A stretch of DNA of 64,000 nucleotides, taken from the NCBI RefSeq assembly GCF_900168055.1, contig NZ_FUYS01000002.1:434888-498887 (forward strand), given 5' to 3'. The notes beneath the pieces were generated by a model, which had not been told where the DNA came from, searched no databases, and was given only the letters and a program-made list of their open reading frames with translations. This document shows, in pieces, positions 1 to 64,000 of this stretch (position 1 is the stretch's first letter; each line of letters opens with the position of its first letter). This DNA comes from Parapedobacter luteus (lineage in GTDB: Bacteria; Bacteroidota; Bacteroidia; Sphingobacteriales; Sphingobacteriaceae). The position numbers were made by a program, and so were the translations under genes.

Positions 1-358
1 CGGTAGCAATCCCCATGGTTTGTTTCTTGAGTGCGTCGAAGCATTCACCGGAAAGGATAAACGCACTGCCGGTAGATGATGTGATTTTATTTGCGGTGTG
101 TTCCCCCGAGCCTACGCCCACGGCTATTCTTACGTCAAGGGGAGGCACCTGTTTCATCCCTGCTTTTATGTGGATTGCCACGTTGAGCGCATGCTCCGGA
201 GCAACGCGGATTTGGAAACTATCTCCCCGGAATATTTCCCAGTCAGTCGGTTCCTTGCCATATTGGTTCAAGATACGCGTCAGTACGGGCTGCCATTCGT
301 TGGCAAGTTTTGATCGGGAGCTTACGATGTCTCCTGTTAATACAGCTATCGTTTTCAT
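1..358 (-). CDS. SatD-family protein, 3' part outside window
   Basis: Only the first 119 codons are present; the gene runs off the left edge. The start is the ATG read from 358 to 356. The visible part opens with MKTIAVLTGDIVSSR, followed by WEIFRGDSFQI (near residues 40-50), a DVRIAVGVGSGE segment and SGECFDAL near the edge. This is the pattern of the SatD family, named after a gene of the Streptococcus mutans sat locus and common in Bacteroidota, where members often sit beside a DUF3307 membrane protein. A C-terminal DNA-binding region is expected from the family but lies outside the window. Two identical-style inverted repeats lie just upstream and could be sites for this protein. The biochemical role of the family is not settled. 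Confidence 0.8.
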   Translation of the reverse strand, partial: MKTIAVLTGDIVSSRSKLANEWQPVLTRILNQYGKEPTDWEIFRGDSFQIRVAPEHALNVAIHIKAGMKQVPPLDVRIAVGVGSGEHTANKITSSTGSAFILSGECFDALKKQTMGIAT

Positions 359-379
359 ATTCCGTCTGCTTTAGTCAAA

Positions 380-399
380 TATCGGTTTTATATCCGATA
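380..399. promoter_or_regulatory. Inverted repeat upstream of satD-like gene, copy 1
   Basis: TATCGG and CCGATA arms are separated by 8 bases. The site lies 22 bases upstream of the SatD-family start, where a promoter and operator would be expected. An identical arrangement recurs 28 bases further upstream, which argues for protein binding rather than chance. Confidence 0.55.
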
Positions 400-407
400 A
401 TTGCAAA

Positions 408-427
408 TATCGGCTTTATGTCCGATA
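408..427. promoter_or_regulatory. Inverted repeat upstream of satD-like gene, copy 2
   Basis: It has the same arms (TATCGG, CCGATA) and the same 8-base spacer as the copy at 380-399, with a slightly different spacer sequence. The centre-to-centre distance is 28 bp. A weaker TTATCG/CGAT pattern follows near 436-445. Confidence 0.55.
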
Positions 428-565
428 AATCAACTTATCGCCCCGATGGCCAATATTGACTTGCGGCTACCATCAATGCATCGTGTTATCAATGCAAATA
501 TAATACTAAAATTATTAGTTTTATGGGTTGGGTGGAAAAAAATTTGATAGCGGTGGAGCAGACAC

Positions 566-1480
566 TCAATTAAATCCCGCCCTGAATTCCAGCGGGCTTT
601 GGTTGGTCTTCGCTTTAAATAAGCGGCTAAACGACTGCGGCTGTTCAAAGCCAAGTTCGTAGGCGATCTCCGACACCGTCAGTTGGGTGGTCGACAACCT
701 TTCTTTGGCTTTTTCAATCAACTTTTCATGGATGTGCTGCTGGGTAGTCTGTCCCGTCAGCGTCTTGAGCAAGCTTCCCAGGTAGTTGGGCGATACATGC
801 AGTTTTTCCGCAATGTACTGAGCCGTAGGCAGCCCCTTGCCGGTAAGGCCATTGGTGAAATAATCGTGTAATACGTTTTCCAGGCGTTCCAGCAATTGGT
901 GCCCGCTCTTTTTGCGGGTCAAAAACTGCCTTTGGTAAAAGCGCTCACTGTAATTAAACAACAGCGCTATTTGCGTAATGATAATATTCTGGCTGAATGC
1001 ATCGATATTGGCATGATATTCACGTTCGATATTTTTCAGGATACCGATAATGATCTGCTCTTCCTTTTCAGAAAGAAATAAGGCTTCATTGACCGCATAA
1101 CCAAAAAAATCATATGCTTTTATCTTTTTGGCCAGAAACGTATTCCATATAAAATCTGGATGAACCAGCAGTAACCACCCACTCGGCCTTATTTCCGGGT
1201 TTTCTGTTGAGATGCGTACCACCTGGCCGGGAGCAACGAACGATAAAAGCCCCTCGTCAAAATCGTATTGTTGCTGCCCGTAACGGAATTTTCCCTGTAT
1301 ATTCCGCTTAAGGCCCATCGAATAGAACTGCTGCACCCAGCTGATTTCCTTTTCTTTGGTTTGGTAAGTTACCAGCCCGTAGTCTACCAGGCTGACCAGT
1401 GGATGTTCCGGTTTGGGCAATCCACTCATTTGGTGAAATTCGCTCAGTGTTTTGAATGTATGGACGAATGTGTTGTTCAT
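566..1480 (-). CDS. AraC-family transcriptional regulator
   Basis: A 304-residue regulator. The C-terminal 100 residues carry two helix-turn-helix units: AEKLHVSPNYLGSLLK is the first, and VSEIAYELGFEQPQSFSRLFK is the second with the usual AraC signature ending in SPLEFR. The N-terminal two thirds match the cupin-like effector domain seen in Bacteroidota AraC proteins beginning FHxxxGLPKPEHPL. An upstream extension to 1567 would begin with TTG and lie inside the terminator of the preceding gene, so the ATG at 1480 is preferred. It lies downstream of an SDR gene on the same strand, 136 bases away, and probably controls it; the effector is unknown. Confidence 0.88.
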   Translation of the reverse strand: MNNTFVHTFKTLSEFHQMSGLPKPEHPLVSLVDYGLVTYQTKEKEISWVQQFYSMGLKRNIQGKFRYGQQQYDFDEGLLSFVAPGQVVRISTENPEIRPSGWLLLVHPDFIWNTFLAKKIKAYDFFGYAVNEALFLSEKEEQIIIGILKNIEREYHANIDAFSQNIIITQIALLFNYSERFYQRQFLTRKKSGHQLLERLENVLHDYFTNGLTGKGLPTAQYIAEKLHVSPNYLGSLLKTLTGQTTQQHIHEKLIEKAKERLSTTQLTVSEIAYELGFEQPQSFSRLFKAKTNQSPLEFRAGFN

Positions 1481-1565
1481 TTGCTCAAATTTAGCTAAAG
1501 CTGCTTTGACCTGCAACAATATTGGTCTATCCCCGCTCATCAGCTGCACGTTTGTGACAGCGTTC

Positions 1566-1604
1566 AAAAAAAATGAGACGGGATACCGAAAACCCGTCTC
1601 ATTT
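1566..1604 (-). terminator. Rho-independent terminator of the SDR gene
   Basis: Twelve-base perfect stem (AAATGAGACGGG at 1571-1582 with its complement at 1593-1604) and a run of T on the minus strand (1566-1573). It sits between the SDR gene and the AraC gene, so the two are probably separate transcription units. Confidence 0.85.
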
Positions 1605-1616
1605 GTCTTTCCGTGC

Positions 1617-2453
1617 TTAAAAATCAGTAGATTTACTTAGCTCTTCGTTGTTGCTCAATTCGGCTTCCAGCAGTCCTATTTTGTTGCGGGCCATGCCCAA
1701 TGAATCGCTTCCCATGAAGAAGTGCAGAGGCGGTTGCTCACTTTCGGCCAATTGGATAAAAGCAAGCGCTGCCTTTTGCGGGTCGCCGGGCTGATTGCCG
1801 ACAATCTGTGTTTCATGCAAGGCTTCAAGGTCACGGGCTTCTTTATAAGCAGCCAGCGGGTTCGCTGCCAAGCGGAGGGAGCCTTTCAACAAAAAATTGG
1901 TCTTGAAATAGCCGGGATAGACAACGGTCGCCTTGATGCCCATGGATTGAGTTTCTGCCGAAAAAGCCTCGGTAAGCCCGGCCACGGCAAACTTAGTGGC
2001 GTTGTAGATACCCCATCCGGGAAAGGTGCCTAAAAAGCCAGCAATGGACGAAATGTTGATGACGTGCCCTGACTTCTGGCGGCGCAGATGCGGCACTGCG
2101 TGCCGCATGACGTTCAGCAGGCCAAACACGTTGACCTCAAAGTTCATCCGGGCTTCCTCGTCGGTCAGTTCCTCCAGCGTACCGAGCTGGCCATAGCCCG
2201 CGTTGTTTACCACCACGTCAATAGAGCCGAATCGTTCTATCGTCCGGGCAATGGCTGTGCTTACACTTTTTTCATCAGCGATGTCCATTTCAATCGGCAG
2301 GAAATGGTTGAGCATGCCCACCTCCCTTGCCAGGCCGTCTGCATCTCTTGAGGTCGCCGCTACCGCGTAGCCAGCTTTTAATAATGCCTGTACGAGCGAT
2401 AGGCCCAGCCCCTTTGAAGCTCCGGTTACAAACCATACTTTTTTCGTGTTCAT
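1617..2453 (-). CDS. Short-chain dehydrogenase/reductase (SDR)
   Basis: A 278-residue classical SDR, predicted to be a cytoplasmic NAD(P)H-dependent oxidoreductase. The cofactor-binding glycine motif TGASKGLG is at residues 10-17, NNAG at about 85-88, the catalytic serine in INISSIAG, and the catalytic pair YNATK at about 155-159. The substrate cannot be told from sequence. The acidic residue after the second strand is missing (ATSRD), which favours NADP(H). The gene is followed by a strong terminator and then an AraC regulator. A 16-bp inverted repeat lies 38 bases upstream of the start. Confidence 0.9.
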   Translation of the reverse strand: MNTKKVWFVTGASKGLGLSLVQALLKAGYAVAATSRDADGLAREVGMLNHFLPIEMDIADEKSVSTAIARTIERFGSIDVVVNNAGYGQLGTLEELTDEEARMNFEVNVFGLLNVMRHAVPHLRRQKSGHVINISSIAGFLGTFPGWGIYNATKFAVAGLTEAFSAETQSMGIKATVVYPGYFKTNFLLKGSLRLAANPLAAYKEARDLEALHETQIVGNQPGDPQKAALAFIQLAESEQPPLHFFMGSDSLGMARNKIGLLEAELSNNEELSKSTDF

Positions 2454-2490
2454 GTTTTGAGTGTTTATTGTTTACGATTACGCTACAAAA

Positions 2491-2506
2491 TTGGCCATTG
2501 GGCCAA
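2491..2506. promoter_or_regulatory. Palindrome upstream of SDR gene
   Basis: Perfect inverted repeat TTGGCC-ATTG-GGCCAA, 38 bases upstream of the SDR start. This is a plausible regulator site, though AraC proteins usually bind direct rather than inverted repeats. Confidence 0.35.
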
Positions 2507-2576
2507 CTTTGGACGTAACCGAATCAATGGTTGATGTAACAGAAACAACGATATGGTTGTAGCCACTTGGCTGGCA

Positions 2577-3128
2577 TCACCTTACCCGATCCCGCGTTAA
2601 GCTGTAATTGTCAAAGTTCGGGTGGTGCCAAAACGCTTCGAGTCCGATTTTTCCAAAGACCTCAAGTTCGTCCGAATACATGGGGTAAAGGCCCGAGATG
2701 TTGATCGTATAGTCCGTACCGATGTCAATATCGAGGTAATCTTCCCGGTCTAACGTGCTCGGTGCGAAAACAAAAAAAGCATCCATTGCCGAATCCGGGC
2801 TTATCTGCTCGCCAACGTTTATCGTTTGTCCATACGAGAAAGGGCCATTGCCCCTGAGTTGATTGGCGATATACCCGATGATCTGTCCCCACGCTAAATT
2901 GGAGGACGCTACCGAAATACAAAGTTCAAGCCTGCCGTGTTTCCAGGCGGGATGATCAACCAAGGACAATCCGTAGGTCAAAGCGGTGATATACCCGCTG
3001 TCCGGGATTTCGGGATAGACGATGGATGCTACGCCGGGCAGGCCATCAATGAGGCTCTCGTTTCTGTAAAACAGCGGCTCCCGTTGAAAAATATGGTCCA
3101 GGTATTCCAGATACTTTTCTGCTGCCAT
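2577..3128 (-). CDS. Suppressor-of-fused (SUFU) domain protein
   Basis: A 183-residue protein made almost entirely of one SUFU domain. Recognisable pieces are ASIVYPEIPDSGYITALTYG (residues 34-53), LVDHPAWKHGRLELCISV and GNGPFSYGQTINVGE, which are typical of bacterial SUFU-family proteins. In animals SUFU is a regulator in Hedgehog signalling; bacterial homologues are small soluble proteins, some of them immunity proteins in polymorphic toxin loci. No toxin is encoded next to it here. No signal peptide or membrane segment is visible, so a cytoplasmic location is likely. Confidence 0.8.
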   Translation of the reverse strand: MAAEKYLEYLDHIFQREPLFYRNESLIDGLPGVASIVYPEIPDSGYITALTYGLSLVDHPAWKHGRLELCISVASSNLAWGQIIGYIANQLRGNGPFSYGQTINVGEQISPDSAMDAFFVFAPSTLDREDYLDIDIGTDYTINISGLYPMYSDELEVFGKIGLEAFWHHPNFDNYSLTRDRVR

Positions 3129-3222
3129 AAGCTGATATGATTTAAAACAGTATGCCCCTAAAGGTACAATAAAAAAACACGCCCGAGCGAATCCAGCTCA
3201 TCAACCGCAGCTTCACCCTGTC

Positions 3223-3240
3223 GTTACGGTTTCCCGTAAC
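3223..3240. repeat. Short inverted repeat in intergenic region
   Basis: GTTACGG and CCGTAAC arms with a 4-base loop, between the SUFU gene and a small membrane-protein gene. It is too short and lacks a T run, so it is not a clear terminator. Confidence 0.3.
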
Positions 3241-3260
3241 GGAGTGCCTTCATCCTTAAG

Positions 3261-3268
3261 TACCTTTG
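3261..3268 (+). promoter_or_regulatory. -7 promoter element for small membrane protein
   Basis: TACCTTTG matches the Bacteroidota -7 consensus TAnnTTTG and lies 34 bases upstream of the ATG at 3303. No convincing -33 element was seen. Confidence 0.45.
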
Positions 3269-3302
3269 AAGGCAGGTCAGTACGGAACTGCTACTAACTC
3301 AC

Positions 3303-3530
3303 ATGGTTATGAAATTTATTTTTTTACAAGCCACACCTTCAGGAGAAATCGTGGCGTTCGTCTTTATTCTTGCCATTTCGATTGCCGTATTTTTTGCGAT
3401 AAGGGGGATTTTGCTGTGGTATTGGAAAGTTGATACCCTGGTAAAAAACCAGGAAGAAGCAAACCAGATTTTGAGGTCCATTGCGCGGATGCTGGAGTTG
3501 AGGGAAGAATCTACTTCCAAGTCAGACTAA
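3303..3530 (+). CDS. Small single-helix membrane protein
   Basis: A 75-residue protein with one hydrophobic helix at about residues 16-38 (VAFVFILAISIAVFFAIRG). A polar, weakly amphipathic tail follows (NQEEANQILRSIARMLELREE) that could form a coiled coil. Proteins of this build are common in Bacteroidota, but no function is known to me. A second in-frame ATG at 3309 is an equally good start. It is the only plus-strand gene in the first 16 kb and has its own likely promoter. Confidence 0.7.
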   Translation: MVMKFIFLQATPSGEIVAFVFILAISIAVFFAIRGILLWYWKVDTLVKNQEEANQILRSIARMLELREESTSKSD

Positions 3531-3551
3531 CGCCAGCTGGAGCCAAAAAAA

Positions 3552-4874
3552 TTATTTTTCCAAAATGATGTCGAGCACGTTGTTCCGCTCGGCGTCCGTG
3601 CTCAGCTGAAACGTTTTTGTCTGCCCGCCGGCGGTTATCCGCAATGCCGCCGTATTCGGCGGGATGCGTCCGAGATTTTCGGCCCTGAACAGAATGCGGT
3701 TGTTTCCGGGTTTCAGCATGACTCCAAAGCGTTTGCCAGCCTTTGTGACCGCCAGTCCGTCTGCAACGGTGGCTCCGTTTACCTGGATGGAAATGATGTC
3801 TCCGTCTTCGACCTGCTGGTCCCAGATCTCCAGCTCGATCTTTTCAGTGCGGACCGTCCACTGCCCGATGAGCATATTCCGGCGGCCTGCCGTTTTTCCG
3901 CGATAGGCGGGCACTGTGGGCTCGGGGTGCGGGCGGACGGCAGCCGACCCGGGCCGGTATTGAAACCGCGCTACCATGACGGTCGCATAAGCATTAGCGC
4001 GATTGCTGAAGTCAAAGGCAAAAAGCCCTGCGTCGCTGCCGCCCGTGCCGATAAGGAAGTTAGCCGTGTTCGGCGGCAAGGCACCATAATTATCGGCAAA
4101 AAAAGCGATATAATTTTCCCCCGTATCCAACGTCAATTCGTCCAGCTCCATCGCTTTTTCTACGGGCAGGTTGTGCGCTATTAACCGGCCGTTGTGCACC
4201 ACGGTTACGGTGTCATGGTCATACCGTTCCTCATCCTGCACGGCAAAAGACAGCGTAGGTGCATCGGTAGGTATTGGATCGTACACACCATAATAGAGGG
4301 AATCTGTATGTACGATGCGGCTGGTATGCGGATGCACCCAGGGGGTGGTATCCGCGCGCTGAAGGACGATTGCCCCGCGATAAAGGAAATCCCGGATATA
4401 CACTTTGGTATTGGTTTGGAGCTCGTCGTCGTACAATCCACTCATGAAAACGCCGAAATCATCGATCCAAAGGCGGCTTAGCCGCAGTTGATCAGCGGTA
4501 TCGCCCCGTTCGTGGTCAAGGGTGCCATTCAGGTACATCATCCACGGACCCAATCCGAAAGGCTGCTCATCCACGGGCACCTTGTTTCTGCCGATACCCA
4601 GCCGGCGGTCATGTTTCTTGACCAGTAGCAGTTCATATTCGCCCGCGAAGCCGCCGTAGGTCAATGATAGCTTGGCCGGGTAGAGCATGTTTTTCACCGG
4701 CGCCGAAATATGCAGCTGCATGCGGATGGCCGGGATATGTGGCCATGGCTGGTACTTCATCTCCCATATCCCCGGCCACATGGAGCCTGCCTGGGCCGCA
4801 GCAACCAGGGCGAGGCAGCATAAAAAAGCCGTGCACGTATTCCTGAGGACAAATCTTTTGGTGATAATGATCAT
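3552..4874 (-). CDS. Exported protein with duplicated C-terminal domain, unknown function
   Basis: A 440-residue protein starting with a signal peptide that ends near AAAQA (residue 29). The second half contains two copies of one domain. Copy 1 (around residues 220-285) reads DTVTVVHNGRLIA...ENYIAFFADNYGALPPNTA. Copy 2 (around 355-430) reads DIISIQVNGATVA...NNRILFRAENLGRIPPNTA. The shared G.N.I.F.A.N.G..PPNTA core shows an internal duplication, probably beta-rich. I do not recognise a named family with certainty. It is the last gene of a three-gene unit; its ATG follows directly on the stop codon of the lipoprotein gene, implying translational coupling. A periplasmic or surface location is inferred from the signal peptide. 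Confidence 0.75.
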   Translation of the reverse strand: MIIITKRFVLRNTCTAFLCCLALVAAAQAGSMWPGIWEMKYQPWPHIPAIRMQLHISAPVKNMLYPAKLSLTYGGFAGEYELLLVKKHDRRLGIGRNKVPVDEQPFGLGPWMMYLNGTLDHERGDTADQLRLSRLWIDDFGVFMSGLYDDELQTNTKVYIRDFLYRGAIVLQRADTTPWVHPHTSRIVHTDSLYYGVYDPIPTDAPTLSFAVQDEERYDHDTVTVVHNGRLIAHNLPVEKAMELDELTLDTGENYIAFFADNYGALPPNTANFLIGTGGSDAGLFAFDFSNRANAYATVMVARFQYRPGSAAVRPHPEPTVPAYRGKTAGRRNMLIGQWTVRTEKIELEIWDQQVEDGDIISIQVNGATVADGLAVTKAGKRFGVMLKPGNNRILFRAENLGRIPPNTAALRITAGGQTKTFQLSTDAERNNVLDIILEK

Positions 4875-5504
4875 CTATAGGCGTTCGAAGGAAGTCACCG
4901 AGCCATCCCGGCGAAACGATATTTGCCAAAGCTCCCGTGCACCATCGATGCGGTTGGGGTACCACCGGGTAAGGCCACTATGAATGATCAGGTACACATG
5001 GTTGGCCTGCCGTGCCCCTTCAATGGCGGCTGCTTTCTCATTATAATTCCGGATAACGGCTGCCGCCGTGCGGAAGGGCACGCTGTCCAGGGCAATCATT
5101 TTGTCCGATAATCGTTCGCGCGCCGAAAGCTGGACAGGGTGGGGGCCACTCCATTTTCCTTGGCGGTAGGTATACGCATCTACATAGTCCATGTTTTCGG
5201 GGTGTTGCAATTTTGCCGCGATGCGGCCATCGTCATAAAAGTGGATATCCGCGTATAAATTGATGGACCTCGAGCGGTATTGCGGCAGCTCCCTGAGCTG
5301 CTGTTCGGCACGGGCCAGCGCATCCTCGTCAGCAACGAACCTGGCAACAGATTCCCGATTCGCAGAAAAGAATGGCTCTTCAGGCCGCGTATTGAATGTA
5401 TCCTTGATGCTTTTGGATACGTGTTGGCACGCCGTCAGCAGCAGGGCGGCACACCATATCGCCGCGTTGCGCGCGAATACTGAGCATGAAGTTTTCATCG
5501 TCAT
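4875..5504 (-). CDS. Lipoprotein of unknown function
   Basis: A 209-residue protein with a lipoprotein signal: a short charged start, a hydrophobic stretch and the lipobox LLTAC, with the lipidated cysteine at about residue 26. The mature part is polar, with an ILYADIHFYDDG-like segment and a C-terminal ELWQISFRRDGSVTSF, suggesting a small beta-rich domain. Its ATG overlaps the stop of the upstream membrane-protein gene in an ATGA arrangement, and the downstream gene starts immediately after its stop, so the three are translated as a unit. An in-frame ATG at 5498 is an alternative start. No family was recognised. Confidence 0.72.
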   Translation of the reverse strand: MTMKTSCSVFARNAAIWCAALLLTACQHVSKSIKDTFNTRPEEPFFSANRESVARFVADEDALARAEQQLRELPQYRSRSINLYADIHFYDDGRIAAKLQHPENMDYVDAYTYRQGKWSGPHPVQLSARERLSDKMIALDSVPFRTAAAVIRNYNEKAAAIEGARQANHVYLIIHSGLTRWYPNRIDGARELWQISFRRDGSVTSFERL

Positions 5505-6493
5505 TCGGTCTGATCAAGATCTGTGGCAAAAGCTACCGTTTGCGGTTGGTCTGCCAGGTAAAAAATCGGGATGGTTTCTGCCCGCGTAATATCCATTCCC
5601 AGCAAGCTGACAATTTTTTTGCAGCTCGTTCGGTGGGTAGTACCCCGGTAGTCCTCATATTCCAGTTCAAAGCGTACCTGTGGCTGCTCGTTGATATACG
5701 TGCCGGTTTGCTTGGCTTCCAGCAGCCGTGCCGTCGCTCGGTGTCCCGTGTATTTCAGCTGCACGGCAATCTTGTCATTCAGAAAAAACCGGCCCAAGCC
5801 ACCATTCATAAGCCACCGCAGGCCTAGCAACGTCAGCGGGCAGACCACCAGCGGGTGAAAGAACGTAAGAAAACGCCAGCCCGTGCCCTGATGTTCATAG
5901 CGATAGCTTAGCAGGTAGTAGGCTACAACCAATCCCAGCAGCCCCATCCACCCCAGAAAAACGAGGAGGCGCCGAATAGTATCCGGCTGGAACGCCGAAC
6001 CGTCGATAACGATGGCGGGGTTTTTCGTCAAGGTTTCATCAATCCGCAAGCGCAGCCGCTGCCCCACATCGAACCGGCCTAGCTGCGGGCGCATATCTAC
6101 CACGGGAAACGTTTCCTGAATAGGCACACCCGACAAGTTGTTGAAGCGTAAAGTGACCGCCAGTTGCTGCGGATTTTTCCCCGCTTTGCCCGCCGTCCGT
6201 GAGGCGACCACTTCGGCATCGCGTATTACCCCCGTTCTTAAGAGCTGATTCATCTGGCGCAGTTCCTTGGCCGGCGCTATAAACCACTGCCCAAAATAGC
6301 GCGCCAACAGCCAGCTCCACAGCACGACCGATACGACCAGGTATACAAGCGCCCAGTAAGGAGCAGACAAGGAGCTTACAAAACGCTGGCCCCCGGAGTA
6401 ACAGATGCTATAGTACAAAAACATCGGAAAAGGCACCGCAAAAAAGAAGGCATACAGCGCCCAGAAAAGTGACATACCGTTTTTAAACGCCAT
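5501..6493 (-). CDS. Polytopic membrane protein, DUF3592-like
   Basis: About 330 residues with two pairs of hydrophobic helices (near residues 8-30, 45-65, 175-195 and 205-230). Each pair is followed by a soluble domain. The soluble parts share a pattern of A.v......G......P.V...l.......G......V.........PI.Y, resembling DUF3592-type domains, so the protein may be an internal duplication. An upstream TTG at 6499 is not preferred. A strong promoter lies so close (element at 6497-6504) that translation is either leaderless at the ATG 6493 or begins at the internal ATG 6475. It is the first gene of the three-gene envelope operon. Confidence 0.7.
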   Translation of the reverse strand: MAFKNGMSLFWALYAFFFAVPFPMFLYYSICYSGGQRFVSSLSAPYWALVYLVVSVVLWSWLLARYFGQWFIAPAKELRQMNQLLRTGVIRDAEVVASRTAGKAGKNPQQLAVTLRFNNLSGVPIQETFPVVDMRPQLGRFDVGQRLRLRIDETLTKNPAIVIDGSAFQPDTIRRLLVFLGWMGLLGLVVAYYLLSYRYEHQGTGWRFLTFFHPLVVCPLTLLGLRWLMNGGLGRFFLNDKIAVQLKYTGHRATARLLEAKQTGTYINEQPQVRFELEYEDYRGTTHRTSCKKIVSLLGMDITRAETIPIFYLADQPQTVAFATDLDQTE

Positions 6494-6496
6494 ATA

Positions 6497-6526
6497 CAAA
6501 GATAAAATTTTTTGTGAATGCCCAAA
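6497..6526 (-). promoter_or_regulatory. Promoter of three-gene envelope operon
   Basis: On the minus strand TTTG (6523-6526) is followed after 18 bases by TATCTTTG (6504-6497), a near-consensus Bacteroidota promoter. The transcription start would fall within a few bases of the ATG at 6493. Confidence 0.6.
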
Positions 6527-6604
6527 ACTTGCGGTTTATACAAAATGGGTTGCTATCCGTTTGTGATGCAGGTTTCGCTCTATATTTTGCCTATGCGTAA
6601 GCTA

Positions 6605-7714
6605 TCATTCTTTCTGTACGGTGAAATAGTAGAGATTCCATGCTTCTGAATTGGCCTCCACTATATCAAGAAAGCCATCGTTGTTCAAATCACCGATTTC
6701 AATATGATACGTGTCATCACCTAAATCTTCTCTCAAATACTTTATTGTGAATAGATGGTTGCCATTCCCTATAAATACACGGTTGGGCGTTCCACTGTTT
6801 CCTTCAATAATATCGATAATCCCATCGTTATTCAAATCGCTCAATGCAATTGAATTGGTAGCGCTAGAATCACCGAATGCTATCGATTCTTTAAAATCCA
6901 TAGCCGTGTTGCCAAGGTATATCCGATTAGGCGCACCCAAGTTTCCAACGACAATATCTAAGTTTCCATCATCGTTGATATCAGCTACCGCGACCGAGCG
7001 ACACGCTAATCCTTCTTCGCCAAAGGGTATGGTGCGGGAAAAATACCTGTTGCCTTTGTTGAAAAAGACTTTATTATTTCCGCTTCTCTCCGCAGTAATC
7101 AGGTCTATATTTCCATCTACATCTGTTGCGACAGTCATTGTTGTTTCGGACTCGTCATCGCCAAAGTAAATGCATTGATCGAAGTGACCCTTCCCGTCGT
7201 TGAACCATATCTCATTTTTTGACCTTCTATTGGAGAATATAACGTCCATATATCCATCGTTGTCAACGTCCGCTGTTTCGACATGTCTTGTTGGCGACTT
7301 AAGGTTTCCAATGTTTACCGACTTCTCAAATGACCATATGGAATCTCCAAAATATATCGTGTTTGGTATCTTATCGTTGGCTACAAGTATATCCTGATAA
7401 CCGTCATTGTTTAAGTCCGCTGCCTTGATGCAATATGATGCGTCGAGCATTTTTCCGAGCAGTTGGCCCGATTTAAAATTACCAGTTCCGTCATTGAAGT
7501 AGATGTAGTTCTGCTCAGCCCAATGTCTTCCATTCGCTACCAGTGCATCAAGATCACCGTCGTTGTCAACATCGGCTAATGTGATCCAACCGGTTCTATT
7601 GGATTGGGTTCCGATAGCTAACGCACCATCACCATTTAAAAAATCGACTTCTTGACAAAAAGCACTGAAATAAGTAAAAAGGGGAAGTATATATAAAATG
7701 GATCGGTTTGTCAT
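6605..7714 (-). CDS. FG-GAP/VCBS repeat protein, seven-bladed propeller
   Basis: A 369-residue exported protein: signal peptide (cleavage near AFCQ, residue 21), then seven repeats of about 47 residues. Each carries an aspartate-rich calcium-binding loop: DVDNDGDLD, DLNNDGYQD, DVDNDGYMD, DVDGNIDLI, DINDDGNLD, DLNNDGIID and DLNNDGFLD. Seven repeats fit a complete integrin-alpha-like beta-propeller. The fourth loop is short by two residues and may not bind calcium. No C-terminal sorting domain or anchor is visible, so it may be periplasmic or secreted. Base composition is more AT-rich than the preceding operon. Its binding partner is unknown. Confidence 0.85.
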   Translation of the reverse strand: MTNRSILYILPLFTYFSAFCQEVDFLNGDGALAIGTQSNRTGWITLADVDNDGDLDALVANGRHWAEQNYIYFNDGTGNFKSGQLLGKMLDASYCIKAADLNNDGYQDILVANDKIPNTIYFGDSIWSFEKSVNIGNLKSPTRHVETADVDNDGYMDVIFSNRRSKNEIWFNDGKGHFDQCIYFGDDESETTMTVATDVDGNIDLITAERSGNNKVFFNKGNRYFSRTIPFGEEGLACRSVAVADINDDGNLDIVVGNLGAPNRIYLGNTAMDFKESIAFGDSSATNSIALSDLNNDGIIDIIEGNSGTPNRVFIGNGNHLFTIKYLREDLGDDTYHIEIGDLNNDGFLDIVEANSEAWNLYYFTVQKE

Positions 7715-7728
7715 TTTGAGTTTTTATG

Positions 7729-7736
7729 CAAATGTA
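7729..7736 (-). promoter_or_regulatory. -7 element for FG-GAP gene
   Basis: TACATTTG on the minus strand, 14 bases upstream of the ATG at 7714; matches TAnnTTTG. Confidence 0.45.
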
Positions 7737-7763
7737 TCCATTTTGAATTGGTATTGTAATGTC

Positions 7764-8321
7764 CTAACCATCGTTTTTTATCGGCTCATAGTAAAGCGCT
7801 ATCGTGCCGGAGCCAAAGCTTTTCGTTTTTATGAGTTTAAGAACAACCCTGTCGCTTATATTTTTAAATAACTGCAAACCTGTTCCTACGACAACCGGAT
7901 GTACACAGAACTGGTATTCATCAACTAAGCCAAGATTCATTGCAGCTACAATCAAACTCGGGCTGCCAACCAGCACGTCTTTGTCTGATTGTTGCTTGAG
8001 CGCCAAGACTTCTTCTTCCAAACTCCGCTTTGCCACCGTTGCACTTTTCCACTCAACATTTTCCAGCGTATGAGAAAAAACAAATTTCGGAGTGCCGTCT
8101 ATGATCGCCGCAAATTCATCCATCGCGTTGTTGCCTGTGGGATTTTCCACTACGGTCAGCCAATATTCCATAAGCCGGTACGTTATCCTTCCGTATAGGA
8201 CAACGCCAGCGCCGCGCAGCAGGTCATTGTAATGTTGATGTAGCTCATCATCGGCAATCATTGCCGTGTGGTCGCAAAACCCGTCAAGCGTCATATTGAT
8301 TGCTGCAATCAGTTTTCCCAT
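7764..8321 (-). CDS. Dihydrofolate-reductase-like protein (RibD C-terminal fold)
   Basis: A 185-residue single-domain protein of the DHFR/RibD-C superfamily. Signs are IAAINMTLDGF near the N-terminus, VVLYGRITYRLMEYW (about 40-55), FVFSHTLENVEW, DVLVGSPSLIVAAMNLGLVDEY and HPVVVGTGLQLF. These match the YwjB/YyaP group of NADPH-binding reductases. It is not the housekeeping DHFR: it lacks the PW..P region of that enzyme. The substrate is unknown and the protein is probably cytoplasmic. It has its own candidate promoter and stands alone between the FG-GAP gene and the SDR/Crp pair. Confidence 0.87.
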   Translation of the reverse strand: MGKLIAAINMTLDGFCDHTAMIADDELHQHYNDLLRGAGVVLYGRITYRLMEYWLTVVENPTGNNAMDEFAAIIDGTPKFVFSHTLENVEWKSATVAKRSLEEEVLALKQQSDKDVLVGSPSLIVAAMNLGLVDEYQFCVHPVVVGTGLQLFKNISDRVVLKLIKTKSFGSGTIALYYEPIKNDG

Positions 8322-8357
8322 GTTGTTTTGTTTAAATCGCTTTCAACCCATGCCATG

Positions 8358-8365
8358 CAAAGATA
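8358..8365 (-). promoter_or_regulatory. -7 element for DHFR-like gene
   Basis: TATCTTTG on the minus strand, 36 bases upstream of the start at 8321; matches TAnnTTTG. Confidence 0.45.
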
Positions 8366-8492
8366 TCGCTATGGTTCGGCAACCGTGCTGGGAAAAACGG
8401 ACAACCTACGGGGGAAGAGCAGACAAAAGCCCTCCGAAAGCCTGCCTTATGGATCCGATGGCGAATACGGTTGGCTGTTCAATGATGACGAA

Positions 8493-9062
8493 TTAGCGAA
8501 TATTTTTTCTAATTCTGCTCAGTGAAGACGGTGTGATCCCAAGGTAGGAGGCCAAATAAGAAAGCGGAATACGGTTGGCAAGCCCCGGGTAATTATTTAA
8601 AAAATTCAAGTAACGTTCCGTCGCATCTTCTGTCATCATTGGGCTAATCCTGTTTATCTTATCAGACAAGCCTTTTGCCGTTATCTTGGCAATAATTTCG
8701 TCCCAGCCAATTATTGTCAAGGAAAGCTCTCGCATTACGGGTCTTGATAACACAATGTACTTACAGTCCGTGATAGCCTGCACATACTCCGTTGAGGGAA
8801 TTTGCTGATTATAGCTGTTAATGTCTGCAAGAAAGTTATTCTCATCAATAAAGTACTTGGTTAACTCATCGCCTTTATTGTTGTAATAGCACACCCTCAT
8901 AATTCCATCCGTGAGGAAAATAACCTCGCACGGAATTTTCCCCGCTTCGTGGTAGTATTCGTCTTTTTTGATTTCCTTTATGACGGCTTTGCTACTTATT
9001 AATCCGATCTGTTGCCTGTTCAGATTGCCAAACTGCAACAAATAATTGATCAGTGTTTCCAT
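8493..9062 (-). CDS. Crp/Fnr-family transcriptional regulator
   Basis: A 189-residue regulator with a cyclic-nucleotide-binding-like beta-roll (residues about 15-115, including EVIFLTDGIMRVCYY) and a C-terminal helix-turn-helix. The recognition region is IPLSYLASYLGITPSSLSRIRK, the form found in the many Bacteroidota Crp-like proteins. Residues of the classic cAMP pocket are not conserved, so it probably senses something else. Its start lies 3 bases after the stop of the SDR gene, so it is co-transcribed with that SDR and likely regulates it. Confidence 0.9.
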   Translation of the reverse strand: METLINYLLQFGNLNRQQIGLISSKAVIKEIKKDEYYHEAGKIPCEVIFLTDGIMRVCYYNNKGDELTKYFIDENNFLADINSYNQQIPSTEYVQAITDCKYIVLSRPVMRELSLTIIGWDEIIAKITAKGLSDKINRISPMMTEDATERYLNFLNNYPGLANRIPLSYLASYLGITPSSLSRIRKNIR

Positions 9063-9065
9063 GGT

Positions 9066-9875
9066 TTATTTCATCTGGTTCATTAGCATACGGTCAAATA
9101 GCTTATCAGGTAGGAGTTTTCGCATCAAGAGAGATGGCCTCGCGTTACTCGCCATATAGCGAGTTTTCGGATTTTTTGCTTCAATTCCATTTTTGATGAG
9201 CTTCGCAATTTCAATGGCTTCTATGGCATTCGCTGCCAAAGACGCATACATTTTCGTTACCCGATTTGCCAGGTCTTTGTATACTGTTTTCCCTGAGATA
9301 CGCGCCAAATCGGCCGCCCCGTTTTCAATCATTTCCGATTTTGTTCCGCCCGGTTCAATGACCATTACATCAATGCCGAACGGCTTCACCTCGTTACGCA
9401 AACAATCGCTCAATCCTTCTATGGCAAATTTACTGGCGTGATACCAACTTCCCATTGGCAAACCGACTTTACCGCCGACCGACGATATATTTACAATCTT
9501 GCCGTATCCATTTTTGCGCATTTCAGGCAATGCCAATTGAATTAAACGCGCAACGCCAAACAAATTTATATCCATCAGGTTTCTTGCATCGGCCATTGGT
9601 ACGTCTTCCAATGCTCCATATGACCCCAAGCCTGCACTGTTGACTAAAATGTCAATATTTCCCGCTTCACTGAAAATCTGGTTTACACATGACACCACGC
9701 TTTCATCTTTTGTAATGTCCAGTGCAATCGCTTTTACGCCATAGGTTTCCAGCTCCTGGATTTTTTCCTTTCTACGTGCCGCCCCATAAACGTTGTAACC
9801 GCTTTGTGCCAAATAAATTGCAGTTGCCTTTCCAATTCCTGAGGAAGCTCCCGTAACTAAAACTGTTGTTGCCAT
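9066..9875 (-). CDS. Short-chain dehydrogenase/reductase (SDR)
   Basis: A 269-residue classical SDR: TGASSGIG at residues 8-15, arginines after strand two (GAARRKE) favouring NADPH, NSAG near 83, the catalytic serine in VNISSVGG, and YHASK at about 148-152. The C-terminal part (RPSLLMRKLLPDKLFDRMLM) resembles oxidoreductases annotated as retinol-dehydrogenase-like, but the real substrate cannot be read from sequence. It forms an operon with the Crp-family gene 3 bases downstream. The AT-rich composition of this pair differs from the nearby envelope operon, which is compatible with recent acquisition. Confidence 0.9.
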   Translation of the reverse strand: MATTVLVTGASSGIGKATAIYLAQSGYNVYGAARRKEKIQELETYGVKAIALDITKDESVVSCVNQIFSEAGNIDILVNSAGLGSYGALEDVPMADARNLMDINLFGVARLIQLALPEMRKNGYGKIVNISSVGGKVGLPMGSWYHASKFAIEGLSDCLRNEVKPFGIDVMVIEPGGTKSEMIENGAADLARISGKTVYKDLANRVTKMYASLAANAIEAIEIAKLIKNGIEAKNPKTRYMASNARPSLLMRKLLPDKLFDRMLMNQMK

Positions 9876-9986
9876 TCTCTAATTTTTAATCGTTAATAAC
9901 GAAACAAAGATGCTGCAAAACAATATGGAGTTACTTGTCATTTGGCAAAAAGCGTATGCAGTCCAAAGACTTCCGCGATAGCTACG

Positions 9987-10568
9987 TTAATCATCAATCC
10001 CTTTGCCGTCTAAGATATGCTGGTAATATTTTTCGATTCTTGCTTCCCGGGTTTTGGGTTGTTTGGCTTGGTTGAAATAAAACAGATATCCTTTCTGCCT
10101 TCCCGGTGTCAGCGAATGGAACGCTTTGGCCAATGCTTCGTCTTCGGTCAGTGCCCGTTGAAATTCTTCGGGAATGGGGTAGTCGGTTACTTTTTTCATT
10201 GCAACTTTCTTGCCCGACTTTTCAATTTCAACCGCTTGGTTGATGTAATCGTTGATAGCAGGCTTCAGCCTTATGATTTGTTGGGCGTTGGTAAACCTGA
10301 TTTGTCTTGCAGACTGCACGTTTTCCGTTTGCTGGATTAAGAGGCCCGCTGTGTCCTTCAACGAAGCGCCTTTATGGAACAGCAACGCACAATACTCCTT
10401 AAATCCGTGAATAAGTACAACATTCTTTCCCTGGAAGGTATAACAAGGATGCATCCATTTATAATCTTCTTCGAGCGATTTGTTTTCACGGATGATCTCC
10501 CGTAGCAACTGAAATTCTTCGCTCCATTTTCCGGTTTTTTCGAAAAAGCGTTCAACCTGTTCATTCAT
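9987..10568 (-). CDS. DUF1801/YdeI-family protein
   Basis: A 193-residue soluble protein. The N-terminal part (residues 1-110, with WMHPCYTFQGKNVVLIHGFKEYCALLFHKG) matches the DUF1801 fold. The C-terminal part (PIPEEFQRALTEDEALAKAF...QAKQPKTREARIEKY) matches the YdeI/OmpD-associated motif. This two-part arrangement is common in Bacteroidota and Firmicutes. Some YdeI-type proteins have been linked to resistance to antimicrobial peptides, but the direct function is unknown. It has no signal peptide and no co-directional close neighbour. Confidence 0.85.
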   Translation of the reverse strand: MNEQVERFFEKTGKWSEEFQLLREIIRENKSLEEDYKWMHPCYTFQGKNVVLIHGFKEYCALLFHKGASLKDTAGLLIQQTENVQSARQIRFTNAQQIIRLKPAINDYINQAVEIEKSGKKVAMKKVTDYPIPEEFQRALTEDEALAKAFHSLTPGRQKGYLFYFNQAKQPKTREARIEKYYQHILDGKGIDD

Positions 10569-10659
10569 ACGGTGTAAAATTAAGCTTTTAAACCGCTCAC
10601 AGCAAAATTGCTGCTAGAAACTAGGAATAGCTCGTCGAATCACCTACTCCGAAGATTGC

Positions 10660-12025
10660 TTATTGTTTTATCCACATGAGCTGGTTGAGGGTAAGCGCCT
10701 TGATTGCCGAACCTGGACCTGTAGTAAATTGGTACTCCATAGCATGTCCATCGTATCCTACAGCCTTCAAAGAATTGCTGCCCGAGAAAGACAGTGGTAG
10801 ATCGGGCAGGACCTTTTCCAGGTAAGTCGAATACAATCTGCCATCTTTCAGGTATATCTTCAGGCTGTCATAACCGCCTTCTAATGTATACGTTCCAACA
10901 TATTTTTCCGGTTCGGTCACGGGCTTTTCGATATATTGGGGTACGACTAGGCCGGCAATGTAATCGTTGATCCGGTTGAATTGAAAATCAGTGGTATTGA
11001 CCAATACCACCCATCCGATTTTAAGGTCGGGATTGAGTACGATTTCACACCGTGCCCCCAGCATCGAACCTTCGTGCATGACAAAAGAGATAGGCGCGTA
11101 GCCAACCGATGCCCAGTTGCTGCATCATTCTCCTGCTTTTCCCCGAAAGAACAGGGCTGTTGTCATCGAATTGGGCGCTGATGAATTTTGCGAGGTCGGC
11201 TGCAGTCGAATACATGCCCGCAGCGTAGACCATCGAATTGGGATAATAGTCGGGCGTTCTGATGAACCCTTCCTTATCGCCCCTGTAGAAATATCCTTTA
11301 GCGATCGGGTTGCTTTCAGAACCAACGGTACCGAACCCTGTATCGTAGAGCTGCAAGGGGGTACAGATGTTGGAAAGGATATATTGCTCGTATTCGGTCT
11401 CTGCGGCTTTCTCGAGCCCCATGCCAAGCAGGCCATACCCTAGGTTGGAGTAGCGACGAGTACCCTGGTTTAAGAACTGATACTCCGGATACTGTCTGGT
11501 CACAAACTTAATCGACGTGATAAATGCTTTTTTAGAGGCTGACTGGATAGGGCCTTGCTCCATTTTGGTTAGTAACCAGTTATCGACCTGTTTGGCAAAC
11601 TCGATATCTGCCGGAGCGTTCCTAGGGAGCCCTGAATTATGGGTTGCCAGTTCCAGGAACGTCGCATCGCTGGTATATTCCGGCACATATTTCCTGATAT
11701 CATCATCCAGGTTTATGATACCCCGTTCCCATAACTGCATGAACATGGTCGCCGTAAATAGCTTTGTAATGGACTGGATCTGGTACCTGGAATCGATAGT
11801 GGCCGGCACTTTGTTTTCCAAATCCGTGAATCCCAGTGCCTCGCTGAAGATTATGTCGTTGCCATGTACAACGGCCACCACGATGCTTGGTGACTGGTAC
11901 CTTTTTTGAAATTCTTTGACCCCAAGACTTAATTGTGCGCGAATGGAATCACTCAGCTCCTGCACCCAAATAGGGTTTGCCGGCAACAAAAAGAAACCGA
12001 TTAATAAATATAATCCGAACCTCAT
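10660..12025 (-). pseudogene. Serine hydrolase (beta-lactamase-like), frameshifted
   Basis: Two overlapping reading frames on the minus strand together make one class C beta-lactamase/esterase-like protein. The first part (from ATG 12025) has a signal peptide, the SxxK motif in QSITKLF and the YxN motif in YSNLGYG. The frame is then lost near 11098-11106, after QQLGIGW. The second frame resumes with YAPISFVMHEGSMLG, which supplies the third motif (HEG, in place of KTG), and continues to a C-terminal lipocalin-like domain ending at 10660. Dropping a single base in the run between GIGW and YAP restores a continuous protein of about 450 residues. It is either a recent pseudogene or a sequencing error; everything else looks intact. 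A start further upstream (12091) is unlikely because the promoter element lies between. Confidence 0.82.
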
Positions 12026-12043
12026 AATAGTCTGTTTTTTTTG

Positions 12044-12051
12044 CAAAAGTA
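12044..12051 (-). promoter_or_regulatory. -7 element for serine hydrolase
   Basis: TACTTTTG on the minus strand, 18 bases upstream of the ATG at 12025; matches TAnnTTTG and supports that start. Confidence 0.5.
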
Positions 12052-12135
12052 TACTACGTCCGTCATTTCGGTTGCGACAACAGGGCGCCATTTTTGCGTC
12101 ATTATTGCGACAAGATGTTTGCCGGACTTATAGTA

Positions 12136-12759
12136 TTACAAGATGTTGGGAATAAAAGTCAGCAATCGCTTTTTGTAATTTATATCGCCGGCCGTTTTCA
12201 GGGTAATGAGCACCAAAAGGATGACCAGCGCCAAGTAGCCCCATATAAACAATGGGATTTCCATTACTTCATCTATGCCAAATAGATAATGATCGACAAC
12301 CGAAATGGCTATCATTAAGATTACGACGAAAACCGACCAAAGAATCTGAAGGCTTAAGATTTTCATGGCGGCTTCCGTATTGTGAACACCTGAAAGCGAC
12401 TTTTTGAATACAAAGTAGCAGACAGCCGGTAGTACCAAATTTAGAAAAGGAAAGCACAGGACCGAAAGCGCGCTGAAGTTGATATACTTCAATCTTCGAT
12501 CATAGGTGTCTTTCACCGGATTCATACTTCCTACTGGGATGGCCGTTGCGGTTTCTTCCATATGATGGTCCGGATCACTGACCAGGTCTTCAAGATCGAT
12601 ATCCAATGATTTGCACAATGTCCTGATGACATAGGGACTGCCTGTAGAGTTCCCGCGCTCTATTCGTTGGATTGTCCTGAGGGAAATTCCCGACAATGCC
12701 GCAAGTTCCTGCTGGGATAGATGCAGCTGTAACCGATGTTGTTTCAACGTCTTTTTCAA
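12136..12759 (-). CDS. XRE-type regulator with C-terminal membrane helices
   Basis: A 207-residue protein with an N-terminal helix-turn-helix of the Cro/XRE type (residues 5-60; LSQQELAALSGISLRTIQRIERG is the core). A linker follows, then four hydrophobic helices (about 95-115, 130-155, 165-185 and 190-200 less clear). The membrane part resembles DUF4870-like small membrane domains. A DNA-binding domain tethered to the inner membrane suggests that it senses the envelope, but no ligand is known. It lies upstream of the serine hydrolase on the same strand and has a near-consensus promoter of its own. The downstream hydrolase could be a target. Confidence 0.82.
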   Translation of the reverse strand: MKKTLKQHRLQLHLSQQELAALSGISLRTIQRIERGNSTGSPYVIRTLCKSLDIDLEDLVSDPDHHMEETATAIPVGSMNPVKDTYDRRLKYINFSALSVLCFPFLNLVLPAVCYFVFKKSLSGVHNTEAAMKILSLQILWSVFVVILMIAISVVDHYLFGIDEVMEIPLFIWGYLALVILLVLITLKTAGDINYKKRLLTFIPNIL

Positions 12760-12787
12760 AGTCTTTCGTATCTGCCCTGACAGTATT

Positions 12788-12818
12788 CAAACTTAAATAA
12801 AGTTGTTTTTAAATGCAA
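12788..12818 (-). promoter_or_regulatory. Promoter of XRE regulator
   Basis: On the minus strand TTG (12818-12816), a 20-base spacer, then TAAGTTTG (12795-12788). This is a good match to the Bacteroidota sigma-A promoter, 29 bases upstream of the start. Confidence 0.65.
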
Positions 12819-12901
12819 TTATAATCTTTTGACAATTCAGATATCGGCGTGCAGGGCCGGGAAGTAGGGCAATAGTGAATGCCAATTTCTCGGCGTGTAT
12901 T

Positions 12902-14152
12902 TCAGGTTCGTGTTTCTTTCAGCCGCGCTATTTCCTTTATCAAGGTCAGTTTTTCTGTCTTGGATTTTGTATGCCGGATAGCTTGTTCGTAGTGTGCAAT
13001 CGCTTTATCAAGGTCTGTATCCGCATACAAGTAACCTAATAATTCGTGATAATAGGTGTTGCCTGTCAGCTGTAATTTTTCGGCTTCGGTTATGGCTTTG
13101 TCATGTCCGTAAACTTTGGCAAAAGCAAACGTTCTGTTCAACGCTGTTATTGGCGAATATTCAACAAGGATAAGCCGGTTGTAAAGCTGTAAAATATGTT
13201 GCCATTTGTTTTGGTCTGCCGGCGCGGTATGCCAATAGGCAATGCCTGCTTCCAAATGGTATTTTGAAATCTCGTTGTTGTTGCAGGCGTTTACCAGAAA
13301 GTAATTCCCTTTCGCTATCAATGTGGTGTCCCACAGACGTCTGTCTTGTTCGTCAAACAAAACGGCTTCGCCTTTCTCGTTTGTTCTTGCTTCAAGTCGC
13401 GAGCCTTGGAAACACATCAAGGCAAGCAAGGCGTTCGTCTGCGGAGTGTCGGTCAATGGGTTTTCTGTCAAAATCAACGTCAGCCTTATTGCTTCCGAGC
13501 AAAAGTCCTTCCGGATTTGCCGGCGGTAGGTTTTTGAAAAATAACCTTCGTTGAAGAGCAAATACAACGTTTTTAGCACGGTATCTAACCTTGATTTGAT
13601 GGCCGTTTCACTTAACGATTTGATTTGGAAATCGTCGTTGCGCAGGTTGGCTCTTGCTCTAAGCAAACGCTTCTTAATCGTTTCGGTTTTTGACAAAAAA
13701 GCATTGGCAATTTCTTCAACGCTGAAACCGCAAAGAATTTGCAACGCCAAACAAATTTGTGCTTCGGTTGAATTTGTGGGATTGCAAACCGCAAAAATCA
13801 TGGCTAACTGGCTATCAGAAATGTTCTGGCTGCTTAGCTCAAAATCGTTTTCGGCTTCAATTTCGGTTGGTTTTATGGCTTCTTTAACCTGCGTTTCGAA
13901 AACTGCTACGTGCTTAAAGTAATCCTTGGTTTTGTTTTTGGCCACGGCGTAAAGCCACGCCGTAGGGTTCTCGGGTATTCCGTTAATTGCCCAATTTTCG
14001 GATGCTTTTAAAAAGGTGTCGCTGGCGATATCTTCGGCAATTTCAATGTGCTTAAGACCAAAATGACGGCATAGAACAGCCGTCATTTTAGCGTATTCCT
14101 GCCGGAACAGGTGAGGTAAAAGCTCATCATGTGATTGATGCTGCACTTTCAT
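12902..14152 (-). CDS. ECF42-type RNA polymerase sigma factor
   Basis: A 416-residue sigma-70-family protein. Sigma-2 occupies about residues 15-80 (with IAEDIASDTFLKA and PTAWLYAVAKNK) and sigma-4 about 125-180 (CGFSVEEIANAFLSKTETIKKRLLRAR). A long C-terminal extension of about 230 residues has a DUF6596/TPR-like character (LLFNEGY...AIAHYEQAIRHTKS). That extension is diagnostic of the ECF42 group, in which it replaces an anti-sigma factor in control. ECF42 genes are typically paired with DGPF/YciI proteins, and the gene directly upstream is one. The ATG at 14152 overlaps the YciI stop by one base; a GTG at 14155 is an alternative start. Confidence 0.9.
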   Translation of the reverse strand: MKVQHQSHDELLPHLFRQEYAKMTAVLCRHFGLKHIEIAEDIASDTFLKASENWAINGIPENPTAWLYAVAKNKTKDYFKHVAVFETQVKEAIKPTEIEAENDFELSSQNISDSQLAMIFAVCNPTNSTEAQICLALQILCGFSVEEIANAFLSKTETIKKRLLRARANLRNDDFQIKSLSETAIKSRLDTVLKTLYLLFNEGYFSKTYRRQIRKDFCSEAIRLTLILTENPLTDTPQTNALLALMCFQGSRLEARTNEKGEAVLFDEQDRRLWDTTLIAKGNYFLVNACNNNEISKYHLEAGIAYWHTAPADQNKWQHILQLYNRLILVEYSPITALNRTFAFAKVYGHDKAITEAEKLQLTGNTYYHELLGYLYADTDLDKAIAHYEQAIRHTKSKTEKLTLIKEIARLKETRT

Positions 14153-14496
14153 CACTCACGTCTTAAAACTTCCCGGACTTCAATGTTTCCGCCTACCTGG
14201 TCAAAAATCGGATTGGCCTTGGCCATTTCTACCGCTTCATCAATGTTTTCAGCACTTACCACGATGTAGCCGCTGATAAATTCTTTGATTTCGGTGTAGG
14301 GGCCGTCCGTGACCACATTGTTGGGTTTTACCGTTTTTGCACTTCCCGGAATGGGCAGAAGGGTGTTGCCTTTGTCCACCAATTTGTTCTGTGCGGCGAT
14401 ACTGGCCAGCCAGTTCATGCGTTCCTGCATTTGTTCGGGCGATGGTTTGAAATCCGCAATGTCTTTTAATCTGAAAATTAACGCAAATTCTTTCAT
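14152..14496 (-). CDS. YciI-family (DGPF) protein
   Basis: A 114-residue protein with a single YCII-related domain. The family signature appears as VTDGPYTEIKEFISGYIVV (residues about 63-81), the DGPY form of the DGPF motif. It is translationally coupled to the ECF42 sigma factor gene downstream (TGATG overlap). In studied ECF42 systems the DGPF genes are the direct targets of the sigma factor, so this gene pair is probably autoregulated. The molecular function of DGPF proteins remains unclear; a possible catalytic His is absent in the region expected in YciI proper. Confidence 0.9.
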   Translation of the reverse strand: MKEFALIFRLKDIADFKPSPEQMQERMNWLASIAAQNKLVDKGNTLLPIPGSAKTVKPNNVVTDGPYTEIKEFISGYIVVSAENIDEAVEMAKANPIFDQVGGNIEVREVLRRE

Positions 14497-14662
14497 TTCC
14501 TTAAAAATTTATTGTTCGTCTTCATGACGACCGACATATCAGAACGGGGACAAAGTTCGCTTTTTTTTTGTCGGACGGATCACATCGTCGGCCAGCTCCG
14601 TTGAGTATTTGCGATATTCGGTAATCGAAGGGATTGCGGGGCATATATCTTTTTGCCGAAAG

Positions 14663-15511
14663 TTAAGGAGCTAACCAAGAGCGGTCCACATCAAGCCGGT
14701 AGATAGTCGTCGTATCGGTCGTACTGTCATCATCTTCACACAACAGAAACGCAACGCTTCCCGTTTCGGTTGGATAACGGGCAATCCCCTCGAATTTATG
14801 CGTCCGGGAGATTATCCGGCTGTACAGCAGTTTCCGGCTTCCCAGATCGATGGCGCCGAACAGGCTGCCGCCCACCTCGCCATCATGGTAGGTAGACTGG
14901 CCCGCCTCGGCCGTAGCGATAAAGAACAGCGTATCTCCGGCAACCGTTGCATCCGAAAACCCAAAGGGCAGGCCGTCCATCATGGGCAGGTCTATCTCCT
15001 CATAGGAGACCTGGGGATTTTCAGTCAAGCTGGGGCCGTGGACGGTAAATAAGACGTTCCGCCCGCCCGGTCCGTTCCCCCGGTTGAGGAACAGCCAATC
15101 GGCGCCATAAACAGCCACCCCTTCGATATTAAAATCATCCGGACCGATTCCGGCAGCCGAACGCATGACATCATATAACGCATGCAGCTGCAAGGTATCG
15201 GTCCGGCGGTCAGTTTTTGAAACAGCAAACCCAAGCTCCCGGGCAGGGGTGGAGCCCGAGCCGAACACATAAGTCGCATCGTCGCGCTCCACGATGGCTT
15301 CCAGATCCATCTTCCAAGCCTTCGCCACCTGTTCGGTATGTTCGCCATCCTTGAGCAGATACCGGGTCAGCTGGCCCGTATCCAAGGGATATTCGTAGAG
15401 ATAATTGCTGTTGTCGGAGACCAGGCGGATCAGGCCATCTGAAAACGTGATTCCCGAAGCCGCACTGATGCCGACGATTTTTAAGAGTGCCTGTAAATAA
15501 AATCCATTCAT
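14663..15511 (-). CDS. Predicted beta-propeller protein, possibly DUF6929 family
   Basis: A 282-residue protein with repeated strand-rich segments ending in short charged turns (NYLYEYPL, DATYVFGSGS, DWLFLNRGNG, DTLFFIATAEAG, SVAFLLCEDDDS). It looks like a single-chain beta-propeller. The text resembles a Bacteroidota family that I associate with DUF6929, but I cannot verify this. The start MNGFYLQALLKIVGISAASG is mildly hydrophobic but is not a convincing signal peptide. The acidic-residue pair ED.D near the C-terminus and DFNIEG (residue about 125) recall phytase-like or esterase-like propellers, which is only a weak hint. Confidence 0.6.
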   Translation of the reverse strand: MNGFYLQALLKIVGISAASGITFSDGLIRLVSDNSNYLYEYPLDTGQLTRYLLKDGEHTEQVAKAWKMDLEAIVERDDATYVFGSGSTPARELGFAVSKTDRRTDTLQLHALYDVMRSAAGIGPDDFNIEGVAVYGADWLFLNRGNGPGGRNVLFTVHGPSLTENPQVSYEEIDLPMMDGLPFGFSDATVAGDTLFFIATAEAGQSTYHDGEVGGSLFGAIDLGSRKLLYSRIISRTHKFEGIARYPTETGSVAFLLCEDDDSTTDTTTIYRLDVDRSWLAP

Positions 15512-15579
15512 GGTTTGTCCCCTGTCCAGTCTTATGCCACACGCAAGTATACATAAATTCCATGAATCAACGGGGTAAG

Positions 15580-16326
15580 TTATTTCAGTGTATAGCCGAT
15601 ATAACCACCATCTACCAACAGCTCCGTTCCGGTAATAAAACTTGCCTTGTCAGAAGTCAAGAACAGAACGGTATTTGCTATTTCGTCAGGGTTGCCCATT
15701 CGCTGCAAAGCCGTTGTTGTGGCAAATTGTTTTTTTACATCATCATCAGGAACGGCTTTGTCGAATCCCTCGGTTTGCGTTGGTCCGGGACTCACAATGT
15801 TCACCCTGATTTTTCTGTCAGCCAATTCGTTTGCAGCCACTTGGGCAATTTTATTTACCGCACCTTTGGTAGCCGAATAAACACTTCCATACATTTGAGA
15901 TGCCGTTGCCACAGTTGATGACGTGAATAATACCGAAGCGCCGTTTGCCAAATGCGGGATGAGTTTTTGCAACGTAAAGAAATAGCCTTTTACATTGGTG
16001 TTGAATTGTGCATCAAAATCCGCTTCGGAGGTTTGTTCAATCGGAGCAAATGTGGCGATTCCTGCATTGAGGAAAAGAACATCCACCTTGTTGCCGCTTT
16101 CTGCAACGGCCTTTTCCAATACAGCAATTCCTTCCAGGCTTGACGTGTCCGAAACCACGGTTTTTAATTTGGGGCTGTTTATTTTTGTAGCTGCTTTTTG
16201 CAGGTTGTCGGCGCTTCTGCTTGTTATCCAAACGCTTGCCCCTGCATTGATAAATGCTTTTGCCGTCGCAAACCCAATCCCTGTGCTACCGCCTGTAATG
16301 ACTACATTTTTGTTTGTAAAATCCAT
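15580..16326 (-). CDS. Short-chain dehydrogenase/reductase (SDR), HxlR-linked
   Basis: A 248-residue classical SDR: TGGSTGIG (residues 10-17), SRSADN after strand two suggesting NADPH, LNAGIA, catalytic S in LFTSSTVA and YSATK (about 148-152), and C-terminal ITGTELLVDGGYIG as in 3-oxoacyl-ACP-reductase-like enzymes. The reading frame is open back to 16491, but the ATG at 16326 places the start normally before the first beta strand and just downstream of a promoter element. It is divergent from an HxlR regulator, a common arrangement in which HxlR represses a redox enzyme that handles toxic aldehydes or quinones. Confidence 0.9.
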   Translation of the reverse strand: MDFTNKNVVITGGSTGIGFATAKAFINAGASVWITSRSADNLQKAATKINSPKLKTVVSDTSSLEGIAVLEKAVAESGNKVDVLFLNAGIATFAPIEQTSEADFDAQFNTNVKGYFFTLQKLIPHLANGASVLFTSSTVATASQMYGSVYSATKGAVNKIAQVAANELADRKIRVNIVSPGPTQTEGFDKAVPDDDVKKQFATTTALQRMGNPDEIANTVLFLTSDKASFITGTELLVDGGYIGYTLK

Positions 16327-16351
16327 TTTTAATATATTTTGTTTTGACAGG

Positions 16352-16359
16352 CAAAGGTA
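16352..16359 (-). promoter_or_regulatory. -7 element for SDR gene
   Basis: TACCTTTG on the minus strand, 25 bases upstream of the SDR start; matches TAnnTTTG. Confidence 0.5.
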
Positions 16360-16380
16360 GGTTGTACTGGTTATTTTTAG

Positions 16381-16388
16381 TAACTTTG
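16381..16388 (+). promoter_or_regulatory. -7 element for HxlR regulator
   Basis: TAACTTTG on the plus strand, 43 bases upstream of the HxlR ATG. A TTG lies 16 bases upstream at 16362-16364, a shorter spacer than usual. Both divergent promoters fall within 40 bases, so one HxlR dimer could block both. Confidence 0.5.
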
Positions 16389-16431
16389 TGTCGAAAAATA
16401 ACTGTATCATCGGTGTAACCAAGTAACATAT

Positions 16432-16788
16432 ATGAAGTGTCAGACAAAGGATTTCAGGCAAGAGCACAAAAAAGAAATGAGGGCCGTTCAAGATTCTATG
16501 GACGTGCTGAACGGGAAATGGAAAATACCAATCATCTCATCCATATGCTTTTACAACAAAAGGCGTTTTTCCGATATTCTAAACGATATAGATGGGATTT
16601 CCAACAGAATGTTGAGCAAAGAACTGAAGGAGCTCGAACTAAACAAGTTGATAAAACGAACTGTTTTAGACACGCAGCCGGTGACAGTTGAGTATCAGCT
16701 TACCGAGCACGGTCTGACGCTGAAAACCATTATCGACAATCTTACAGAGTGGGGAATTTCGCACCGCAAAAAAATAATTGAGGAATAA
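16432..16788 (+). CDS. HxlR-family transcriptional regulator
   Basis: A 118-residue winged-helix regulator. The HxlR pattern is clear: VLNGKWKIPIIS (residues 25-36), RRFSDILNDIDGISNRMLSKELKELE, IKRTV...PVTVEYQLTEHGLTL. A CQ motif at positions 3-4 (MKCQTKDF) supplies a single N-terminal cysteine, as in redox- or electrophile-sensing HxlR members, where a conserved N-terminal cysteine is modified. It is transcribed divergently from an SDR that is its likely target. No other cysteine lies near the start. Confidence 0.92.
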   Translation: MKCQTKDFRQEHKKEMRAVQDSMDVLNGKWKIPIISSICFYNKRRFSDILNDIDGISNRMLSKELKELELNKLIKRTVLDTQPVTVEYQLTEHGLTLKTIIDNLTEWGISHRKKIIEE

Positions 16789-16901
16789 TTCTGCCACCGG
16801 ATTTCCCAATTATACCATTTTGCCAACAAATCAGCTTTCCGCGTGTTCATAAAAGTAATAGCAGTACAGCGTGCAACGGCGGCAGCGCCAAATGATGCAA
16901 G

Positions 16902-17462
16902 ATGGTCAGGACAACAGCTTTACTTTGGTTATTGGCACCATGTGGATGGTTAGTATTATGCCTCAACGACAGCGGTGGCAAAAAAGGCCGCATGCAGGAA
17001 CAGGAATTTGTGGAGTTGGCAATGAGCAGCCTCCGGTTTGAAATTGAAGCCGGCGGGTACGCCTACGCACAAGGTACCGATAGATACATCATTGAAGGGG
17101 GCGCTCGGCTGGCATCAGACTACGGCGCTGCATGTACACAACTGGCCGAACTGGCGGCATCCAAAGGCCTGCGGGTTCCAGACGTCCCGTTAGAAAACGA
17201 GCAGCAGATGCTCGACGGACTAATGGCTCCGGAAGGAGGGCCATTTGATCAGAAATACACGGAGCAGATGGCGCTTTGGTATGGTAGGGCCATCGAGTTG
17301 TTTGCGCAGGCCGCCGCTCCGGGCGGCGTGAGGGACGATGAGTTGCGCCAATGGGCCGCCGAGAAATTGTCGATGTTGAGTGATGATGCCATCTACCAAG
17401 CCTTTCGAGCAGCGCCAGAACCATCAGGGCGCGCCAATAGCGCAGCCGCTTCATTACCGTGA
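16902..17462 (+). CDS. DUF4142-like protein
   Basis: A 186-residue protein. The first 22 residues form a signal or anchor segment (ALLWLLAPCGWLVLCL); the cysteine at the end could be lipidated, although the lipobox is weak. The rest is predicted mostly helical, with QEFVELAMSSLRFEIEAGGYAYAQG, a central LAELAASKGLRVP and a third helix block, consistent with the ferritin-like four-helix fold of DUF4142. The match is divergent: the usual conserved histidines are not obvious. DUF4142 proteins are exported, and their function is unknown. It is convergent with the LuxR-type receptor gene. Confidence 0.6.
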   Translation: MVRTTALLWLLAPCGWLVLCLNDSGGKKGRMQEQEFVELAMSSLRFEIEAGGYAYAQGTDRYIIEGGARLASDYGAACTQLAELAASKGLRVPDVPLENEQQMLDGLMAPEGGPFDQKYTEQMALWYGRAIELFAQAAAPGGVRDDELRQWAAEKLSMLSDDAIYQAFRAAPEPSGRANSAAASLP

Positions 17463-17559
17463 TTAAGCACCTTTTTTCTCGCCCGGAATACATCGCGTAT
17501 CATCGCAAACTTGATAAACCACCATTCCTTTAACGGTTGGCTGCCCATGAGCGGCGGAG

Positions 17560-17588
17560 CGTGCCGCCCGAAAGGAGCCCACGGCACG
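17560..17588. terminator. Hairpin between convergent genes
   Basis: CGTGCCG and CGGCACG arms with a 15-base loop between the DUF4142-like gene and the LuxR-type gene. It could help end transcription from either side, but no T run follows. Confidence 0.3.
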
Positions 17589-17609
17589 GAAGGGGACGGG
17601 TGATGAGGA

Positions 17610-19037
17610 CTAGCCGGCAACCCCCTTCGCAAGTACCTGTACCTGGTTTCGGTTCCTGACGTCCAGTTTGACATAGAGGTTGCTGATATGGTATTTTGCC
17701 GTACTCAAGGTGATGAAAAGCCGTTCGGCGATTTCCTTGTTTGTCAGGCCATCCCAGATACATAGGAGTACCTCAGTTTCGCGCTCGGTAAGTGCATACT
17801 GGGCGCGAAGCTCATCTGCCAGTTGTTGTTTCGTGGCCATGGCTGGTGTATGGTTGGCAAGGAATGCTTGCTGGTAATGGTTGTCCGCCGCCTTCACTTC
17901 GAGCGCTTTGAGGTAGTTGTCCAGCTCCTGGCGGTACCGCTCGTTTTCATGCTGCAGCGCCCGGACCCTGAAGATGATGGCAAAACTGATGGCGATAATT
18001 TCCAGGGCGCTCACCACCCGGAATGTGTGTACCCCAAAGCCCCTGAACGCCGTTGCATCGACGCGGGTGTGCAGCACATACAGTAGCCCGGTAAGCACGA
18101 CCATGCCAAAAGAAAGCAGCAGAAACCGGGCGTATACATCTTTTTGGAACCGTCTGGCCGCAAGGTAAAGGCAAATGGCCGGAGCAAGGAAGCAAAGCGT
18201 GTATACAAAGATACATATGGCAAGGCTGCCGGTAAGGGTATACACCAGCACACTGAGCAGCAGCATGGCTGCCCAAGCGAAAAATCGCCCCTTGAGCCGT
18301 CGGAAGGTAGCCTGTAGGTCAAGAAAATAAAAGGTGAAGGGCACGGATACAATAGAGGTAACGGCGCTGTTGAGCACAATCAGGTAGTCCATGGTCCACC
18401 GTCCATTGGAAAAATAGTAAAACATGCCATCTTCGTAGAAGAAGGAAACAAAGGTGGTCAGCAACAACAGGCAATAGGTGATGAACCGCATGTCTCTGAA
18501 AACCAAGTAAAAAACAAGGTTGAAAATGAGCGACATGAGTGCCAGGCCATAGTACAGCCCGATACCAAGTAAATTGAACGATTCGGCGACGGCAAACCGG
18601 CTGCGCTCCGAAAACTCGACCTCCAGCAGCTGGGGCGTATGGTCTTTGACCTCAAGGTAAAAAACGGAATCGTGCGAAATGAATTCGTATTGCGGAAAAC
18701 GGGCGCGGAAAGGGCTGGACGGACTACCGGTATCTCGCGGGATGCGCGTAAGCTGGCCACCCTGTAGCAAATAAAGACGATAGTCGTGGATGCGTGCCGA
18801 CGGAATCCGGAAAACGGCGGGTACTCCACGTAAGCTGGCCGGTACGGTACCCCGGATCCAGGTACTTCCCAGGCTGTCTTGGGCAATGAACAGCTCCGGG
18901 TGATTATCCATGGGCACAAATTCCAGCCGGTCAGGGGAAGGAGTGGCCGAGCCGGGAGCATGGACTTGCGCACCACATGGAATGGAAACAATGCAAAGAA
19001 CAATGCCGGTAATAAGCAAGTAAAGGTGCCGAGTCAT
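17610..19037 (-). CDS. 7TM-DISM receptor with LuxR-type DNA-binding domain
   Basis: A 475-residue membrane regulator. From the N-terminus: a signal peptide (cleavage near CGAQ), a periplasmic sensor of about 140 residues of the 7TMR-DISMED2 type (GSTWIRGT, VFRIPSARIHDYRLYL, FYLEVKDH), seven hydrophobic helices (about residues 165-375), a short coiled coil (HENERYRQELDNYLKALEVKAADN), and a LuxR helix-turn-helix (YALTERETEVLLCIWDGLTNKEIAERLFITLSTAKYHISNLYVKL). It should link an extracytoplasmic signal, possibly a carbohydrate-like ligand, directly to transcription without a kinase. It is transcribed away from the tail-collar/adhesin/PorP genes, its most likely targets. Alternative ATGs lie at 19076 and 19085. 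Confidence 0.88.
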   Translation of the reverse strand: MTRHLYLLITGIVLCIVSIPCGAQVHAPGSATPSPDRLEFVPMDNHPELFIAQDSLGSTWIRGTVPASLRGVPAVFRIPSARIHDYRLYLLQGGQLTRIPRDTGSPSSPFRARFPQYEFISHDSVFYLEVKDHTPQLLEVEFSERSRFAVAESFNLLGIGLYYGLALMSLIFNLVFYLVFRDMRFITYCLLLLTTFVSFFYEDGMFYYFSNGRWTMDYLIVLNSAVTSIVSVPFTFYFLDLQATFRRLKGRFFAWAAMLLLSVLVYTLTGSLAICIFVYTLCFLAPAICLYLAARRFQKDVYARFLLLSFGMVVLTGLLYVLHTRVDATAFRGFGVHTFRVVSALEIIAISFAIIFRVRALQHENERYRQELDNYLKALEVKAADNHYQQAFLANHTPAMATKQQLADELRAQYALTERETEVLLCIWDGLTNKEIAERLFITLSTAKYHISNLYVKLDVRNRNQVQVLAKGVAG

Positions 19038-19099
19038 ATGATAGGATGATGTACATGGCAAAATTAATATTTTCATCGAATACATCGATTTTTCTTCAA

Positions 19100-19119
19100 A
19101 CCTATACCAAAGTATAGGT
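19100..19119. repeat. Perfect palindrome, possible operator
   Basis: ACCTATAC-CAAA-GTATAGGT, 8-base arms and a 4-base centre. On the plus strand a run of seven T follows, which would look like a terminator, but no plus-strand gene ends here. An operator near the receptor's own promoter is more likely. Confidence 0.5.
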
Positions 19120-19311
19120 GTTTTTTTGTGCCAAAGTGCTATGTTTGCGCCAGCTAATAATTAAAAAATCTGCTTAGTAACACTAAAATCTGCCTAATGC
19201 GTAATGTCGCCTATTTCCGATTGTAACCGCAAGTGTATTTCCTTTTTCGTGTGTGTTTCCCTTCGGTGTGTTCTTGGGTAATTCGAGCGTATAAAGACCC
19301 CGCATATAGCG

Positions 19312-19337
19312 TTTGGTGTATAAATTTGGTGTATAAA
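19312..19337 (+). repeat. Tandem 13-bp direct repeat
   Basis: TTTGGTGTATAAA occurs twice without a gap (19312-19324 and 19325-19337), about 40-60 bases before the tail-collar gene. The junction creates a TAnnTTTG promoter-like element. Direct repeats suit a LuxR-type or other activator. Confidence 0.55.
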
Positions 19338-19374
19338 ATAATGAACCTAAAGTATAGACTTGTTTTAAGATAAT

Positions 19375-20016
19375 ATGACTATGAGACTTTTAGTAAGAAA
19401 AATGGTGTTATCATCACTGTTTGTAGCAGTTTTTTGTGCAGCCACGGTTCCCGATGTCCGGGCGCAGGACGGGTTTATCGGTGAAATACGGATGTTTGCC
19501 GGAACCTTTGCGCCTCGAGGCTGGATGTTTTGTGATGGGAGCTTGTTACCAATTAGCTCTTATAGTGTATTATATTCAATTTTAGGCACCACCTATGGTG
19601 GGGATGGGCGTACTACTTTTGCGCTGCCGAATTTGAGCGGAAGGGTGCCCATGGGGGCTGGACAAGGGGTTGGCTTAAGCCATCGTGTCCTCGGAGAACG
19701 GGGTGGGCAGGAAATTGTCTCATTGACGTTGAACAATCTTCCAGCCCACAGTCATTCCCTCCCCGGTATACAAGTCAGCAGCTCGCCAGCGACAGAGCAA
19801 GTCGCCGGAACCAATGGCGCCAATACCCTCGCCGCACCTACTGTCACCGGCCGTGCAGTGCGCGCTTATAATAGTGGTACTCCTGACGTGACGCTGAATA
19901 GTGGTGGCGGAAACTCCGGGAACACGGGAGCTGGCCATCCAATAGACAACGTGCAGCCGTATGCAGTAATTAACTTTATTATTTGTGTTGAAGGGTATGC
20001 TCCCTCCAGGCCTTAA
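19375..20016 (+). CDS. Exported phage-tail-collar-domain protein
   Basis: A 213-residue protein: signal peptide (cleavage after VRAQ, about residue 31), then a tail-collar domain. Signature elements are FIGEIRMFAGTFAPRGWMFCDG (residues 34-55), ILGTTYGGDGRTTFALPNLSGRVPMG, the histidine pair in NNLPAHSHSLPG, and NVQPYAVINFIICVEG at the end. These are the elements of tail-fibre/microcystin-dependent-protein-like proteins. In phages this domain sits in a trimeric fibre; free-standing exported copies occur in Bacteroidota. It lies 45 bases upstream of a giant T9SS cargo gene on the same strand, so a role in the same surface structure is inferred. The internal ATG at 19381 is an alternative start. 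Confidence 0.87.
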   Translation: MTMRLLVRKMVLSSLFVAVFCAATVPDVRAQDGFIGEIRMFAGTFAPRGWMFCDGSLLPISSYSVLYSILGTTYGGDGRTTFALPNLSGRVPMGAGQGVGLSHRVLGERGGQEIVSLTLNNLPAHSHSLPGIQVSSSPATEQVAGTNGANTLAAPTVTGRAVRAYNSGTPDVTLNSGGGNSGNTGAGHPIDNVQPYAVINFIICVEGYAPSRP

Positions 20017-20061
20017 ATGCTCCTCGTCAACGGTCACGGTATTCACTTTATTGGATCATTT

Positions 20062-23000
20062 ATGAAAAATTTTTACTCCGCCTTCCCGAAAGGTATCGTA
20101 TTCGTAGCGTTGCTATGGGCTGGGTTATCGCAGGTATCGGCACAGGTAGTCTTTCGTGAAACCTTCGATACCAACCCTATCGGTGCTACGCCGCAGACCA
20201 GTTTTGAGGTCACCCATCAAGGTGTATTATTCGATATGGTGTTTACCAGCGAAGGTGATGGCGGAGATATCGCTTGGGATCATGTGGGGGGCTACGAAAA
20301 TTCTCCTTCGATCAATTTTAATTCGGCGAGTGACAATCTTGTGACCAGGGAGGTGGTCACCATCACCCGTAGAGATGGCGCAGATTTTCTGTTTGTGGCG
20401 TTGTATATAGACAATACCGCAGAGCCGGTGACGGTGCAGGGGTTTAAAGACGGAAATGCGGTTGCGGGGAGTTTGCGGACGGTTCCGACCGGCGATAAAG
20501 CGGTTTTGGATTTTGGGGGCGTCTTGGTGGATGAAGTGAAGATAAGCGCTGATGATTTTTTCCTCACGATTATTGACGGTGTTTTCCTTAACTATCCGCC
20601 GGAAATCACCACCTCCGGCGGGACAACCACCTTTACGGAATCCGTTAGCGGTGGCCCGGTACCGGTAGTGATCGACAATGGCTTAACGGTAAGCGATCCG
20701 GACAATACGACCCTTGCTTCGGCCACCGTGGCGATTACCGGCAACTTCCAAATCGTTGAAGATGTGCTTGGCTTTACCAACGACGGTGTTAACATGGGCA
20801 ATATCACCGGTAGCTACAATGCGGCTACAGGCACACTGACGCTCGCATCAGCCGGTGCGACGGCAACATTGGCCGAGTGGGAGGCCGCCCTCCGGGCTGT
20901 CACCTATAGCAATACTTCAGAGGACCCGAATGTTGCTACGCGTACGATCAGTTTTGTGATAAGCGATGGAACCGATGACAGCGCACCGGCAACGAAGTCC
21001 GTCGCTGTGGTGGCGGTGAATAATGCGCCGGTGGTGACGGTGCCGGCCTCGATTACCGTCACGGAGGACGAGGCCAGCCCCCTTAGCGGCATCAGCTTTG
21101 CCGATGTGGACGCCGGGACGGGCCTGGTGACCGCTACCTTTTCGGTGCCGAGCGGTTCGCTGGCGGCGACCAGCGGAGGTGGTGTTACCGTTGGCGGGAC
21201 GGCCAGTGCCCTGACGTTGACGGGCACGATTGCAGACATTAATGCGTTCATTGCTGCAAGTGGAGTCACCTATACCACGGCCTCGAATGCGACAGCGGAT
21301 GTGACCTTGACCGTGACGATCAACGACAACGGAAATACAGGCTCGGGTGGGGCTCATGAGGATACCACCACGGTAACGCTGGAGGTAACGGCGGTGAACG
21401 ATGCCCCCGTAAATGCGGTTCCGGCTGCACAGTCGGTCGACCAGGACGGCATATTGGTATTCAGCACAGGCAATGGCAATGTGATTTCCGTTTCGGATGT
21501 GGATGCAGGGGGAGGCACCATACAGGTGACGCTGACAGCCACGAATGGGCTGCTGACGCTGGGAAGTACCACAGGATTGTTATTTACGGTCGGTGATGGA
21601 GCCGCTGATGGCACAATGACCTTTACGGGGACCATCGCCGCTATCAATGCCGCGCTGAACGGGTTGGCATTTGTGCCTGCAGCAGGCTACAACGGCCTGG
21701 CGAGCTTGCAAATCAGCTCGAACGATCTCGGCCTTACGGGGGCGGGTGGACCACAGGAAGCGAATGATACAATCAGCATCACGGTGAATCCCATCAGCCC
21801 GATAGTGAATGCCGTGGGAGCTAGTAGCCCGGATGGGATGTATAAGGTTGGTGATGTGGTTTCCTTAACGGTGGCGTTCGACCAAGTCGTGATGGTGGAT
21901 GAATCGGGTGGAAAGCCTGGTCTGCTGCTGGAGACGGGCAGTACGGACCGGGAGGCGGTGTATGTATCGGGCTCGGGCTCGAATATGTTGACGTTTGCCT
22001 ACACGGTGCAGGCTGGGGATGCGAGCGCCGACCTCGACTATGCATCCACTGCCGCCCTGGCACTTAACGGCGGCACCATACAGAATGCTGCCGGCCTGGA
22101 TGCCGTACTGACCCTGCCCGCAACGGGCGGTGCCAACTCGATCGCCGGCCAGCATGCAATCGTGATCGATGGCGTGGCCCCGGAGGTTACGTCGGTAGCG
22201 GTGCCGGCTGACGGATATCATGTGGCGGGCGATGCGCTGGATTTTACGGTGCATTTCAGCGAAAACGTCACGGTGGACGCAACGGGCGGCAGGCTTCACC
22301 TCGAAGTGACCATCGGCACGGCTGTCGTACAGGCGGGCTATGTGAGTGGCTCGGGCAGCAACGCGCTGGTATTCCGCTATGTGGTGCAGGCGGGCGAGGT
22401 AGACCTCGACGGCATTGCCGTGAGTGGCAGCCTTGTGCTGAATGGCGCGACGGCCCGGGATGCGGCGGGCAACGATGCACTGCCTGCGCTCAACAACGTC
22501 GGCACCACCACGGGTGTGCTGGTCTATGCGGTGCGGCCCAGTGTGACGCTTAGTACGCCGGTCTCATCGCCGGTGAATGCACCGTTTACCGTATCAGCGG
22601 TGTTCAGTGAAGCGGTCACCGGATTCACTGCAGCGGATATCAACGCTACCAATGCAACGGTGGCTAACCTGCAGACCTCGGACAACATCACTTGGACAGC
22701 ACTGGTGAGCCCGGCGGCGGACGGAGTGGTGAGTGTCCAGGTGCCGGAAAATGTAGCCGTCAATATCGGAAGCAACCTCAACACGGCTTCGAATATACTG
22801 GATGTGAGCTACGATAACACGGCCCCGACGGTAGCGATAGCGTTATCTCAAACCTTGCTGAGGGACGGCGATAGCATGCTGGTAACGTTGACGTTCAGTG
22901 AGCCGGTGATCGGGTTGGCCAATGCGGACATCACCACGCCGAATGGAACGTTGACACCGATAGGATCGGCTGACGGGGGGATTACCTGGGCGGCTGCCTT

Positions 23001-25257
23001 TACGCCATCGGCGGGGGTGGAAGTTGTGGACAATGTCATCACCGTGGACAATACAGGCTACCAGGACTTGGCCGGAAATGCGGGGGCAGGAACGTCGGAT
23101 TCTGACCGCTACGCCATCGATACCAAAGGCCCGACGGTCATTACACAACATATCACCGTTTACCTGGATAACGACGGCATGGTAAGTATCCTTCCGCAGC
23201 AAATAGACAACAACAGTACGGATGGCTTCGGTATTGCCAGCCTCGCGCTTAGCCAGACAGACTTCGACTGTGGCCAGTTGGGCGATAATGCCGTGACGCT
23301 GACGGCTACCGATGTGAACGGCAACGTGGCGAGCGCCGATGCGATCGTGACCGTGGTGGACAGCACGGTGCCGGTGGTGCGTACCCGGGACATCATCGTT
23401 TACCTCAATGCGTCCGGCGCGGTAAGCATCGCCGCGGCAGATATCGACAATGGCAGCTCGGATGCGTGCGGCATTGCAACCGTCACGCTTGACCGGGCCG
23501 ACTTCGATCGTAGCCATTTGGGCAATAACACCGTGACGTTGACGGTCACTGATGTGAACGGCAACGTGGCGCGTGCTGATGCAACCGTGACCGTGGTAGA
23601 CAATATCGCTCCTGTGGTCACTTCGACGGATGTGCCGGCCAACGGTTATTACCGCGAGGGGGATGTACTGGACTTCATAGTGAATTTCAGCAAAACCGTA
23701 ACGGTTGATGAAAATGCGGGCACACCGTATATGGAACTTACTGTGGGCATGGCCACCGTGCGGGCAACTTATGCCGGTGGCTCGGGCAGCGATGCCCTGC
23801 AATTCAGCTACATGGTCCGGGCGGGCGATCAGGATATGGATGGCATCGCCGTGGGTGGTTCCATCGTGCCGGACGGCGGCACGGTACGGGATGTGGCAGG
23901 CAACGATGCGGCAATGGAACTGATTAACGTGGGCAATACAGGCGGGGTGCTGGTCAATACGACGCATCCTGGTGTCGTACTCACCACGACGGCCGTATCG
24001 CCGGTAGATGGGCCGTTCACTATTTCGGTTGCTTTCAGCGAGGCGGTGACCGGATTTACGCTCGACGACCTTACAGCGGTGAACGCTACCCTCAGCGGTT
24101 TGCAGACAACAGACTATATCACGTATACCGTTTTGGCGACACCGTCAGCGGGGGGCACGGTGCGGGTGTCGGTTCCGGCTGGTGCGGCTGTCAATGTCGC
24201 CGGTAATGGAAACGGTACATCTAATGTGTTGGATATACAGTATAACCAGACAGTCACGGGCGTCACACTGGCAGGTCGCAGCTTCGTGTACGACGGTACG
24301 GCCAAATCACTGGCCATCACGGGAACATTGCCCGTGGGTACGTCGGTGCGCTATGCGGGCAACGGCCGCACCGAGGTGGGAAGCCAGACGGTGACGGCCA
24401 CCATCAGCGGCAGCAACTACGAGACGCTGGTACTGACGGCGGAGCTGACCATCACACCGGCTGTGCGGAGCATCGATTTTCCGCCGCTGCCGGAAAAGGC
24501 GTACGGGGATGCGGACTTCGTTGGGGGTGCTACGGCGAGCAGCGGGGAGGCGGTAAGCTATACGAGCAGCAATACGGCGGTGGCTGAAGTGGTGGCCGGT
24601 GGGCGCATCCGCATCACCGGCGCGGGAAGCGCCACCATCACGGCGACGGTACCGGAGAGCGGCAACTACAGCAACCGGCCGGAGGTGAGGCGCGAGCTGA
24701 CGGTCCGGCGGGCACAGCAGTCGATTTCCTTCAGTGCGCCGGCGTCTGTACACCGCGATGCGGGCAGCATCGCGCTGGAGGTATCGGCCTCAAGCGGTCT
24801 GCCGGTGAGCCTGGCCGTCGACGATGGGCAGGTGGCTACGGTGGAGGGCACGGCGCTGCACATCCACCGCCTGGGCACGGTAACCATCACGGCCACGCAG
24901 GGGGGGGATGCCAACCATGAGGCGGCGGCGCCGGTGGCGTTGACGGTACGGGTCACGGACCCTTCGTCGGACTTTCCGGTGCGTGTGCACCCTGCGGTAT
25001 CGCCCAACGGGGACGGCATCAACGAGTTCCTGATAATCGAGGGTATCCGTGATTACCCGGCCAACCGGGTGAAGGTATTCAACCGCAACGGTACGGTGGT
25101 GTGGGAGGCCAGCGGGTATGACAACGACCGGGTGGCGTTCCGGGGCATCGGCACGGGGCAGCAGCGGCTGCCTGCCGGCACGTACTTCTACATCGTGGAA
25201 ATCGGCAGGGGTGGCGGCACGGAATACCGGAGGGGCTATTTTGTATTGAAGTATTGA
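20062..25257 (+). CDS. Giant T9SS type B cargo, repeat-rich adhesin-like protein
   Basis: A 1731-residue exported protein; the start is taken at MKNFYSAF because a signal peptide follows (ending VSAQ, residue 28). Rough layout: residues 30-180 a beta-rich N-terminal domain; 190-580 cadherin/VCBS-like repeats (VNNAPVVTVPASITVTEDE, VNDAPVNAVPAAQSVDQDG); 585-1390 Ig-like blocks in a duplicated order; 1396-1470 an MBG-type domain (FVYDGTAKSL); 1471-1630 two bacterial Ig-like domains; 1643-1731 the gliding-motility-associated C-terminal domain (VSPNGDGINEFL...VKVFNRNGTVVW...LPAGTYFYIVE), which directs export by T9SS. It resembles SprB-like filaments or adhesins. The PorP/SprF-like gene just downstream is the usual partner of such C-terminal domains. 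Long antisense frames here are composition artefacts. Confidence 0.9.
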   Translation: MKNFYSAFPKGIVFVALLWAGLSQVSAQVVFRETFDTNPIGATPQTSFEVTHQGVLFDMVFTSEGDGGDIAWDHVGGYENSPSINFNSASDNLVTREVVTITRRDGADFLFVALYIDNTAEPVTVQGFKDGNAVAGSLRTVPTGDKAVLDFGGVLVDEVKISADDFFLTIIDGVFLNYPPEITTSGGTTTFTESVSGGPVPVVIDNGLTVSDPDNTTLASATVAITGNFQIVEDVLGFTNDGVNMGNITGSYNAATGTLTLASAGATATLAEWEAALRAVTYSNTSEDPNVATRTISFVISDGTDDSAPATKSVAVVAVNNAPVVTVPASITVTEDEASPLSGISFADVDAGTGLVTATFSVPSGSLAATSGGGVTVGGTASALTLTGTIADINAFIAASGVTYTTASNATADVTLTVTINDNGNTGSGGAHEDTTTVTLEVTAVNDAPVNAVPAAQSVDQDGILVFSTGNGNVISVSDVDAGGGTIQVTLTATNGLLTLGSTTGLLFTVGDGAADGTMTFTGTIAAINAALNGLAFVPAAGYNGLASLQISSNDLGLTGAGGPQEANDTISITVNPISPIVNAVGASSPDGMYKVGDVVSLTVAFDQVVMVDESGGKPGLLLETGSTDREAVYVSGSGSNMLTFAYTVQAGDASADLDYASTAALALNGGTIQNAAGLDAVLTLPATGGANSIAGQHAIVIDGVAPEVTSVAVPADGYHVAGDALDFTVHFSENVTVDATGGRLHLEVTIGTAVVQAGYVSGSGSNALVFRYVVQAGEVDLDGIAVSGSLVLNGATARDAAGNDALPALNNVGTTTGVLVYAVRPSVTLSTPVSSPVNAPFTVSAVFSEAVTGFTAADINATNATVANLQTSDNITWTALVSPAADGVVSVQVPENVAVNIGSNLNTASNILDVSYDNTAPTVAIALSQTLLRDGDSMLVTLTFSEPVIGLANADITTPNGTLTPIGSADGGITWAAAFTPSAGVEVVDNVITVDNTGYQDLAGNAGAGTSDSDRYAIDTKGPTVITQHITVYLDNDGMVSILPQQIDNNSTDGFGIASLALSQTDFDCGQLGDNAVTLTATDVNGNVASADAIVTVVDSTVPVVRTRDIIVYLNASGAVSIAAADIDNGSSDACGIATVTLDRADFDRSHLGNNTVTLTVTDVNGNVARADATVTVVDNIAPVVTSTDVPANGYYREGDVLDFIVNFSKTVTVDENAGTPYMELTVGMATVRATYAGGSGSDALQFSYMVRAGDQDMDGIAVGGSIVPDGGTVRDVAGNDAAMELINVGNTGGVLVNTTHPGVVLTTTAVSPVDGPFTISVAFSEAVTGFTLDDLTAVNATLSGLQTTDYITYTVLATPSAGGTVRVSVPAGAAVNVAGNGNGTSNVLDIQYNQTVTGVTLAGRSFVYDGTAKSLAITGTLPVGTSVRYAGNGRTEVGSQTVTATISGSNYETLVLTAELTITPAVRSIDFPPLPEKAYGDADFVGGATASSGEAVSYTSSNTAVAEVVAGGRIRITGAGSATITATVPESGNYSNRPEVRRELTVRRAQQSISFSAPASVHRDAGSIALEVSASSGLPVSLAVDDGQVATVEGTALHIHRLGTVTITATQGGDANHEAAAPVALTVRVTDPSSDFPVRVHPAVSPNGDGINEFLIIEGIRDYPANRVKVFNRNGTVVWEASGYDNDRVAFRGIGTGQQRLPAGTYFYIVEIGRGGGTEYRRGYFVLKY
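22188..23955 (+). repeat. Internal segmental duplication in adhesin gene
   Basis: Block A (about 22188-22530; VPADGYHVAGDALDF, DLDGIAVSGSLV) recurs as block A' (about 23618-23955; VPANGYYREGDVLDF, DMDGIAVGGSIV). Block B, beginning at about 22540 (FSEAVTGFT, ATVANLQT), recurs at about 23965-24245. Between them lie two tandem copies of a third unit. Confidence 0.75.
23140..23618 (+). repeat. Tandem 240-bp repeat encoding HYR-like units
   Basis: Two adjacent copies (about 23140-23378 and 23380-23618) encode IDN.S.D..GIA...L...DFD...LG.N.VTLT.TDVNGNVA.ADA.VTVVD. Base identity is high at the ends of the units. Each copy has only one of the two cysteines usual in this unit. Confidence 0.75.
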
Positions 25258-25327
25258 TTGACTAGGGAATAGTGGGGTGTTGATTATGGGGATATTTATG
25301 AAAGATAATAACCGAAACAGCGATAAC

Positions 25328-26221
25328 ATGAAACGGAACCTGATTCTTTTGCTGGGCAGTTTGCTTTCAGGGACAGCCCTGCATGGCCAGCAGGCGCTGA
25401 CGCCGACGCAGTACGGCCAGCTGCGCACGGTCATCAATCCGGCGGCGAGCCTGATGTCGCCGGCCGGGGAGGTTTCCATACTGGGGCGGCGGCAGTGGGT
25501 GGGGCTGGACGGCGCGCCGGAGGTCTTCTGGGGCAGCGGCCACCTGGGGTTACAGGGGCTTGGCGCCACGGCCGGGGTGAACATCCGCCATGAAAGCCTG
25601 GCGGTGGAGAAGCTGACGGAGGCCTCGGTGTTTTTTGCCAAGTCGGTCCGGATATCGGAGACAGAGTACGTGGGTTTATCGCTGAATGCGGGGCTGAGTT
25701 ACATGGACGGGCGTTTCTCGCAGCTGGACCCGCAGGATCCGGCCTTCCGGGAGGATGTGCGGGAGACGGATGCGCTGGTGGGCTTCGGGGTGGTGCTGTA
25801 CCGGCCGGAGCGGTATTATGTGGGGCTGTCGCTTCCGCGGCTGATGCTGGGGAGCCTGGGGGTAAGCAGCGACAGCCGGTACAACTTCCGCAACCTGTAC
25901 CACCTGACGGCGGGAGCGCTGTTTGGGCTGGGGGCGGACTTCCACATCAGGCCGAGCCTGCTGGTGACTTACGCAGAGAGCCTGCGGCCGCAGGGTGAAG
26001 CCTCGGCGATGGTGTTCGTCAGGCAGGTGTTCGGCCTAGGGATGAATGTGCGGAGCTACGGGGAACTGGCGGGCATGGCACAGTTCAACTTCGCGGGCTT
26101 CGGGCTGGGCTACAGCTACCAGTTCGGCACGCGCAACGAGCCGCTGAACCGGCGTATCAGCAACAATACCCACGAAATCGGCCTGAGCTACCGGTTTGGC
26201 GGCATCATCGGGATGCTTTAA
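25328..26221 (+). CDS. PorP/SprF-family T9SS outer-membrane protein
   Basis: A 297-residue protein with a signal peptide (cleavage near LHGQQ) and a beta-barrel-like remainder. PorP/SprF features are the early YGQLRTVINPAASL (residues about 30-43), RRQWVGLDGAPEVFWGSG, then GVNIRHESLAVE and a C-terminal EIGLSYRFGGIIGML ending in an aromatic-rich strand. SprF is required for surface display of SprB in Flavobacterium johnsoniae, and such genes usually follow the gene of the cargo they serve, as here (70 bases after the adhesin). The start at 25328 is chosen so that the signal peptide is complete. The gene is as GC-rich as the adhesin gene. Confidence 0.88.
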   Translation: MKRNLILLLGSLLSGTALHGQQALTPTQYGQLRTVINPAASLMSPAGEVSILGRRQWVGLDGAPEVFWGSGHLGLQGLGATAGVNIRHESLAVEKLTEASVFFAKSVRISETEYVGLSLNAGLSYMDGRFSQLDPQDPAFREDVRETDALVGFGVVLYRPERYYVGLSLPRLMLGSLGVSSDSRYNFRNLYHLTAGALFGLGADFHIRPSLLVTYAESLRPQGEASAMVFVRQVFGLGMNVRSYGELAGMAQFNFAGFGLGYSYQFGTRNEPLNRRISNNTHEIGLSYRFGGIIGML

Positions 26222-26302
26222 GGTCCGCGGGTTTGCGCGTTGCTATAAATACGCTGCCTATACAAGATACAAGGCCTGTACGGCATGCCCGCAGAAAAAT
26301 GA

Positions 26303-26310
26303 TATCTTTG
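26303..26310 (+). promoter_or_regulatory. -7 element for sulfatase gene
   Basis: TATCTTTG, 25 bases upstream of the sulfatase ATG; matches TAnnTTTG. Confidence 0.5.
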
Positions 26311-26335
26311 GGCATTTGTATAATCGACGTCGCCC

Positions 26336-27772
26336 ATGAAAGGATTGAAACAACTGGGGCTGGTCACTTGGATAATGTGGCTGTCTGGCCAACTGCATGC
26401 CGCGCAGGAACCGGCGTTGCCGAATATGGTAGTGTTTATCGCGGATGATCTCGGGGCCACGGACATCGGCCCCTATGGCAATACCGCAGCCCGAACGCCA
26501 CATCTGGATGAACTGGCCCGTGAATCGATGGTGTTTCGGCAGGCATTTGCGGCTTCGCCTACTTGCGCGCCTTCCCGCAGTTCATTGCTCACAGGTTTGT
26601 ACCCCATGCGCCATGGTGGGCATGGCAACCATTCGGGGGTGCATGCCGGAACGATGTCGTTGGTACATCACCTTACAGACCTGGGTTACCGCGTGGCAAT
26701 TGCCGGAAAACTGCATATCGGCCCCGAAGATGTTTTCCCTTTCGAACGCATTGCCGGTACCAACGTGGTGGAACCCGGTTTCGAAAAGAACCCGGGCCTG
26801 CATTACGACCTGAACCTCGATCCAGTAGACAACTGGTTGGCGGGGCTGGACACCGGAAAACCCTTTGCACTGGTGGTGGCCGACCATAGCCCCCATGTGG
26901 TTTGGCCGGAAGTACCGGCCTATGACGCTGCCGAAGTGGACATCCCGGCGTTCCATATCGATACGGAAGATACCCGCAAAGCGCGGGCTCGGTACTATAC
27001 GGATGTGACGAAAATGGATCGTAACCTCGGAATATTGCTGGCACTTCTGGATAAACACCGCATAGCGGAAAACACGGTGCTGATGTTTACTGCAGACCAG
27101 GGGCCCCAATGGGCATTCGGCAAGTGGGGGCTTTATGACTATGGTATCCAGGTGCCGCTTTTGGTACGTTGGCCCGGGCGTGTGGCGCCGGGCTCAACAA
27201 GCGATGTGCTGGTATCGCACGTGGATGTACTCCCTACGCTGATTGAAATCGCGGGAGGTAACCCGCCAACGGGTATTGACGGCGCCAGTTTTCATGCAAT
27301 ACTGCGCCAGTCCACCGAGACACGCAGCGGGGTCGTTTTTGCGTCCCACACGGGCGACTTGCAGATGAACCGATCGCCGATGCGTATGCTGCGAACGCAG
27401 CGGTATAAATACATCCTGAACTTGGCTCCCCAGGTGCGCTACCATACGCACATGGACCTGGCTGATGACCACGATGGGGGCCGGGAATACTGGCCTTCAT
27501 GGCGCCGCGAATCCTTTCGCGACCCGCATGCTGCCTCGGTACTCTGGCGATACCACAACCGGCCGAAAGAAGAACTGTACGATGTGCTGAATGATCCTTT
27601 CGAACAGCATAACCTTGCTGAGGATGAGCAGTACATGGCATTGATGGAAGTATTCAGGAAAGAGATGGCGGCATGGCGGAAGCGGCAGGGCGATGGCGAG
27701 ACGGGGCCGGAAGAAGCAGTGGCGAAGCCCAGGAAACCGGGCGAACCGCCGATAGCACCTTATGTGTTTTGA
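26336..27772 (+). CDS. Formylglycine-dependent sulfatase
   Basis: A 478-residue exported sulfatase (signal peptide ending near LHAAQ). The N-terminal metal site is FIADDLGATDIGPYGN (residues about 34-49). The activation motif is CAPSRSSLLTG (about 76-86), in which the cysteine becomes formylglycine by an anaerobic- or FGE-type maturase not seen in this window. Further sites are GKLHIGPE, FTADQGPQWAFGKWGLYDYG (C-terminal metal and substrate residues) and ELYDVLNDPFEQHNLA. The arrangement resembles heparan N-sulfatase-like (sulfamidase-like) enzymes, but the substrate cannot be fixed. No SusC/SusD pair or glycoside hydrolase is adjacent, so it is not part of an obvious polysaccharide locus. Confidence 0.92.
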   Translation: MKGLKQLGLVTWIMWLSGQLHAAQEPALPNMVVFIADDLGATDIGPYGNTAARTPHLDELARESMVFRQAFAASPTCAPSRSSLLTGLYPMRHGGHGNHSGVHAGTMSLVHHLTDLGYRVAIAGKLHIGPEDVFPFERIAGTNVVEPGFEKNPGLHYDLNLDPVDNWLAGLDTGKPFALVVADHSPHVVWPEVPAYDAAEVDIPAFHIDTEDTRKARARYYTDVTKMDRNLGILLALLDKHRIAENTVLMFTADQGPQWAFGKWGLYDYGIQVPLLVRWPGRVAPGSTSDVLVSHVDVLPTLIEIAGGNPPTGIDGASFHAILRQSTETRSGVVFASHTGDLQMNRSPMRMLRTQRYKYILNLAPQVRYHTHMDLADDHDGGREYWPSWRRESFRDPHAASVLWRYHNRPKEELYDVLNDPFEQHNLAEDEQYMALMEVFRKEMAAWRKRQGDGETGPEEAVAKPRKPGEPPIAPYVF

Positions 27773-27828
27773 ATCTGCAACGGTATTGATGCGGCATCGG
27801 CAAGCGGCTGCCCGATATTCCTGATCTG

Positions 27829-27859
27829 ACAATGCCCCACGCATCAGGTGGGGCATTGT
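27829..27859. terminator. Long perfect hairpin between convergent genes
   Basis: ACAATGCCCCAC and its exact complement with a 7-base loop, between the sulfatase (+) and the coiled-coil gene (-). The stem is strong and probably ends transcription from both sides, though no T run is adjacent. Confidence 0.55.
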
Positions 27860-27905
27860 GCGGCGTCGGTATGACGCCTATGGATGTCCGGGCCTTGGCA
27901 ACGGA

Positions 27906-28496
27906 TTATCGGGTGGCGATAATGGTTTTGTGCGTATCTGACAGCAACATATCGGCACGCTTGATGGATTCGTGGATGTACTGTTCAACCTCGGTGAGCA
28001 TGGGCAGCGTCTTTGCAAGGCTGGCATGGGCTTCTTTCGTTTTCTTGAGCGCTTTGGCCTCGCGTTTGAGTTCCTTCTTCAACTGGGTCTGCAGCACTGC
28101 GATGTGGCGTGCTTCCTGGGCGGTCCGTTGCTCATGGGCGCGGGCGTATCGCACCTTGATTTCGGCGATGGCTTTTTGGCTTTCCTCCACGCGGATGCCG
28201 TTGTCGATGTCTTGCTGGTATACGCCTACAAAAAAGGCTTCATCGCGCGCCAGGTCGGCGTGGCTGCCTGTCTGGTTTTGGATGCGCTGTACTGCTAAGT
28301 CGTATTGCTGCCATAGAACGCTGACGTTGCGCTCATGGAAGGCGACCTGTGATTTGAAAGCTTCCAACCGCTTGGTGAGTTCGCTGACCTCGTTTGTAAT
28401 GGGATGGATGGCCACGGGTTTGTCGGCAGCATGGGCAAAGCATGTGGTTCCTGCATTTGCTGTGGCAAAAAGTGTGATGATGGCTAATGTTTTCAT
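27906..28496 (-). CDS. Exported coiled-coil protein, unknown function
   Basis: A 196-residue protein with a signal peptide (MKTLAIITLFATANAG...CFAHA, cleavage near residue 24). The rest is almost entirely helical and charged (EVSELTKRLEAFKSQV, LKKELKREAKALKKTKEAHASLAKTL), so it is probably a coiled coil in the periplasm. No family is recognised. The frame is open back to 28604, but the start at 28496 gives a complete signal peptide. It is convergent with the sulfatase and separated from it by a strong hairpin. Confidence 0.65.
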   Translation of the reverse strand: MKTLAIITLFATANAGTTCFAHAADKPVAIHPITNEVSELTKRLEAFKSQVAFHERNVSVLWQQYDLAVQRIQNQTGSHADLARDEAFFVGVYQQDIDNGIRVEESQKAIAEIKVRYARAHEQRTAQEARHIAVLQTQLKKELKREAKALKKTKEAHASLAKTLPMLTEVEQYIHESIKRADMLLSDTHKTIIATR

Positions 28497-28734
28497 GATG
28501 TTGTTTTTTTGATTATCAATTTTTATTTTCTCTCCTGATTTTGCCGGCTTCTGTACCGCCGGGTGTTTTCCCCGGCTTGGCATCGCCGTACTGTGCCAAT
28601 ACATGATATTTCTGTACCAAAATCACAATGTGTTGATATTCAGTAAAATAAATTTTGTTATAAATGGAGGGCTGTTCGATAACGGACAATCGATTGTCCG
28701 CTTGCGTACGGAATCGGGCAATACGATCGTGGTA

Positions 28735-29976
28735 TCAGGCTTCCACCAGTTCCAGCAAGGCTATCTCTGGTGGCATCCCCAGTCGGCCAAGGTAGCCCAG
28801 AAAGCCGAATCCGCGGTTGACGTAAAGGTATTGTGACCCCCGTTGGTAAAGCCCAGCCCATTGTTTGTAAAAATATTGCACTGGACTCCACCTGAGCCAC
28901 TTCGACTCGATGCCGAATTGCATGCCGTGCGTATGCCCGCTGAGGGTAAGCGCGATTTGCGGATAAGCGCCGACCACCTCGGCTTCCCAATGGGAGGGAT
29001 CATGGCTGAGGAGGATGACCGGCGGCTCGCCTGATATCCCCGAAAGGGCTTTGGCGAGGTTCCCATAGCGGGAAAAGGCGGCCCGGCCGCTCCAGTTTTC
29101 GACTCCGGCGACGACGAGTGCATCGCCATTTTTCTTGATGGTCACGGATTCATTCAAGAGCACCCGCCAGCCGGCCAAACGCTGGTAATGCAGCAACGTC
29201 TGGAGGTTGTGCTGCTTGGCACTGAGCGATGGCCAGCGGACGTAATCGCCGTAGTCGTGATTGCCCAAGACGGAAAAGACGCCCAAAGGCGCGCGGAGTC
29301 TGGCGAAAATGTCGAGGTAGGGCTTAAACTCAGCTGCCCGGTTGTTAACCAGGTCACCGGAGAAGAGGATGAGATCGGGCCGCAGTGCCATGACCATATC
29401 GACTCCCTTGCTGACCGCGTCAGGATTGTCAAAACTCCCCGAGTGGATATCGGACAGCTGCACAATCCGCAGCCCATGGAATGCTTTCGGAAGACCGCGG
29501 ATGGGTATTTTCACAGTTCGTACCTGATAACGGTAACGCCGGGATACGCCATACAGCAAACCGATGGTCAGCATGCCGCCGGATAGCATGGCCAATTGGC
29601 CGGCAATGGGACTGCGCGATAGGTTGGTGGTCCCGCTGGAAGGCGTAGCGGACCAGGCAGTTTGCAACACCACCCATACGGCCCTCACGCCAACGAGCAG
29701 ATCACTCATGAACATCACCGATGCCATGACGATCTGCCCGAGAAGCACGGCAATTAGCGCATGTACGGTGTGCTTGAGGGCAGCGCTGGGCCAGCCGATG
29801 GACGACCAGCGGCTGAACATCACCGGGCTGACCAATGCTCCTGCACTGACCAACAGGTAGGCGGCTATCAGCACATGCCGGGTGGGCACATCCATGTCCT
29901 TCAGCCCCGTGTATACAGCGGTGAAGGCGTAGTATACCGTGCCTGCAAAAAATACCAGGAAATAAAATATCCGCAT
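28735..29976 (-). CDS. Membrane-anchored metallophosphoesterase
   Basis: A 413-residue protein. The first 150 residues contain four to five hydrophobic helices. The rest is a calcineurin-like phosphoesterase domain with all metal motifs: LSDIHSG (residues about 174-180), FSGDLVNN, GNHDYG, LLSHDP and SGHTHGMQFG. This layout is that of the YkoQ/YaeI-like group of membrane-linked phosphoesterases, proposed to act on lipid-linked phosphates such as lipid A precursors. The exact substrate is unknown. It is divergent from a DUF4886 gene, with about 100 bases between them. Confidence 0.9.
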   Translation of the reverse strand: MRIFYFLVFFAGTVYYAFTAVYTGLKDMDVPTRHVLIAAYLLVSAGALVSPVMFSRWSSIGWPSAALKHTVHALIAVLLGQIVMASVMFMSDLLVGVRAVWVVLQTAWSATPSSGTTNLSRSPIAGQLAMLSGGMLTIGLLYGVSRRYRYQVRTVKIPIRGLPKAFHGLRIVQLSDIHSGSFDNPDAVSKGVDMVMALRPDLILFSGDLVNNRAAEFKPYLDIFARLRAPLGVFSVLGNHDYGDYVRWPSLSAKQHNLQTLLHYQRLAGWRVLLNESVTIKKNGDALVVAGVENWSGRAAFSRYGNLAKALSGISGEPPVILLSHDPSHWEAEVVGAYPQIALTLSGHTHGMQFGIESKWLRWSPVQYFYKQWAGLYQRGSQYLYVNRGFGFLGYLGRLGMPPEIALLELVEA

Positions 29977-30084
29977 GCTGTTTGTCCCAAAGCCATAAAT
30001 ATCGGAAATAGAATCCGTAACCCGCTAAACAGGAGAGATTGTTTTACTTTTTTGAATATGCGCGGATTTTTGTTATCATTGGTG

Positions 30085-30972
30085 ATGCGAAAAGTTAATC
30101 GGGCGATGTTATTGTTGGTCATGGCCGTGGCCTGTAGCGTCCATGCATGGGCCATGAATGCAGCCGATACGTTGAGAGTATTGGCTATCGGCAACAGTTT
30201 TTCGGAAGACGCTGTAGAACAATATTTATATGAACTGGCCGCGGCCGCCGGTAAGCCGGTAGTGATCGGCAATATGTACATCGGTGGGGCGCCGCTGTCA
30301 CTCCATTGGGAAAATGCGCAAGGCGACAAGGATGCGTACAGCTACCGGAAAATCGATGCCAACGGAAAGAAACACACGCGCGAACAGGTGAGCATACGTA
30401 CTGCACTGCGTGACGAGCCGTGGGACTACGTGTCCCTGCAACAGGCAAGTCCGCTCTCCGGCCGCTTTGACTCCTATGCGCAGCCTATCCATGCGCTGCA
30501 CCGGTATATCGACAGTGTGTCCGAAGGCACGGTGAAATATAGCTGGCATCAGACCTGGGCATACGCACCGTCTTCGACACACGAGGGCTTTGCTGCCTAC
30601 GGCAAAAACCAACAGACGATGTACCGCGCTATCATGGAGGCTTCCCGAAAGGCACAGGCGCTTATTCCGTTTGACTTGCTGATACCCAGTGGAACGGCTA
30701 TCCAGAATGCGCGCATGACTTTCCTGGGCGATGATCTGACACGGGATGGCTACCATCTTGACCTGCATATCGGGCGGTTTATTGCGGCATGCACGTGGTT
30801 TGAAGCGTTATTCGGCCAGCAGGCTCCGGTGGACCGCTACCGTCCTGAACAGGTGACCCAGCAGGAGGCTGATGTGGCAGGTGAGGCAGCCCATGCCGCT
30901 ATCCTGCAGCCGTTTGCCGTGTCGGCAATCGCTGCTTCCACTACTTCTCATTCCAATGCTCGGCACCGGTAA
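30085..30972 (+). CDS. DUF4886 SGNH-like hydrolase, exported
   Basis: A 295-residue protein with a signal peptide (MRKVNRAMLLLVMAVACSVHAWA). It is followed by the DUF4886 pattern: LAIGNSFSEDAVEQYL carries the catalytic serine of an SGNH fold, VSLQQASPLSG an oxyanion residue, and DGYHLDLHIGRFIAA the Asp-x-x-His pair near the end. The family is predicted to hydrolyse esters, perhaps of glycans; no substrate is known. An ATG at 30058 nine codons upstream is possible, and the frame is open far upstream without meaning. The last 32 bases overlap the end of the symporter gene on the other strand. Confidence 0.85.
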   Translation: MRKVNRAMLLLVMAVACSVHAWAMNAADTLRVLAIGNSFSEDAVEQYLYELAAAAGKPVVIGNMYIGGAPLSLHWENAQGDKDAYSYRKIDANGKKHTREQVSIRTALRDEPWDYVSLQQASPLSGRFDSYAQPIHALHRYIDSVSEGTVKYSWHQTWAYAPSSTHEGFAAYGKNQQTMYRAIMEASRKAQALIPFDLLIPSGTAIQNARMTFLGDDLTRDGYHLDLHIGRFIAACTWFEALFGQQAPVDRYRPEQVTQQEADVAGEAAHAAILQPFAVSAIAASTTSHSNARHR

Positions 30973-32368
30973 TGCCGTGTTCTGCCGCGTTAAATACGGG
31001 ATCCTTGCCGGCTTTTTTCTGCTTACGGTAGTCTTTCAACGCCTGTAAAGCGGGCTTGCGAAGCAATAGAATTGCGATAAGGTTGAGCCACGCCATGAGA
31101 CCTACGCCGATATCGCCCAGTGTCCAGGCTGCTTCGGCGGTTTTCACGGTGCCGTAGTACGTGGCAAATAAAATGAGTACGCGTAGCACCCAAATTGCCC
31201 ACCGATGGCGCCCTTTGCTATCCAGGTAGCTCAAATTGGTCTCGGCCATGTAGTAATAGGCCATGATGGTGGTAAAAGCAAAAAACAGCAGCGCAATAGC
31301 CACAGCAGGCCCGCCGATGGTAGGGAAATGCGCTGCAATAGCATGCTGAGTATATGCAGGGCCGATTTCTACGCCGGGAAGGTTTTCGACAAGGTATCCG
31401 CCATCGGGATGCTGGACATTGTATTGGCCTGTGAAAAGAATCATGAAAGCCGTCGCTGTGCAGACAAATAGGGTATCCACATATACGGAAAATGCCTGCA
31501 CAAGCCCCTGCTTGGCCGGGTGGCTTACCTCCGCTGCCGCCGCCGCGTGGGGTGCTGTGCCTTGTCCGGCTTCATTGGAATAAATGCCCCGCTTGACGCC
31601 CCATGCGACCGCCGCACCGATAACTGCGGCAAATGCGGGTTCAAGGTTGAATGCGGATTCTACAATCAACAGGAGTACATCAGGCACCTGCCTGAAATGA
31701 AAGGCAATGATGATGAGCGCAAGTAGGATATATCCGCCGGCCATGAACGGTACTACAACTTCAGCTACTTTGGCGATACGCTTGACCCCGCCGATAATGA
31801 TCAATCCGAGCAGCAGCACCAACGCTATGCCCGTGTATTCCACGGGAATGGAAAATGCCGTAAGGCTGCTTAATGCGATGCTGTTGCTTTGCACGCTGGG
31901 AAGAAATAAAGCGGTGCTTAATATCGTGGCCACGGCGAATACGATGGCATACCACTTGACGCCAAGCCCTTTTTCAATATAGAAAGCAGGCCCGCCGCGG
32001 TATTGGCCGTCTTTTACCTCTTTATAGATTTGTCCAAGGGTTGCTTCGACATAAGCGGATGCACTGCCAAGGAATGCAATGATCCACATCCAGAAGACTG
32101 CGCCGGGCCCGCCCATGGCGATAGCGGTGGCGACGCCGGCGATGTTGCCGGTGCCAATCCGCCCCGACAGCGCGATGGCGAAGGCCTGGAATGAAGAAAC
32201 TCCTTTTGTTGATGACCCGCCAGTAATCAGAAGCTTGACCATGTCTTTGAAATACCTGACTTGCACAAATCCCGTGGCAAAAGAAAAATAGACGCCTGCT
32301 GCCAGGCATAATAGTACTAAAGCATTGCTCCAAATAACGTTATTGATGGCGTTTATCGCTTGTTCCAT
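30941..32368 (-). CDS. Alanine/glycine:cation symporter (AGCS family)
   Basis: A 475-residue inner-membrane transporter with about eleven hydrophobic helices. AGCS hallmarks are FQAFAIALSGRIGTGNIAGVATAIAMGGPGAVFWMW (residues about 60-95), GGPAFYIEKGLG and GAAVAWGVKRGIYSNEAGQGTAPHAAAAAEVSHPAKQG. The family uses sodium or proton gradients to import D/L-alanine or glycine. Its 3' end overlaps the DUF4886 gene on the other strand, so the two run into each other. The 350 bases before the start have no gene but contain strong inverted repeats and may be a structured leader. Confidence 0.93.
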   Translation of the reverse strand: MEQAINAINNVIWSNALVLLCLAAGVYFSFATGFVQVRYFKDMVKLLITGGSSTKGVSSFQAFAIALSGRIGTGNIAGVATAIAMGGPGAVFWMWIIAFLGSASAYVEATLGQIYKEVKDGQYRGGPAFYIEKGLGVKWYAIVFAVATILSTALFLPSVQSNSIALSSLTAFSIPVEYTGIALVLLLGLIIIGGVKRIAKVAEVVVPFMAGGYILLALIIIAFHFRQVPDVLLLIVESAFNLEPAFAAVIGAAVAWGVKRGIYSNEAGQGTAPHAAAAAEVSHPAKQGLVQAFSVYVDTLFVCTATAFMILFTGQYNVQHPDGGYLVENLPGVEIGPAYTQHAIAAHFPTIGGPAVAIALLFFAFTTIMAYYYMAETNLSYLDSKGRHRWAIWVLRVLILFATYYGTVKTAEAAWTLGDIGVGLMAWLNLIAILLLRKPALQALKDYRKQKKAGKDPVFNAAEHGITGAEHWNEK

Positions 32369-32722
32369 GTATGGTAAGGTTTGTATCTTGTTGTTGTTTA
32401 TCTTATCTGCATGAAGTTAGGTAGACCGTTGTACCGGATGTCTTAACGGGGGCGTACCGGCAAGCTTTCCATGCTCCCGTCGAAAAATCGGCAGGTGCCG
32501 AAATACTGGACCGTAGATGCCTGCCGACACGGGCAAAGCCGTGGCATTAAACATGGAAAGAATGGTACATCCAATAAAATTACTGATTAAATTCGGCAAA
32601 GGGATTGCTGACATCCCGCAAATCTATAGTTTTTTGCAAGAAATATTGTCCTTTGTCCTGTTTTTTTTACGGCAAGTTTGTATTGCACAGCCCATGCAAC
32701 ATCAACCGGGCGTAAACGGAGG
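32369..32722 (-). promoter_or_regulatory. Long leader of symporter gene, possible structured RNA
   Basis: A gene-free stretch of 354 bases. TCGGCAGG (32488-32495) and CCTGCCGA (32520-32527) form a perfect 8-bp stem enclosing 24 bases, and CACGG...CCGTG (32528-32543) forms a second hairpin stacked next to it. Both are about 120-175 bases before the symporter start. No known riboswitch consensus, including that of glycine riboswitches, was recognised. The rest is unremarkable. Confidence 0.4.
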
Positions 32723-34036
32723 TTAGTCGATATAAATTTTTACAGAATCGGTAGCCAATCGTGAGCGAAGCCAGTTTTCAAGCTTGGGTTGGTTGTTAAT
32801 TGTTCTTTTTCTGTCAGACGTTTCCAGGAAAAGCGTCAGGTAGTTGCGTGAACGCAGCGAATCGTCATAGACCACTTGGTCGGCAGTGCCGCACGCAATA
32901 ATTTCTGGGAATAGGGGCTTCAACTCCTGCAGCAATTGCCGGCCTAAATGTTGCCGCTGGACGACGCTGTCTTGCGCGTGCAGGGCTTTGGCCAGATCAG
33001 CCCGTAAGCGATTGATCTCAGACTGCTGGGTATTGAGCGCCAACAGGTTTTCGCTGGCCTCTTCATCGGCTAATGAGAAGCCTTGCTGGATGATGATGTT
33101 TTCCTCATCAAGGCCATAATGCCTTGCCTTTGCAATGACTTCTTGCTTGGTGTGCTCAGGGATAAGACGGCCGCCATAGATGAGGCGTATGCCCCGCTTA
33201 ACCGGATCGATCTCGGACTTCAACAGGTAATCGCCTTCGATATAGGTTTCGTTGCGGATGTAAGCGTTGGCTTGCTGCGTAAATCGCTCCTGTTTGACTA
33301 ATAGGTAGCCGAAATATAGACTGGGAAGGATGGTGACGGTAGCAATAACGCTGACCCACCGGTTGGCAATCTTCTTCGTGCTTTCATCGACACCGTGCCA
33401 AATGGGATAGTTCAGAAAGCGGACGGTCATCAGCGTCGCTACTGCAATGAATACCGTATTAATGGTAAATAGGTAAAATGCACCGAAAAAATAATTCCAC
33501 GTGCCGGTGGCCAGCCCGTATCCTGCTGTGCACAGTGGCGGCATCAACGCCGTGGCAATGGCCACTCCGGGTATGACGTTGCCTTTTTGTTTGCTTGAGA
33601 GTGCCACGATACCTGCCAGCCCGCCCACCAGCGCGATGATGACGTCATAGATGTTGGGCTGCGTGCGGGCAAGCAACTCCGAGTGGGCTTCGCTGAGTGG
33701 CGTGGCCAGGAAATAAAGCGTGGAGGCGGCCAGACTGGATCCGACGGCAAAGCCGAAATTGGTCAACGACCTACGTAACAGCCGGAAATCATAGGTGGCC
33801 AAGCTGTAGCCGACGCCTAAAATAGGCCCCATTAACGGGGAAATTAACATGGCTCCGATGATTACCGCGGTGGAGTTTACGTTTAGCCCAACGCAGGCAA
33901 TGACGATGGCAAAGATGAGAATCCAGAGATTGGTTCCTTTGAAATAGATCCCTTTCTCGACGGTGTCGTGTATGATATCAAAATCTTCCTGTTCGGATTT
34001 TATATTGAATTTCTCCGAGAGCCGTTGAATATTCAT
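32723..34036 (-). CDS. DUF389 membrane protein
   Basis: A 437-residue protein. Residues about 35-235 hold six or so hydrophobic helices with the DUF389 core: VNSTAVIIGAMLISPLMGPI, LVGGLAGIVALSSKQKGNVIPGVAIATALMPPLCTAGYGLATG. A cytoplasmic or periplasmic C-terminal part of about 190 residues follows, rich in charged helices (QQSEINRLRADLAKAL). DUF389 proteins are widespread and have no agreed function; the conserved GAML.SPLMGP and P.VAIATALMPP motifs suggest a transport role. It lies upstream of the symporter gene on the same strand, with a long gap. Confidence 0.9.
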   Translation of the reverse strand: MNIQRLSEKFNIKSEQEDFDIIHDTVEKGIYFKGTNLWILIFAIVIACVGLNVNSTAVIIGAMLISPLMGPILGVGYSLATYDFRLLRRSLTNFGFAVGSSLAASTLYFLATPLSEAHSELLARTQPNIYDVIIALVGGLAGIVALSSKQKGNVIPGVAIATALMPPLCTAGYGLATGTWNYFFGAFYLFTINTVFIAVATLMTVRFLNYPIWHGVDESTKKIANRWVSVIATVTILPSLYFGYLLVKQERFTQQANAYIRNETYIEGDYLLKSEIDPVKRGIRLIYGGRLIPEHTKQEVIAKARHYGLDEENIIIQQGFSLADEEASENLLALNTQQSEINRLRADLAKALHAQDSVVQRQHLGRQLLQELKPLFPEIIACGTADQVVYDDSLRSRNYLTLFLETSDRKRTINNQPKLENWLRSRLATDSVKIYID

Positions 34037-34087
34037 GGCTCGAAGATACGATTTTTTTGATATCAGGGCTTACGGGCAGCCCCGTAT

Positions 34088-34654
34088 CTAGTTCCACATC
34101 GGGTTTTGCGGGAAATTGGCGACGTGCGCATACTTGGGTCCAAGGGAGACAATAGCTTCCTTCCAAAGGTTTTCGCCGTCGTTGCCCAATGTAATGTCGG
34201 GATGATAGTGGTTGCTGATAACCCATGCATTCTCTTTCAGCTCGTCGTCCAGTTGGCCGGGGCTCCATCCTGAGTAGCCGATAAAAAACTTAATTTCATC
34301 TTGCTGTATGTCGCCATTGCGGATAAGGATTTGCAGGCTTTCGAAATTGCCCCCCCAATAGATGCCGTTGCCCAAACCTATACCGCTGTGCAGCTTGTCG
34401 TAGCACTTGTGGATAAAATGAATACTTTCCTGGGCTACCGGACCTCCGAAAAACAGCGGGAAATCTGCTTCGGGAAAACCGTCCATGACATCTTTAAGCT
34501 GTACGGAGGCAGGCTGATTGAGCACATAACCGATGGTTCCATCTTCGGCGTTGTGTTCGCACAGCAGGATGACGGCCCGCTGAAAATTGGGATCGAGCAT
34601 AAAAGGCTCTGATATCAGCAAACTGGCTATCTGGGGTATGTTTTTGTTGAACAT
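34088..34654 (-). CDS. YqgE/AlgH-family protein
   Basis: A 188-residue soluble protein covering the whole family: SLLISEPFMLDPNFQRAVILLCEH (residues 11-34), GTIGYVLNQPAS, FFGGPV, FFIGYSGWSPGQLDDEL and NAWVI. The family was named from Pseudomonas AlgH; structural work shows a redox- or nucleotide-like fold, but its role is unclear. It follows the surE gene on the same strand with a 52-base gap. No cofactor motif is evident. Confidence 0.92.
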   Translation of the reverse strand: MFNKNIPQIASLLISEPFMLDPNFQRAVILLCEHNAEDGTIGYVLNQPASVQLKDVMDGFPEADFPLFFGGPVAQESIHFIHKCYDKLHSGIGLGNGIYWGGNFESLQILIRNGDIQQDEIKFFIGYSGWSPGQLDDELKENAWVISNHYHPDITLGNDGENLWKEAIVSLGPKYAHVANFPQNPMWN

Positions 34655-34706
34655 GGCTAATCTGTTTATGATACTGTAAATGTAGTGAAAAAAGTTTTAT
34701 CTAAAT

Positions 34707-35447
34707 TTACGGCCATGTGTTTGTTGCCACCAATTTGGTCAATTTGTTTTCGTCTGTGAGATCGAGCCGCAATGGCGTTACGGAAACAAATCCATTCTCT
34801 ACCGCCCACCTATCGGTGCCTTTTTCGGCCGGTTCCAGCGGACTTACCGTAAACCAATAATGCTTCCGACCCATGGGATCTTTGCCGGGCTCGATTTTAC
34901 CATCGTAAAGCCTTACGGATTGCCTCGTCCAGCGGATGCCTGTGGGCTCCGGCGGATAGTTTACGTTGTACAGGGCGATTTCCGTGGGATCTTGAAGCAG
35001 CCGGTCCAGCGTTTTTTCGACATAGGGAGTGAGGAGCTCAAAGTTTGGCTCGGTATTGCCTACCGGGGTGCTTAGCGCGATACCTTTTTTGCCGAGTAGC
35101 ACGGCTTGTTTTGCGGCTGCCAATGTGCCTGAATGCCACATGGAATTGCCGAGATTCGGGCCCATGTTGATGCCGGACAGTACTACTTGGATATTGTTGC
35201 GCAAATGCGTGCCCAACGCTACGCAGTCGGCCGGTGTGCCGTTGACACGGTATGCCTCTATACCCGGGAAATCAATGGGAGACTTTTTGTAGGACAACGG
35301 TCGGGAATGGGTCACAGCGTGGCCCATAGACGACTGCTCGACATCGGGAGCCACGACGACCACTTCCCCGAATTTGGCCGCAATCTTTGCCAATGTGTTG
35401 ATACCCGGACTGTAAATGCCATCATCGTTGGTCACTAAAATACGCAT
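34707..35447 (-). CDS. surE: 5'/3'-nucleotidase SurE
   Basis: A 246-residue enzyme, the usual length. It removes phosphate from nucleoside 5'- and 3'-monophosphates, using a divalent metal. The metal-binding NDDG is at residues 7-10 (MRILVTNDDGI). Family marks are VVAPDVEQSSMGHAVTHSRPLSY (about 35-57), NGTPADCVALG and VVLSGINMGPNLG (about 92-104, with the third ligand Asn). It is divergent from the lipid-kinase gene; a 15-bp palindrome lies between the two starts. Confidence 0.95.
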   Translation of the reverse strand: MRILVTNDDGIYSPGINTLAKIAAKFGEVVVVAPDVEQSSMGHAVTHSRPLSYKKSPIDFPGIEAYRVNGTPADCVALGTHLRNNIQVVLSGINMGPNLGNSMWHSGTLAAAKQAVLLGKKGIALSTPVGNTEPNFELLTPYVEKTLDRLLQDPTEIALYNVNYPPEPTGIRWTRQSVRLYDGKIEPGKDPMGRKHYWFTVSPLEPAEKGTDRWAVENGFVSVTPLRLDLTDENKLTKLVATNTWP

Positions 35448-35465
35448 AAGTAATTGAATTAATAA

Positions 35466-35480
35466 GCACCAAAGTGGTGC
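35466..35480. promoter_or_regulatory. Palindrome between surE and lipid-kinase gene
   Basis: GCACCA-AAG-TGGTGC, perfect 6-base arms, 19 bases upstream of the surE start. It could be an operator affecting both divergent genes. Confidence 0.35.
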
Positions 35481-35557
35481 GATATGAACGTTGCTATGTT
35501 ACAAACAAGTCTTCGCGATTTTTTGTTTTGTCCAAAAATGAGAAGGAACTATCGAAC

Positions 35558-36472
35558 ATGGAAGTTAGCAGACATGCACACTTGTTGCATAACCCCAAGG
35601 CTGGGGACGGGGATCATATGAAAGAAGAATTGATGCAGACGATAGTGTCCTGTGGATTTACCTGCCAATACAGCTCCACCAAGGAAAAGCAATGGGGGCG
35701 CTTGAAGGCTAAGACGGCGCTGGTGGTCATTGCCGGGGGTGACGGTACGGTACGGCAGGTGATGAAGCGCTTACTTGCGCGCCGGCTATTGGACAAACGT
35801 TTGACCGTGGCCATCTTGCCTGCCGGTACGGCAAATAATTTTGCAAAGACATTAGGGGCTTCCTCGGCATTGGCAGGCCTGAGCCGCACAATTGCCGAGT
35901 GGAATGTGAAGAAAATCGATGTGGGGGCGATAAGCAACGTGCCTGATGCTAATTTTTTCCTGGAAGGTGCCGGGATGGGGATTTTTCCCAAACTGATCAA
36001 GGAAATGAAGGAAACCGACCACAACGAAGTGGAGACGGCGGACGACGAATTGGATGTGGCGTTGGACAAGTTAATCGAAATAACGGAGCGATACACGCCG
36101 AAATGGGCGAGAATCACCGTCGATGGTGTACTATATGAAGGTGATTACCTCCTCGTGGAAGTGTTGAACATCAAGTCCGTCGGGCCCAACCTGGAGCTTG
36201 CGCCCCAAGCGGATCCTACGGACGGGAAGTTTCAGGTCGCTTTGTTGAAGGAAGCTGATCGGGATGCATTCCTTAAGTACCTGCACGCCTTGAAAAAGCC
36301 AACCAGTAAAAAACGTTTGAACCTGCCCCTGCAATTGATAGAAGCCCGTCAGGAAATCACGATTACCGCTGACAACCGGTTGATCCATGTCGATGACGAG
36401 CTGATAGCGATAAAGCGCCGCCGTCTCATCAAAGTGGAGGTAAGACCCGGTATTATCGATGTGATTGTTTAG
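35558..36472 (+). CDS. Diacylglycerol-kinase-like lipid kinase (YegS/DagK family)
   Basis: A 304-residue enzyme of the DAGK_cat superfamily, which phosphorylates lipid alcohols such as diacylglycerol with ATP. Motifs: HNPKAGDGDH (residues about 9-18), the nucleotide loop VVIAGGDGTVRQV (about 60-72), ILPAGTANNFAKTLG (about 91-105), GAGMGIFPKL and the C-terminal IHVDDELIA. The ATG at 35558 is chosen: the frame opens at 35474, but the family starts just before the HNP motif. The end overlaps by 4 bases the end of the HAD gene on the other strand. Confidence 0.92.
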   Translation: MEVSRHAHLLHNPKAGDGDHMKEELMQTIVSCGFTCQYSSTKEKQWGRLKAKTALVVIAGGDGTVRQVMKRLLARRLLDKRLTVAILPAGTANNFAKTLGASSALAGLSRTIAEWNVKKIDVGAISNVPDANFFLEGAGMGIFPKLIKEMKETDHNEVETADDELDVALDKLIEITERYTPKWARITVDGVLYEGDYLLVEVLNIKSVGPNLELAPQADPTDGKFQVALLKEADRDAFLKYLHALKKPTSKKRLNLPLQLIEARQEITITADNRLIHVDDELIAIKRRRLIKVEVRPGIIDVIV

Positions 36473-37095
36473 CGCATTCGGCTCAAAAATGCAGGTAGCG
36501 TGTCGCCCGGCAAGAGCAGGTGCGTCTGGATCCCAAGCGCCTTGGCGGTGTCGATGTGCTGCGGGCTGTCATCGATGAAAAGCGTTTGTGCTGGCAACAG
36601 GCCATGGGTTTGTAGCACAAATTCGAAAATTTTTTTGTCTGGCTTGCGCATCCCAAGCAAGTGGGAGTAATAGTCTTTTTCGAAAAATGCCGAATTGTCT
36701 GTAAGTCCAAATTCGCGTTTGAGATAAGCCATAATCCAGCGATAATGGATCTCGTTGTTGTTGCTCAACAAAAATGTGCGGTATTGTTTTTTTAGTTCAA
36801 GAAGCAATTCGTGATGACCGGGCCGTACACCAAGGAGCAGACTATTCCATGCGGCATCTATTGCTTCATCTGGCAAGGTTTCGTTTCGGGCAGCTTTTCG
36901 GATCTCATGACGGAACTGCGCGGCCGTGATAATGCCCTTGTCAAACGCGTCAAAAAGCGCATGCTGTGCTCTATGGCCATAAAATTCATCGACATCTTTG
37001 ATGCCCAAATCAATAAAAGATTGCCTTAATACAGCGAAGTCAATATCAAACAATACGTTGCCGTAATCCAGGATGATGTTCTTAATATTTTGCAT
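36469..37095 (-). CDS. HAD-family phosphatase (YihX-like)
   Basis: A 208-residue HAD hydrolase. Motif I is IILDYGNVLFDID (residues 6-18; nucleophile Asp in DYGN), motif II is LLSNNNEIH, the lysine of motif III is in RKPDKKIFEF, and motif IV is LFIDDSPQHI. The helical cap between motifs I and II marks subclass I, and the pattern is closest to YihX-like sugar-phosphate phosphatases, though the substrate is not certain. The start at 37095 gives motif I its normal place; the longer frame to 37146 is not preferred. It is convergent with the lipid-kinase gene. Confidence 0.9.
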   Translation of the reverse strand: MQNIKNIILDYGNVLFDIDFAVLRQSFIDLGIKDVDEFYGHRAQHALFDAFDKGIITAAQFRHEIRKAARNETLPDEAIDAAWNSLLLGVRPGHHELLLELKKQYRTFLLSNNNEIHYRWIMAYLKREFGLTDNSAFFEKDYYSHLLGMRKPDKKIFEFVLQTHGLLPAQTLFIDDSPQHIDTAKALGIQTHLLLPGDTLPAFLSRMR

Positions 37096-37124
37096 AAAAA
37101 TTTCGCGATGTATATGCAAATATG

Positions 37125-37132
37125 TAAATTTG
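37125..37132 (+). promoter_or_regulatory. -7 element for tRNA gene
   Basis: TAAATTTG, 28 bases before the tRNA 5' end; matches TAnnTTTG. Confidence 0.5.
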
Positions 37133-37160
37133 CACCCGCAAAACAATAATGATTTGTACT

Positions 37161-37234
37161 GCGCCTATAGCTCAGTTGGTTAGAGTAGAAGACTCATAAT
37201 CTTTTGGTCCCTGGTTCGAGCCCAGGTGGGCGCA
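37161..37234 (+). tRNA. tRNA with anticodon CAT (Met, or Ile2)
   Basis: 74-base cloverleaf. The acceptor stem GCGCCTA pairs with TGGGCGC, and the discriminator is A. The D stem is GCTC/GAGT, the anticodon stem GAAGA/TCTTT with loop CTCATAA, and the T stem CCTGG/CCAGG with TTCGAGC. CCA is not encoded. The anticodon CAT could belong to elongator tRNA-Met or to the lysidine-modified tRNA-Ile; it is not an initiator tRNA, because the three G:C pairs of the anticodon stem are missing. Confidence 0.93.
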
Positions 37235-37240
37235 CTAGAC

Positions 37241-37278
37241 AAAAATGGCTTTTTTCGTAAGGAAAAAGCCATTTTTTG
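37241..37278 (+). terminator. Terminator after tRNA
   Basis: A long AT-rich stem (AAAAATGGCTTTTT paired with AAAAAGCCATTTTTT) with a short loop and a T run starts 6 bases after the tRNA. Confidence 0.85.
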
Positions 37279-37410
37279 TTTACTGGCAACGGTGGGATGG
37301 GATTCACTTGGCATTTTTGTTGAATGCGAGCAGTGGGTTTGATTTTGCATAGTACAATTAGCTGTATCGGGAATGAAAAGGACAAAATCGGATAGGTGAG
37401 CGAGTTGTTA

Positions 37411-37441
37411 TTTGGCGATGTCCCTTTTTAGTGTAACTTTA
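37411..37441 (+). promoter_or_regulatory. Promoter of membrane AraC regulator
   Basis: TTTG (37411-37414), 19-base spacer, TAACTTTA (37434-37441), ending 5 bases before the ATG at 37447. The transcript would be leaderless or nearly so. Confidence 0.5.
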
Positions 37442-37446
37442 GGATT

Positions 37447-38544
37447 ATGGACACAGATTTTTTTATCACCGTATTGATAGTCGGAGGACTACTATTGTTA
37501 TCGTTTCTACATTTAACGAACGTCACCTCTGTTAATCGGCGAGCTAACCTATTGTTTGGTATTTTTACATTTCAATGGTCGACTTTTTGGCTTGATGAGC
37601 TCTTGTTTGCAGAATACCTCAACACGACAAATGCCGTGTTCGTCATATTCAGGTTGTTCCAGTTTTTAGTTCCTATATCGTTTATCTTAAGTGTTAAGTT
37701 TTATACCGAACCGGATACGAGGTTGGCTTGGAGACACGCGTGGATAGCTGTTGCGCCTGTGGTATTTTTAGTGTTTCTTTTATCTCCGGAAAGCATCAAA
37801 ACGGAATCGTTCGAGCTCAGTGCTATCATGTTTTTCTTAGGACATTCCATTTTTTATACGATATGGGCTCACATAAAAATTTTAAAACACCAACGCATTA
37901 TTAAGTCCATTCATTCTTATACTGAAAATATAGATTTGCGTTGGATTAAATACATTACGTATTCTTTTATCGGGTCAGCGATTGTGGTTGCGGCATACAA
38001 CTTTTTAACGAAAGCGGAACCACTGAATATTTACATCAATCTGTTTTTTGTTGCGGTTGTTTACCTGGTCGCATTTTACTCGCTTCGACAAAAGGAGATA
38101 TTTCCCCGGGGAATGGAGCTTTCTGACGTGGTCAGCGGAAATACGCTTATCGAGAAAGCGCAAGATGCGCCTAAGACCAAGGTGGTAGAAGACTCGGAAT
38201 TGTACATACTGAAGGAGCGGTTGCTCCAGCTGATGGAAAATGAACAACCCTATCTGAATAGCGAGTTGAACCTGGTTAAGTTGGCCGGGCAAACGGGTTT
38301 ATCTACTCACCAGCTTTCTTACGTAATAAACACGGCATTTGGGGAGAATTTCTTCAATTTCATTAATAGATACAGGGTCCGTAAAGCTAAGGAATTGTTG
38401 AAGAACCCAGCGTATGATCGTTTCAATATCTTGGTGATCGGGTATGAATCAGGGTTTAATTCGAAGACATCTTTCAACACCACGTTCAAAAAAATGACAG
38501 ATTATACGCCCTCAGAATATAGAAGGAAGCGTATTCAGACCTGA
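37447..38544 (+). CDS. Membrane-bound AraC-family regulator
   Basis: A 365-residue protein. The N-terminal 220 residues contain about seven hydrophobic helices (first at 7-27, last ending near FYSLRQ). The C-terminal 110 residues are an AraC helix-turn-helix pair (SELNLVKLAGQTGLSTHQLSYVIN; FNILVIGYESGFNSKTSFNTTFKK) ending TPSEYRR. This is the membrane-sensor AraC type common in Bacteroidota, which presumably reads an envelope or lipophilic signal. Its target is unknown; the following small gene and SDR on the same strand are candidates. Composition is AT-rich relative to the core genes. Confidence 0.88.
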   Translation: MDTDFFITVLIVGGLLLLSFLHLTNVTSVNRRANLLFGIFTFQWSTFWLDELLFAEYLNTTNAVFVIFRLFQFLVPISFILSVKFYTEPDTRLAWRHAWIAVAPVVFLVFLLSPESIKTESFELSAIMFFLGHSIFYTIWAHIKILKHQRIIKSIHSYTENIDLRWIKYITYSFIGSAIVVAAYNFLTKAEPLNIYINLFFVAVVYLVAFYSLRQKEIFPRGMELSDVVSGNTLIEKAQDAPKTKVVEDSELYILKERLLQLMENEQPYLNSELNLVKLAGQTGLSTHQLSYVINTAFGENFFNFINRYRVRKAKELLKNPAYDRFNILVIGYESGFNSKTSFNTTFKKMTDYTPSEYRRKRIQT

Positions 38545-38830
38545 TTATGTATCGAATCAAACGGAGCTTGGTATATTCAAAATGCTATTTTTTTCATTCT
38601 TAGACCTTGCCTGGTCGATAGCCACGAGGGCAAGATGCTTTTCGTTCGTCTTTATAAGTGCGGACGTGTAAGTGTTTGTTTTGTAGTACTTTATTTGTTT
38701 GATGAAAGGTTGTTCGACTTGATAATGGAGGGCGTTTAACACGCGCTTTGCTTTTAGTTTTGTTGCGGAAATTAAAATGTACTGGGCTTGACTGATGAGC
38801 AAAGCATTCACAAAACAAAACGTAGCTATA

Positions 38831-39202
38831 ATGACTGATTTCGTTAAAGGTTCGATTTCAATTGGAGCAGATGTGACTATCATTCAACAGGTACTAATCC
38901 AATACAAATACATTAAAGAATGGGAAAAGGGATTTGATTCATTTAAGGAACTTCATGTTTCTGACGGATTGAAATCAATTGTGCATTGGGATATCGAACA
39001 TGATATAGACTATGTCTTTAGCCTGGCAGAAAATAAAAACGGCGTTTCGTTGGAAATTATGGTAGGTGACTTAACTCGGCGTCACGGCGAAAAATACAAG
39101 TTGGATGAGATAAAATACTACGTTGATACCGTCCTATGCCGTATCAAAGGGTTGTCCGAAAGTCTACATATTGATTTACGGCATCGCTCGGAGGCTCGGT
39201 AG
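38831..39202 (+). CDS. Small protein, possibly SRPBCC fold
   Basis: A 123-residue protein. The N-terminal FVKGSISIGADVTIIQQVLIQYKYIKEWEKGFDSFKEL resembles the first strand and helix of SRPBCC (START-like) proteins, where the ligand cavity is formed by a long C-terminal helix; here that helix would be YYVDTVLCRIKGLSESLHI. The match is by eye only. The frame opens at 38795, but ATG 38831 puts the start next to the first strand. It lies 90 bases upstream of the SDR gene, with which it may be co-transcribed. The 286 bases before it hold no convincing gene. Confidence 0.5.
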   Translation: MTDFVKGSISIGADVTIIQQVLIQYKYIKEWEKGFDSFKELHVSDGLKSIVHWDIEHDIDYVFSLAENKNGVSLEIMVGDLTRRHGEKYKLDEIKYYVDTVLCRIKGLSESLHIDLRHRSEAR

Positions 39203-39292
39203 GGGCTAAGCCATATCTTCACCCTATCACGTGATAAACAATTCTCCGAGCGTTATCAGGGTTTTGCGAATGGGCCACTTTTGACCACAAGA

Positions 39293-40084
39293 ATGATACT
39301 TCAGATGATGGAAGGAAAATATGCTGTAATTACGGGTTCAAGTCAGGGATTGGGCAAATCCTTTGCCTACGAATTGGCAAAGAACGGTTGGAATCTGATC
39401 TTGATCAGTCTGCCGGATGAGAATCTACAAACGATAAGCAAGCGTCTCCATAGCCTTTTTGGCATACGTGCGTTTTATTATGAAACCGACTTGGCCATAA
39501 AGGAAAACGTGATGGCGGCGTCTGATTGGATAAACGGGAATTTCGATGTCCAAATGTTGATCAATAATGCCGGGATCGGTGGTACCAAACGGTTTGATGA
39601 AGCCTCTTCCGCATATATAGAAAAAATTATTCAACTTAACGTACTTGCCACCACATTACTCACGCATCAGCTTTTGCCGAATTTAAAACGGCAAGAAAAA
39701 TCATACGTGTTGAATGTTTCAAGTCTTGCGGCATTTTCGCCCATTGCCTACAAAACGGTGTACCCGGCATCGAAAGCGTTTATCCATTCTTTTTCCCGCG
39801 GGCTTTACCAAGAGCTTAAAGATACCAGCGTTTTCGTTAGCGTGGTAAACCCGGGTCCTATGCGTACTAACCCCGACGCGACTAAACGAATCAACGAGCA
39901 AGGAATCTTCGCGAATTTAACCGCGCTGGATCCGGACAGGCTGGCTCGCTACTGCATTCGTCAACTAACGAAAAGAGACACGGTGATCATGGTTAATCCC
40001 TTAAGCTGGCTGTTTCTGAAAATCTTGCCAGTTTGGATTCGGCTACCTTTATTATCAAATAAAATAAAAAAGGAACTGCGATAA
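39293..40084 (+). CDS. Short-chain dehydrogenase/reductase (SDR)
   Basis: A 263-residue SDR: TGSSQGLG near the N-terminus, LINNAGIGG, catalytic serine in LNVSSLAA and YPASK (about residues 158-162), then VVNPGPMRTN. The C-terminal hydrophobic tail (PLSWLFLKILPVWIRLPLL) suggests attachment to membrane, as in DltE/17-beta-HSD-like members (SDR family often annotated as YqjQ-like). The upstream TTG at 39281 is unlikely; ATGs at 39293, 39305 and 39308 are all possible starts. It is on the same strand as the SRPBCC-like gene; the combination is typical of lipid- or ketone-handling pairs, but this is inference. Confidence 0.87.
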   Translation: MILQMMEGKYAVITGSSQGLGKSFAYELAKNGWNLILISLPDENLQTISKRLHSLFGIRAFYYETDLAIKENVMAASDWINGNFDVQMLINNAGIGGTKRFDEASSAYIEKIIQLNVLATTLLTHQLLPNLKRQEKSYVLNVSSLAAFSPIAYKTVYPASKAFIHSFSRGLYQELKDTSVFVSVVNPGPMRTNPDATKRINEQGIFANLTALDPDRLARYCIRQLTKRDTVIMVNPLSWLFLKILPVWIRLPLLSNKIKKELR

Positions 40085-40175
40085 CATGTCGCTGTTATGT
40101 TTCGGGATGCATGCGCATTCGGCACATCGATTGGGATACCTATGCAGTTTTATTTTATATTTCAAATAATTATAC

Positions 40176-40183
40176 TACCTTTG
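40176..40183 (+). promoter_or_regulatory. -7 element for rpsU
   Basis: TACCTTTG, 40 bases upstream of the rpsU start; matches TAnnTTTG. Confidence 0.5.
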
Positions 40184-40204
40184 CAATCCACAAATTTTCG
40201 TACG

Positions 40205-40212
40205 AAAGGAGG
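40205..40212 (+). promoter_or_regulatory. Strong Shine-Dalgarno of rpsU
   Basis: AAAGGAGG, 11 bases before the ATG. Most genes of this window lack any Shine-Dalgarno sequence, so this one stands out. Confidence 0.85.
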
Positions 40213-40223
40213 TATAACAGGAC

Positions 40224-40415
40224 ATGATTATAGTAAATGTAAAAGAAGGTGAATCACTTGATAGGGCGTTGAAGCGTTTTAAGAAGAAGTTTGAAAAGAC
40301 CGGTGTGTTGCGCGAACTGCGGGCCCGTCAAGCTTATGAAAAAAAATCTGTTGCCCGCCGTACGCAAATAAAAAAGGCTATTTACAAGCAGAGCCTTAAC
40401 CAAGATACCATCTAA
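40224..40415 (+). CDS. rpsU: 30S ribosomal protein bS21
   Basis: A 63-residue protein with the bS21 pattern: [42 protein letters not shown]. In Bacteroidota ribosomes bS21 helps sequester the anti-Shine-Dalgarno end of 16S rRNA, so most messages are read without it. The rpsU message itself usually keeps a strong Shine-Dalgarno, giving feedback control by ribosomes lacking bS21. The strong site here fits that. It is followed by a Xer recombinase and the hibernation factor, a conserved order in the phylum. Confidence 0.97.
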
Positions 40416-40418
40416 GGA

Positions 40419-40441
40419 TTTTTATCCGGTATAGATAAAAA
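40419..40441 (+). terminator. AT-rich hairpin after rpsU
   Basis: TTTTTATC and GATAAAAA with a 7-base loop, right after the rpsU stop. It may be a partial terminator separating rpsU from the recombinase gene. Confidence 0.4.
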
Positions 40442-40508
40442 GCAATTTATTTGCAACATCAGAAAACTATCTGTATATTCAGCATGTAGAATATAAGGGT
40501 AGTTTTCG

Positions 40509-41390
40509 ATGTTTATAGACCGTTTTGCCAAATTCCTCCGCTATGAAAAGCGCTATTCGGCGCATACACTTACTGCATATGACCATGAGGTCAATCGTTA
40601 TATCGAATACCTCGGCGAAGCGGGCATCGACGTCAATGCGGTGACCAACCGCCAGGCAAGGACTTATTTGGCTAACCTGCTGGAAAGTGGCCAGAGCCCG
40701 GTAAGCGTCAACAGAAGCCTTTCCGCGCTTCGCACGTATTACAGATTCCTGATGCGCGAAGGGCTGGCATTGCAAAACCCTTTTACATTGATAAAGGCAC
40801 TTAAAACGCCCAAGAAACTACCCGTAGTAGTCGATAAGGAAAAGCTATCGGCACTGCTGGATGCGGAAGGCGTATTCGCCGATACCTTTGAAGGGCTCCG
40901 TGATAAGGTCGTCATGGAACTGCTGTTTGGTACGGGAATCCGGCTTGCTGAGCTGTTGCAAATCTGCGAAGGACATATCGACTTCTACAACAGGAATGTC
41001 CTTATCTTTGGTAAACGGAACAAGGAACGGCTCGTTCCGCTCAACCAAACATTAGGTACATTACTTCAACATTACATTGACGTAAAAAAAACGCAACGTT
41101 TTGATAACATTTCATCCCGTCTGATCGTTACTAAAGAAGGGAAGGATGCTTATCCCAAATTGATCTATGACATCGTAACGCATTACCTCAGCGCTATATC
41201 TTCGCAACAAAAAAGGAGTCCACATGTATTACGGCATACATTTGCCACCGCGCTGCTTGACAACGGAGCGGATTTAAATGCAATTAAAGAACTATTGGGA
41301 CACGCGGGGTTAGCTGCTACGCAAGTATATACACACAATTCAGTAGAACGCCTTAAATCGATTTATAAACAAGCCCATCCAAAGGCTTAA
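40509..41390 (+). CDS. Tyrosine recombinase, XerC/XerD type
   Basis: A 293-residue site-specific recombinase, the normal Xer length. The N-terminal SAM-like domain (residues 1-85; YSAHTLTAYDHEVNRYIEYL) is followed by the catalytic domain. Catalytic residues: Arg in GTGIRLAEL (about 142-150), Lys in GKRNKERLVPL, HVLRHTFAT (His-x-x-Arg, about 238-246), LGHAGLAATQVYTH (second His and the nucleophile Tyr). It is expected to resolve chromosome dimers with a second Xer protein. The position between rpsU and hpf rather than in a mobile element supports a housekeeping role. Called XerC in many genomes, but C versus D cannot be fixed here. Confidence 0.9.
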   Translation: MFIDRFAKFLRYEKRYSAHTLTAYDHEVNRYIEYLGEAGIDVNAVTNRQARTYLANLLESGQSPVSVNRSLSALRTYYRFLMREGLALQNPFTLIKALKTPKKLPVVVDKEKLSALLDAEGVFADTFEGLRDKVVMELLFGTGIRLAELLQICEGHIDFYNRNVLIFGKRNKERLVPLNQTLGTLLQHYIDVKKTQRFDNISSRLIVTKEGKDAYPKLIYDIVTHYLSAISSQQKRSPHVLRHTFATALLDNGADLNAIKELLGHAGLAATQVYTHNSVERLKSIYKQAHPKA

Positions 41391-41395
41391 AAAAA

Positions 41396-41401
41396 AGGAG
41401 G
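41396..41401 (+). promoter_or_regulatory. Shine-Dalgarno of hpf
   Basis: AGGAGG, 4 bases before the ATG of the hibernation factor, preceded by a run of A. It is one of only two strong sites in the window. Confidence 0.75.
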
Positions 41402-41405
41402 AAAT

Positions 41406-41753
41406 ATGAATATTATTGTGCAATCTATCCGGTTTGATGCAGACAGGAAGTTAATCAAATTTATCCAAAAAAAGGTAAACAAGTTGGACCTGTTCTTTGA
41501 TCAGATTATTGACGGGGAGTGCTACCTGAAATTGGAGAATGTGGAAGACGAAGCCAATAAAATTACGGAGTTCAAGCTCAATATCCCCGGTAGCCAATTG
41601 TTCGCTAAAGCACAGGCGAAATCCTTCGAAGAGGCCACTGACTTGGCTGTGGAATCGCTGCGTAGGCAGATTAATAAACATAAGACTAAAACGCGGACCA
41701 AAGCGAGTAATCACAAGGCATTGCTGTCTTTGATCGATGAGCGAGTGGCATAA
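41406..41753 (+). CDS. hpf: Ribosome hibernation promoting factor, short form
   Basis: A 115-residue protein of the RaiA/HPF family: MNIIVQSIRFDADRKLIKFIQKKVNKLDLFFDQI, then ECYLKLENV and LFAKAQAKSFEEATDLAVESLRRQINKHK. It binds the 30S decoding centre of idle ribosomes. The long C-terminal dimerisation domain of long HPF is absent. It has a strong Shine-Dalgarno site and a clear terminator, and follows the Xer gene by 15 bases, so rpsU, xer and hpf probably share transcripts. Confidence 0.93.
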   Translation: MNIIVQSIRFDADRKLIKFIQKKVNKLDLFFDQIIDGECYLKLENVEDEANKITEFKLNIPGSQLFAKAQAKSFEEATDLAVESLRRQINKHKTKTRTKASNHKALLSLIDERVA

Positions 41754-41770
41754 AATACGTCGCGTATATC

Positions 41771-41810
41771 AAAAAGCCCGGTAAATCAGCGAATTTGCCG
41801 GGCTTTTTTA
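41771..41810 (+). terminator. Terminator after hpf
   Basis: AAAAAGCCCGGTAAA paired with TTTGCCGGGCTTTTTT; strong stem with a T run, 17 bases after the hpf stop. Confidence 0.9.
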
Positions 41811-41852
41811 TTGTTTTTGCTATCTTGCGGTGCTGGAACCTTACACGTTGTC

Positions 41853-42779
41853 ATGTCGAGCTGGTTTGAAAAGTTTTTTGCTTTCAGTCGTAGCGAATTA
41901 AGGGGAATAGGTGTACTTGCCGTGCTGCTTCTGGCCATGGGAGTAGGCGCGCATATATACCGTAGCAGGGAGGTCCGGGAAAATGAGACGTTTCCGGCTT
42001 ATATAGACACGATTGAGCGTTTTTTGGCGTCGGTAGATAGGCGCACCGAAACGGACAGCCCGGCTGAAACGGCTTCGTCCGAAATTGCATATCAGCTGGC
42101 GGAAGTAGACTACTTTCCGTTCGATCCCAATGGTTTGGCTGTGGTAGCATGGAAACGATTGGGGCTTTCCGACAGGCAGATACGCATGATCAAGAACTAC
42201 GAAGCGAAGGGCGGCCGATTTCGTAAAAAAGAAGACCTGAAAAAAATCTATGCCATCAGTGAATCGGACTATGCCCGCCTTGAGCCGTATATCCATATCC
42301 GGCCCGCGACTGCTGAGCGGCCTGCGACTGCCGGGCGGCCTGCCATACCCATTGAAAAAACCGCCCCGGAAGCGCTGTACCTCGACTTGAATACGGCCGA
42401 TTCACTGGCATTGCAGGCATTGCCGGGCATCGGGCCGGTGTACGCCTCGCGCATTGTGCGGTTTCGGGACAGACTGGGTGGTTTTCATCAGGTCTCGCAG
42501 CTCATGGACGTTTATGGGTTTGACACACTCCGGTTTGACGGACTGAAAGACCACGTTTTTGTGGACACCGCGAAAGTGGCTAAAATAGCGCTTAACATGG
42601 CGGACTATGCACAGCTGAGCAGTCATCCCCTGATCGGGGCTAAGCTGGCAAACCTCATTGTCCAATACAGAAAGCAGCATGGACCTTATCGCACGCTCAC
42701 GGATTTATTAGATATTGCCATTATTGATGAAGAGATTTTCCGTAAAATTGTACCTTATTTAACCATAGCTAATGATTGA
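41853..42779 (+). CDS. ComEA-like helix-hairpin-helix protein
   Basis: A 308-residue protein. One membrane helix (residues about 19-37, LRGIGVLAVLLLAMGVGAHIY) is followed by a linker and three helix-hairpin-helix units: FDPNGLAVVAWKRLGLSDRQ (about 85-130), LDLNTADSLALQALPGIGPVYASRIVRFRDRLGGF (about 180-225) and LNMADYAQLSSHPLIGAKLANLIVQYRK (about 255-300). The middle unit has the classical PGIG hairpin. ComEA binds DNA in uptake, and this anchored, three-repeat form is usual in Bacteroidota. The short repeat RPATAERPATAGRPA sits before the middle unit. The stop overlaps the apt start by 8 bases. Confidence 0.85.
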   Translation: MSSWFEKFFAFSRSELRGIGVLAVLLLAMGVGAHIYRSREVRENETFPAYIDTIERFLASVDRRTETDSPAETASSEIAYQLAEVDYFPFDPNGLAVVAWKRLGLSDRQIRMIKNYEAKGGRFRKKEDLKKIYAISESDYARLEPYIHIRPATAERPATAGRPAIPIEKTAPEALYLDLNTADSLALQALPGIGPVYASRIVRFRDRLGGFHQVSQLMDVYGFDTLRFDGLKDHVFVDTAKVAKIALNMADYAQLSSHPLIGAKLANLIVQYRKQHGPYRTLTDLLDIAIIDEEIFRKIVPYLTIAND

Positions 42780-43299
42780 CCAACGACTGAAATCTGTCGT
42801 ACGCGACGTATATGACTTTCCTCAACCGGGGATTGTCTTTAAAGATATCACCCCAATCCTCAAAGACCCGGCGCTCTGCAAGGCAATAGTGGATGCGTTT
42901 GAAGCGCGATTGCAAGCGGATACAATTGATGTGGTAGCCGGTATTGAAAGCCGGGGCTTCCTGTTTGGGCTGATGCTGGCCCAGCGGTTGGGAAAGCCGT
43001 TTGTGCCTATCCGAAAGCAAGGGAAGCTGCCATACCGTACTGTTGCACAGTCATATGCCCTTGAATACGGGGAGGCAACGATTGAGGTCCATGAAGATGC
43101 TTTCAATGCCGGCGCCCGGATACTCATTCACGATGACCTGCTGGCCACAGGCGGCACGGTGGCGGCGACTAGCCAGCTCGTACAGCGGCTTGGTGGACTT
43201 GTCGCGGGTTATGCGTTTATCATCAGCCTCGATTTCCTTAAGGGTAAGGAACGGTTGGCTGATTACAGTACGCAGGTTGTCTCCTTGGCGGCGTATTAG
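42772..43299 (+). CDS. apt: Adenine phosphoribosyltransferase
   Basis: A 175-residue purine salvage enzyme: adenine plus PRPP gives AMP and pyrophosphate. Motifs: FPQPGIVFKDITPIL (residues 16-30), VAGIESRGFLFG (about 59-70), VPIRKQGKLPY and the PRPP loop ILIHDDLLATGGT (about 118-130), all in the family's places. It overlaps the HhH gene by 8 bases. Its stop codon touches the stop of the DUF6263 gene on the other strand, with no base between. Confidence 0.96.
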   Translation: MIDQRLKSVVRDVYDFPQPGIVFKDITPILKDPALCKAIVDAFEARLQADTIDVVAGIESRGFLFGLMLAQRLGKPFVPIRKQGKLPYRTVAQSYALEYGEATIEVHEDAFNAGARILIHDDLLATGGTVAATSQLVQRLGGLVAGYAFIISLDFLKGKERLADYSTQVVSLAAY

Positions 43300-44229
43300 C
43301 TATAATTTTTTACCCGTAATCGTGATGTCTGAAACAATGGACATCGGTATCTGCATGCCCTGTATTTCGATGTCGCCACCGATATCTTGTTTGAGGTTGG
43401 TCTGTATCGGGAGTCCGGACTCGACATCTACTTGCAAGGTGCCTTCTTGTGTGCCCTTCAGTTTGAACTCGGCGCCTTGCAACATGGGATTGCCGCCGTT
43501 TTGCAGCTTTGAAAAATTCATCTGACCGGCTACCGTCAGGGTAGCCACGTTGCCTTCGGTCTTGGAGAGGACAAACGTGGAGGTTGCTTCGGATTGCATC
43601 ATGCCGGCAATAGGGCCTGTGAATGCTTTGACCCAGCTGTCGCCGATTTCCACTTGGTTGGCTGGATAAATATTAGTCATCTGATTCATGCTGAGAATCA
43701 TGGAAGAATCGCCAAAGCTTTGCTTCAGCAGTTCGGCCTGCTGCCCACCGGCCGCATCGATGATGTCGGCCAGACCTTCCACTTTTTCTACGTTTCCTTC
43801 TTCATTGATGTACATCTGAAAAGACTTACCGACGAGATTGGAGATTGCGCTTAATTCGTTTGAACTTGCTTCAGGGTTTTCGGAATCAAATGTGATTCTT
43901 TGCATGCCAGCGACGTCTGTATCCATTTTTATCCTGCTGAAGGTCACGTTGATGGCAGTGATGCCATTTTGTACCGACTGGATATCATAGATGTATTCGG
44001 AAAGGATATCCTGTGTGGTGGCCATCTGCTGGCCCATGAAGCTTTGTGTAATGTTTTGCTTGGTTGCTGACGAAAAAAAATACTGCTCGCCTGGCTTGAG
44101 ATTGAATTTTAATGTCAATGCCCGGTTATCCGGCAGCACATCTTCTTTTTGGGGTAATGGTAGATCGGAGGATCCCTTGGCAGTGGTAAAAAAGGCTACC
44201 AATAAGCCTAATGCGACAGCATGTTTCAT
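43300..44229 (-). CDS. DUF6263-like exported protein
   Basis: A 309-residue protein with a signal peptide (cleavage near TTAKGS, residue 18). The mature part is beta-rich: LTLKFNLKPGEQYFFSSATKQNITQSFMGQQMATTQDILSEYIYDI near the start and GTQEGTLQVDVESGLPIQTNLKQDIGG toward the end. This is the layout of a Bacteroidota family which I associate with DUF6263, exported and of unknown function. It stands alone and is convergent with apt with no gap. The -7 promoter element is seen 33 bases upstream of the start. Confidence 0.75.
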   Translation of the reverse strand: MKHAVALGLLVAFFTTAKGSSDLPLPQKEDVLPDNRALTLKFNLKPGEQYFFSSATKQNITQSFMGQQMATTQDILSEYIYDIQSVQNGITAINVTFSRIKMDTDVAGMQRITFDSENPEASSNELSAISNLVGKSFQMYINEEGNVEKVEGLADIIDAAGGQQAELLKQSFGDSSMILSMNQMTNIYPANQVEIGDSWVKAFTGPIAGMMQSEATSTFVLSKTEGNVATLTVAGQMNFSKLQNGGNPMLQGAEFKLKGTQEGTLQVDVESGLPIQTNLKQDIGGDIEIQGMQIPMSIVSDITITGKKL

Positions 44230-44261
44230 AATGTGTTCTTTTTAATGATATGCGTTTCCCT

Positions 44262-44269
44262 CAAAGGTA
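44262..44269 (-). promoter_or_regulatory. -7 element for DUF6263-like gene
   Basis: TACCTTTG on the minus strand, 33 bases upstream of the start; matches TAnnTTTG. Confidence 0.5.
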
Positions 44270-44315
44270 TACTTTATGAAGGTTCGTTGTGTTTATTTTT
44301 TTAAAAAATACCGGG

Positions 44316-44858
44316 TCACCCCTTTATATGGCTTAACACAAATTCCTTCCGTTTGTCAATAGCGCCTTTGGGCACATCTACCACGTCATAACCGTATTGA
44401 TGATAGGTTTTTTTCATCCGATAATAGGTATATTCGGCTTCTTTCCATGATTGTTTCCGTTCTTTATCCGTTTTATAAATTTCCGGCCAAGGCGGTAGCA
44501 TAAACACCACCTTGTTGTATCGGCAGGAAAGGGCCGCTTTCATTAGGGATGCGTCAATGGTATAACCAATCATCGTTGCATAACAGATGGCATCGAAAAC
44601 ACTTCGGTCGAAAAAAATGCTGCCGGTGTGGTTCTCGACCGCTTGCTTATAATCTCGGATGGCGGCTTCCAGCATCAGATTTGTATATTTTTCCTTGTTT
44701 TTCCAAGGTAAGCCGTCGCCGTTAATTGCCATTTGCTGCTGGATAATGATTCTCGCTGCTTCCGGAACCGCCGGATATCCTGCATTTTCCAATGCCTGCA
44801 CCAGTGTGGTTTTTCCGACTCCAGGTCCTCCGGTTATCACATAAAAACTGAGACGCAT
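44316..44858 (-). CDS. P-loop ATPase/kinase of AAA_28 type
   Basis: A 180-residue single-domain protein. The Walker A motif is GGPGVGKTTL at residues 10-19, and a lid-like region reads IFFDRSVFDAICYA (about 81-94, Walker-B-like with Asp-Arg). The Arg-rich KTDKERKQSWKEAEYTY follows. It matches the AAA_28 group (NTPase or NadR-like/nucleotide-kinase fold proteins). The substrate is unknown. It has no close partner; the 270 bases upstream are gene-free and contain a short palindrome near 44900. Confidence 0.85.
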   Translation of the reverse strand: MRLSFYVITGGPGVGKTTLVQALENAGYPAVPEAARIIIQQQMAINGDGLPWKNKEKYTNLMLEAAIRDYKQAVENHTGSIFFDRSVFDAICYATMIGYTIDASLMKAALSCRYNKVVFMLPPWPEIYKTDKERKQSWKEAEYTYYRMKKTYHQYGYDVVDVPKGAIDKRKEFVLSHIKG

Positions 44859-45131
44859 ATGGTGATTTCTTTTTTTAATTTTATCTTGTAAAGTTAGCGG
44901 TTTGCAGTTGCAAAACTATGTCCTTTCGGCGTGCCGTTTGCCCTTGCCGTTTTTTTTCTGAAAAATATATCATGGTCGGGCCATGTCATAAACCATCTCG
45001 GTAATCCAGTGGATAAAAAATTCATACCAGAAACTATTTTATTCTATATTATACCGTATTTTCTTTGGTTTGCTTTTCTTTTTAGATTGTTTATCATTGT
45101 GCAAAACCCATTATGATAACGCATTAAACCA

Positions 45132-46292
45132 ATGAATATGCATAGACAATCCGCAATGCACGAAGAAGAAAACCGTGAAATGGTACGCCAGATGGTGCGC
45201 GAATTTGTGGCGAAACACATCCAACCGCATATGATGGAGTGGGATGAAGGACAGTATTTTCCTGTGGACACCTTTAAAGCAATGGGCGAGCTCGGCGTCA
45301 TGGGGACCCTGGTGCCCGTTGAGTACGGAGGCGCAGGCTTAGGCTACCATGAATATGTAGACATTATTGTGGAGATAGCGAAGGTCTGCGGGGGCATAGG
45401 CCTTTCGTTCGCGGCGCATAACTCGCTGTGCACCGGGCACATCATGACCTTTGGCAACGATAGTCAAAAGCAGCGTTGGCTGCCCAAGCTGGCAGCAGGC
45501 GAATGGCTAGGCGCATGGGCACTGACCGAGGCCAATACTGGGTCGGACGCCCTGCGCATGGGGACGACGGCGGTGCTGGATGGAGATGAATATGTGATAA
45601 ATGGATCAAAAAACTGGATAACACATGGCCAAAGCGGCGACATTGCCGTGGTTATGGTACGTACCGGCGAAAAGGACCGGTCGCATGGCATTTCTGCGCT
45701 TGTGGTAGAGAAAGGTACACCGGGTTATAGTTCGGGAAAAAAGGAGAATAAGCTGGGTATGCGAGCGTCGGAAACCACGGAACTCATTTTTGATAATTGC
45801 CGGGTACCACGGGAAAACCTACTCGGTACGGAAGGGGAAGGCTTCAGGCAAGCCATGTCGGTGCTGGACGGCGGACGCATTTCCATTGCGGCATTAGCCT
45901 TGGGCATTGCTAAAGGTGCATGGGAAGCTGCCGCCAAGTATGCAAAGGAACGCCATCAATTCGGCCAGCCGATAGCGAATTTCCAGGGTATATCTTTCAA
46001 ACTGGCGGATATGGCCACGGATATCGAAGCGGCAGAGCTGCTCATCAGGAAGGCTTGCGAACTGAAAAATCAGGGCAGGGAGGTGACCAAAAACTCGGCA
46101 ATGGCAAAGTACTATGCATCGGAGGTGGCTGTACGCTGTGCGACGGAAGCTGTGCAGATCTTCGGCGGATACGGGTATACCAAGGATTTTCCAGTGGAAA
46201 AATTCTACCGGGACGCCAAGTTGTGCACCATCGGCGAAGGTACTTCGGAAATCCAGAAACTAATCATTGCACGTGAAGTGCTGAAAGCTTGA
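45132..46292 (+). CDS. Acyl-CoA dehydrogenase
   Basis: A 386-residue FAD enzyme of fatty-acid or branched-chain acyl-CoA oxidation. The N-terminal helical domain ([21 protein letters not shown]) is followed by the FAD-binding [13 protein letters not shown] (residues about 128-140), KNWITHG and the C-terminal domain with [35 protein letters not shown] and the catalytic base Glu in [11 protein letters not shown]. The active-site position fits short-chain or butyryl-CoA dehydrogenases. The start MNMHRQSAM is the first ATG; a later one is possible. The upstream 270 bases hold no gene. Confidence 0.95.
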
Positions 46293-46353
46293 GGCCGGGC
46301 CAACCGAATATCAAAAAAAATGGAAGACTGCATCGGCAATGAAAAACAATGCG

Positions 46354-46361
46354 TACGTTTG
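46354..46361 (+). promoter_or_regulatory. -7 element for terC-like gene
   Basis: TACGTTTG, 17 bases upstream of the ATG at 46379; matches TAnnTTTG and supports that start rather than an upstream TTG. Confidence 0.55.
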
Positions 46362-46378
46362 CATGTTAATTGGTTAAT

Positions 46379-47158
46379 ATGGAATGGCTCTTAAACCCGG
46401 AGGTCTGGATATCCCTCCTGACCCTTACCGTATTGGAAATCGTCCTCGGTATTGATAATATCGTTTTTATCTCGATTTTAAGTGGTAAACTGCCGGGTGA
46501 GCAGCAGCAGAAAGCCCGCCAGCTGGGCCTTTTTCTTGCACTGATCATGCGGGTGGGGCTGTTGTTTTCGATAAAGTGGATCATGTCATTGACGGAACCA
46601 TTCCTGACCATCGGTGAGTGGCTGGGCATTCAAAACGGCAATATCAATCATTACCTGAACCTCTCGGGGCGGGATCTGATCTTATTGCTTGGCGGTTTGT
46701 TTTTGATTTATAAGGCGACGTCCGAAATACATACCAAATTGGAAGGCGAGGAGCACCGCCATGAACTGAAAGGGAAACCCGTCACGTTTGGCAATGTGAT
46801 TGCCCAGATTGTCGTTTTGGACATTGTGTTTTCTTTGGATTCGGTCATTACAGCCGTTGGGATGGTCGATCGGATAGAAGTCATGATTGCAGCAGTAATT
46901 ATAGCAGTGGGGGTTATGATGCTTTCCGCTGCATCGATCAGCCGTTTTGTAAACCAGCATCCAACAGTAAAGATGCTTGCGCTGGCGTTCCTGCTGTTGA
47001 TAGGGGTGTCACTAACGGCGGAAGCTTTTGAACAGCACATACCGAAGGGATACATCTATTTCGCAATGGCATTCTCCGTGCTGGTAGAGTTCCTCAACCT
47101 TCGGGCCCAGAAAAAAAATACGAAACCCGCTGCACCAGGAGAAATCAAAGTGAATTGA
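46379..47158 (+). CDS. TerC-family membrane protein
   Basis: A 259-residue inner-membrane protein with about seven to eight hydrophobic helices. Family marks are EIVLGIDNIVFISILSG (residues about 20-36) with acidic residues in the membrane, and the repeat QIVVLDIVFSLDSVITAVGM (about 142-161), an internal duplication. TerC proteins export metal ions such as manganese, often loading secreted enzymes; no tellurite genes are nearby. The ATG at 46379 is chosen because the promoter element is 17 bases ahead. Its 3' end overlaps the small minus-strand gene. Confidence 0.93.
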   Translation: MEWLLNPEVWISLLTLTVLEIVLGIDNIVFISILSGKLPGEQQQKARQLGLFLALIMRVGLLFSIKWIMSLTEPFLTIGEWLGIQNGNINHYLNLSGRDLILLLGGLFLIYKATSEIHTKLEGEEHRHELKGKPVTFGNVIAQIVVLDIVFSLDSVITAVGMVDRIEVMIAAVIIAVGVMMLSAASISRFVNQHPTVKMLALAFLLLIGVSLTAEAFEQHIPKGYIYFAMAFSVLVEFLNLRAQKKNTKPAAPGEIKVN

Positions 47159-47288
47159 TGAGCACCCAATAACGGTATCCCAAAATCGCACGTTGGGCTT
47201 TGGTAAGCATAGCAGGATCCTTGCCTGCGTATTTGGGCAGCAATGCGTTGTTGAGCTTGACAAGCAACTTGAATAAGCTTTTTTTCAT
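47145..47288 (-). CDS. Conserved small protein (47 residues), sometimes called SsrA-binding protein
   Basis: A 47-residue frame: MKKSLFKLLVKLNNALLPKY, then AGKDPAMLTKAQRAILGYRYWVLINSL. I recognise this type as a short Bacteroidota family that databases often mislabel as SsrA-binding protein; the real SmpB is about 150 residues. The sequence is basic and amphipathic at the N-terminus and ends with an aromatic GYRYWVL. It starts at 47288 and its last 14 bases overlap the end of the terC-like gene on the other strand. The function is unknown. The upstream region is shared with the divergent M42 peptidase gene. Confidence 0.7.
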   Translation of the reverse strand: MKKSLFKLLVKLNNALLPKYAGKDPAMLTKAQRAILGYRYWVLINSL

Positions 47289-47339
47289 ACCTCAGAACTT
47301 TGTATTTTGATTTGTGTCGCCATGGCCATAATAATTTCC

Positions 47340-47347
47340 TAAATTTG
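47340..47347 (+). promoter_or_regulatory. -7 element for M42 peptidase gene
   Basis: TAAATTTG, 41 bases upstream of the ATG at 47389; matches TAnnTTTG. Confidence 0.45.
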
Positions 47348-47388
47348 GCGGCGGCTAATTTATCCGTAACATAAAAACCAACTATAGT

Positions 47389-48504
47389 ATGGCTAAAGCA
47401 AAAAAAGAACCAAAACAACATACCGCGGTCGTCACGCCTAAATCGTTGAATTTTTTTGAGCAGTATATCAATAATCCATCGCCTACTGGTTTTGAATGGG
47501 AGGGCCAGCGCCTGTGGCTGGATTATCTGAGGCCTTACGTCGACGAGACATTTACGGATCATTACGGGACAGCGGTGGGGGTGATTAATCCCAACGCGGA
47601 TTTTAAGGTGGTTATCGAAGCACATGCCGATGAGATATCGTGGTTTGTCAACTACATTACGAAAGAGGGGCTGATCTATGTCATCCGCAACGGCGGCTCA
47701 GATCACCAGATTGCGCCGTCGAAGCGGGTAAATATCCATACGGATAAGGGAGTGGTGAAGGCTGTATTCGGGTGGCCCGCTATCCATACGCGATCGGGCG
47801 AAAAGGAAGAAAGCCCGACATTGAAAAATATCTTTTTGGACTGCGGCTGTGCCAGCAAGGAAGAGGTGGAAGCGCTTGGAATACATGTGGGCTGTGTGGT
47901 GACCTATGAAGATCAGTTCATGGTGTTGAATGACCGCTACTATGTGGGGCGAGCATTGGATAACAGGGCGGGGGGCTTTATGATCGCAGAAGTGGCCCGC
48001 TTGCTGAAGGAAAACAAAAAGGAACTTCCCTTCGGCTTGTACATCGTTAATTCGGTGCAGGAAGAAATTGGCTTGCGTGGAGCGGAAATGATTGCCCATC
48101 GGATCAAGCCTAACCTGGCTATCATCACGGATGTGACCCACGATACCCAAACACCCATGATCAATAAGGTCACGCAAGGCGATCTCGCATGTGGTAACGG
48201 CCCCGTGGTTTCCTATGCGCCTTCCGTACAGATAAACTTCAATAGGCTCCTGATCGACACAGCGATGAAGAAAAACATTCCTTTCCAACGGCAGGCCTCT
48301 TCACGGTGGACAGGCACAGATACGGATGCGTTTGCGTATTCAAATGAAGGGGTACCTTCGGTATTGGTGTCGCTGCCGCTACGCTATATGCATACGACCG
48401 TAGAAATGATTCATAAAGAAGACGTAGACAACGTCATCCGCCTGATTTACGAGACGTTGCTGTCCATCAAATCAGCACATGATTTCCGTACCTTCGCACA
48501 ATAA
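47389..48504 (+). CDS. M42-family aminopeptidase
   Basis: A 371-residue metallopeptidase of the M42 (TET/PepA-like) family, probably forming large cytoplasmic oligomers that trim peptides. Metal ligands and catalytic residues are in place: EAHADEI (residues about 71-77), GRALDNRAGG, NSVQEEIGLRGA (catalytic Glu pair), TDVTHDT and LRYMHTTVEM. The N-terminal KAKKEPKQHTAVVTPK is a short unstructured extension of a kind seen in Bacteroidota homologues. It is followed by a good terminator. Confidence 0.92.
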   Translation: MAKAKKEPKQHTAVVTPKSLNFFEQYINNPSPTGFEWEGQRLWLDYLRPYVDETFTDHYGTAVGVINPNADFKVVIEAHADEISWFVNYITKEGLIYVIRNGGSDHQIAPSKRVNIHTDKGVVKAVFGWPAIHTRSGEKEESPTLKNIFLDCGCASKEEVEALGIHVGCVVTYEDQFMVLNDRYYVGRALDNRAGGFMIAEVARLLKENKKELPFGLYIVNSVQEEIGLRGAEMIAHRIKPNLAIITDVTHDTQTPMINKVTQGDLACGNGPVVSYAPSVQINFNRLLIDTAMKKNIPFQRQASSRWTGTDTDAFAYSNEGVPSVLVSLPLRYMHTTVEMIHKEDVDNVIRLIYETLLSIKSAHDFRTFAQ

Positions 48505-48507
48505 CGA

Positions 48508-48558
48508 ACCGTCGGCTTCGCGGAAAACAGGCTGAAGCCGATGGTTTCTCGTTTTTCA
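48508..48558 (+). terminator. Terminator after M42 gene
   Basis: ACCGTCGGCTTC paired with GAAGCCGATGGT (one G-T pair), then TTTCTCGTTTTT, 4 bases after the stop. Confidence 0.75.
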
Positions 48559-48614
48559 TGCATTATTGGAAAATTCTTCGCACTTTTGTCTAAAGCTACA
48601 TTATAAACGATGGC

Positions 48615-48929
48615 ATGAGCATGGTAGAAAAGAACGAAAACCAATTGAATATAGAGCTTACGGAGGACATAGCGGAAGGGATTTATTCCAACTTGGCTAT
48701 CATAACCCATTCCAACACGGAATTTGTAATCGATTTTATCCGCGTTATGCCGGGCATTCCGAAGGCCAAAGTGAAGTCCAGGATAATCTTGACGCCGGAA
48801 CATGCCAAAAGGCTATTGCGTGCACTTGATGACAATATTGCCAAATATGAATCTGTCAATGGCAATATCGATGCGCATGACGACCCGCCCTTTCCGATGA
48901 ATTTCGGGGGGCCTACGGCTCAGGCCTAA
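48615..48929 (+). CDS. DUF3467 protein
   Basis: A 104-residue protein with the DUF3467 pattern: IELTEDIAEGIYSNLAIITHSNTEFVIDFIRVMPGIPKAKVKSRIILTPEHAKRLLRALDDNIAKYE. The family is small, soluble and widespread in Bacteroidota and other phyla; the function is unknown. A second ATG (48621) is possible. It ends inside the first bases of the lmo0937-type gene on the other strand (4-base overlap). Confidence 0.88.
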   Translation: MSMVEKNENQLNIELTEDIAEGIYSNLAIITHSNTEFVIDFIRVMPGIPKAKVKSRIILTPEHAKRLLRALDDNIAKYESVNGNIDAHDDPPFPMNFGGPTAQA

Positions 48930-49081
48930 GTCCGCTTGGGCTTGCTGAAAATAGCCATGATAAACGCGATGGCGGCCAGTATGATGACAATATTAAACAG
49001 GCCCTTCAACGCGTATAAAAATATGCCTATTCCCCAGACAGCCAGCAGAATGAGTGCTAATATAAAAAGGAATCCTCTCAT
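48926..49081 (-). CDS. Small membrane protein, lmo0937/DUF5670 type
   Basis: A 51-residue protein made of two hydrophobic helices: FLFILALILLAVWGIGIFL and LFNIVIILAAIAFIMAIF, ending SKPKRT. This two-helix layout with a Gly-containing turn is that of the lmo0937/DUF5670 family, which occurs as single short genes often induced by stress. The stop overlaps the DUF3467 gene by 4 bases on the other strand. The start at 49081 is the only good ATG. It is easily missed because of its size. Confidence 0.8.
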   Translation of the reverse strand: MRGFLFILALILLAVWGIGIFLYALKGLFNIVIILAAIAFIMAIFSKPKRT

Positions 49082-49246
49082 ACGGTGTTTTTTTCAATAC
49101 AACGGTTTATGTGCGGATTTGTTTGAATAATGAATTAAATAAAGGATGACGGGGGGGAAGAACGTTCCCTTTTTTGGAGCCATTTCGACCTTTGTGCCCA
49201 AACTGGTATCCCGCTTGTTGCAGACAGGCGCACAAATTCCTTTGTA

Positions 49247-49263
49247 GCGGAGAGTGAGGGATT
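49247..49263 (-). repeat. Partial copy of tRNA-Ser 3' end
   Basis: GCGGAGAGTGAGGGATT (17 bases) is identical to the sequence at 49426-49442 covering the 3' end of the tRNA-Ser gene, 179 bases away in the same orientation. Such copies are left by elements that integrate into tRNA genes. Confidence 0.7.
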
Positions 49264-49305
49264 ACCTTCATCTCGTTTCGGTGATCCCTTGGAGGGGGGG
49301 CTGCT

Positions 49306-49320
49306 CAAGCAAATGAAGCC
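49306..49320. repeat. 15-bp inverted repeat with 49411-49425
   Basis: CAAGCAAATGAAGCC is the exact reverse complement of the sequence at 49411-49425 directly downstream of tRNA-Ser. Confidence 0.7.
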
Positions 49321-49390
49321 ATTCGCTTCGCTCATTCCTTTTTCCGTTTATCGCTGCATCGCACAAGCAAGCTTGGCTTGCCTGCAAACG

Positions 49391-49412
49391 AAAAAACCCC
49401 GCTATTGCGGGG
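49391..49412 (-). terminator. Terminator of tRNA-Ser
   Basis: CCCCGC-AATA-GCGGGG followed by TTTTTT on the minus strand, 15 bases after the tRNA. Confidence 0.85.
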
Positions 49413-49426
49413 CTTCATTTGCTTGG

Positions 49427-49511
49427 CGGAGAGTGAGGGATTCGAACCCCCGGTCCGGTTAAGGACAACGGTTTTCAAGACCGCCGCATTCGACCACTCT
49501 GCCAACTCTCC
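49427..49511 (-). tRNA. tRNA-Ser (TGA)
   Basis: An 85-base type II tRNA with a long variable arm. Acceptor GGAGAGT pairs with ACTCTCC, discriminator G as usual for serine, and the anticodon loop reads TTGAAA with TGA. The T arm has GGTTCGAATCC. CCA happens to follow in the genome (49426-49424). The promoter lies just upstream. Confidence 0.95.
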
Positions 49512-49515
49512 GCCG

Positions 49516-49546
49516 CAAAAGTACAAACTCTACCACATTTTGCAAA
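49516..49546 (-). promoter_or_regulatory. Promoter of tRNA-Ser
   Basis: On the minus strand TTTG (49546-49543), 19-base spacer, TACTTTTG (49523-49516); full consensus, 5 bases before the tRNA 5' end. Confidence 0.7.
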
Positions 49547-49656
49547 TTCAATTATGCTTTTTTTGTTAAGCCTAACATTTTCAGTTGAATATTTTTTACG
49601 GACCCCAGAAAAAGGGAATGGGAATGAATATTGTTTTTTATATGGACAATTTTAGC

Positions 49657-49664
49657 TAAGTTTG
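49657..49664 (+). promoter_or_regulatory. -7 element for tRNA-Arg
   Basis: TAAGTTTG, 15 bases before the tRNA 5' end; a TTG lies 23 bases upstream. Confidence 0.5.
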
Positions 49665-49679
49665 CAGCGAAAAAAGGGA

Positions 49680-49753
49680 GCGCCCATAGCTCAGTTGGAT
49701 AGAGCAACGGTTTTCTAAACCGTCGGTCTTAGGTTCGAATCCTAATGGGCGTA
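49680..49753 (+). tRNA. tRNA-Arg (TCT)
   Basis: A 74-base tRNA. Acceptor GCGCCCA pairs with TGGGCGT (first pair G-T), discriminator A, D stem GCTC/GAGC, anticodon stem ACGGT/ACCGT with loop TTTCTAA (anticodon TCT), and T stem with GGTTCGAATCC. CCA follows in the genome (49754-49756). Confidence 0.95.
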
Positions 49754-49756
49754 CCA

Positions 49757-49795
49757 AGAGCCTCTTGATGTTCAAATTGAGGGGCTTTTTTGTTA
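49757..49795 (+). terminator. Terminator after tRNA-Arg
   Basis: AGCCTC pairs with GAGGGGCT (one bulged G) followed by TTTTTT, right after the CCA end. Confidence 0.7.
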
Positions 49796-49853
49796 GCTTA
49801 CCATGCAAAAGCTAACTTACCAATTGGGTGATAGGTATCGTGAAATATAGGTT

Positions 49854-50861
49854 ATGAACGTGATTAAGCAAACAGTTGGAATGGTGGGCAGCGGCAGCTG
49901 GGCGACAGCGATCGTAAAAATGCTGGAAGACAATAATGCGAATAAATCCGTGTTTTGGTGGGTGCGCAACCGCGAGACGGCTGATTACATCCGCCGGTTC
50001 AGGCATAATCCGAACTATTTGAGCGCGGTGACCATAAAAATCCCTAAACGTCATATTCATACCGATGTACGTTTGGTGTTTGACCATGCCGATATCATTA
50101 TCCTTAACACCCCCGCGGCGTTTTTAAAGGCTGCGCTGGCTCAGGTCCCCCCCGAGGCTTTTCGGAATAAAATAATTGTATCTGCGATTAAAGGCATCAT
50201 ACCGGATGAAAACCAAATCGTGGGCGACTATCTTCAGGAACATTACCAGATACCTATCGAAAATATCGCGGTCATCAGTGGGCCTTGCCACGCAGAGGAA
50301 GTATCGCTGGAGAAGCTATCGTACCTGACCGTGGCATCGAAAAACACGGATGTGGCTGCATTGGTGGCCTCTTTGATTGGTACCCGTTACATCAAAACCA
50401 ACGTTTCCGACGATATATACGGGACGGAGTATGCTGCGGTATTGAAAAACATTTACGCTGTCGCTGGAGGAATGTGCCATGGCGTGGGGTTCGGGGATAA
50501 TTTTCAGGCAGTCTTGGTCTCCAATGCTATTAGGGAAATGGCTTATTTTGTGGATACCGTTCATCCGATTGAGCGTGATATCAAGGAATCTGCCTATTTG
50601 GGCGATTTGCTGGTGACGGCCTATTCGCAGTTTAGCCGCAATCGTACATTTGGAAATATGATTGGCAAGGGCTATTCGGTCAGATCGGCCCAACTGGAAA
50701 TGAATATGATCGCCGAGGGGTACTATGCGTCAAATTGCATCCAGCAAATTTGCACGAAATATGCCATTGACTTGCCGATTTGTAACGCGGTGTATAACGT
50801 GCTTTACCAGCACCGATCGCCAGTTGCGGAAATGAAAGCTTTGGCGGAAAAATTAACCTGA
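49854..50861 (+). CDS. gpsA: Glycerol-3-phosphate dehydrogenase [NAD(P)+]
   Basis: A 335-residue enzyme that reduces dihydroxyacetone phosphate to glycerol-3-phosphate for phospholipids. The Rossmann motif GSGSWATA is at residues 12-19. Further marks are VSAIKGI (active-site Lys, about 108-114), ISGPCHAEEV (about 141-150), GTEYAAVLKNIYAVAGG and GLFKRP-like region changed here to NMIAEGYYAS, as in Bacteroidota GpsA. It starts a run of five genes, ending with an M16 pair, in which ggt begins 4 bases after the gpsA stop. Confidence 0.95.
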   Translation: MNVIKQTVGMVGSGSWATAIVKMLEDNNANKSVFWWVRNRETADYIRRFRHNPNYLSAVTIKIPKRHIHTDVRLVFDHADIIILNTPAAFLKAALAQVPPEAFRNKIIVSAIKGIIPDENQIVGDYLQEHYQIPIENIAVISGPCHAEEVSLEKLSYLTVASKNTDVAALVASLIGTRYIKTNVSDDIYGTEYAAVLKNIYAVAGGMCHGVGFGDNFQAVLVSNAIREMAYFVDTVHPIERDIKESAYLGDLLVTAYSQFSRNRTFGNMIGKGYSVRSAQLEMNMIAEGYYASNCIQQICTKYAIDLPICNAVYNVLYQHRSPVAEMKALAEKLT

Positions 50862-50865
50862 TAAC

Positions 50866-52566
50866 ATGAATAGACGAACCTGGATCACTTATCTATTATC
50901 TTTTTTCTTGATAGCAACGGCTGTTTCATGCGGTACATTCAAGAAGGAACGGCCAACACCCGTTTATCGCAATGGCATGGTCGTGACTGCCCACCCGGAG
51001 GCTTCGGGGGTGGGGTTGCAAATTCTTAAAGCCGGCGGGAATGCCGTTGACGCGGCCGTTGCCGTACAGTTTGCTCTTGCGGTGGTATATCCCAATGCGG
51101 GGAATATCGGCGGTGGCGGATTTATGGTATATCGGAGTGCTGGGGGCGACTTTGCCGCGCTTGACTTCAGGGAGGCTGCACCTGCGGCAGCGACGCGAGA
51201 TATGTTCCTGGATGAAACAGGCAATCCCATTGCCGAGCTCAGCCTGCGCGGACAACTGGCTTCTGGTGTCCCAGGTGTGGTAGATGGTATGATCAAAGCG
51301 CATACAAGGTTTGGAAAGCTGGATTGGGAAGCACTGCTGCAACCGGCCATCCATTTGGCGAGGCAGGGCTTTCCGCTTACGGAGATGCAGGCCAAGGAGC
51401 TCAATAACAGGAGGGAGAGTTTCCAGAAGTACAATCCTGAAGGGACTGCTTTGATCAATGATGGAGAATGGAAGGCGGGAGATACATTGGTGCAGCCCGA
51501 ATTGGCACATACGTTGTCGTTGATTAGCCAGAAGGGAAGGGCTGGATTCTATGAGGGGGAGGTAGCAGACCGTATCGTCGCAGAAATGGCCAGCGGCAAC
51601 GGCATCATCAGTTATGCCGATCTCAAAAATTATGAAGCAAAATGGCGGGAACCCGTGATGTCGACCTACCGTGGGCTCAAAATAGTATCCATGCCGCCGC
51701 CTTCAAGTGGCGGGATTGCATTGATTTCCATGCTGAAATCCGTGGAGGCGTATCCGCTGTCGAAATGGGGGTTCCAAAAGGACTCGACCATGCGTGTGAT
51801 GATAGAGGCTGAGCGCCGGGTTTATGCCGACAGGGCGACCCATCTCGGCGACCCGGACTATTATGAGGTGCCGCAAGCGATGTTGATTGACTCGGCGTAT
51901 AATGCCGAACGGATGCGCAATTTTAGTTTTGGTCATGCCTCGTTCAGCAGCGATATTCATGCCGGCAGCTTGCCGAAAATCGAACATGAGGAAACTACTC
52001 ATTTTTCCATCGTAGATAAAGCGGGAAATGCGGTGGCCATCACCACGACGATCAATGGTTCATACGGTTCGTATGTGGTGGTTGCCGGGGCTGGTTTCTT
52101 GTTGAATAATGAGATGGACGATTTTTCGGTAAAACCCGGCGCCCCCAATATGTACGGTTTGATTGGCGGCACTGCCAACGCCATCGAGCCGGGGAAACGT
52201 ATGCTCAGTTCGATGACTCCCACCATACTGGAGAAGGAGGGGCGGTTGTTTATGGTCGTGGGCACACCGGGAGGGTCTACCATTATGACGTCAGTGTTTC
52301 AAACCATTCTCAATGTTGTGGACTTCGGCATGGATATGCAAGAAGCTGTTGCGGCGCCGAGATTTCATCATCAGTGGTTGCCGGATGAAGTTGCACTTGA
52401 ACGCGATGCAGTAAGTAAGGTTGTCCGCCATTCGCTATCCACGACAGGTTATAAGTTGGTAGATCGAGCAAGTATCGGCCGTGTGGATGCCATACTGATG
52501 TTGCCCGATGGTGCCATGCATGGGGGAGCCGATCCTCGGGGTGATGATTTAGCAATGGGGTATTAA
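50866..52566 (+). CDS. ggt: Gamma-glutamyltransferase, lipoprotein form
   Basis: A 566-residue enzyme that cleaves gamma-glutamyl bonds of glutathione-like peptides. It has a lipoprotein signal (IATAVSCG, lipidated cysteine near residue 22). The catalytic threonine is in HEETTHFSIVD (about residue 380), where self-cleavage creates the small subunit; NGSYGS, NNEMDDF and TPGGSTIM follow as expected. The large-subunit marks GGNAVDAAVA and GGGGFMVYR lie near the start. It starts 4 bases after gpsA, and its stop shares one base with the hemF start. The periplasmic or outer-membrane location follows from the signal. Confidence 0.94.
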   Translation: MNRRTWITYLLSFFLIATAVSCGTFKKERPTPVYRNGMVVTAHPEASGVGLQILKAGGNAVDAAVAVQFALAVVYPNAGNIGGGGFMVYRSAGGDFAALDFREAAPAAATRDMFLDETGNPIAELSLRGQLASGVPGVVDGMIKAHTRFGKLDWEALLQPAIHLARQGFPLTEMQAKELNNRRESFQKYNPEGTALINDGEWKAGDTLVQPELAHTLSLISQKGRAGFYEGEVADRIVAEMASGNGIISYADLKNYEAKWREPVMSTYRGLKIVSMPPPSSGGIALISMLKSVEAYPLSKWGFQKDSTMRVMIEAERRVYADRATHLGDPDYYEVPQAMLIDSAYNAERMRNFSFGHASFSSDIHAGSLPKIEHEETTHFSIVDKAGNAVAITTTINGSYGSYVVVAGAGFLLNNEMDDFSVKPGAPNMYGLIGGTANAIEPGKRMLSSMTPTILEKEGRLFMVVGTPGGSTIMTSVFQTILNVVDFGMDMQEAVAAPRFHHQWLPDEVALERDAVSKVVRHSLSTTGYKLVDRASIGRVDAILMLPDGAMHGGADPRGDDLAMGY

Positions 52567-53477
52567 TGGACAAAATGATGGATAAACAACAGATTGCCAA
52601 CCAGTATAAATCCATTCAGGATATCATAACCCGAGGGTTGGAAGCTTTGGATGGAAAATCGACTTTTCAGGAGGAGCTTTGGCAGCGTGAGGGAGGCGGT
52701 GGGGGCCGTACGCGGATTATCCAGCAAGGCGCTGCCATCGAAAAGGGAGGAGTCAATTTTTCGGCTGTACACGGTGTATTGCCCGAACCGGTGAGAAAGG
52801 CGTTTCAGGTGGACAAAACCAACTTTTTTGCTACCGGTGTTTCCATTGTTATCCATCCCAATAATCCGTTTGTGCCGATCATCCACATGAATATCCGGTA
52901 TTTTGAGTTGGACGACCGGGTTAAATGGTTCGGAGGGGGAATAGATCTTACGCCGCATTATGTTCAAACGGAAGATGCCGTCTATTTTCACGGCCAGCTC
53001 AAAAACATCTGCGACCGGTTCAGTCCGGCGTTTTACCCGGAATTTAAAGCGCATGCAGATCGTTATTTCTATATTAAACACCGGCAGGAAACACGCGGCA
53101 TCGGTGGTATCTTTTATGACCGGCTTACGCCTGAAAAAACACAGGTGTCTTGGGAAACCATTTTTGACTTTTCCGCGGCGTTGGGACACGCGTTCGTACC
53201 CATATACTCCGAACTGGTGAACCGGAACCGCCATCGGGAGTTTACTGCCGCCAACAAGCGCTGGCAACATCTTCGCCGGGGACGGTATGCGGAGTTTAAT
53301 CTCGTATACGATGCGGGGACAAAGTTCGGCTTGGAAACCAACGGCCGCATAGAGTCCATTTTAATGAGCCTGCCGCCGCATGCGGAGTGGGCGTATGATT
53401 TCAGGCCTGAGCCAGGAAGTGCTGAAGCACAAACGTTGTCTTTGCTCAAGCAGGATATCGACTGGCTGGCACTATAA
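52566..53477 (+). CDS. hemF: Oxygen-dependent coproporphyrinogen III oxidase
   Basis: A 303-residue haem-synthesis enzyme. Family marks are REGGGGGRTRIIQQGAAIEKGGVNFSAVHG (residues about 41-70), VIHPNNPFVPIIHMNIRYFE, WFGGGIDLTPHY, RGIGGIFYDRL and AEFNLVYDAGTKFGLETNGRIESILMSLPP, the signature near the C-terminus. It uses oxygen, so the organism is at least partly aerobic. Its ATG shares a base with the ggt stop, so the two are translated together. The ATG at 52578 is another possible start. Confidence 0.97.
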   Translation: MDKMMDKQQIANQYKSIQDIITRGLEALDGKSTFQEELWQREGGGGGRTRIIQQGAAIEKGGVNFSAVHGVLPEPVRKAFQVDKTNFFATGVSIVIHPNNPFVPIIHMNIRYFELDDRVKWFGGGIDLTPHYVQTEDAVYFHGQLKNICDRFSPAFYPEFKAHADRYFYIKHRQETRGIGGIFYDRLTPEKTQVSWETIFDFSAALGHAFVPIYSELVNRNRHREFTAANKRWQHLRRGRYAEFNLVYDAGTKFGLETNGRIESILMSLPPHAEWAYDFRPEPGSAEAQTLSLLKQDIDWLAL

Positions 53478-53505
53478 CGGATTCAACGATTATATATAGG
53501 TAAGA

Positions 53506-54750
53506 ATGGTTACATTCAATCGATTCACATTGGCTAACGGGTTGCGGGTGTTGGTGCACGAAGATGCGGCTACCCCCATGGCTGTGGTCAACTTATTGTA
53601 CAATGTGGGAGCACGGGACGAACATCCCGATCAGACGGGCTTCGCGCACTTATTTGAACACTTGATGTTCGGCGGATCCATCCACATCCCAAATTATGAC
53701 GCGCCATCGCAGGCTGTGGGTGCACAGAACAATGCTTTCACGAGCAACGATATTACGAATTATTACATCACCTTGCCTGCGGCTAACCTCGAAACGGCTT
53801 TCTGGCTGGAGAGTGATCGGATGCTTGGGCTGGCATTTAGCGAAAAAAGTCTGGAAGTGCAACGAAACGTCGTGTGTGAAGAGTTTAAGCAGCGCTATCT
53901 TAATCAACCTTACGGCGATGCGTGGCTGAGGCTACGCCCGCTGGCTTATAAAGTGCATCCCTATCGCTGGGCGACGATCGGCAAGGAACTTGCGCATATC
54001 GAGCAAGCGAACATGGCAGATGTCAAAGCTTTTTTTGCGAAACACTATCATCCAGGCAATGCAATCCTGGTGGTGGCTGGCAACGTGGGGACGGATCAGG
54101 TAAAGGAGTTGGCAACGAAATGGTTTGGTCCCATCCCGGCAGGCCGTGTTTATGCGCGCAATCTCCCGGCAGAACCGAAACAAGAGGAAGCCCGACGGGA
54201 GGTGGTGAAGGCCGATGTGCCGCTGAATAGTATTTATATAGCCTTTCATGGACCGGCACGCTTGGATGAAGGGTATTATGCCATGGATTTGATTTCCGAT
54301 ATGCTATCGCGTGGATCTTCTTCACGGTTATACAGGCGGCTGGTAAAAGAAGAGGAATTATTCAGCGAGATCAATGCTTACCAAACGGGAAGCTTGGACG
54401 CCAACCTGTTTGTCATCGAGGGAAAACCGCTGCCGCATGTTGCCATTGAGGCGGCCGAGCAGGTCATCTGGTCAGAATTGGATAGATTGAGGATGGAGCA
54501 GGTAGAACCTTACGAATTGAATAAGGTCAAAAACCGGATAGAATCGACGATGGTTTTCGCAGAATTGGCTATTCTCGAAAAAGCAATGAATTTGGCTTAT
54601 TTTGAGTTGCTCGGCGACGCGGAGAAGTTCAACCATGAAGTCGAACGTTACCTCGCTGTTTCTGCTGCCGATATTCAGCAGCAGGCTCAACAATTGTTTA
54701 GAAAAGAAAATTCGTCAACGCTCATTTATATTGCCAAATCCCATGCTTGA
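53506..54750 (+). CDS. M16-family zinc peptidase, catalytic subunit
   Basis: A 414-residue M16 metallopeptidase of the processing-peptidase type. The inverted zinc motif HLFEH is at residues about 48-52 (GFAHLFEHLMFGGS), and the distant glutamate ligand is in VVCEEFKQRY. NDITNYYITLP and HYHPGNAILVVAG are further family marks. No signal peptide, so cytoplasmic or inner-face. It is translationally coupled (8-base overlap) to a second M16 gene lacking the motif, with which it probably forms a heterodimer. Confidence 0.93.
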   Translation: MVTFNRFTLANGLRVLVHEDAATPMAVVNLLYNVGARDEHPDQTGFAHLFEHLMFGGSIHIPNYDAPSQAVGAQNNAFTSNDITNYYITLPAANLETAFWLESDRMLGLAFSEKSLEVQRNVVCEEFKQRYLNQPYGDAWLRLRPLAYKVHPYRWATIGKELAHIEQANMADVKAFFAKHYHPGNAILVVAGNVGTDQVKELATKWFGPIPAGRVYARNLPAEPKQEEARREVVKADVPLNSIYIAFHGPARLDEGYYAMDLISDMLSRGSSSRLYRRLVKEEELFSEINAYQTGSLDANLFVIEGKPLPHVAIEAAEQVIWSELDRLRMEQVEPYELNKVKNRIESTMVFAELAILEKAMNLAYFELLGDAEKFNHEVERYLAVSAADIQQQAQQLFRKENSSTLIYIAKSHA

Positions 54751-56029
54751 TAGAACATTGCCGCCGGCATATCATCCAGTAACTGACTTCAAACTGCTCA
54801 AACCTCTGCATATCCCGTTTCCGAATGGGGTGCAAACCTTCGTGTTCAATGCTGGTGACCAGGATCTTGTACGCATCGAGTGGATTTTTGGGAATGTGTT
54901 TGCCCAGGAAGATCAGTCGTTGTTGAATAGCTGCGCGAGCGAGCTCCTGCTCGAAGGGACTACCAAATACAGTAGCAAACAGATTGCTGAATTGGTGGAT
55001 TTTCATGGTGCATTCCTCGTTCCAGAGTACGGCTACGATCAATCAGCCTTAACATTGTTTTCGCTGAACAAACACCTGGATCAGTTGTTGCCCTTGGTCA
55101 AGAATATTCTTACAGACGCTATTTTTCCTGAAAGGGAATTGGCTACCTATATCCGCAATAATAAACAGAAGCTTCAGGTATCGTTGAAGAAAAATAGTTT
55201 CGTGGCGCGTAGGCTTTTTAACAAGACATTGTTCGGGCCGACGCGCTATGGTTACATTCCTGATGTGCCCGACTACGATCGCATTGCCCGGGAGGCCTTA
55301 TTGGCGCTGTTCAAGCAGCAATATACGCCCGCCAACTGCACGTTGATTGTCTCCGGTAAGGTCACCGACGGGGTCATTGACGCATTGAGGCAATTGTTTG
55401 GGGACAGCTGGCAATTGGCGGATAAGGCAATACCGGTGGATCCGGCACCAAAATTTGCGCCGACGGAAGGGCTGTTGGTCGTAGACGAGCGAAAAGATGC
55501 TTTGCAATCGGCTATCCGCTTGGGGAGCCAGAGCATCCAGCGATCGCACCCCGACTTTCCCGGCCTGCAGGTGTTAAATACCTTGTTGGGGGGGTATTTC
55601 GGCTCGCGCTTGATGACAAACATCCGTGAAGAGAAGGGATATACTTATAGCATCGGTTCGGGGCTGGCATCACTCCGCCATAGTGCCTTTTTTACCATCA
55701 GCTCCGAGGTAGGGGTTGCTGTAACCAAGGCCACATTGGCCGAGATTGAAAAAGAGATTCAGCGGCTTCGGGAAGAGCCGGTAGAGGAATCCGAACTGGC
55801 CTTGGTAAAGAATTACCTGATGGGCTCGATGCTGGGTAGCTTGGAAAATGTATTTTCGCATGCCGATAAATTTAAGACCGTGTATTTTTCAGGACTCGGC
55901 TTGGAATACTACGACTACTATTCCGATACCATCAATAGCATCACGGCGGAAGAAATAGCGAGGCTGGCCAACACATACCTGAATTACCAGAATATGATCA
56001 AAGTAATCGTTGGGAAATACGAAAGCTGA
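54743..56029 (+). CDS. M16-family protein, non-catalytic partner
   Basis: A 428-residue M16-like protein. At the position of HxxEH it reads ASELLLEGT, so the zinc site is lost. The second half keeps GGYFGSRLMTNIREEKGYTYSIGSGLAS, the R/Y motif of non-catalytic M16 subunits that bind substrate. The start at 54743 overlaps the preceding M16 gene; an earlier frame to 54602 belongs to the neighbour. Such inactive/active pairs are usual in bacteria and mitochondria. Confidence 0.9.
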   Translation: MLDRTLPPAYHPVTDFKLLKPLHIPFPNGVQTFVFNAGDQDLVRIEWIFGNVFAQEDQSLLNSCASELLLEGTTKYSSKQIAELVDFHGAFLVPEYGYDQSALTLFSLNKHLDQLLPLVKNILTDAIFPERELATYIRNNKQKLQVSLKKNSFVARRLFNKTLFGPTRYGYIPDVPDYDRIAREALLALFKQQYTPANCTLIVSGKVTDGVIDALRQLFGDSWQLADKAIPVDPAPKFAPTEGLLVVDERKDALQSAIRLGSQSIQRSHPDFPGLQVLNTLLGGYFGSRLMTNIREEKGYTYSIGSGLASLRHSAFFTISSEVGVAVTKATLAEIEKEIQRLREEPVEESELALVKNYLMGSMLGSLENVFSHADKFKTVYFSGLGLEYYDYYSDTINSITAEEIARLANTYLNYQNMIKVIVGKYES

Positions 56030-56057
56030 TGCAGGCAACTTTGGCAATAGGGTGCAA

Positions 56058-57335
56058 TTATTGGCTTTTAAGCACTTCAAACAATGCTTTCCCTTTCAGT
56101 AGGCACTCATTGTATTCCTTTTCAGGATCGGCATGGTGGGTGATGGCCCCGCCGGTATGGAACGATAGGTAACCATTTTCCGCATTGTATAGTAGGGTAC
56201 GGATAACGACACTAAAATCATAATTGCCTTGGGGGCTGAAATATCCGAGCGCACCGGAATATACACCCCGGCGACTGTTTTCATAGCGATCGATCAGCTT
56301 CATGGCACTGATTTTTGGTGCTCCGGTCATCGAACCGGGAGGGAAGGTATTCCGGATTGTTTCTGTGGCGTTCATTCTTTCCTGTATCTGGCACGTGATG
56401 GTTGAAATCAGTTGATGCACTTGTTTGAAGCTGTGTATCTGCAACAACTCCGAAGCCTTCACCGTGCCCGGCTTGGCGCTCCTGGTCAGATCGTTCCTGA
56501 CCAAGTCTACAATCATGATGTTCTCACTGATTTCCTTGGGATTGGCAGCAAGTGTAGCTTTCAACTGTTCGTCTTCAGCTGCGGTTTTGCCCCTTGGTGC
56601 GGTACCTTTAATGGGCTGGGATAACAAGGTGTTACCGCTTTTGGACAGGAACCGCTCCGGCGAGGCTGAAAGGATATATTTTTGCCCAAATTTGAAAAAG
56701 CATGAAAACGGCGTAGGTGAAACCTCATTGAGCCTTCTGTAAGCACTCAACGGATTGAGTGACACCTCTTCGGCAAAAAACTCCTGGCAGAGGTTTACTT
56801 CATAAATATCGCCTTGCTGGATGTAGCGTTGTAAGGCGGAAAAGGCAGAAAAATAAGCAGACCGGTTCATTCGGGATTTCAAGTGTCCTTTGAATTCCAA
56901 CGGCTCTTCGCTTATTTCGATCGCTTCGATTTGCTTGATGATAGCTTGCGGATCAGGGCCTTTGATTTCGGCGTTATATTGACCAATGAGCAAGGTGTAT
57001 TGCGGAACAAAAAAATAGGCATCGGGAAAGTCGGTGTAATTCGGGTGGGTAGAATGTAGATCCTCGATTTCGTTTTTTAGGTCATACCCCAAATAGCCGG
57101 GAATCCACGTATTCGGATGGCGATCGATGAATCGTTGCAGCCTTCCAAACGTATCTGCGCCAGTTGATGTAAACGATTCGACGCACCCCACGGCAATGAA
57201 TACGTCAATGTTGCCGTAGTTGTCGCGATACCCATTGGAATCGAGATAGCACACATTATCAAACTGCGCGGCCCACTGTAACGCCTGCTGAGTGAATGTA
57301 TCACTATCGTCAAGATGACATGCTAATGATACCAT
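56058..57335 (-). CDS. pabB: Aminodeoxychorismate synthase component I
   Basis: A 425-residue chorismate-utilising enzyme. The PIKGT motif (SQPIKGTAPRG, near residue 240) carries the lysine typical of PabB instead of the TrpE residue, so it makes 4-amino-4-deoxychorismate for folate. Other marks are SPERFL, DLVRNDL, FPPGSMTGAPKISAMKLIDRYE and GGAITHHADPEKEYNE. A glutaminase (PabA/TrpG) is not in the window. The ATG at 57335 is chosen over an upstream TTG; it lies 15 bases after the purA stop, so the two are co-transcribed. Confidence 0.9.
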   Translation of the reverse strand: MVSLACHLDDSDTFTQQALQWAAQFDNVCYLDSNGYRDNYGNIDVFIAVGCVESFTSTGADTFGRLQRFIDRHPNTWIPGYLGYDLKNEIEDLHSTHPNYTDFPDAYFFVPQYTLLIGQYNAEIKGPDPQAIIKQIEAIEISEEPLEFKGHLKSRMNRSAYFSAFSALQRYIQQGDIYEVNLCQEFFAEEVSLNPLSAYRRLNEVSPTPFSCFFKFGQKYILSASPERFLSKSGNTLLSQPIKGTAPRGKTAAEDEQLKATLAANPKEISENIMIVDLVRNDLTRSAKPGTVKASELLQIHSFKQVHQLISTITCQIQERMNATETIRNTFPPGSMTGAPKISAMKLIDRYENSRRGVYSGALGYFSPQGNYDFSVVIRTLLYNAENGYLSFHTGGAITHHADPEKEYNECLLKGKALFEVLKSQ

Positions 57336-57350
57336 AAACAAAAAACAAAA

Positions 57351-58625
57351 TCAGCTCAATACCAAAGTCTGCTTACGATCGGGCCCCACGGAAAGGTACT
57401 TTATGGGTACGCCGAGATGTTGTTCCAGGTAATGGATATACGCTCGCAGCGTCTCGGGAATTTGGTCCTCACGGGTAATACCGCATAAGTCGGCGTTCCA
57501 TCCCTTGAGTTGCTCATATACCGGCTGCGGTTTGACGGTCACGATATCGTAGGGCATGTAATCGATTTTCTCGCCGTCCTGGATGTAATGGGTACAAACG
57601 TTGATGGTCTCAAACCCGCTCAATACGTCGGCCTTGGTCATTACCAGTTCCGTAACGCCATTGAGCATAATGGCATATTTGAGCGCTGGCAGGTCAATCC
57701 ACCCCGTACGGCGCGGACGCCCGGTGGTTGCACCAAATTCATGCCCCAACTGGCGGAGCCGCTCTCCGGTCTCATCATCGAGTTCGGTAGGGAACGGGCC
57801 GCCCCCCACACGGGTGCAGTAAGCTTTAAAAATACCGATAACTTGGCCAATCCGGGCAGGAGCAACACCCAAACCGGTGCAGGCGCCGGCCGTGGTCGTC
57901 GTAGATGATGTCACAAAAGGATAAGAGCCGAAGTCGATATCCAACAGCGTGCCTTGTGCACCTTCGGCAAGTATGCGTTTGCCTCCCCTTAAATATTGGT
58001 TGACCAAATGCTCACTATCGACATGCGGGATAGTTTTCAGGAACTCGATAGCCTCCATGAAAGCCTGCTCACGTTCGCTAAAATCAGGGATTTCGCCATA
58101 ATGGGATAAAATCGATTTATGCTTTTCTACAAGCCGCTGGTAGCGCTCCATAAAATCAGGCAAGGTCGTATCACCCACACGAAGTCCATTGCGCCCAGTT
58201 TTATCCATGTATGTAGGGCCGATACCTTTGAGGGTCGAACCAATTTTACCGGCACCCATATTGCTCTCCGAGGCCGCATCCAACAGTTGATGAGTAGGCA
58301 GAATGAGGTGAGCTTTGCGGGCGATGACCAATTTCCCTGTTGACACCGGATCAAAGCCGCTTTTCTTCAACGTGTCGAGTTCCCGCTTGAGAATGATAGG
58401 GTCTATCACCACCCCGTTGCCAATGAGATTGAGCGTGTCTTTATTGAAAATTCCGGAAGGGATGGTATTCAATACATATTTCTGGTTGTCAAATTCCAAG
58501 GTATGTCCTGCATTCGGCCCCCCTTGGAAACGGGCAATCAAGTCATATTGGGGGCAGAGCACATCCACAATTTTGCCCTTACCCTCGTCGCCCCATTGCA
58601 GGCCCAAAAGCACATCAACTTGCAT
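57351..58625 (-). CDS. purA: Adenylosuccinate synthase
   Basis: A 424-residue enzyme that makes adenylosuccinate from IMP, aspartate and GTP. The phosphate loop GDEGKGKIVD (residues about 12-21), the GPNAGHT motif, IGPTYMDKTGRNGLRVGD, LAEGAQGTLLDIDFGSYPFVTSS and VGGGPFPTEL are all present. It follows fur and rel on the same strand, in the order rel-fur-purA, and pabB follows it. A promoter element is found about 100 bases upstream. Confidence 0.97.
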   Translation of the reverse strand: MQVDVLLGLQWGDEGKGKIVDVLCPQYDLIARFQGGPNAGHTLEFDNQKYVLNTIPSGIFNKDTLNLIGNGVVIDPIILKRELDTLKKSGFDPVSTGKLVIARKAHLILPTHQLLDAASESNMGAGKIGSTLKGIGPTYMDKTGRNGLRVGDTTLPDFMERYQRLVEKHKSILSHYGEIPDFSEREQAFMEAIEFLKTIPHVDSEHLVNQYLRGGKRILAEGAQGTLLDIDFGSYPFVTSSTTTTAGACTGLGVAPARIGQVIGIFKAYCTRVGGGPFPTELDDETGERLRQLGHEFGATTGRPRRTGWIDLPALKYAIMLNGVTELVMTKADVLSGFETINVCTHYIQDGEKIDYMPYDIVTVKPQPVYEQLKGWNADLCGITREDQIPETLRAYIHYLEQHLGVPIKYLSVGPDRKQTLVLS

Positions 58626-58725
58626 AGTTTAATTAGCGTTGAAAAATTGAAATCATTTAATAATCAGTGAAAGATGGTAAGCGTATTAACCGACGACGCG
58701 GATTGCCGGAACATCAATTTCGTGG

Positions 58726-58733
58726 CAAATCTA
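58726..58733 (-). promoter_or_regulatory. -7 element for purA
   Basis: TAGATTTG on the minus strand, 101 bases upstream of the purA start; matches TAnnTTTG. It implies a long untranslated leader or a weak promoter. Confidence 0.35.
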
Positions 58734-58827
58734 ACATAATTTTGATATTCTCCGACTTTAAAATCGAAAAGGCAGGCGGTATCCGCTTGTCGCTGCTCTT
58801 GAAAATAAATGCTGGCGCAAATCAAGT

Positions 58828-59340
58828 TCAATGGGTCTCGGCTAATTCTCTTTTCTTTGTGGAGAAGGACGGTTCGGGTAATTCCGCTTTCTTGGCCGAA
58901 CAATCGCTGCATACGCCGTATAAATTCAGGGAATGATGTTTGATGTCGAATTTGAGCAGTTCGCCCATCATGCTCTGTATTTGATGGATACGCGGGTCGC
59001 AAAACTCAACAACTTTGCCGCACTCAATGCAAATGATATGGTCATGTTGCTTGTACCCGTACGACTTTTCAAACTGCGCCATGTTTTTGCCAAATTGGTG
59101 TTTGGTCACCAAATCGCAGGAAACCAGCAGTTCCAAGGTGTTGTATACCGTGGCGCGGCTAACGCGGTACTTTTTATTTTTCATGTGGATATACAACGAT
59201 TCCACATCGAAATGGTCGTTTCGGGAATAAATTTCTTCAAGAATAGCGTAGCGCTCCGGCGTCTTGCGGAGGCTTTTGTTTTCGAGGTAAGCCTCAAAAA
59301 TTTTTTTTACTGTTTGGTAGTTTTCCGTTTGAGTCATCAT
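58828..59340 (-). CDS. fur: Fur-family metal-responsive regulator
   Basis: A 170-residue regulator: winged helix near residues 20-90 ([41 protein letters not shown]) and a metal/dimer domain ([24 protein letters not shown]). The two CxxC pairs (CIEC, CSDC) would bind structural zinc. The C-terminal tail of about 25 residues is long and charged. It may be Fur or a relative such as PerR or Zur; the sequence leaves that open. It lies between rel and purA. Confidence 0.9.
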
Positions 59341-59400
59341 CCGAAAGTTAAACGTACAAATTTACATTAAATTGCGTAGAAATACAAATCGCATGGCATC

Positions 59401-61608
59401 TCAATTGGCTGAGTCAAACCGTGTAATACCGGTGATCCCTTTAATCTGTTTAAGGTGCTTGATGAGATTTTCAAGATGCGCCGTGTCGTTGACGAAAATC
59501 ATAATGGAGCCCTCAAAGATGCCATCATTGCTTGAAATCGTGATGGAACGGATATTCACCTTGAAGTCATGGGAGATCACTTTCGTGATCTTATTGACAA
59601 GCCCTACGTCATCTATGCCTACGATGTGCAAACCTGTAAGGAACGCGAGTTCTTTTTGGGATGTCCATTTTGCTTTGACGATGCGATATCCGTAATTGGC
59701 CATGAGTTTGGCGGCATTGGGGCAATTGGTGCGGTGTATCTTGATGCCATCATTTATCGTGATAAAGCCAAAAACGTCATCGCCCGGAATGGGGTTGCAG
59801 CATGGCGAAAGCGTATAATCGATCTTTTGCAGGTCATCACCAATCAGCAGCGTTTCGTAATCCTTTTTATTGATCTTGTCAACCAGGCCACTGATGTGCG
59901 AATTGAATTGCTGTCCATTTTGCTGCTCGGTAGTTTTTTCGCTCAGCGCAAACTCCTTTAAATTTTTAATGTCAATGGCTCCTTTCGCCACGTTGTAAAA
60001 CAAATCTTGCGACGAAGGAAATTTAAAAAACGAGGTTAGCTTATTGATGTTTTCGGTATTATACGTGATTTTCAGCGATTTGAGCTTTCGCTCAAGGATT
60101 TCCTTTCCGTCTTCTGCTACACGCCGCTTCTCTTCCTTCAGGGCAGATTTTATCTTCGACTTGGCCTTGGCGGTCACCACAAAACTAAGCCAGTCTTCTT
60201 TTGGGGTTTGCTTACTGGAAGTGATGATTTCCACCTGATCACCGTTTTGTAGCTTATGGCTGAGCGGCACCAACTTATGATTCACCTTGGCCCCGATACA
60301 ACTGGCGCCGAGGTCAGAGTGTATTTCAAATGCAAAATCAAGTGCTGTCGCATTGTTCGGCAACTGGATCAGTGCCCCTTTAGGGGTAAAGATAAAGATC
60401 TCGTCCGAAAACAGGTTCATTTTGAAATCATCGAGAAAGTCCATGGCATTTGGCTCAGGATTGCTCAATATTTCCCGGACCTTCTGTATCCATTGGTCAA
60501 GCCCACTGTCCGAATTTGATTCCTTGTATTTCCAGTGGGCGGCAAACCCTTTTTCGGCGATTTCATTCATCCGTATTGTTCGGATTTGCACTTCTACCCA
60601 TTGGCCTTTAGGTCCCATCACCGTGGTGTGCAGGGACTCGTATCCGTTGGCTTTAGGCGAGGAAACCCAATCGCGCAGCCTATCTGGATTAGGGCGGTAC
60701 AGGTCTGTCACGATCGAGTAAGCTTTCCAGCATTCAGCCTTTTCGTTTTCCTGGACCGTGTCAATGATGATACGGATGGCAAACAGATCGTATACTTCTT
60801 CAAAGGGAATGGACTTTTTGCGCATTTTATTCCAAATGGAATAGATCGATTTGGGTCTGCCGAATACCTGTGCCTTGATGCCCTGTTCATGCAGTATCTC
60901 CTTGATAGGCTCGATGAAGTTATGGATAAAACGCTCTCGCTCAGCCTTTTTTTCGTTCAACTTCCGAGCAATGAATTTATACGTGTCAGGGTCTGTATAC
61001 TTCATGGAAAGATCTTCCAATTCGGACTTGATTGCGTATAGGCCAAGGCGATGCGCGAGCGGCGCATAGAGGTAAGAGGTTTCCGAGGCAATTTTCAGCT
61101 GCTTATCCCTTGGCATGAAATCCATGGTGCGCATGTTGTGCAAGCGGTCGGCCAGCTTGATGAGAATAACACGGACATCGTCGGCAAGCGTGAGCAGCAT
61201 CTTGCGGAAATTCTCCGCCTGCATGGAACTGTTTGGATCAAATATGCCAGATATCTTGGTAAGGCCGTCGATAATGCGCGCTACTTTTTTACCAAATTCA
61301 CGTTCGATGTCTTCCAGCGTAATGGTCGTATCCTCCACGACGTCGTGCAGTAAGGCGCAAACGATCGATGTGGTGCCCAAGCCTATTTCCTCTGCTGCGA
61401 TCTGGGCAACGGCTATCGGATGATAAATGTAAGGCTCCCCTGATTTGCGGCGCATGTCCTTGTGGCTTTCCAGGGCCATATCAAACGCTTTGCGTATCAT
61501 TTGTTTATCGCCGCGCTGCAAGGTAGGCTTGCAAGCCCGGAGCAACGCACGATACCGTTTACGTATTTCTTTGCTTTCTGCTTCTAAATCGATCACTAAT
61601 TCTTTCAT
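59401..61608 (-). CDS. Bifunctional (p)ppGpp synthetase/hydrolase, RelA/SpoT family
   Basis: A 735-residue protein with the full Rel layout. The HD hydrolase domain (residues about 50-200; CALLHDVVEDT with the HDxxED motif) is intact. It is followed by the synthetase (YSIWNKMRKK, LFAIRIIIDT), TGS (IFTPKGALIQLPNNATALDFAFEIHSDLG) and ACT (LTGLHIVGIDDVGLVNKITKVI) domains. Because both catalytic domains look intact it should make and break (p)ppGpp. Such a single Rel is usual in Bacteroidota. It is the first gene of the rel-fur-purA-pabB strand. Confidence 0.95.
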   Translation of the reverse strand: MKELVIDLEAESKEIRKRYRALLRACKPTLQRGDKQMIRKAFDMALESHKDMRRKSGEPYIYHPIAVAQIAAEEIGLGTTSIVCALLHDVVEDTTITLEDIEREFGKKVARIIDGLTKISGIFDPNSSMQAENFRKMLLTLADDVRVILIKLADRLHNMRTMDFMPRDKQLKIASETSYLYAPLAHRLGLYAIKSELEDLSMKYTDPDTYKFIARKLNEKKAERERFIHNFIEPIKEILHEQGIKAQVFGRPKSIYSIWNKMRKKSIPFEEVYDLFAIRIIIDTVQENEKAECWKAYSIVTDLYRPNPDRLRDWVSSPKANGYESLHTTVMGPKGQWVEVQIRTIRMNEIAEKGFAAHWKYKESNSDSGLDQWIQKVREILSNPEPNAMDFLDDFKMNLFSDEIFIFTPKGALIQLPNNATALDFAFEIHSDLGASCIGAKVNHKLVPLSHKLQNGDQVEIITSSKQTPKEDWLSFVVTAKAKSKIKSALKEEKRRVAEDGKEILERKLKSLKITYNTENINKLTSFFKFPSSQDLFYNVAKGAIDIKNLKEFALSEKTTEQQNGQQFNSHISGLVDKINKKDYETLLIGDDLQKIDYTLSPCCNPIPGDDVFGFITINDGIKIHRTNCPNAAKLMANYGYRIVKAKWTSQKELAFLTGLHIVGIDDVGLVNKITKVISHDFKVNIRSITISSNDGIFEGSIMIFVNDTAHLENLIKHLKQIKGITGITRFDSAN

Positions 61609-61641
61609 ATATATTGCCTTACGCTTTATTGTAAGAATTTT

Positions 61642-61649
61642 TATATTTG
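61642..61649 (+). promoter_or_regulatory. -7 element for DUF4294 gene
   Basis: TATATTTG, 82 bases upstream of the ATG at 61731; matches TAnnTTTG. Confidence 0.4.
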
Positions 61650-61730
61650 TATATCCGTAAATGAATATTGGACGGGCTGGATACCGTTTCGTTTAATGTA
61701 TAAATATACGGAAATTTTTTGGGATTAGGC

Positions 61731-62369
61731 ATGGGCTATCTGCGTGTATTATTTTTTTTAGGTGTTGTAACGTTTGCAAGCAGGGCGGTGGGCCAGCAGG
61801 ATACAACGGCTTCGGCGTCGGGGAAGGGCTCTCGCCCCGAAGGCCGTATGGTGCTTACCACGATCATCGACGGGGAGCGGATGCCTTGGATGCTCATCCC
61901 AGAAGTGGAGGTCACCCGTAGGCGGGTATTTAAGAGCCCGGAAGATAAGGCCCGTTACATGCGGCTCCGGTACAATGTAATGAAGGTTTTACCTTATGCC
62001 AAATATGCCCAAAGCAAATATCAGCAGCTTTACCGTGATTTGGCGTTGACGGATAGCAAGCGCGAGCAGAAACGGCTGGTAAAAGCCTGTGAGAAAGAGA
62101 TCAAGGATATGTTCAATAGGGAGGTCAAGAAACTGACCATTTCACAAGGTGAGATTCTCATTAAACTGATTGATCGCCAAACAGGGAGCTCCAGTTATGA
62201 TGTAGTGAAGGATCTAAGGGGTGGTTTTACTGCATTTTTTTACCAATCTATCGCAAAGGTGTTTGGACACAATCTTAAGAATACCTACCATCCGGAAGAA
62301 GATTTTGAGATTGAAAACATCATCCGAAGTTTAGAACGGCCTGGTGTTGCAACTGCCCGTTATTTCTGA
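61731..62369 (+). CDS. DUF4294 exported protein
   Basis: A 212-residue protein with a signal peptide (MGYLRVLFFLGVVTFASRAVGQ, cleavage near residue 22). The mature part shows the DUF4294 pattern: IIDGERMPWMLIPEVEV, YNVMKVLPYAKYA, and EKEIKDMFNREVKKLTISQGEILIKLIDRQTGSSSYDVVKDLRGGFTAFFYQSIAKVFGHNLK. The family is restricted to Bacteroidota, exported and of unknown function. An upstream TTG at 61719 is less likely than this ATG. Confidence 0.88.
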   Translation: MGYLRVLFFLGVVTFASRAVGQQDTTASASGKGSRPEGRMVLTTIIDGERMPWMLIPEVEVTRRRVFKSPEDKARYMRLRYNVMKVLPYAKYAQSKYQQLYRDLALTDSKREQKRLVKACEKEIKDMFNREVKKLTISQGEILIKLIDRQTGSSSYDVVKDLRGGFTAFFYQSIAKVFGHNLKNTYHPEEDFEIENIIRSLERPGVATARYF

Positions 62370-62465
62370 TATGCACGGCGTTGGCCGGTTCCAGGGCAAA
62401 GCGCCGGCATATGGCCCAAATCGCGGCCTTGGCGCCTCGGCCAACCGTAAATCCGATACATTTTT

Positions 62466-62473
62466 TATCTTTG
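62466..62473 (+). promoter_or_regulatory. -7 element for bshB1
   Basis: TATCTTTG, 19 bases upstream of the ATG; matches TAnnTTTG. Confidence 0.5.
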
Positions 62474-62492
62474 TGCCTATAAAGACCTGCAC

Positions 62493-63227
62493 ATGGAAGA
62501 AAACAACAAGCTTGATATATTGGTTGTCGCGGTACATCCGGACGATGCCGAACTGGGTTGTGGTGGCACAATCCTCAAACACGTAGCGATGGGTAGAAAG
62601 GTCGGAATCGTTGACTTGACGCGCGGTGAACTGGGTACGAGGGGGACACCGGAATCACGGGCTGCGGAAGCCCGCCGTGCTGCCGAACTGCTCGGGCTAT
62701 CGATACGCGAAAATCTCGGAATGCGCGATGGTTTTTTCCGCAATGATGAGTCCCATCAATTGCAGGTGGTGCAAACCATCCGTAAATATCGTCCCGATAT
62801 CGTGATCGCCAATGCGCTGTTTGATAGGCATCCTGACCACGGGAGAGCCGGAGATTTGATTAATGACGCTGTTTTTTTAGCAGGCTTGCGTAAAATAGAG
62901 ACCACCGATGCAGGTGAAGTACAAGCGCCGCATCGCCCAAGGCTGTTGCTCCAGCTTATCCAAGACTACTACATCAAACCAGATATCGTATTGGATATCA
63001 GTGAATATTGGGAAGGAAAAATCAATGCCATCAGAGCCTTCCGGTCGCAGTTTCATAATGAAACATACGCGAGCAACGAACCGGAAACATACATTTCGAG
63101 ACCTGACTTCTTGGAATATATCGAAGGAAGGGCAAGAGAATACGGCAAATATATCGGGGCCAAATATGCCGAAGGTTTCACATGCCGCAGACTGCTGGGA
63201 GTAGATGATTTGTTTGCATTGAGGTAG
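62493..63227 (+). CDS. bshB1: Bacillithiol biosynthesis deacetylase BshB1
   Basis: A 244-residue LmbE-type deacetylase that removes acetyl from GlcNAc-malate in bacillithiol synthesis. The zinc motif is AVHPDDAELGCGG (residues 13-25), with a second site DRHPDHGRAGDL (about 110-121). The RGELGTRGT and SQFHNETYASNEPETYISRPDFLEYIEGRAREYGKYIG segments are those of BshB1 rather than of MshB. The start is close to a promoter element. BshA and BshC are not in the window. Confidence 0.94.
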   Translation: MEENNKLDILVVAVHPDDAELGCGGTILKHVAMGRKVGIVDLTRGELGTRGTPESRAAEARRAAELLGLSIRENLGMRDGFFRNDESHQLQVVQTIRKYRPDIVIANALFDRHPDHGRAGDLINDAVFLAGLRKIETTDAGEVQAPHRPRLLLQLIQDYYIKPDIVLDISEYWEGKINAIRAFRSQFHNETYASNEPETYISRPDFLEYIEGRAREYGKYIGAKYAEGFTCRRLLGVDDLFALR

Positions 63228-63291
63228 TCGAACCGGATTAAAGTTGAATTGTTTCAATCCGGTTCAACAGCATAGCTTCAATGCATCGGCG

Positions 63292-63618
63292 CTATACGGC
63301 GAAGCTTTCGCCGCATGCACAGGTACGCGACGCGTTTGGATTATGAAATTCAAACCCTTTTCCCGAGAGGCCATCCGAATAATCGAGCTCCGTACCTGCC
63401 AGATAGAGGTAGGACTTAATGTCAAGGCAGATTTTAACACCATTATCTTCGAAAAACTGATCGCCTTTTTTTTCCTCGTTGTCGAAATCAAGTTTGTAGC
63501 TTAATCCTGAACAGCCGCCACTTTCCACTGCTACCCGAACGAAATAGGTGTTGTCGTAATTTTCCTCGCGCATGATGTTGAGGATACGTTGTTTTGCTTT
63601 CTCTGTTACCGTTACCAT
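63292..63618 (-). CDS. A-type iron-sulfur carrier (IscA/SufA/ErpA)
   Basis: A 108-residue protein that carries Fe-S clusters to apoproteins. The three conserved cysteines are in place: SGGCSGLSY (about residue 36) and ASRTCACGESF (about 99-105). MVTVTEKAKQRILNIM opens the fold. No other suf or isc gene is nearby, so the exact family member cannot be told. It is convergent with bshB1. Confidence 0.93.
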   Translation of the reverse strand: MVTVTEKAKQRILNIMREENYDNTYFVRVAVESGGCSGLSYKLDFDNEEKKGDQFFEDNGVKICLDIKSYLYLAGTELDYSDGLSGKGFEFHNPNASRTCACGESFAV

Positions 63619-63711
63619 ATGTTCTTAGACGTTAGCGATCCGACTTCAAGATACAAATATCGCAATATAACTCCATTGTACAAAGTGCCAAACGTTTGCC
63701 GGGTGTCATAT

Positions 63712-63999
63712 TTATGGATAAGGCGACCGTTTGCTGAATACGCGCATCAGGTGAAATAAAAATGGTAAGATAAAGACGCTTCCCAATAGTAGTGCCCAAG
63801 CAAGCGACGTTACGGTTTTGGCATTTCCGGCGTGCTCAATCAATGATAGCCCTCCGCCATTCTTGAAAAGCACCAATTCGGGATAATGCTGGTACGTGGC
63901 AGCCAATAGGATCATCGTTACTTGGAAGCCCGCCAGTATGCGGGCGGCTATCGCCCTTCGTTTTTTAAAGGCGATAAAGGTCAAGATCAAAGAGACCGT
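63712..63999 (-). CDS. cydB: Cytochrome bd oxidase subunit II, 3' end only
   Basis: The last 95 codons; the gene continues to the right of the window. Two hydrophobic helices are seen (AGFQVTMILLAATYQHYP and SLAWALLLGSVFILPFLFHLMRVF), with LVLFKNGGGLSLIEHAGNAKTVTSL between them, as in the C-terminus of Bacteroidota CydB. This subunit makes up the membrane terminal oxidase with CydA. The stop is followed by a gene-free 93 bases before the Fe-S gene. Confidence 0.75.
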   Translation of the reverse strand, partial: TVSLILTFIAFKKRRAIAARILAGFQVTMILLAATYQHYPELVLFKNGGGLSLIEHAGNAKTVTSLAWALLLGSVFILPFLFHLMRVFSKRSPYP

Positions 64000-64000
64000 T

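Follow-up and report, generated by a model that had tools for sequence, protein, structure and literature searches.

A family of short, gene-free, hairpin-rich elements at tRNA and tmRNA 3' ends in Parapedobacter and some relatives, with an RtT-like layout

The interval between two copies of a tRNA-Ser(TGA) 3' end in Parapedobacter luteus is one copy of a family of ORF-free, hairpin-rich elements of approximately 196 bp that lie at tRNA and tmRNA 3' ends. The window, by which we mean the whole 64-kb stretch of DNA analysed here, belongs to a genome of 4.83 Mb (G000) and carries tRNA-Ser(TGA) at 49424-49511 on the minus strand. Two genomes of its genus, G003 and G078, contain stretches identical to named loci of P. 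soli and P. koreensis. As originally noted, a 17-mer covering the 3' end of this tRNA (GCGGAGAGTGAGGGATT) occurs twice, identically and in direct orientation, at 49247-49263 and 49426-49442; the spacing is 179 and the interval between the copies is 162 bp. These are the only two exact matches in the whole genome; with two mismatches allowed, two more places appear, and a backwards-pattern control returned none. Within the window, exact 17-mers recur less than 400 nt apart at one further place (23311/23551), where an exact direct repeat of 21 nt, 240 nt apart, spans 23311-23571. The 15-bp inverted repeat noted originally is likewise exact (CAAGCAAATGAAGCC / GGCTTCATTTGCTTG, at 49306-49320 and 49411-49425); the suggestion that it joins the same two places as the direct repeat did not hold, as one arm abuts the tRNA copy and the other is separated from the distal copy by 42 nt. 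By eye, no such element lies behind either tRNA-Met (37161-37235) or tRNA-Arg(TCT) (49680-49756) of the window.

Along the tRNA strand, the tRNA 3' end is followed by a 15-nt arm, the terminator, a second hairpin and a hairpin with a GNA loop, and then by the second 15-nt arm, which is complementary to the first. Beyond it come a C-rich box, the GGGAT foot, another short hairpin and the second copy of the tRNA 3' end, beginning at the T-loop AAT. The individual features are as follows.

49424-49511, minus strand: tRNA-Ser(TGA), whose 3' part is the target (tRNA call)
49426-49442, minus strand: proximal repeat of the tRNA 3' end, within the working tRNA and running from AAT of the T-loop to one base beyond the discriminator (repeat comparison)
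49411-49425, minus strand: closing stem, 5' arm (inverted repeat and own-site complementarity test)
49393-49416, minus strand: intrinsic terminator of the tRNA, a hairpin and T tract, inside the element (consensus match)
49339-49396, minus strand: long second hairpin, in which the T tract pairs with an A tract (fold)
49364-49377, minus strand: GCCAAGCTTGCTTG, loop motif of the second hairpin (similar loop motifs in other units by eye)
49321-49336, minus strand: small GNA-loop hairpin AATGAGCGAAGCGAAT (fold; near-identical motif at two places in the tmRNA array)
49306-49320, minus strand: closing stem, 3' arm, the inverted repeat (repeat comparison and complementarity test)
49289-49305, minus strand: C-rich box AGCAGCCCCCCCTCCAA, compare GAAGCCTCCCCC of other units (comparison by eye)
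49284-49288, minus strand: foot GGGAT, complementary to ATCCC in the 3' half of the T-stem (sequence, pairing test and fold)
49264-49283, minus strand: short core hairpin, second type (CACC...GGT), missed by the core model (sequence and fold; by eye, L057 and L099 have cores like it)
49247-49263, minus strand: distal copy of the tRNA 3' end, then outward TACAAAGGAATT, a weak match to the G028 flank (repeat and flank comparison)

The stretch from arm through terminator to arm folds better than 200 of 200 shuffles (z -4.8, DNA parameters), and an RNA fold gives z -3.1. Taken alone, the core hairpin folds no better than shuffles in the window element (z -0.26) or in the Pro core (z -0.18), and modestly better in P. 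soli (z -2.2).

Searching the genome with its own interval matched the tmRNA element at 70% over 169 nt (E 9.9e-9), a match that takes in the tRNA end, and the tRNA-Pro region (76%, query 181-274, E 6.5e-8), together with pieces of two other tRNA-Ser genes. On reading, the parts recur in the same order: behind tRNA-Pro(CGG) of the same genome, the 3' end and terminator are copied in direct orientation, and an inverted arm and core hairpin are present; the tmRNA has three cores and tRNA-Arg(CCG) two units in tandem. Tandem units behind one tRNA or tmRNA also occur at other loci, including six cores behind the tmRNA of Olivibacter XZL3 and an array of 195 bp x 2.8 (L134), the window holding a single unit. 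The exact core pattern, sought in one genome per species across 84,980 species, was present in seven stretches, all from Parapedobacter or Olivibacter. At E 0.01, a covariance model of the core, built from 16 sequences, gave 27 hits in 7 of the 9 genus genomes; at E 1e-4 it gave 63 across the family, spread over 17 of 301 genomes and 3 of 25 sampled genera. With up to three mismatches the core pattern matched in 7 of 201 family genomes, one place in the source genome (L038) looking like chance; the gapped exact type II pattern, too strict to gauge how frequent that type is, matched in 1 of 201 (G007). The short hairpin of the window element (L072) is not itself matched by the core model, and membership of the family follows from its sequence match to the tmRNA element, the order of its parts and its spacing. 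No known Rfam family matched the core, and the literature search returned no description of the present family among the matches listed.

A related core-only repeat of about 45 bp (CTCGATGCGG...GACGCATCA) was seen at L052 (1501-1535), L063 and L067 as weak core-model matches away from tRNAs. In G057 this repeat lies twice, by eye apparently in frame, inside a thiolase-like gene, and in G087 an array (L057:1150-1650) holds several different core hairpins, each preceded by a C-rich box, with no tRNA found nearby.

The position of the elements is regular. When the 63 hits were grouped by hand into 47 sites, a tRNA or tmRNA lay on the same strand within 600 nt upstream at 38, and at 35 of these the tRNA 3' end was 122-134 nt from the model start (the other three distances are 14, 48 and 58 nt, the last measured from the foot). 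The window element gives 125 nt by the same measure, by arithmetic on its coordinates. Targets comprise Ser (TGA, GCT, GGA), Leu (GAG), Pro (GGG, CGG, TGG), Lys (TTT), Arg (CCG) and tmRNA. Judged by eye, six of the nine tRNA-less sites (L028, L065, L120, L134, L141, L142) start with the 3' part of a tRNA cut in or near the T-arm, just the acceptor part in L065, and L049, L057 and L143 have no such part; the former look, from their sequence, as they might at the far end of an island. At 20 of 43 sites the tRNA end recurs distally with 13 or more of 16 nt identical; the other 23 have no copy that good. All 20 copies start with AAT, at offsets of 117-349 (median 196), the window matching 16 of 16 at offset 179. 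At a threshold of at least 11 of 16 nt, copies are found at 29 of 43 sites versus 5 of 41 control stretches.

The arms of the closing stem vary strongly between sites and mostly match within a site, with a mean score of 12.5 within versus 5.9 between sites, a value not reached in 20000 permutations. This test covered 17 units, 24 having been tried and 18 parsed, with XZL3 left out for want of a second hairpin; in three of the 17 (SerTGA_G068, ProGGG_G078 and, narrowly, SerTGA_G003) the unit's own arm was not the best match. Furthermore, the foot tracks the T-stem of its target, GGGAT accompanying ATCCC, AGGAT accompanying ATCCT and CAGAT accompanying ATCTG: across 25 elements, with the register set by eye, 117 of 125 positions pair against a permutation mean of 106, and none of 20000 permutations was as high. 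The core helix also covaries, with 95.2% of cells paired and 49 double-change cells compared with 11 in shuffles and 1-6 in slid controls, in an alignment fitted to the model; further pair types are not above shuffles (391/500). For the core loops, 22 of 24 of which were parsed, clustering was not significant, whether by genome (352 of 5000 shuffles reached the observed value) or by target (572 of 5000), so that concerted or recent spread within genomes, as gauged by this clustering, was set aside.

Comparison of filled and empty sites places the units ahead of native flanking DNA at two loci. For Ser-GGA, G068 has a unit and G000 none; the flank of G000 scores 88 against the distal flank of G068 and 22 against the proximal, the best of 2000 shuffles being 46. 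For Ser-TGA, Olivibacter sitiensis has a unit and G087 none, with a distal flank score of 152 against 40 in shuffles and a proximal score of 19. Since the distal flank of the filled site matches the native flank of the empty one, the unit and a tRNA 3' end appear to have entered or left precisely at the T-loop; the shared distal flank in O. sitiensis may be an island end, because a serine recombinase gene adjoins it. The window's own distal flank matches that of G028 weakly, over 9 nt only (37 and 27 of 2000 shuffles as high for the two copies). On reading the Ser(TGA) orthologues of the genus (15 of 21 tRNA-Ser loci chosen from 27 could be oriented and read), units are present in G000, G003, G057 and G068; those of G078 and G045 are degenerate, and G028, G093 and G087 have none.

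The explanation to which we tentatively give most weight is that this folded, ORF-free family of approximately 196 bp is specialised for tRNA and tmRNA 3' ends and behaves as a miniature site-specific element moved in trans. A unit would occupy the tRNA gene from the middle of the T-loop, supplying a tRNA 3' end together with its own terminator; the original 3' end and native flank would then lie behind the unit, which would account for the direct repeat. Insertion and excision would be site-specific, as for a miniature integrative element mobilised in trans, and a recombinase using the T-loop may take the end formed by foot, hairpin and AATCC as its recognition structure. Against this mobile reading, the closing stem and the foot are locus-specific, unlike those of a plain inserted cassette.

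Several candidates for a partner or vector were considered and rejected. Phage_int_SAM_5 (PF13102) integrases are absent from the element-rich G000 and G068, and number eight in G028 and five in G093, neither of which has core-model hits; integrase counts thus do not track elements as they would for a required partner. Across nine genomes, with elements tallied by hand, the Spearman correlation between the two counts is -0.56 (p 0.11), and -0.83 without G003, an omission chosen after the fact. Units and islands may compete for tRNA ends. Mobilisation by a Y1/RAYT transposase, as for REP/RAYT or IS200/IS605 derivatives, was unsupported, as no intact Y1 transposase was found in the nine genomes of the genus, G087 having one copy with stops. 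In viral contigs, the type I core pattern matched one stretch (L100), the core-only repeat pattern one (L101) and type II none; both matches read as seemingly chance ones within coding sequence, arguing against a virus as vector. A plasmid vector was likewise discarded, matches to a P. soli unit covering at most 20% of the query in 12 records.

Among known systems, islands at ssrA in Dehalococcoides share the same starting point, inserting at mid T-loop (PMC3146451); those islands carry genes, many with serine recombinases, unlike the present units, which have no ORF. Casposons, recognised by a Cas1-like casposase and terminal inverted repeats, bear comparison only in duplicating a tRNA-end target. 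REP/RAYT palindromes are also short palindromic repeats, sometimes inside genes (PMC3733652), but the present elements target tRNA ends in a genus with no intact Y1 transposase, and their stem and loop sizes are unlike those of the REP CGTC class (8-9 bp stems and 4-5 nt loops).

In layout, the elements resemble RtT (Rfam RF00391), in which rttR lies behind tyrV/tyrT in E. coli and behind tRNA-Ser in other strains. A tandem repeat behind E. coli tyrT was reportedly described in 1978, and we know of no clear origin or function for it. In E. coli, tyrV is followed by 178-bp repeats in 3.1 copies, where RttR is annotated; the units restart at AATCCTTCCCCCACCACCA in the T-loop, hold an inverted foot GGGGAAGGAT and carry the tRNA end again in inverted form (22 nt, 86%). 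The present family similarly lies directly behind the tRNA, at some loci in tandem, each unit restarting at the same T-loop point (AATCC...), and places an inverted copy of T-stem and acceptor as a foot ahead of a hairpin-rich stretch. The motif GGATGAGAA...GGTTCGA...AATCC is common to RtT, the Arg-type units and L124. The differences are that the window unit lacks the GATGAGAA motif, that neither a closing stem nor a C-rich box was seen by eye in E. coli RtT, and that the present family has more target genes. The RtT covariance model, which does match E. coli L114 and the prophage end L159, gave no match in 12 Sphingobacteriaceae loci (E up to 5 or 10), and the window holds no RtT at the Rfam gathering threshold; hence, we describe the elements as RtT-like in layout and do not class them as members.

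This GGATGAGAA...GGTTCGA...AATCC motif was also present in 16 stretches of viral contigs, seven of them with two to four matches approximately 166 bp apart. In three of the seven (L147, L150, L159) the array follows what resembles the 3' end of a tRNA-Ser and adjoins an apparent integrase end; the other viral contigs with the motif in tandem are L149, L152, L158 and L160. ARAGORN called no whole tRNA at the viral arrays. A lone match may be fortuitous, and several of the stretches with just one look like coding sequence. One viral array has matches in 5,334 of the 5,426 genomes of E. coli, and eight E. coli records among the matches listed, one of which was inspected, have annotated RtT beside tRNA-Ser. 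It is tempting to speculate that gene-free mobile elements of approximately 0.2 kb find T-loops via a self-complementary foot-hairpin end, and that enterobacterial RtT is a distant branch of them, a wider proposal that we regard as doubtful.

An alternative takes the elements as RNAs that act in cis or are processed, RtT-like products freed from tRNA or tmRNA primary transcripts and kept for an RNA function. In its favour, RefSeq lists the counterparts in E. coli as rtT, an sRNA that arises by processing of the tyrT transcript; compensatory pairing in both the core helix and the closing stem, as well as the RNA fold score, also favour it. Conversely, a terminator-like hairpin precedes most of the folded part, whose transcription would therefore require read-through; there are few G-U pairs (8 cells in helix 1), and some congeners, on reading, have no element at the orthologous tRNA. 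We consider an RNA role of this kind unlikely as the explanation for the family.

The units might instead be a by-product of replication, in which template switching at hairpins (tandem inversion duplication) yields direct, inverted and direct copies of the tRNA end and flank, and palindrome correction keeps the arms alike. The order of the parts is in keeping with this, being direct (tRNA end, arm), inverted (arm, foot) and direct (tRNA end), as are arms that are locus-specific yet matching and the inverted tRNA-end copy of the E. coli units; models of inverted triplication have been published (PMC4689423). Locus-specific arms are the least explained feature of the family, and template switching could keep them alike. 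Nevertheless, on its own it leaves unaccounted for the conserved core and C-rich box at unrelated tRNAs and the spacing of 122-134 nt, making it an improbable account of the whole.

The tRNA-Ser 3' end does serve as an island site, in agreement with the original view of the direct copy as attachment-site-like. Comparison of relatives at this locus, which that prediction had called for, revealed a repeat-bounded island in one congener: of the eight congeners compared, only G028 carries GGAGAGTGAGGGATT exactly a second time, at a distance of 1,707 bp from its orthologue of this tRNA. The insertion (L113, G028:C21:50450-52171) is a decayed island between direct repeats that take in the tRNA end; it contains genes for an HTH protein and a YoeB-type toxin and, by eye, the start only of an integrase-like ORF. 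Integrase-like ORFs, again by eye, lie behind Ser(TGA) in the more distant G001, G004 and G210 as well, and in G003 two displaced elements adjoin an integrase ORF and a partial one (an arm-binding domain cut by the contig end). The 162 bp of the window differ from the island found at the orthologous tRNA.

CIMEs are defined by having attachment-like repeats at each side and lacking an internal integrase gene, and the window unit resembles CIME/IME remnants in both respects. The tRNA 3' end is duplicated with native flank behind the distal copy in two locus pairs, and weakly so (9 nt) in the window; an integrase encoded by the element or of neighbouring-island type was absent from G000 in the PF13102 search. 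CIME/IME remnants at tRNA genes (review PMC5704250) are among the closest known systems, but near-constant length, covarying folds and a multi-locus family are unlike such leftovers. The decayed island of G028, which this repeat bounds at the orthologous tRNA, together with the whole and partial integrase ORFs beside the displaced elements of G003 would suit an interior-deleted, CIME-like remnant of a larger integrase-coded island at tRNA-Ser; the same short architecture at many tRNA types in 17 genomes, and a near-constant length with covarying stems not expected from random deletions, render that origin highly improbable. The original claim that the element was gone or deleted, leaving 160 bases, is therefore replaced: those bases are themselves the element, its architecture recurring behind other tRNAs of the same genome and in 16 other genomes with near-constant spacing, and with this homology within the genome, spread of the family and constancy of spacing an island deletion scar was rejected as the main reading.

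Taken together, a family that is arranged like RtT but belongs to another phylum, occurs at tmRNA and many tRNA genes, has stems that covary and offers two pairs of filled and empty sites makes the origin and function of RtT testable. Movement of the units, the enzyme involved and any effect on island integration or on tRNA and tmRNA 3' processing can all be put to the test. Repeats of a tRNA end are not always the scars of lost islands. Should the units prove to be gene-free mobile elements of the T-loop, they would, at approximately 0.2 kb, be the smallest site-specific integrative elements to our knowledge.
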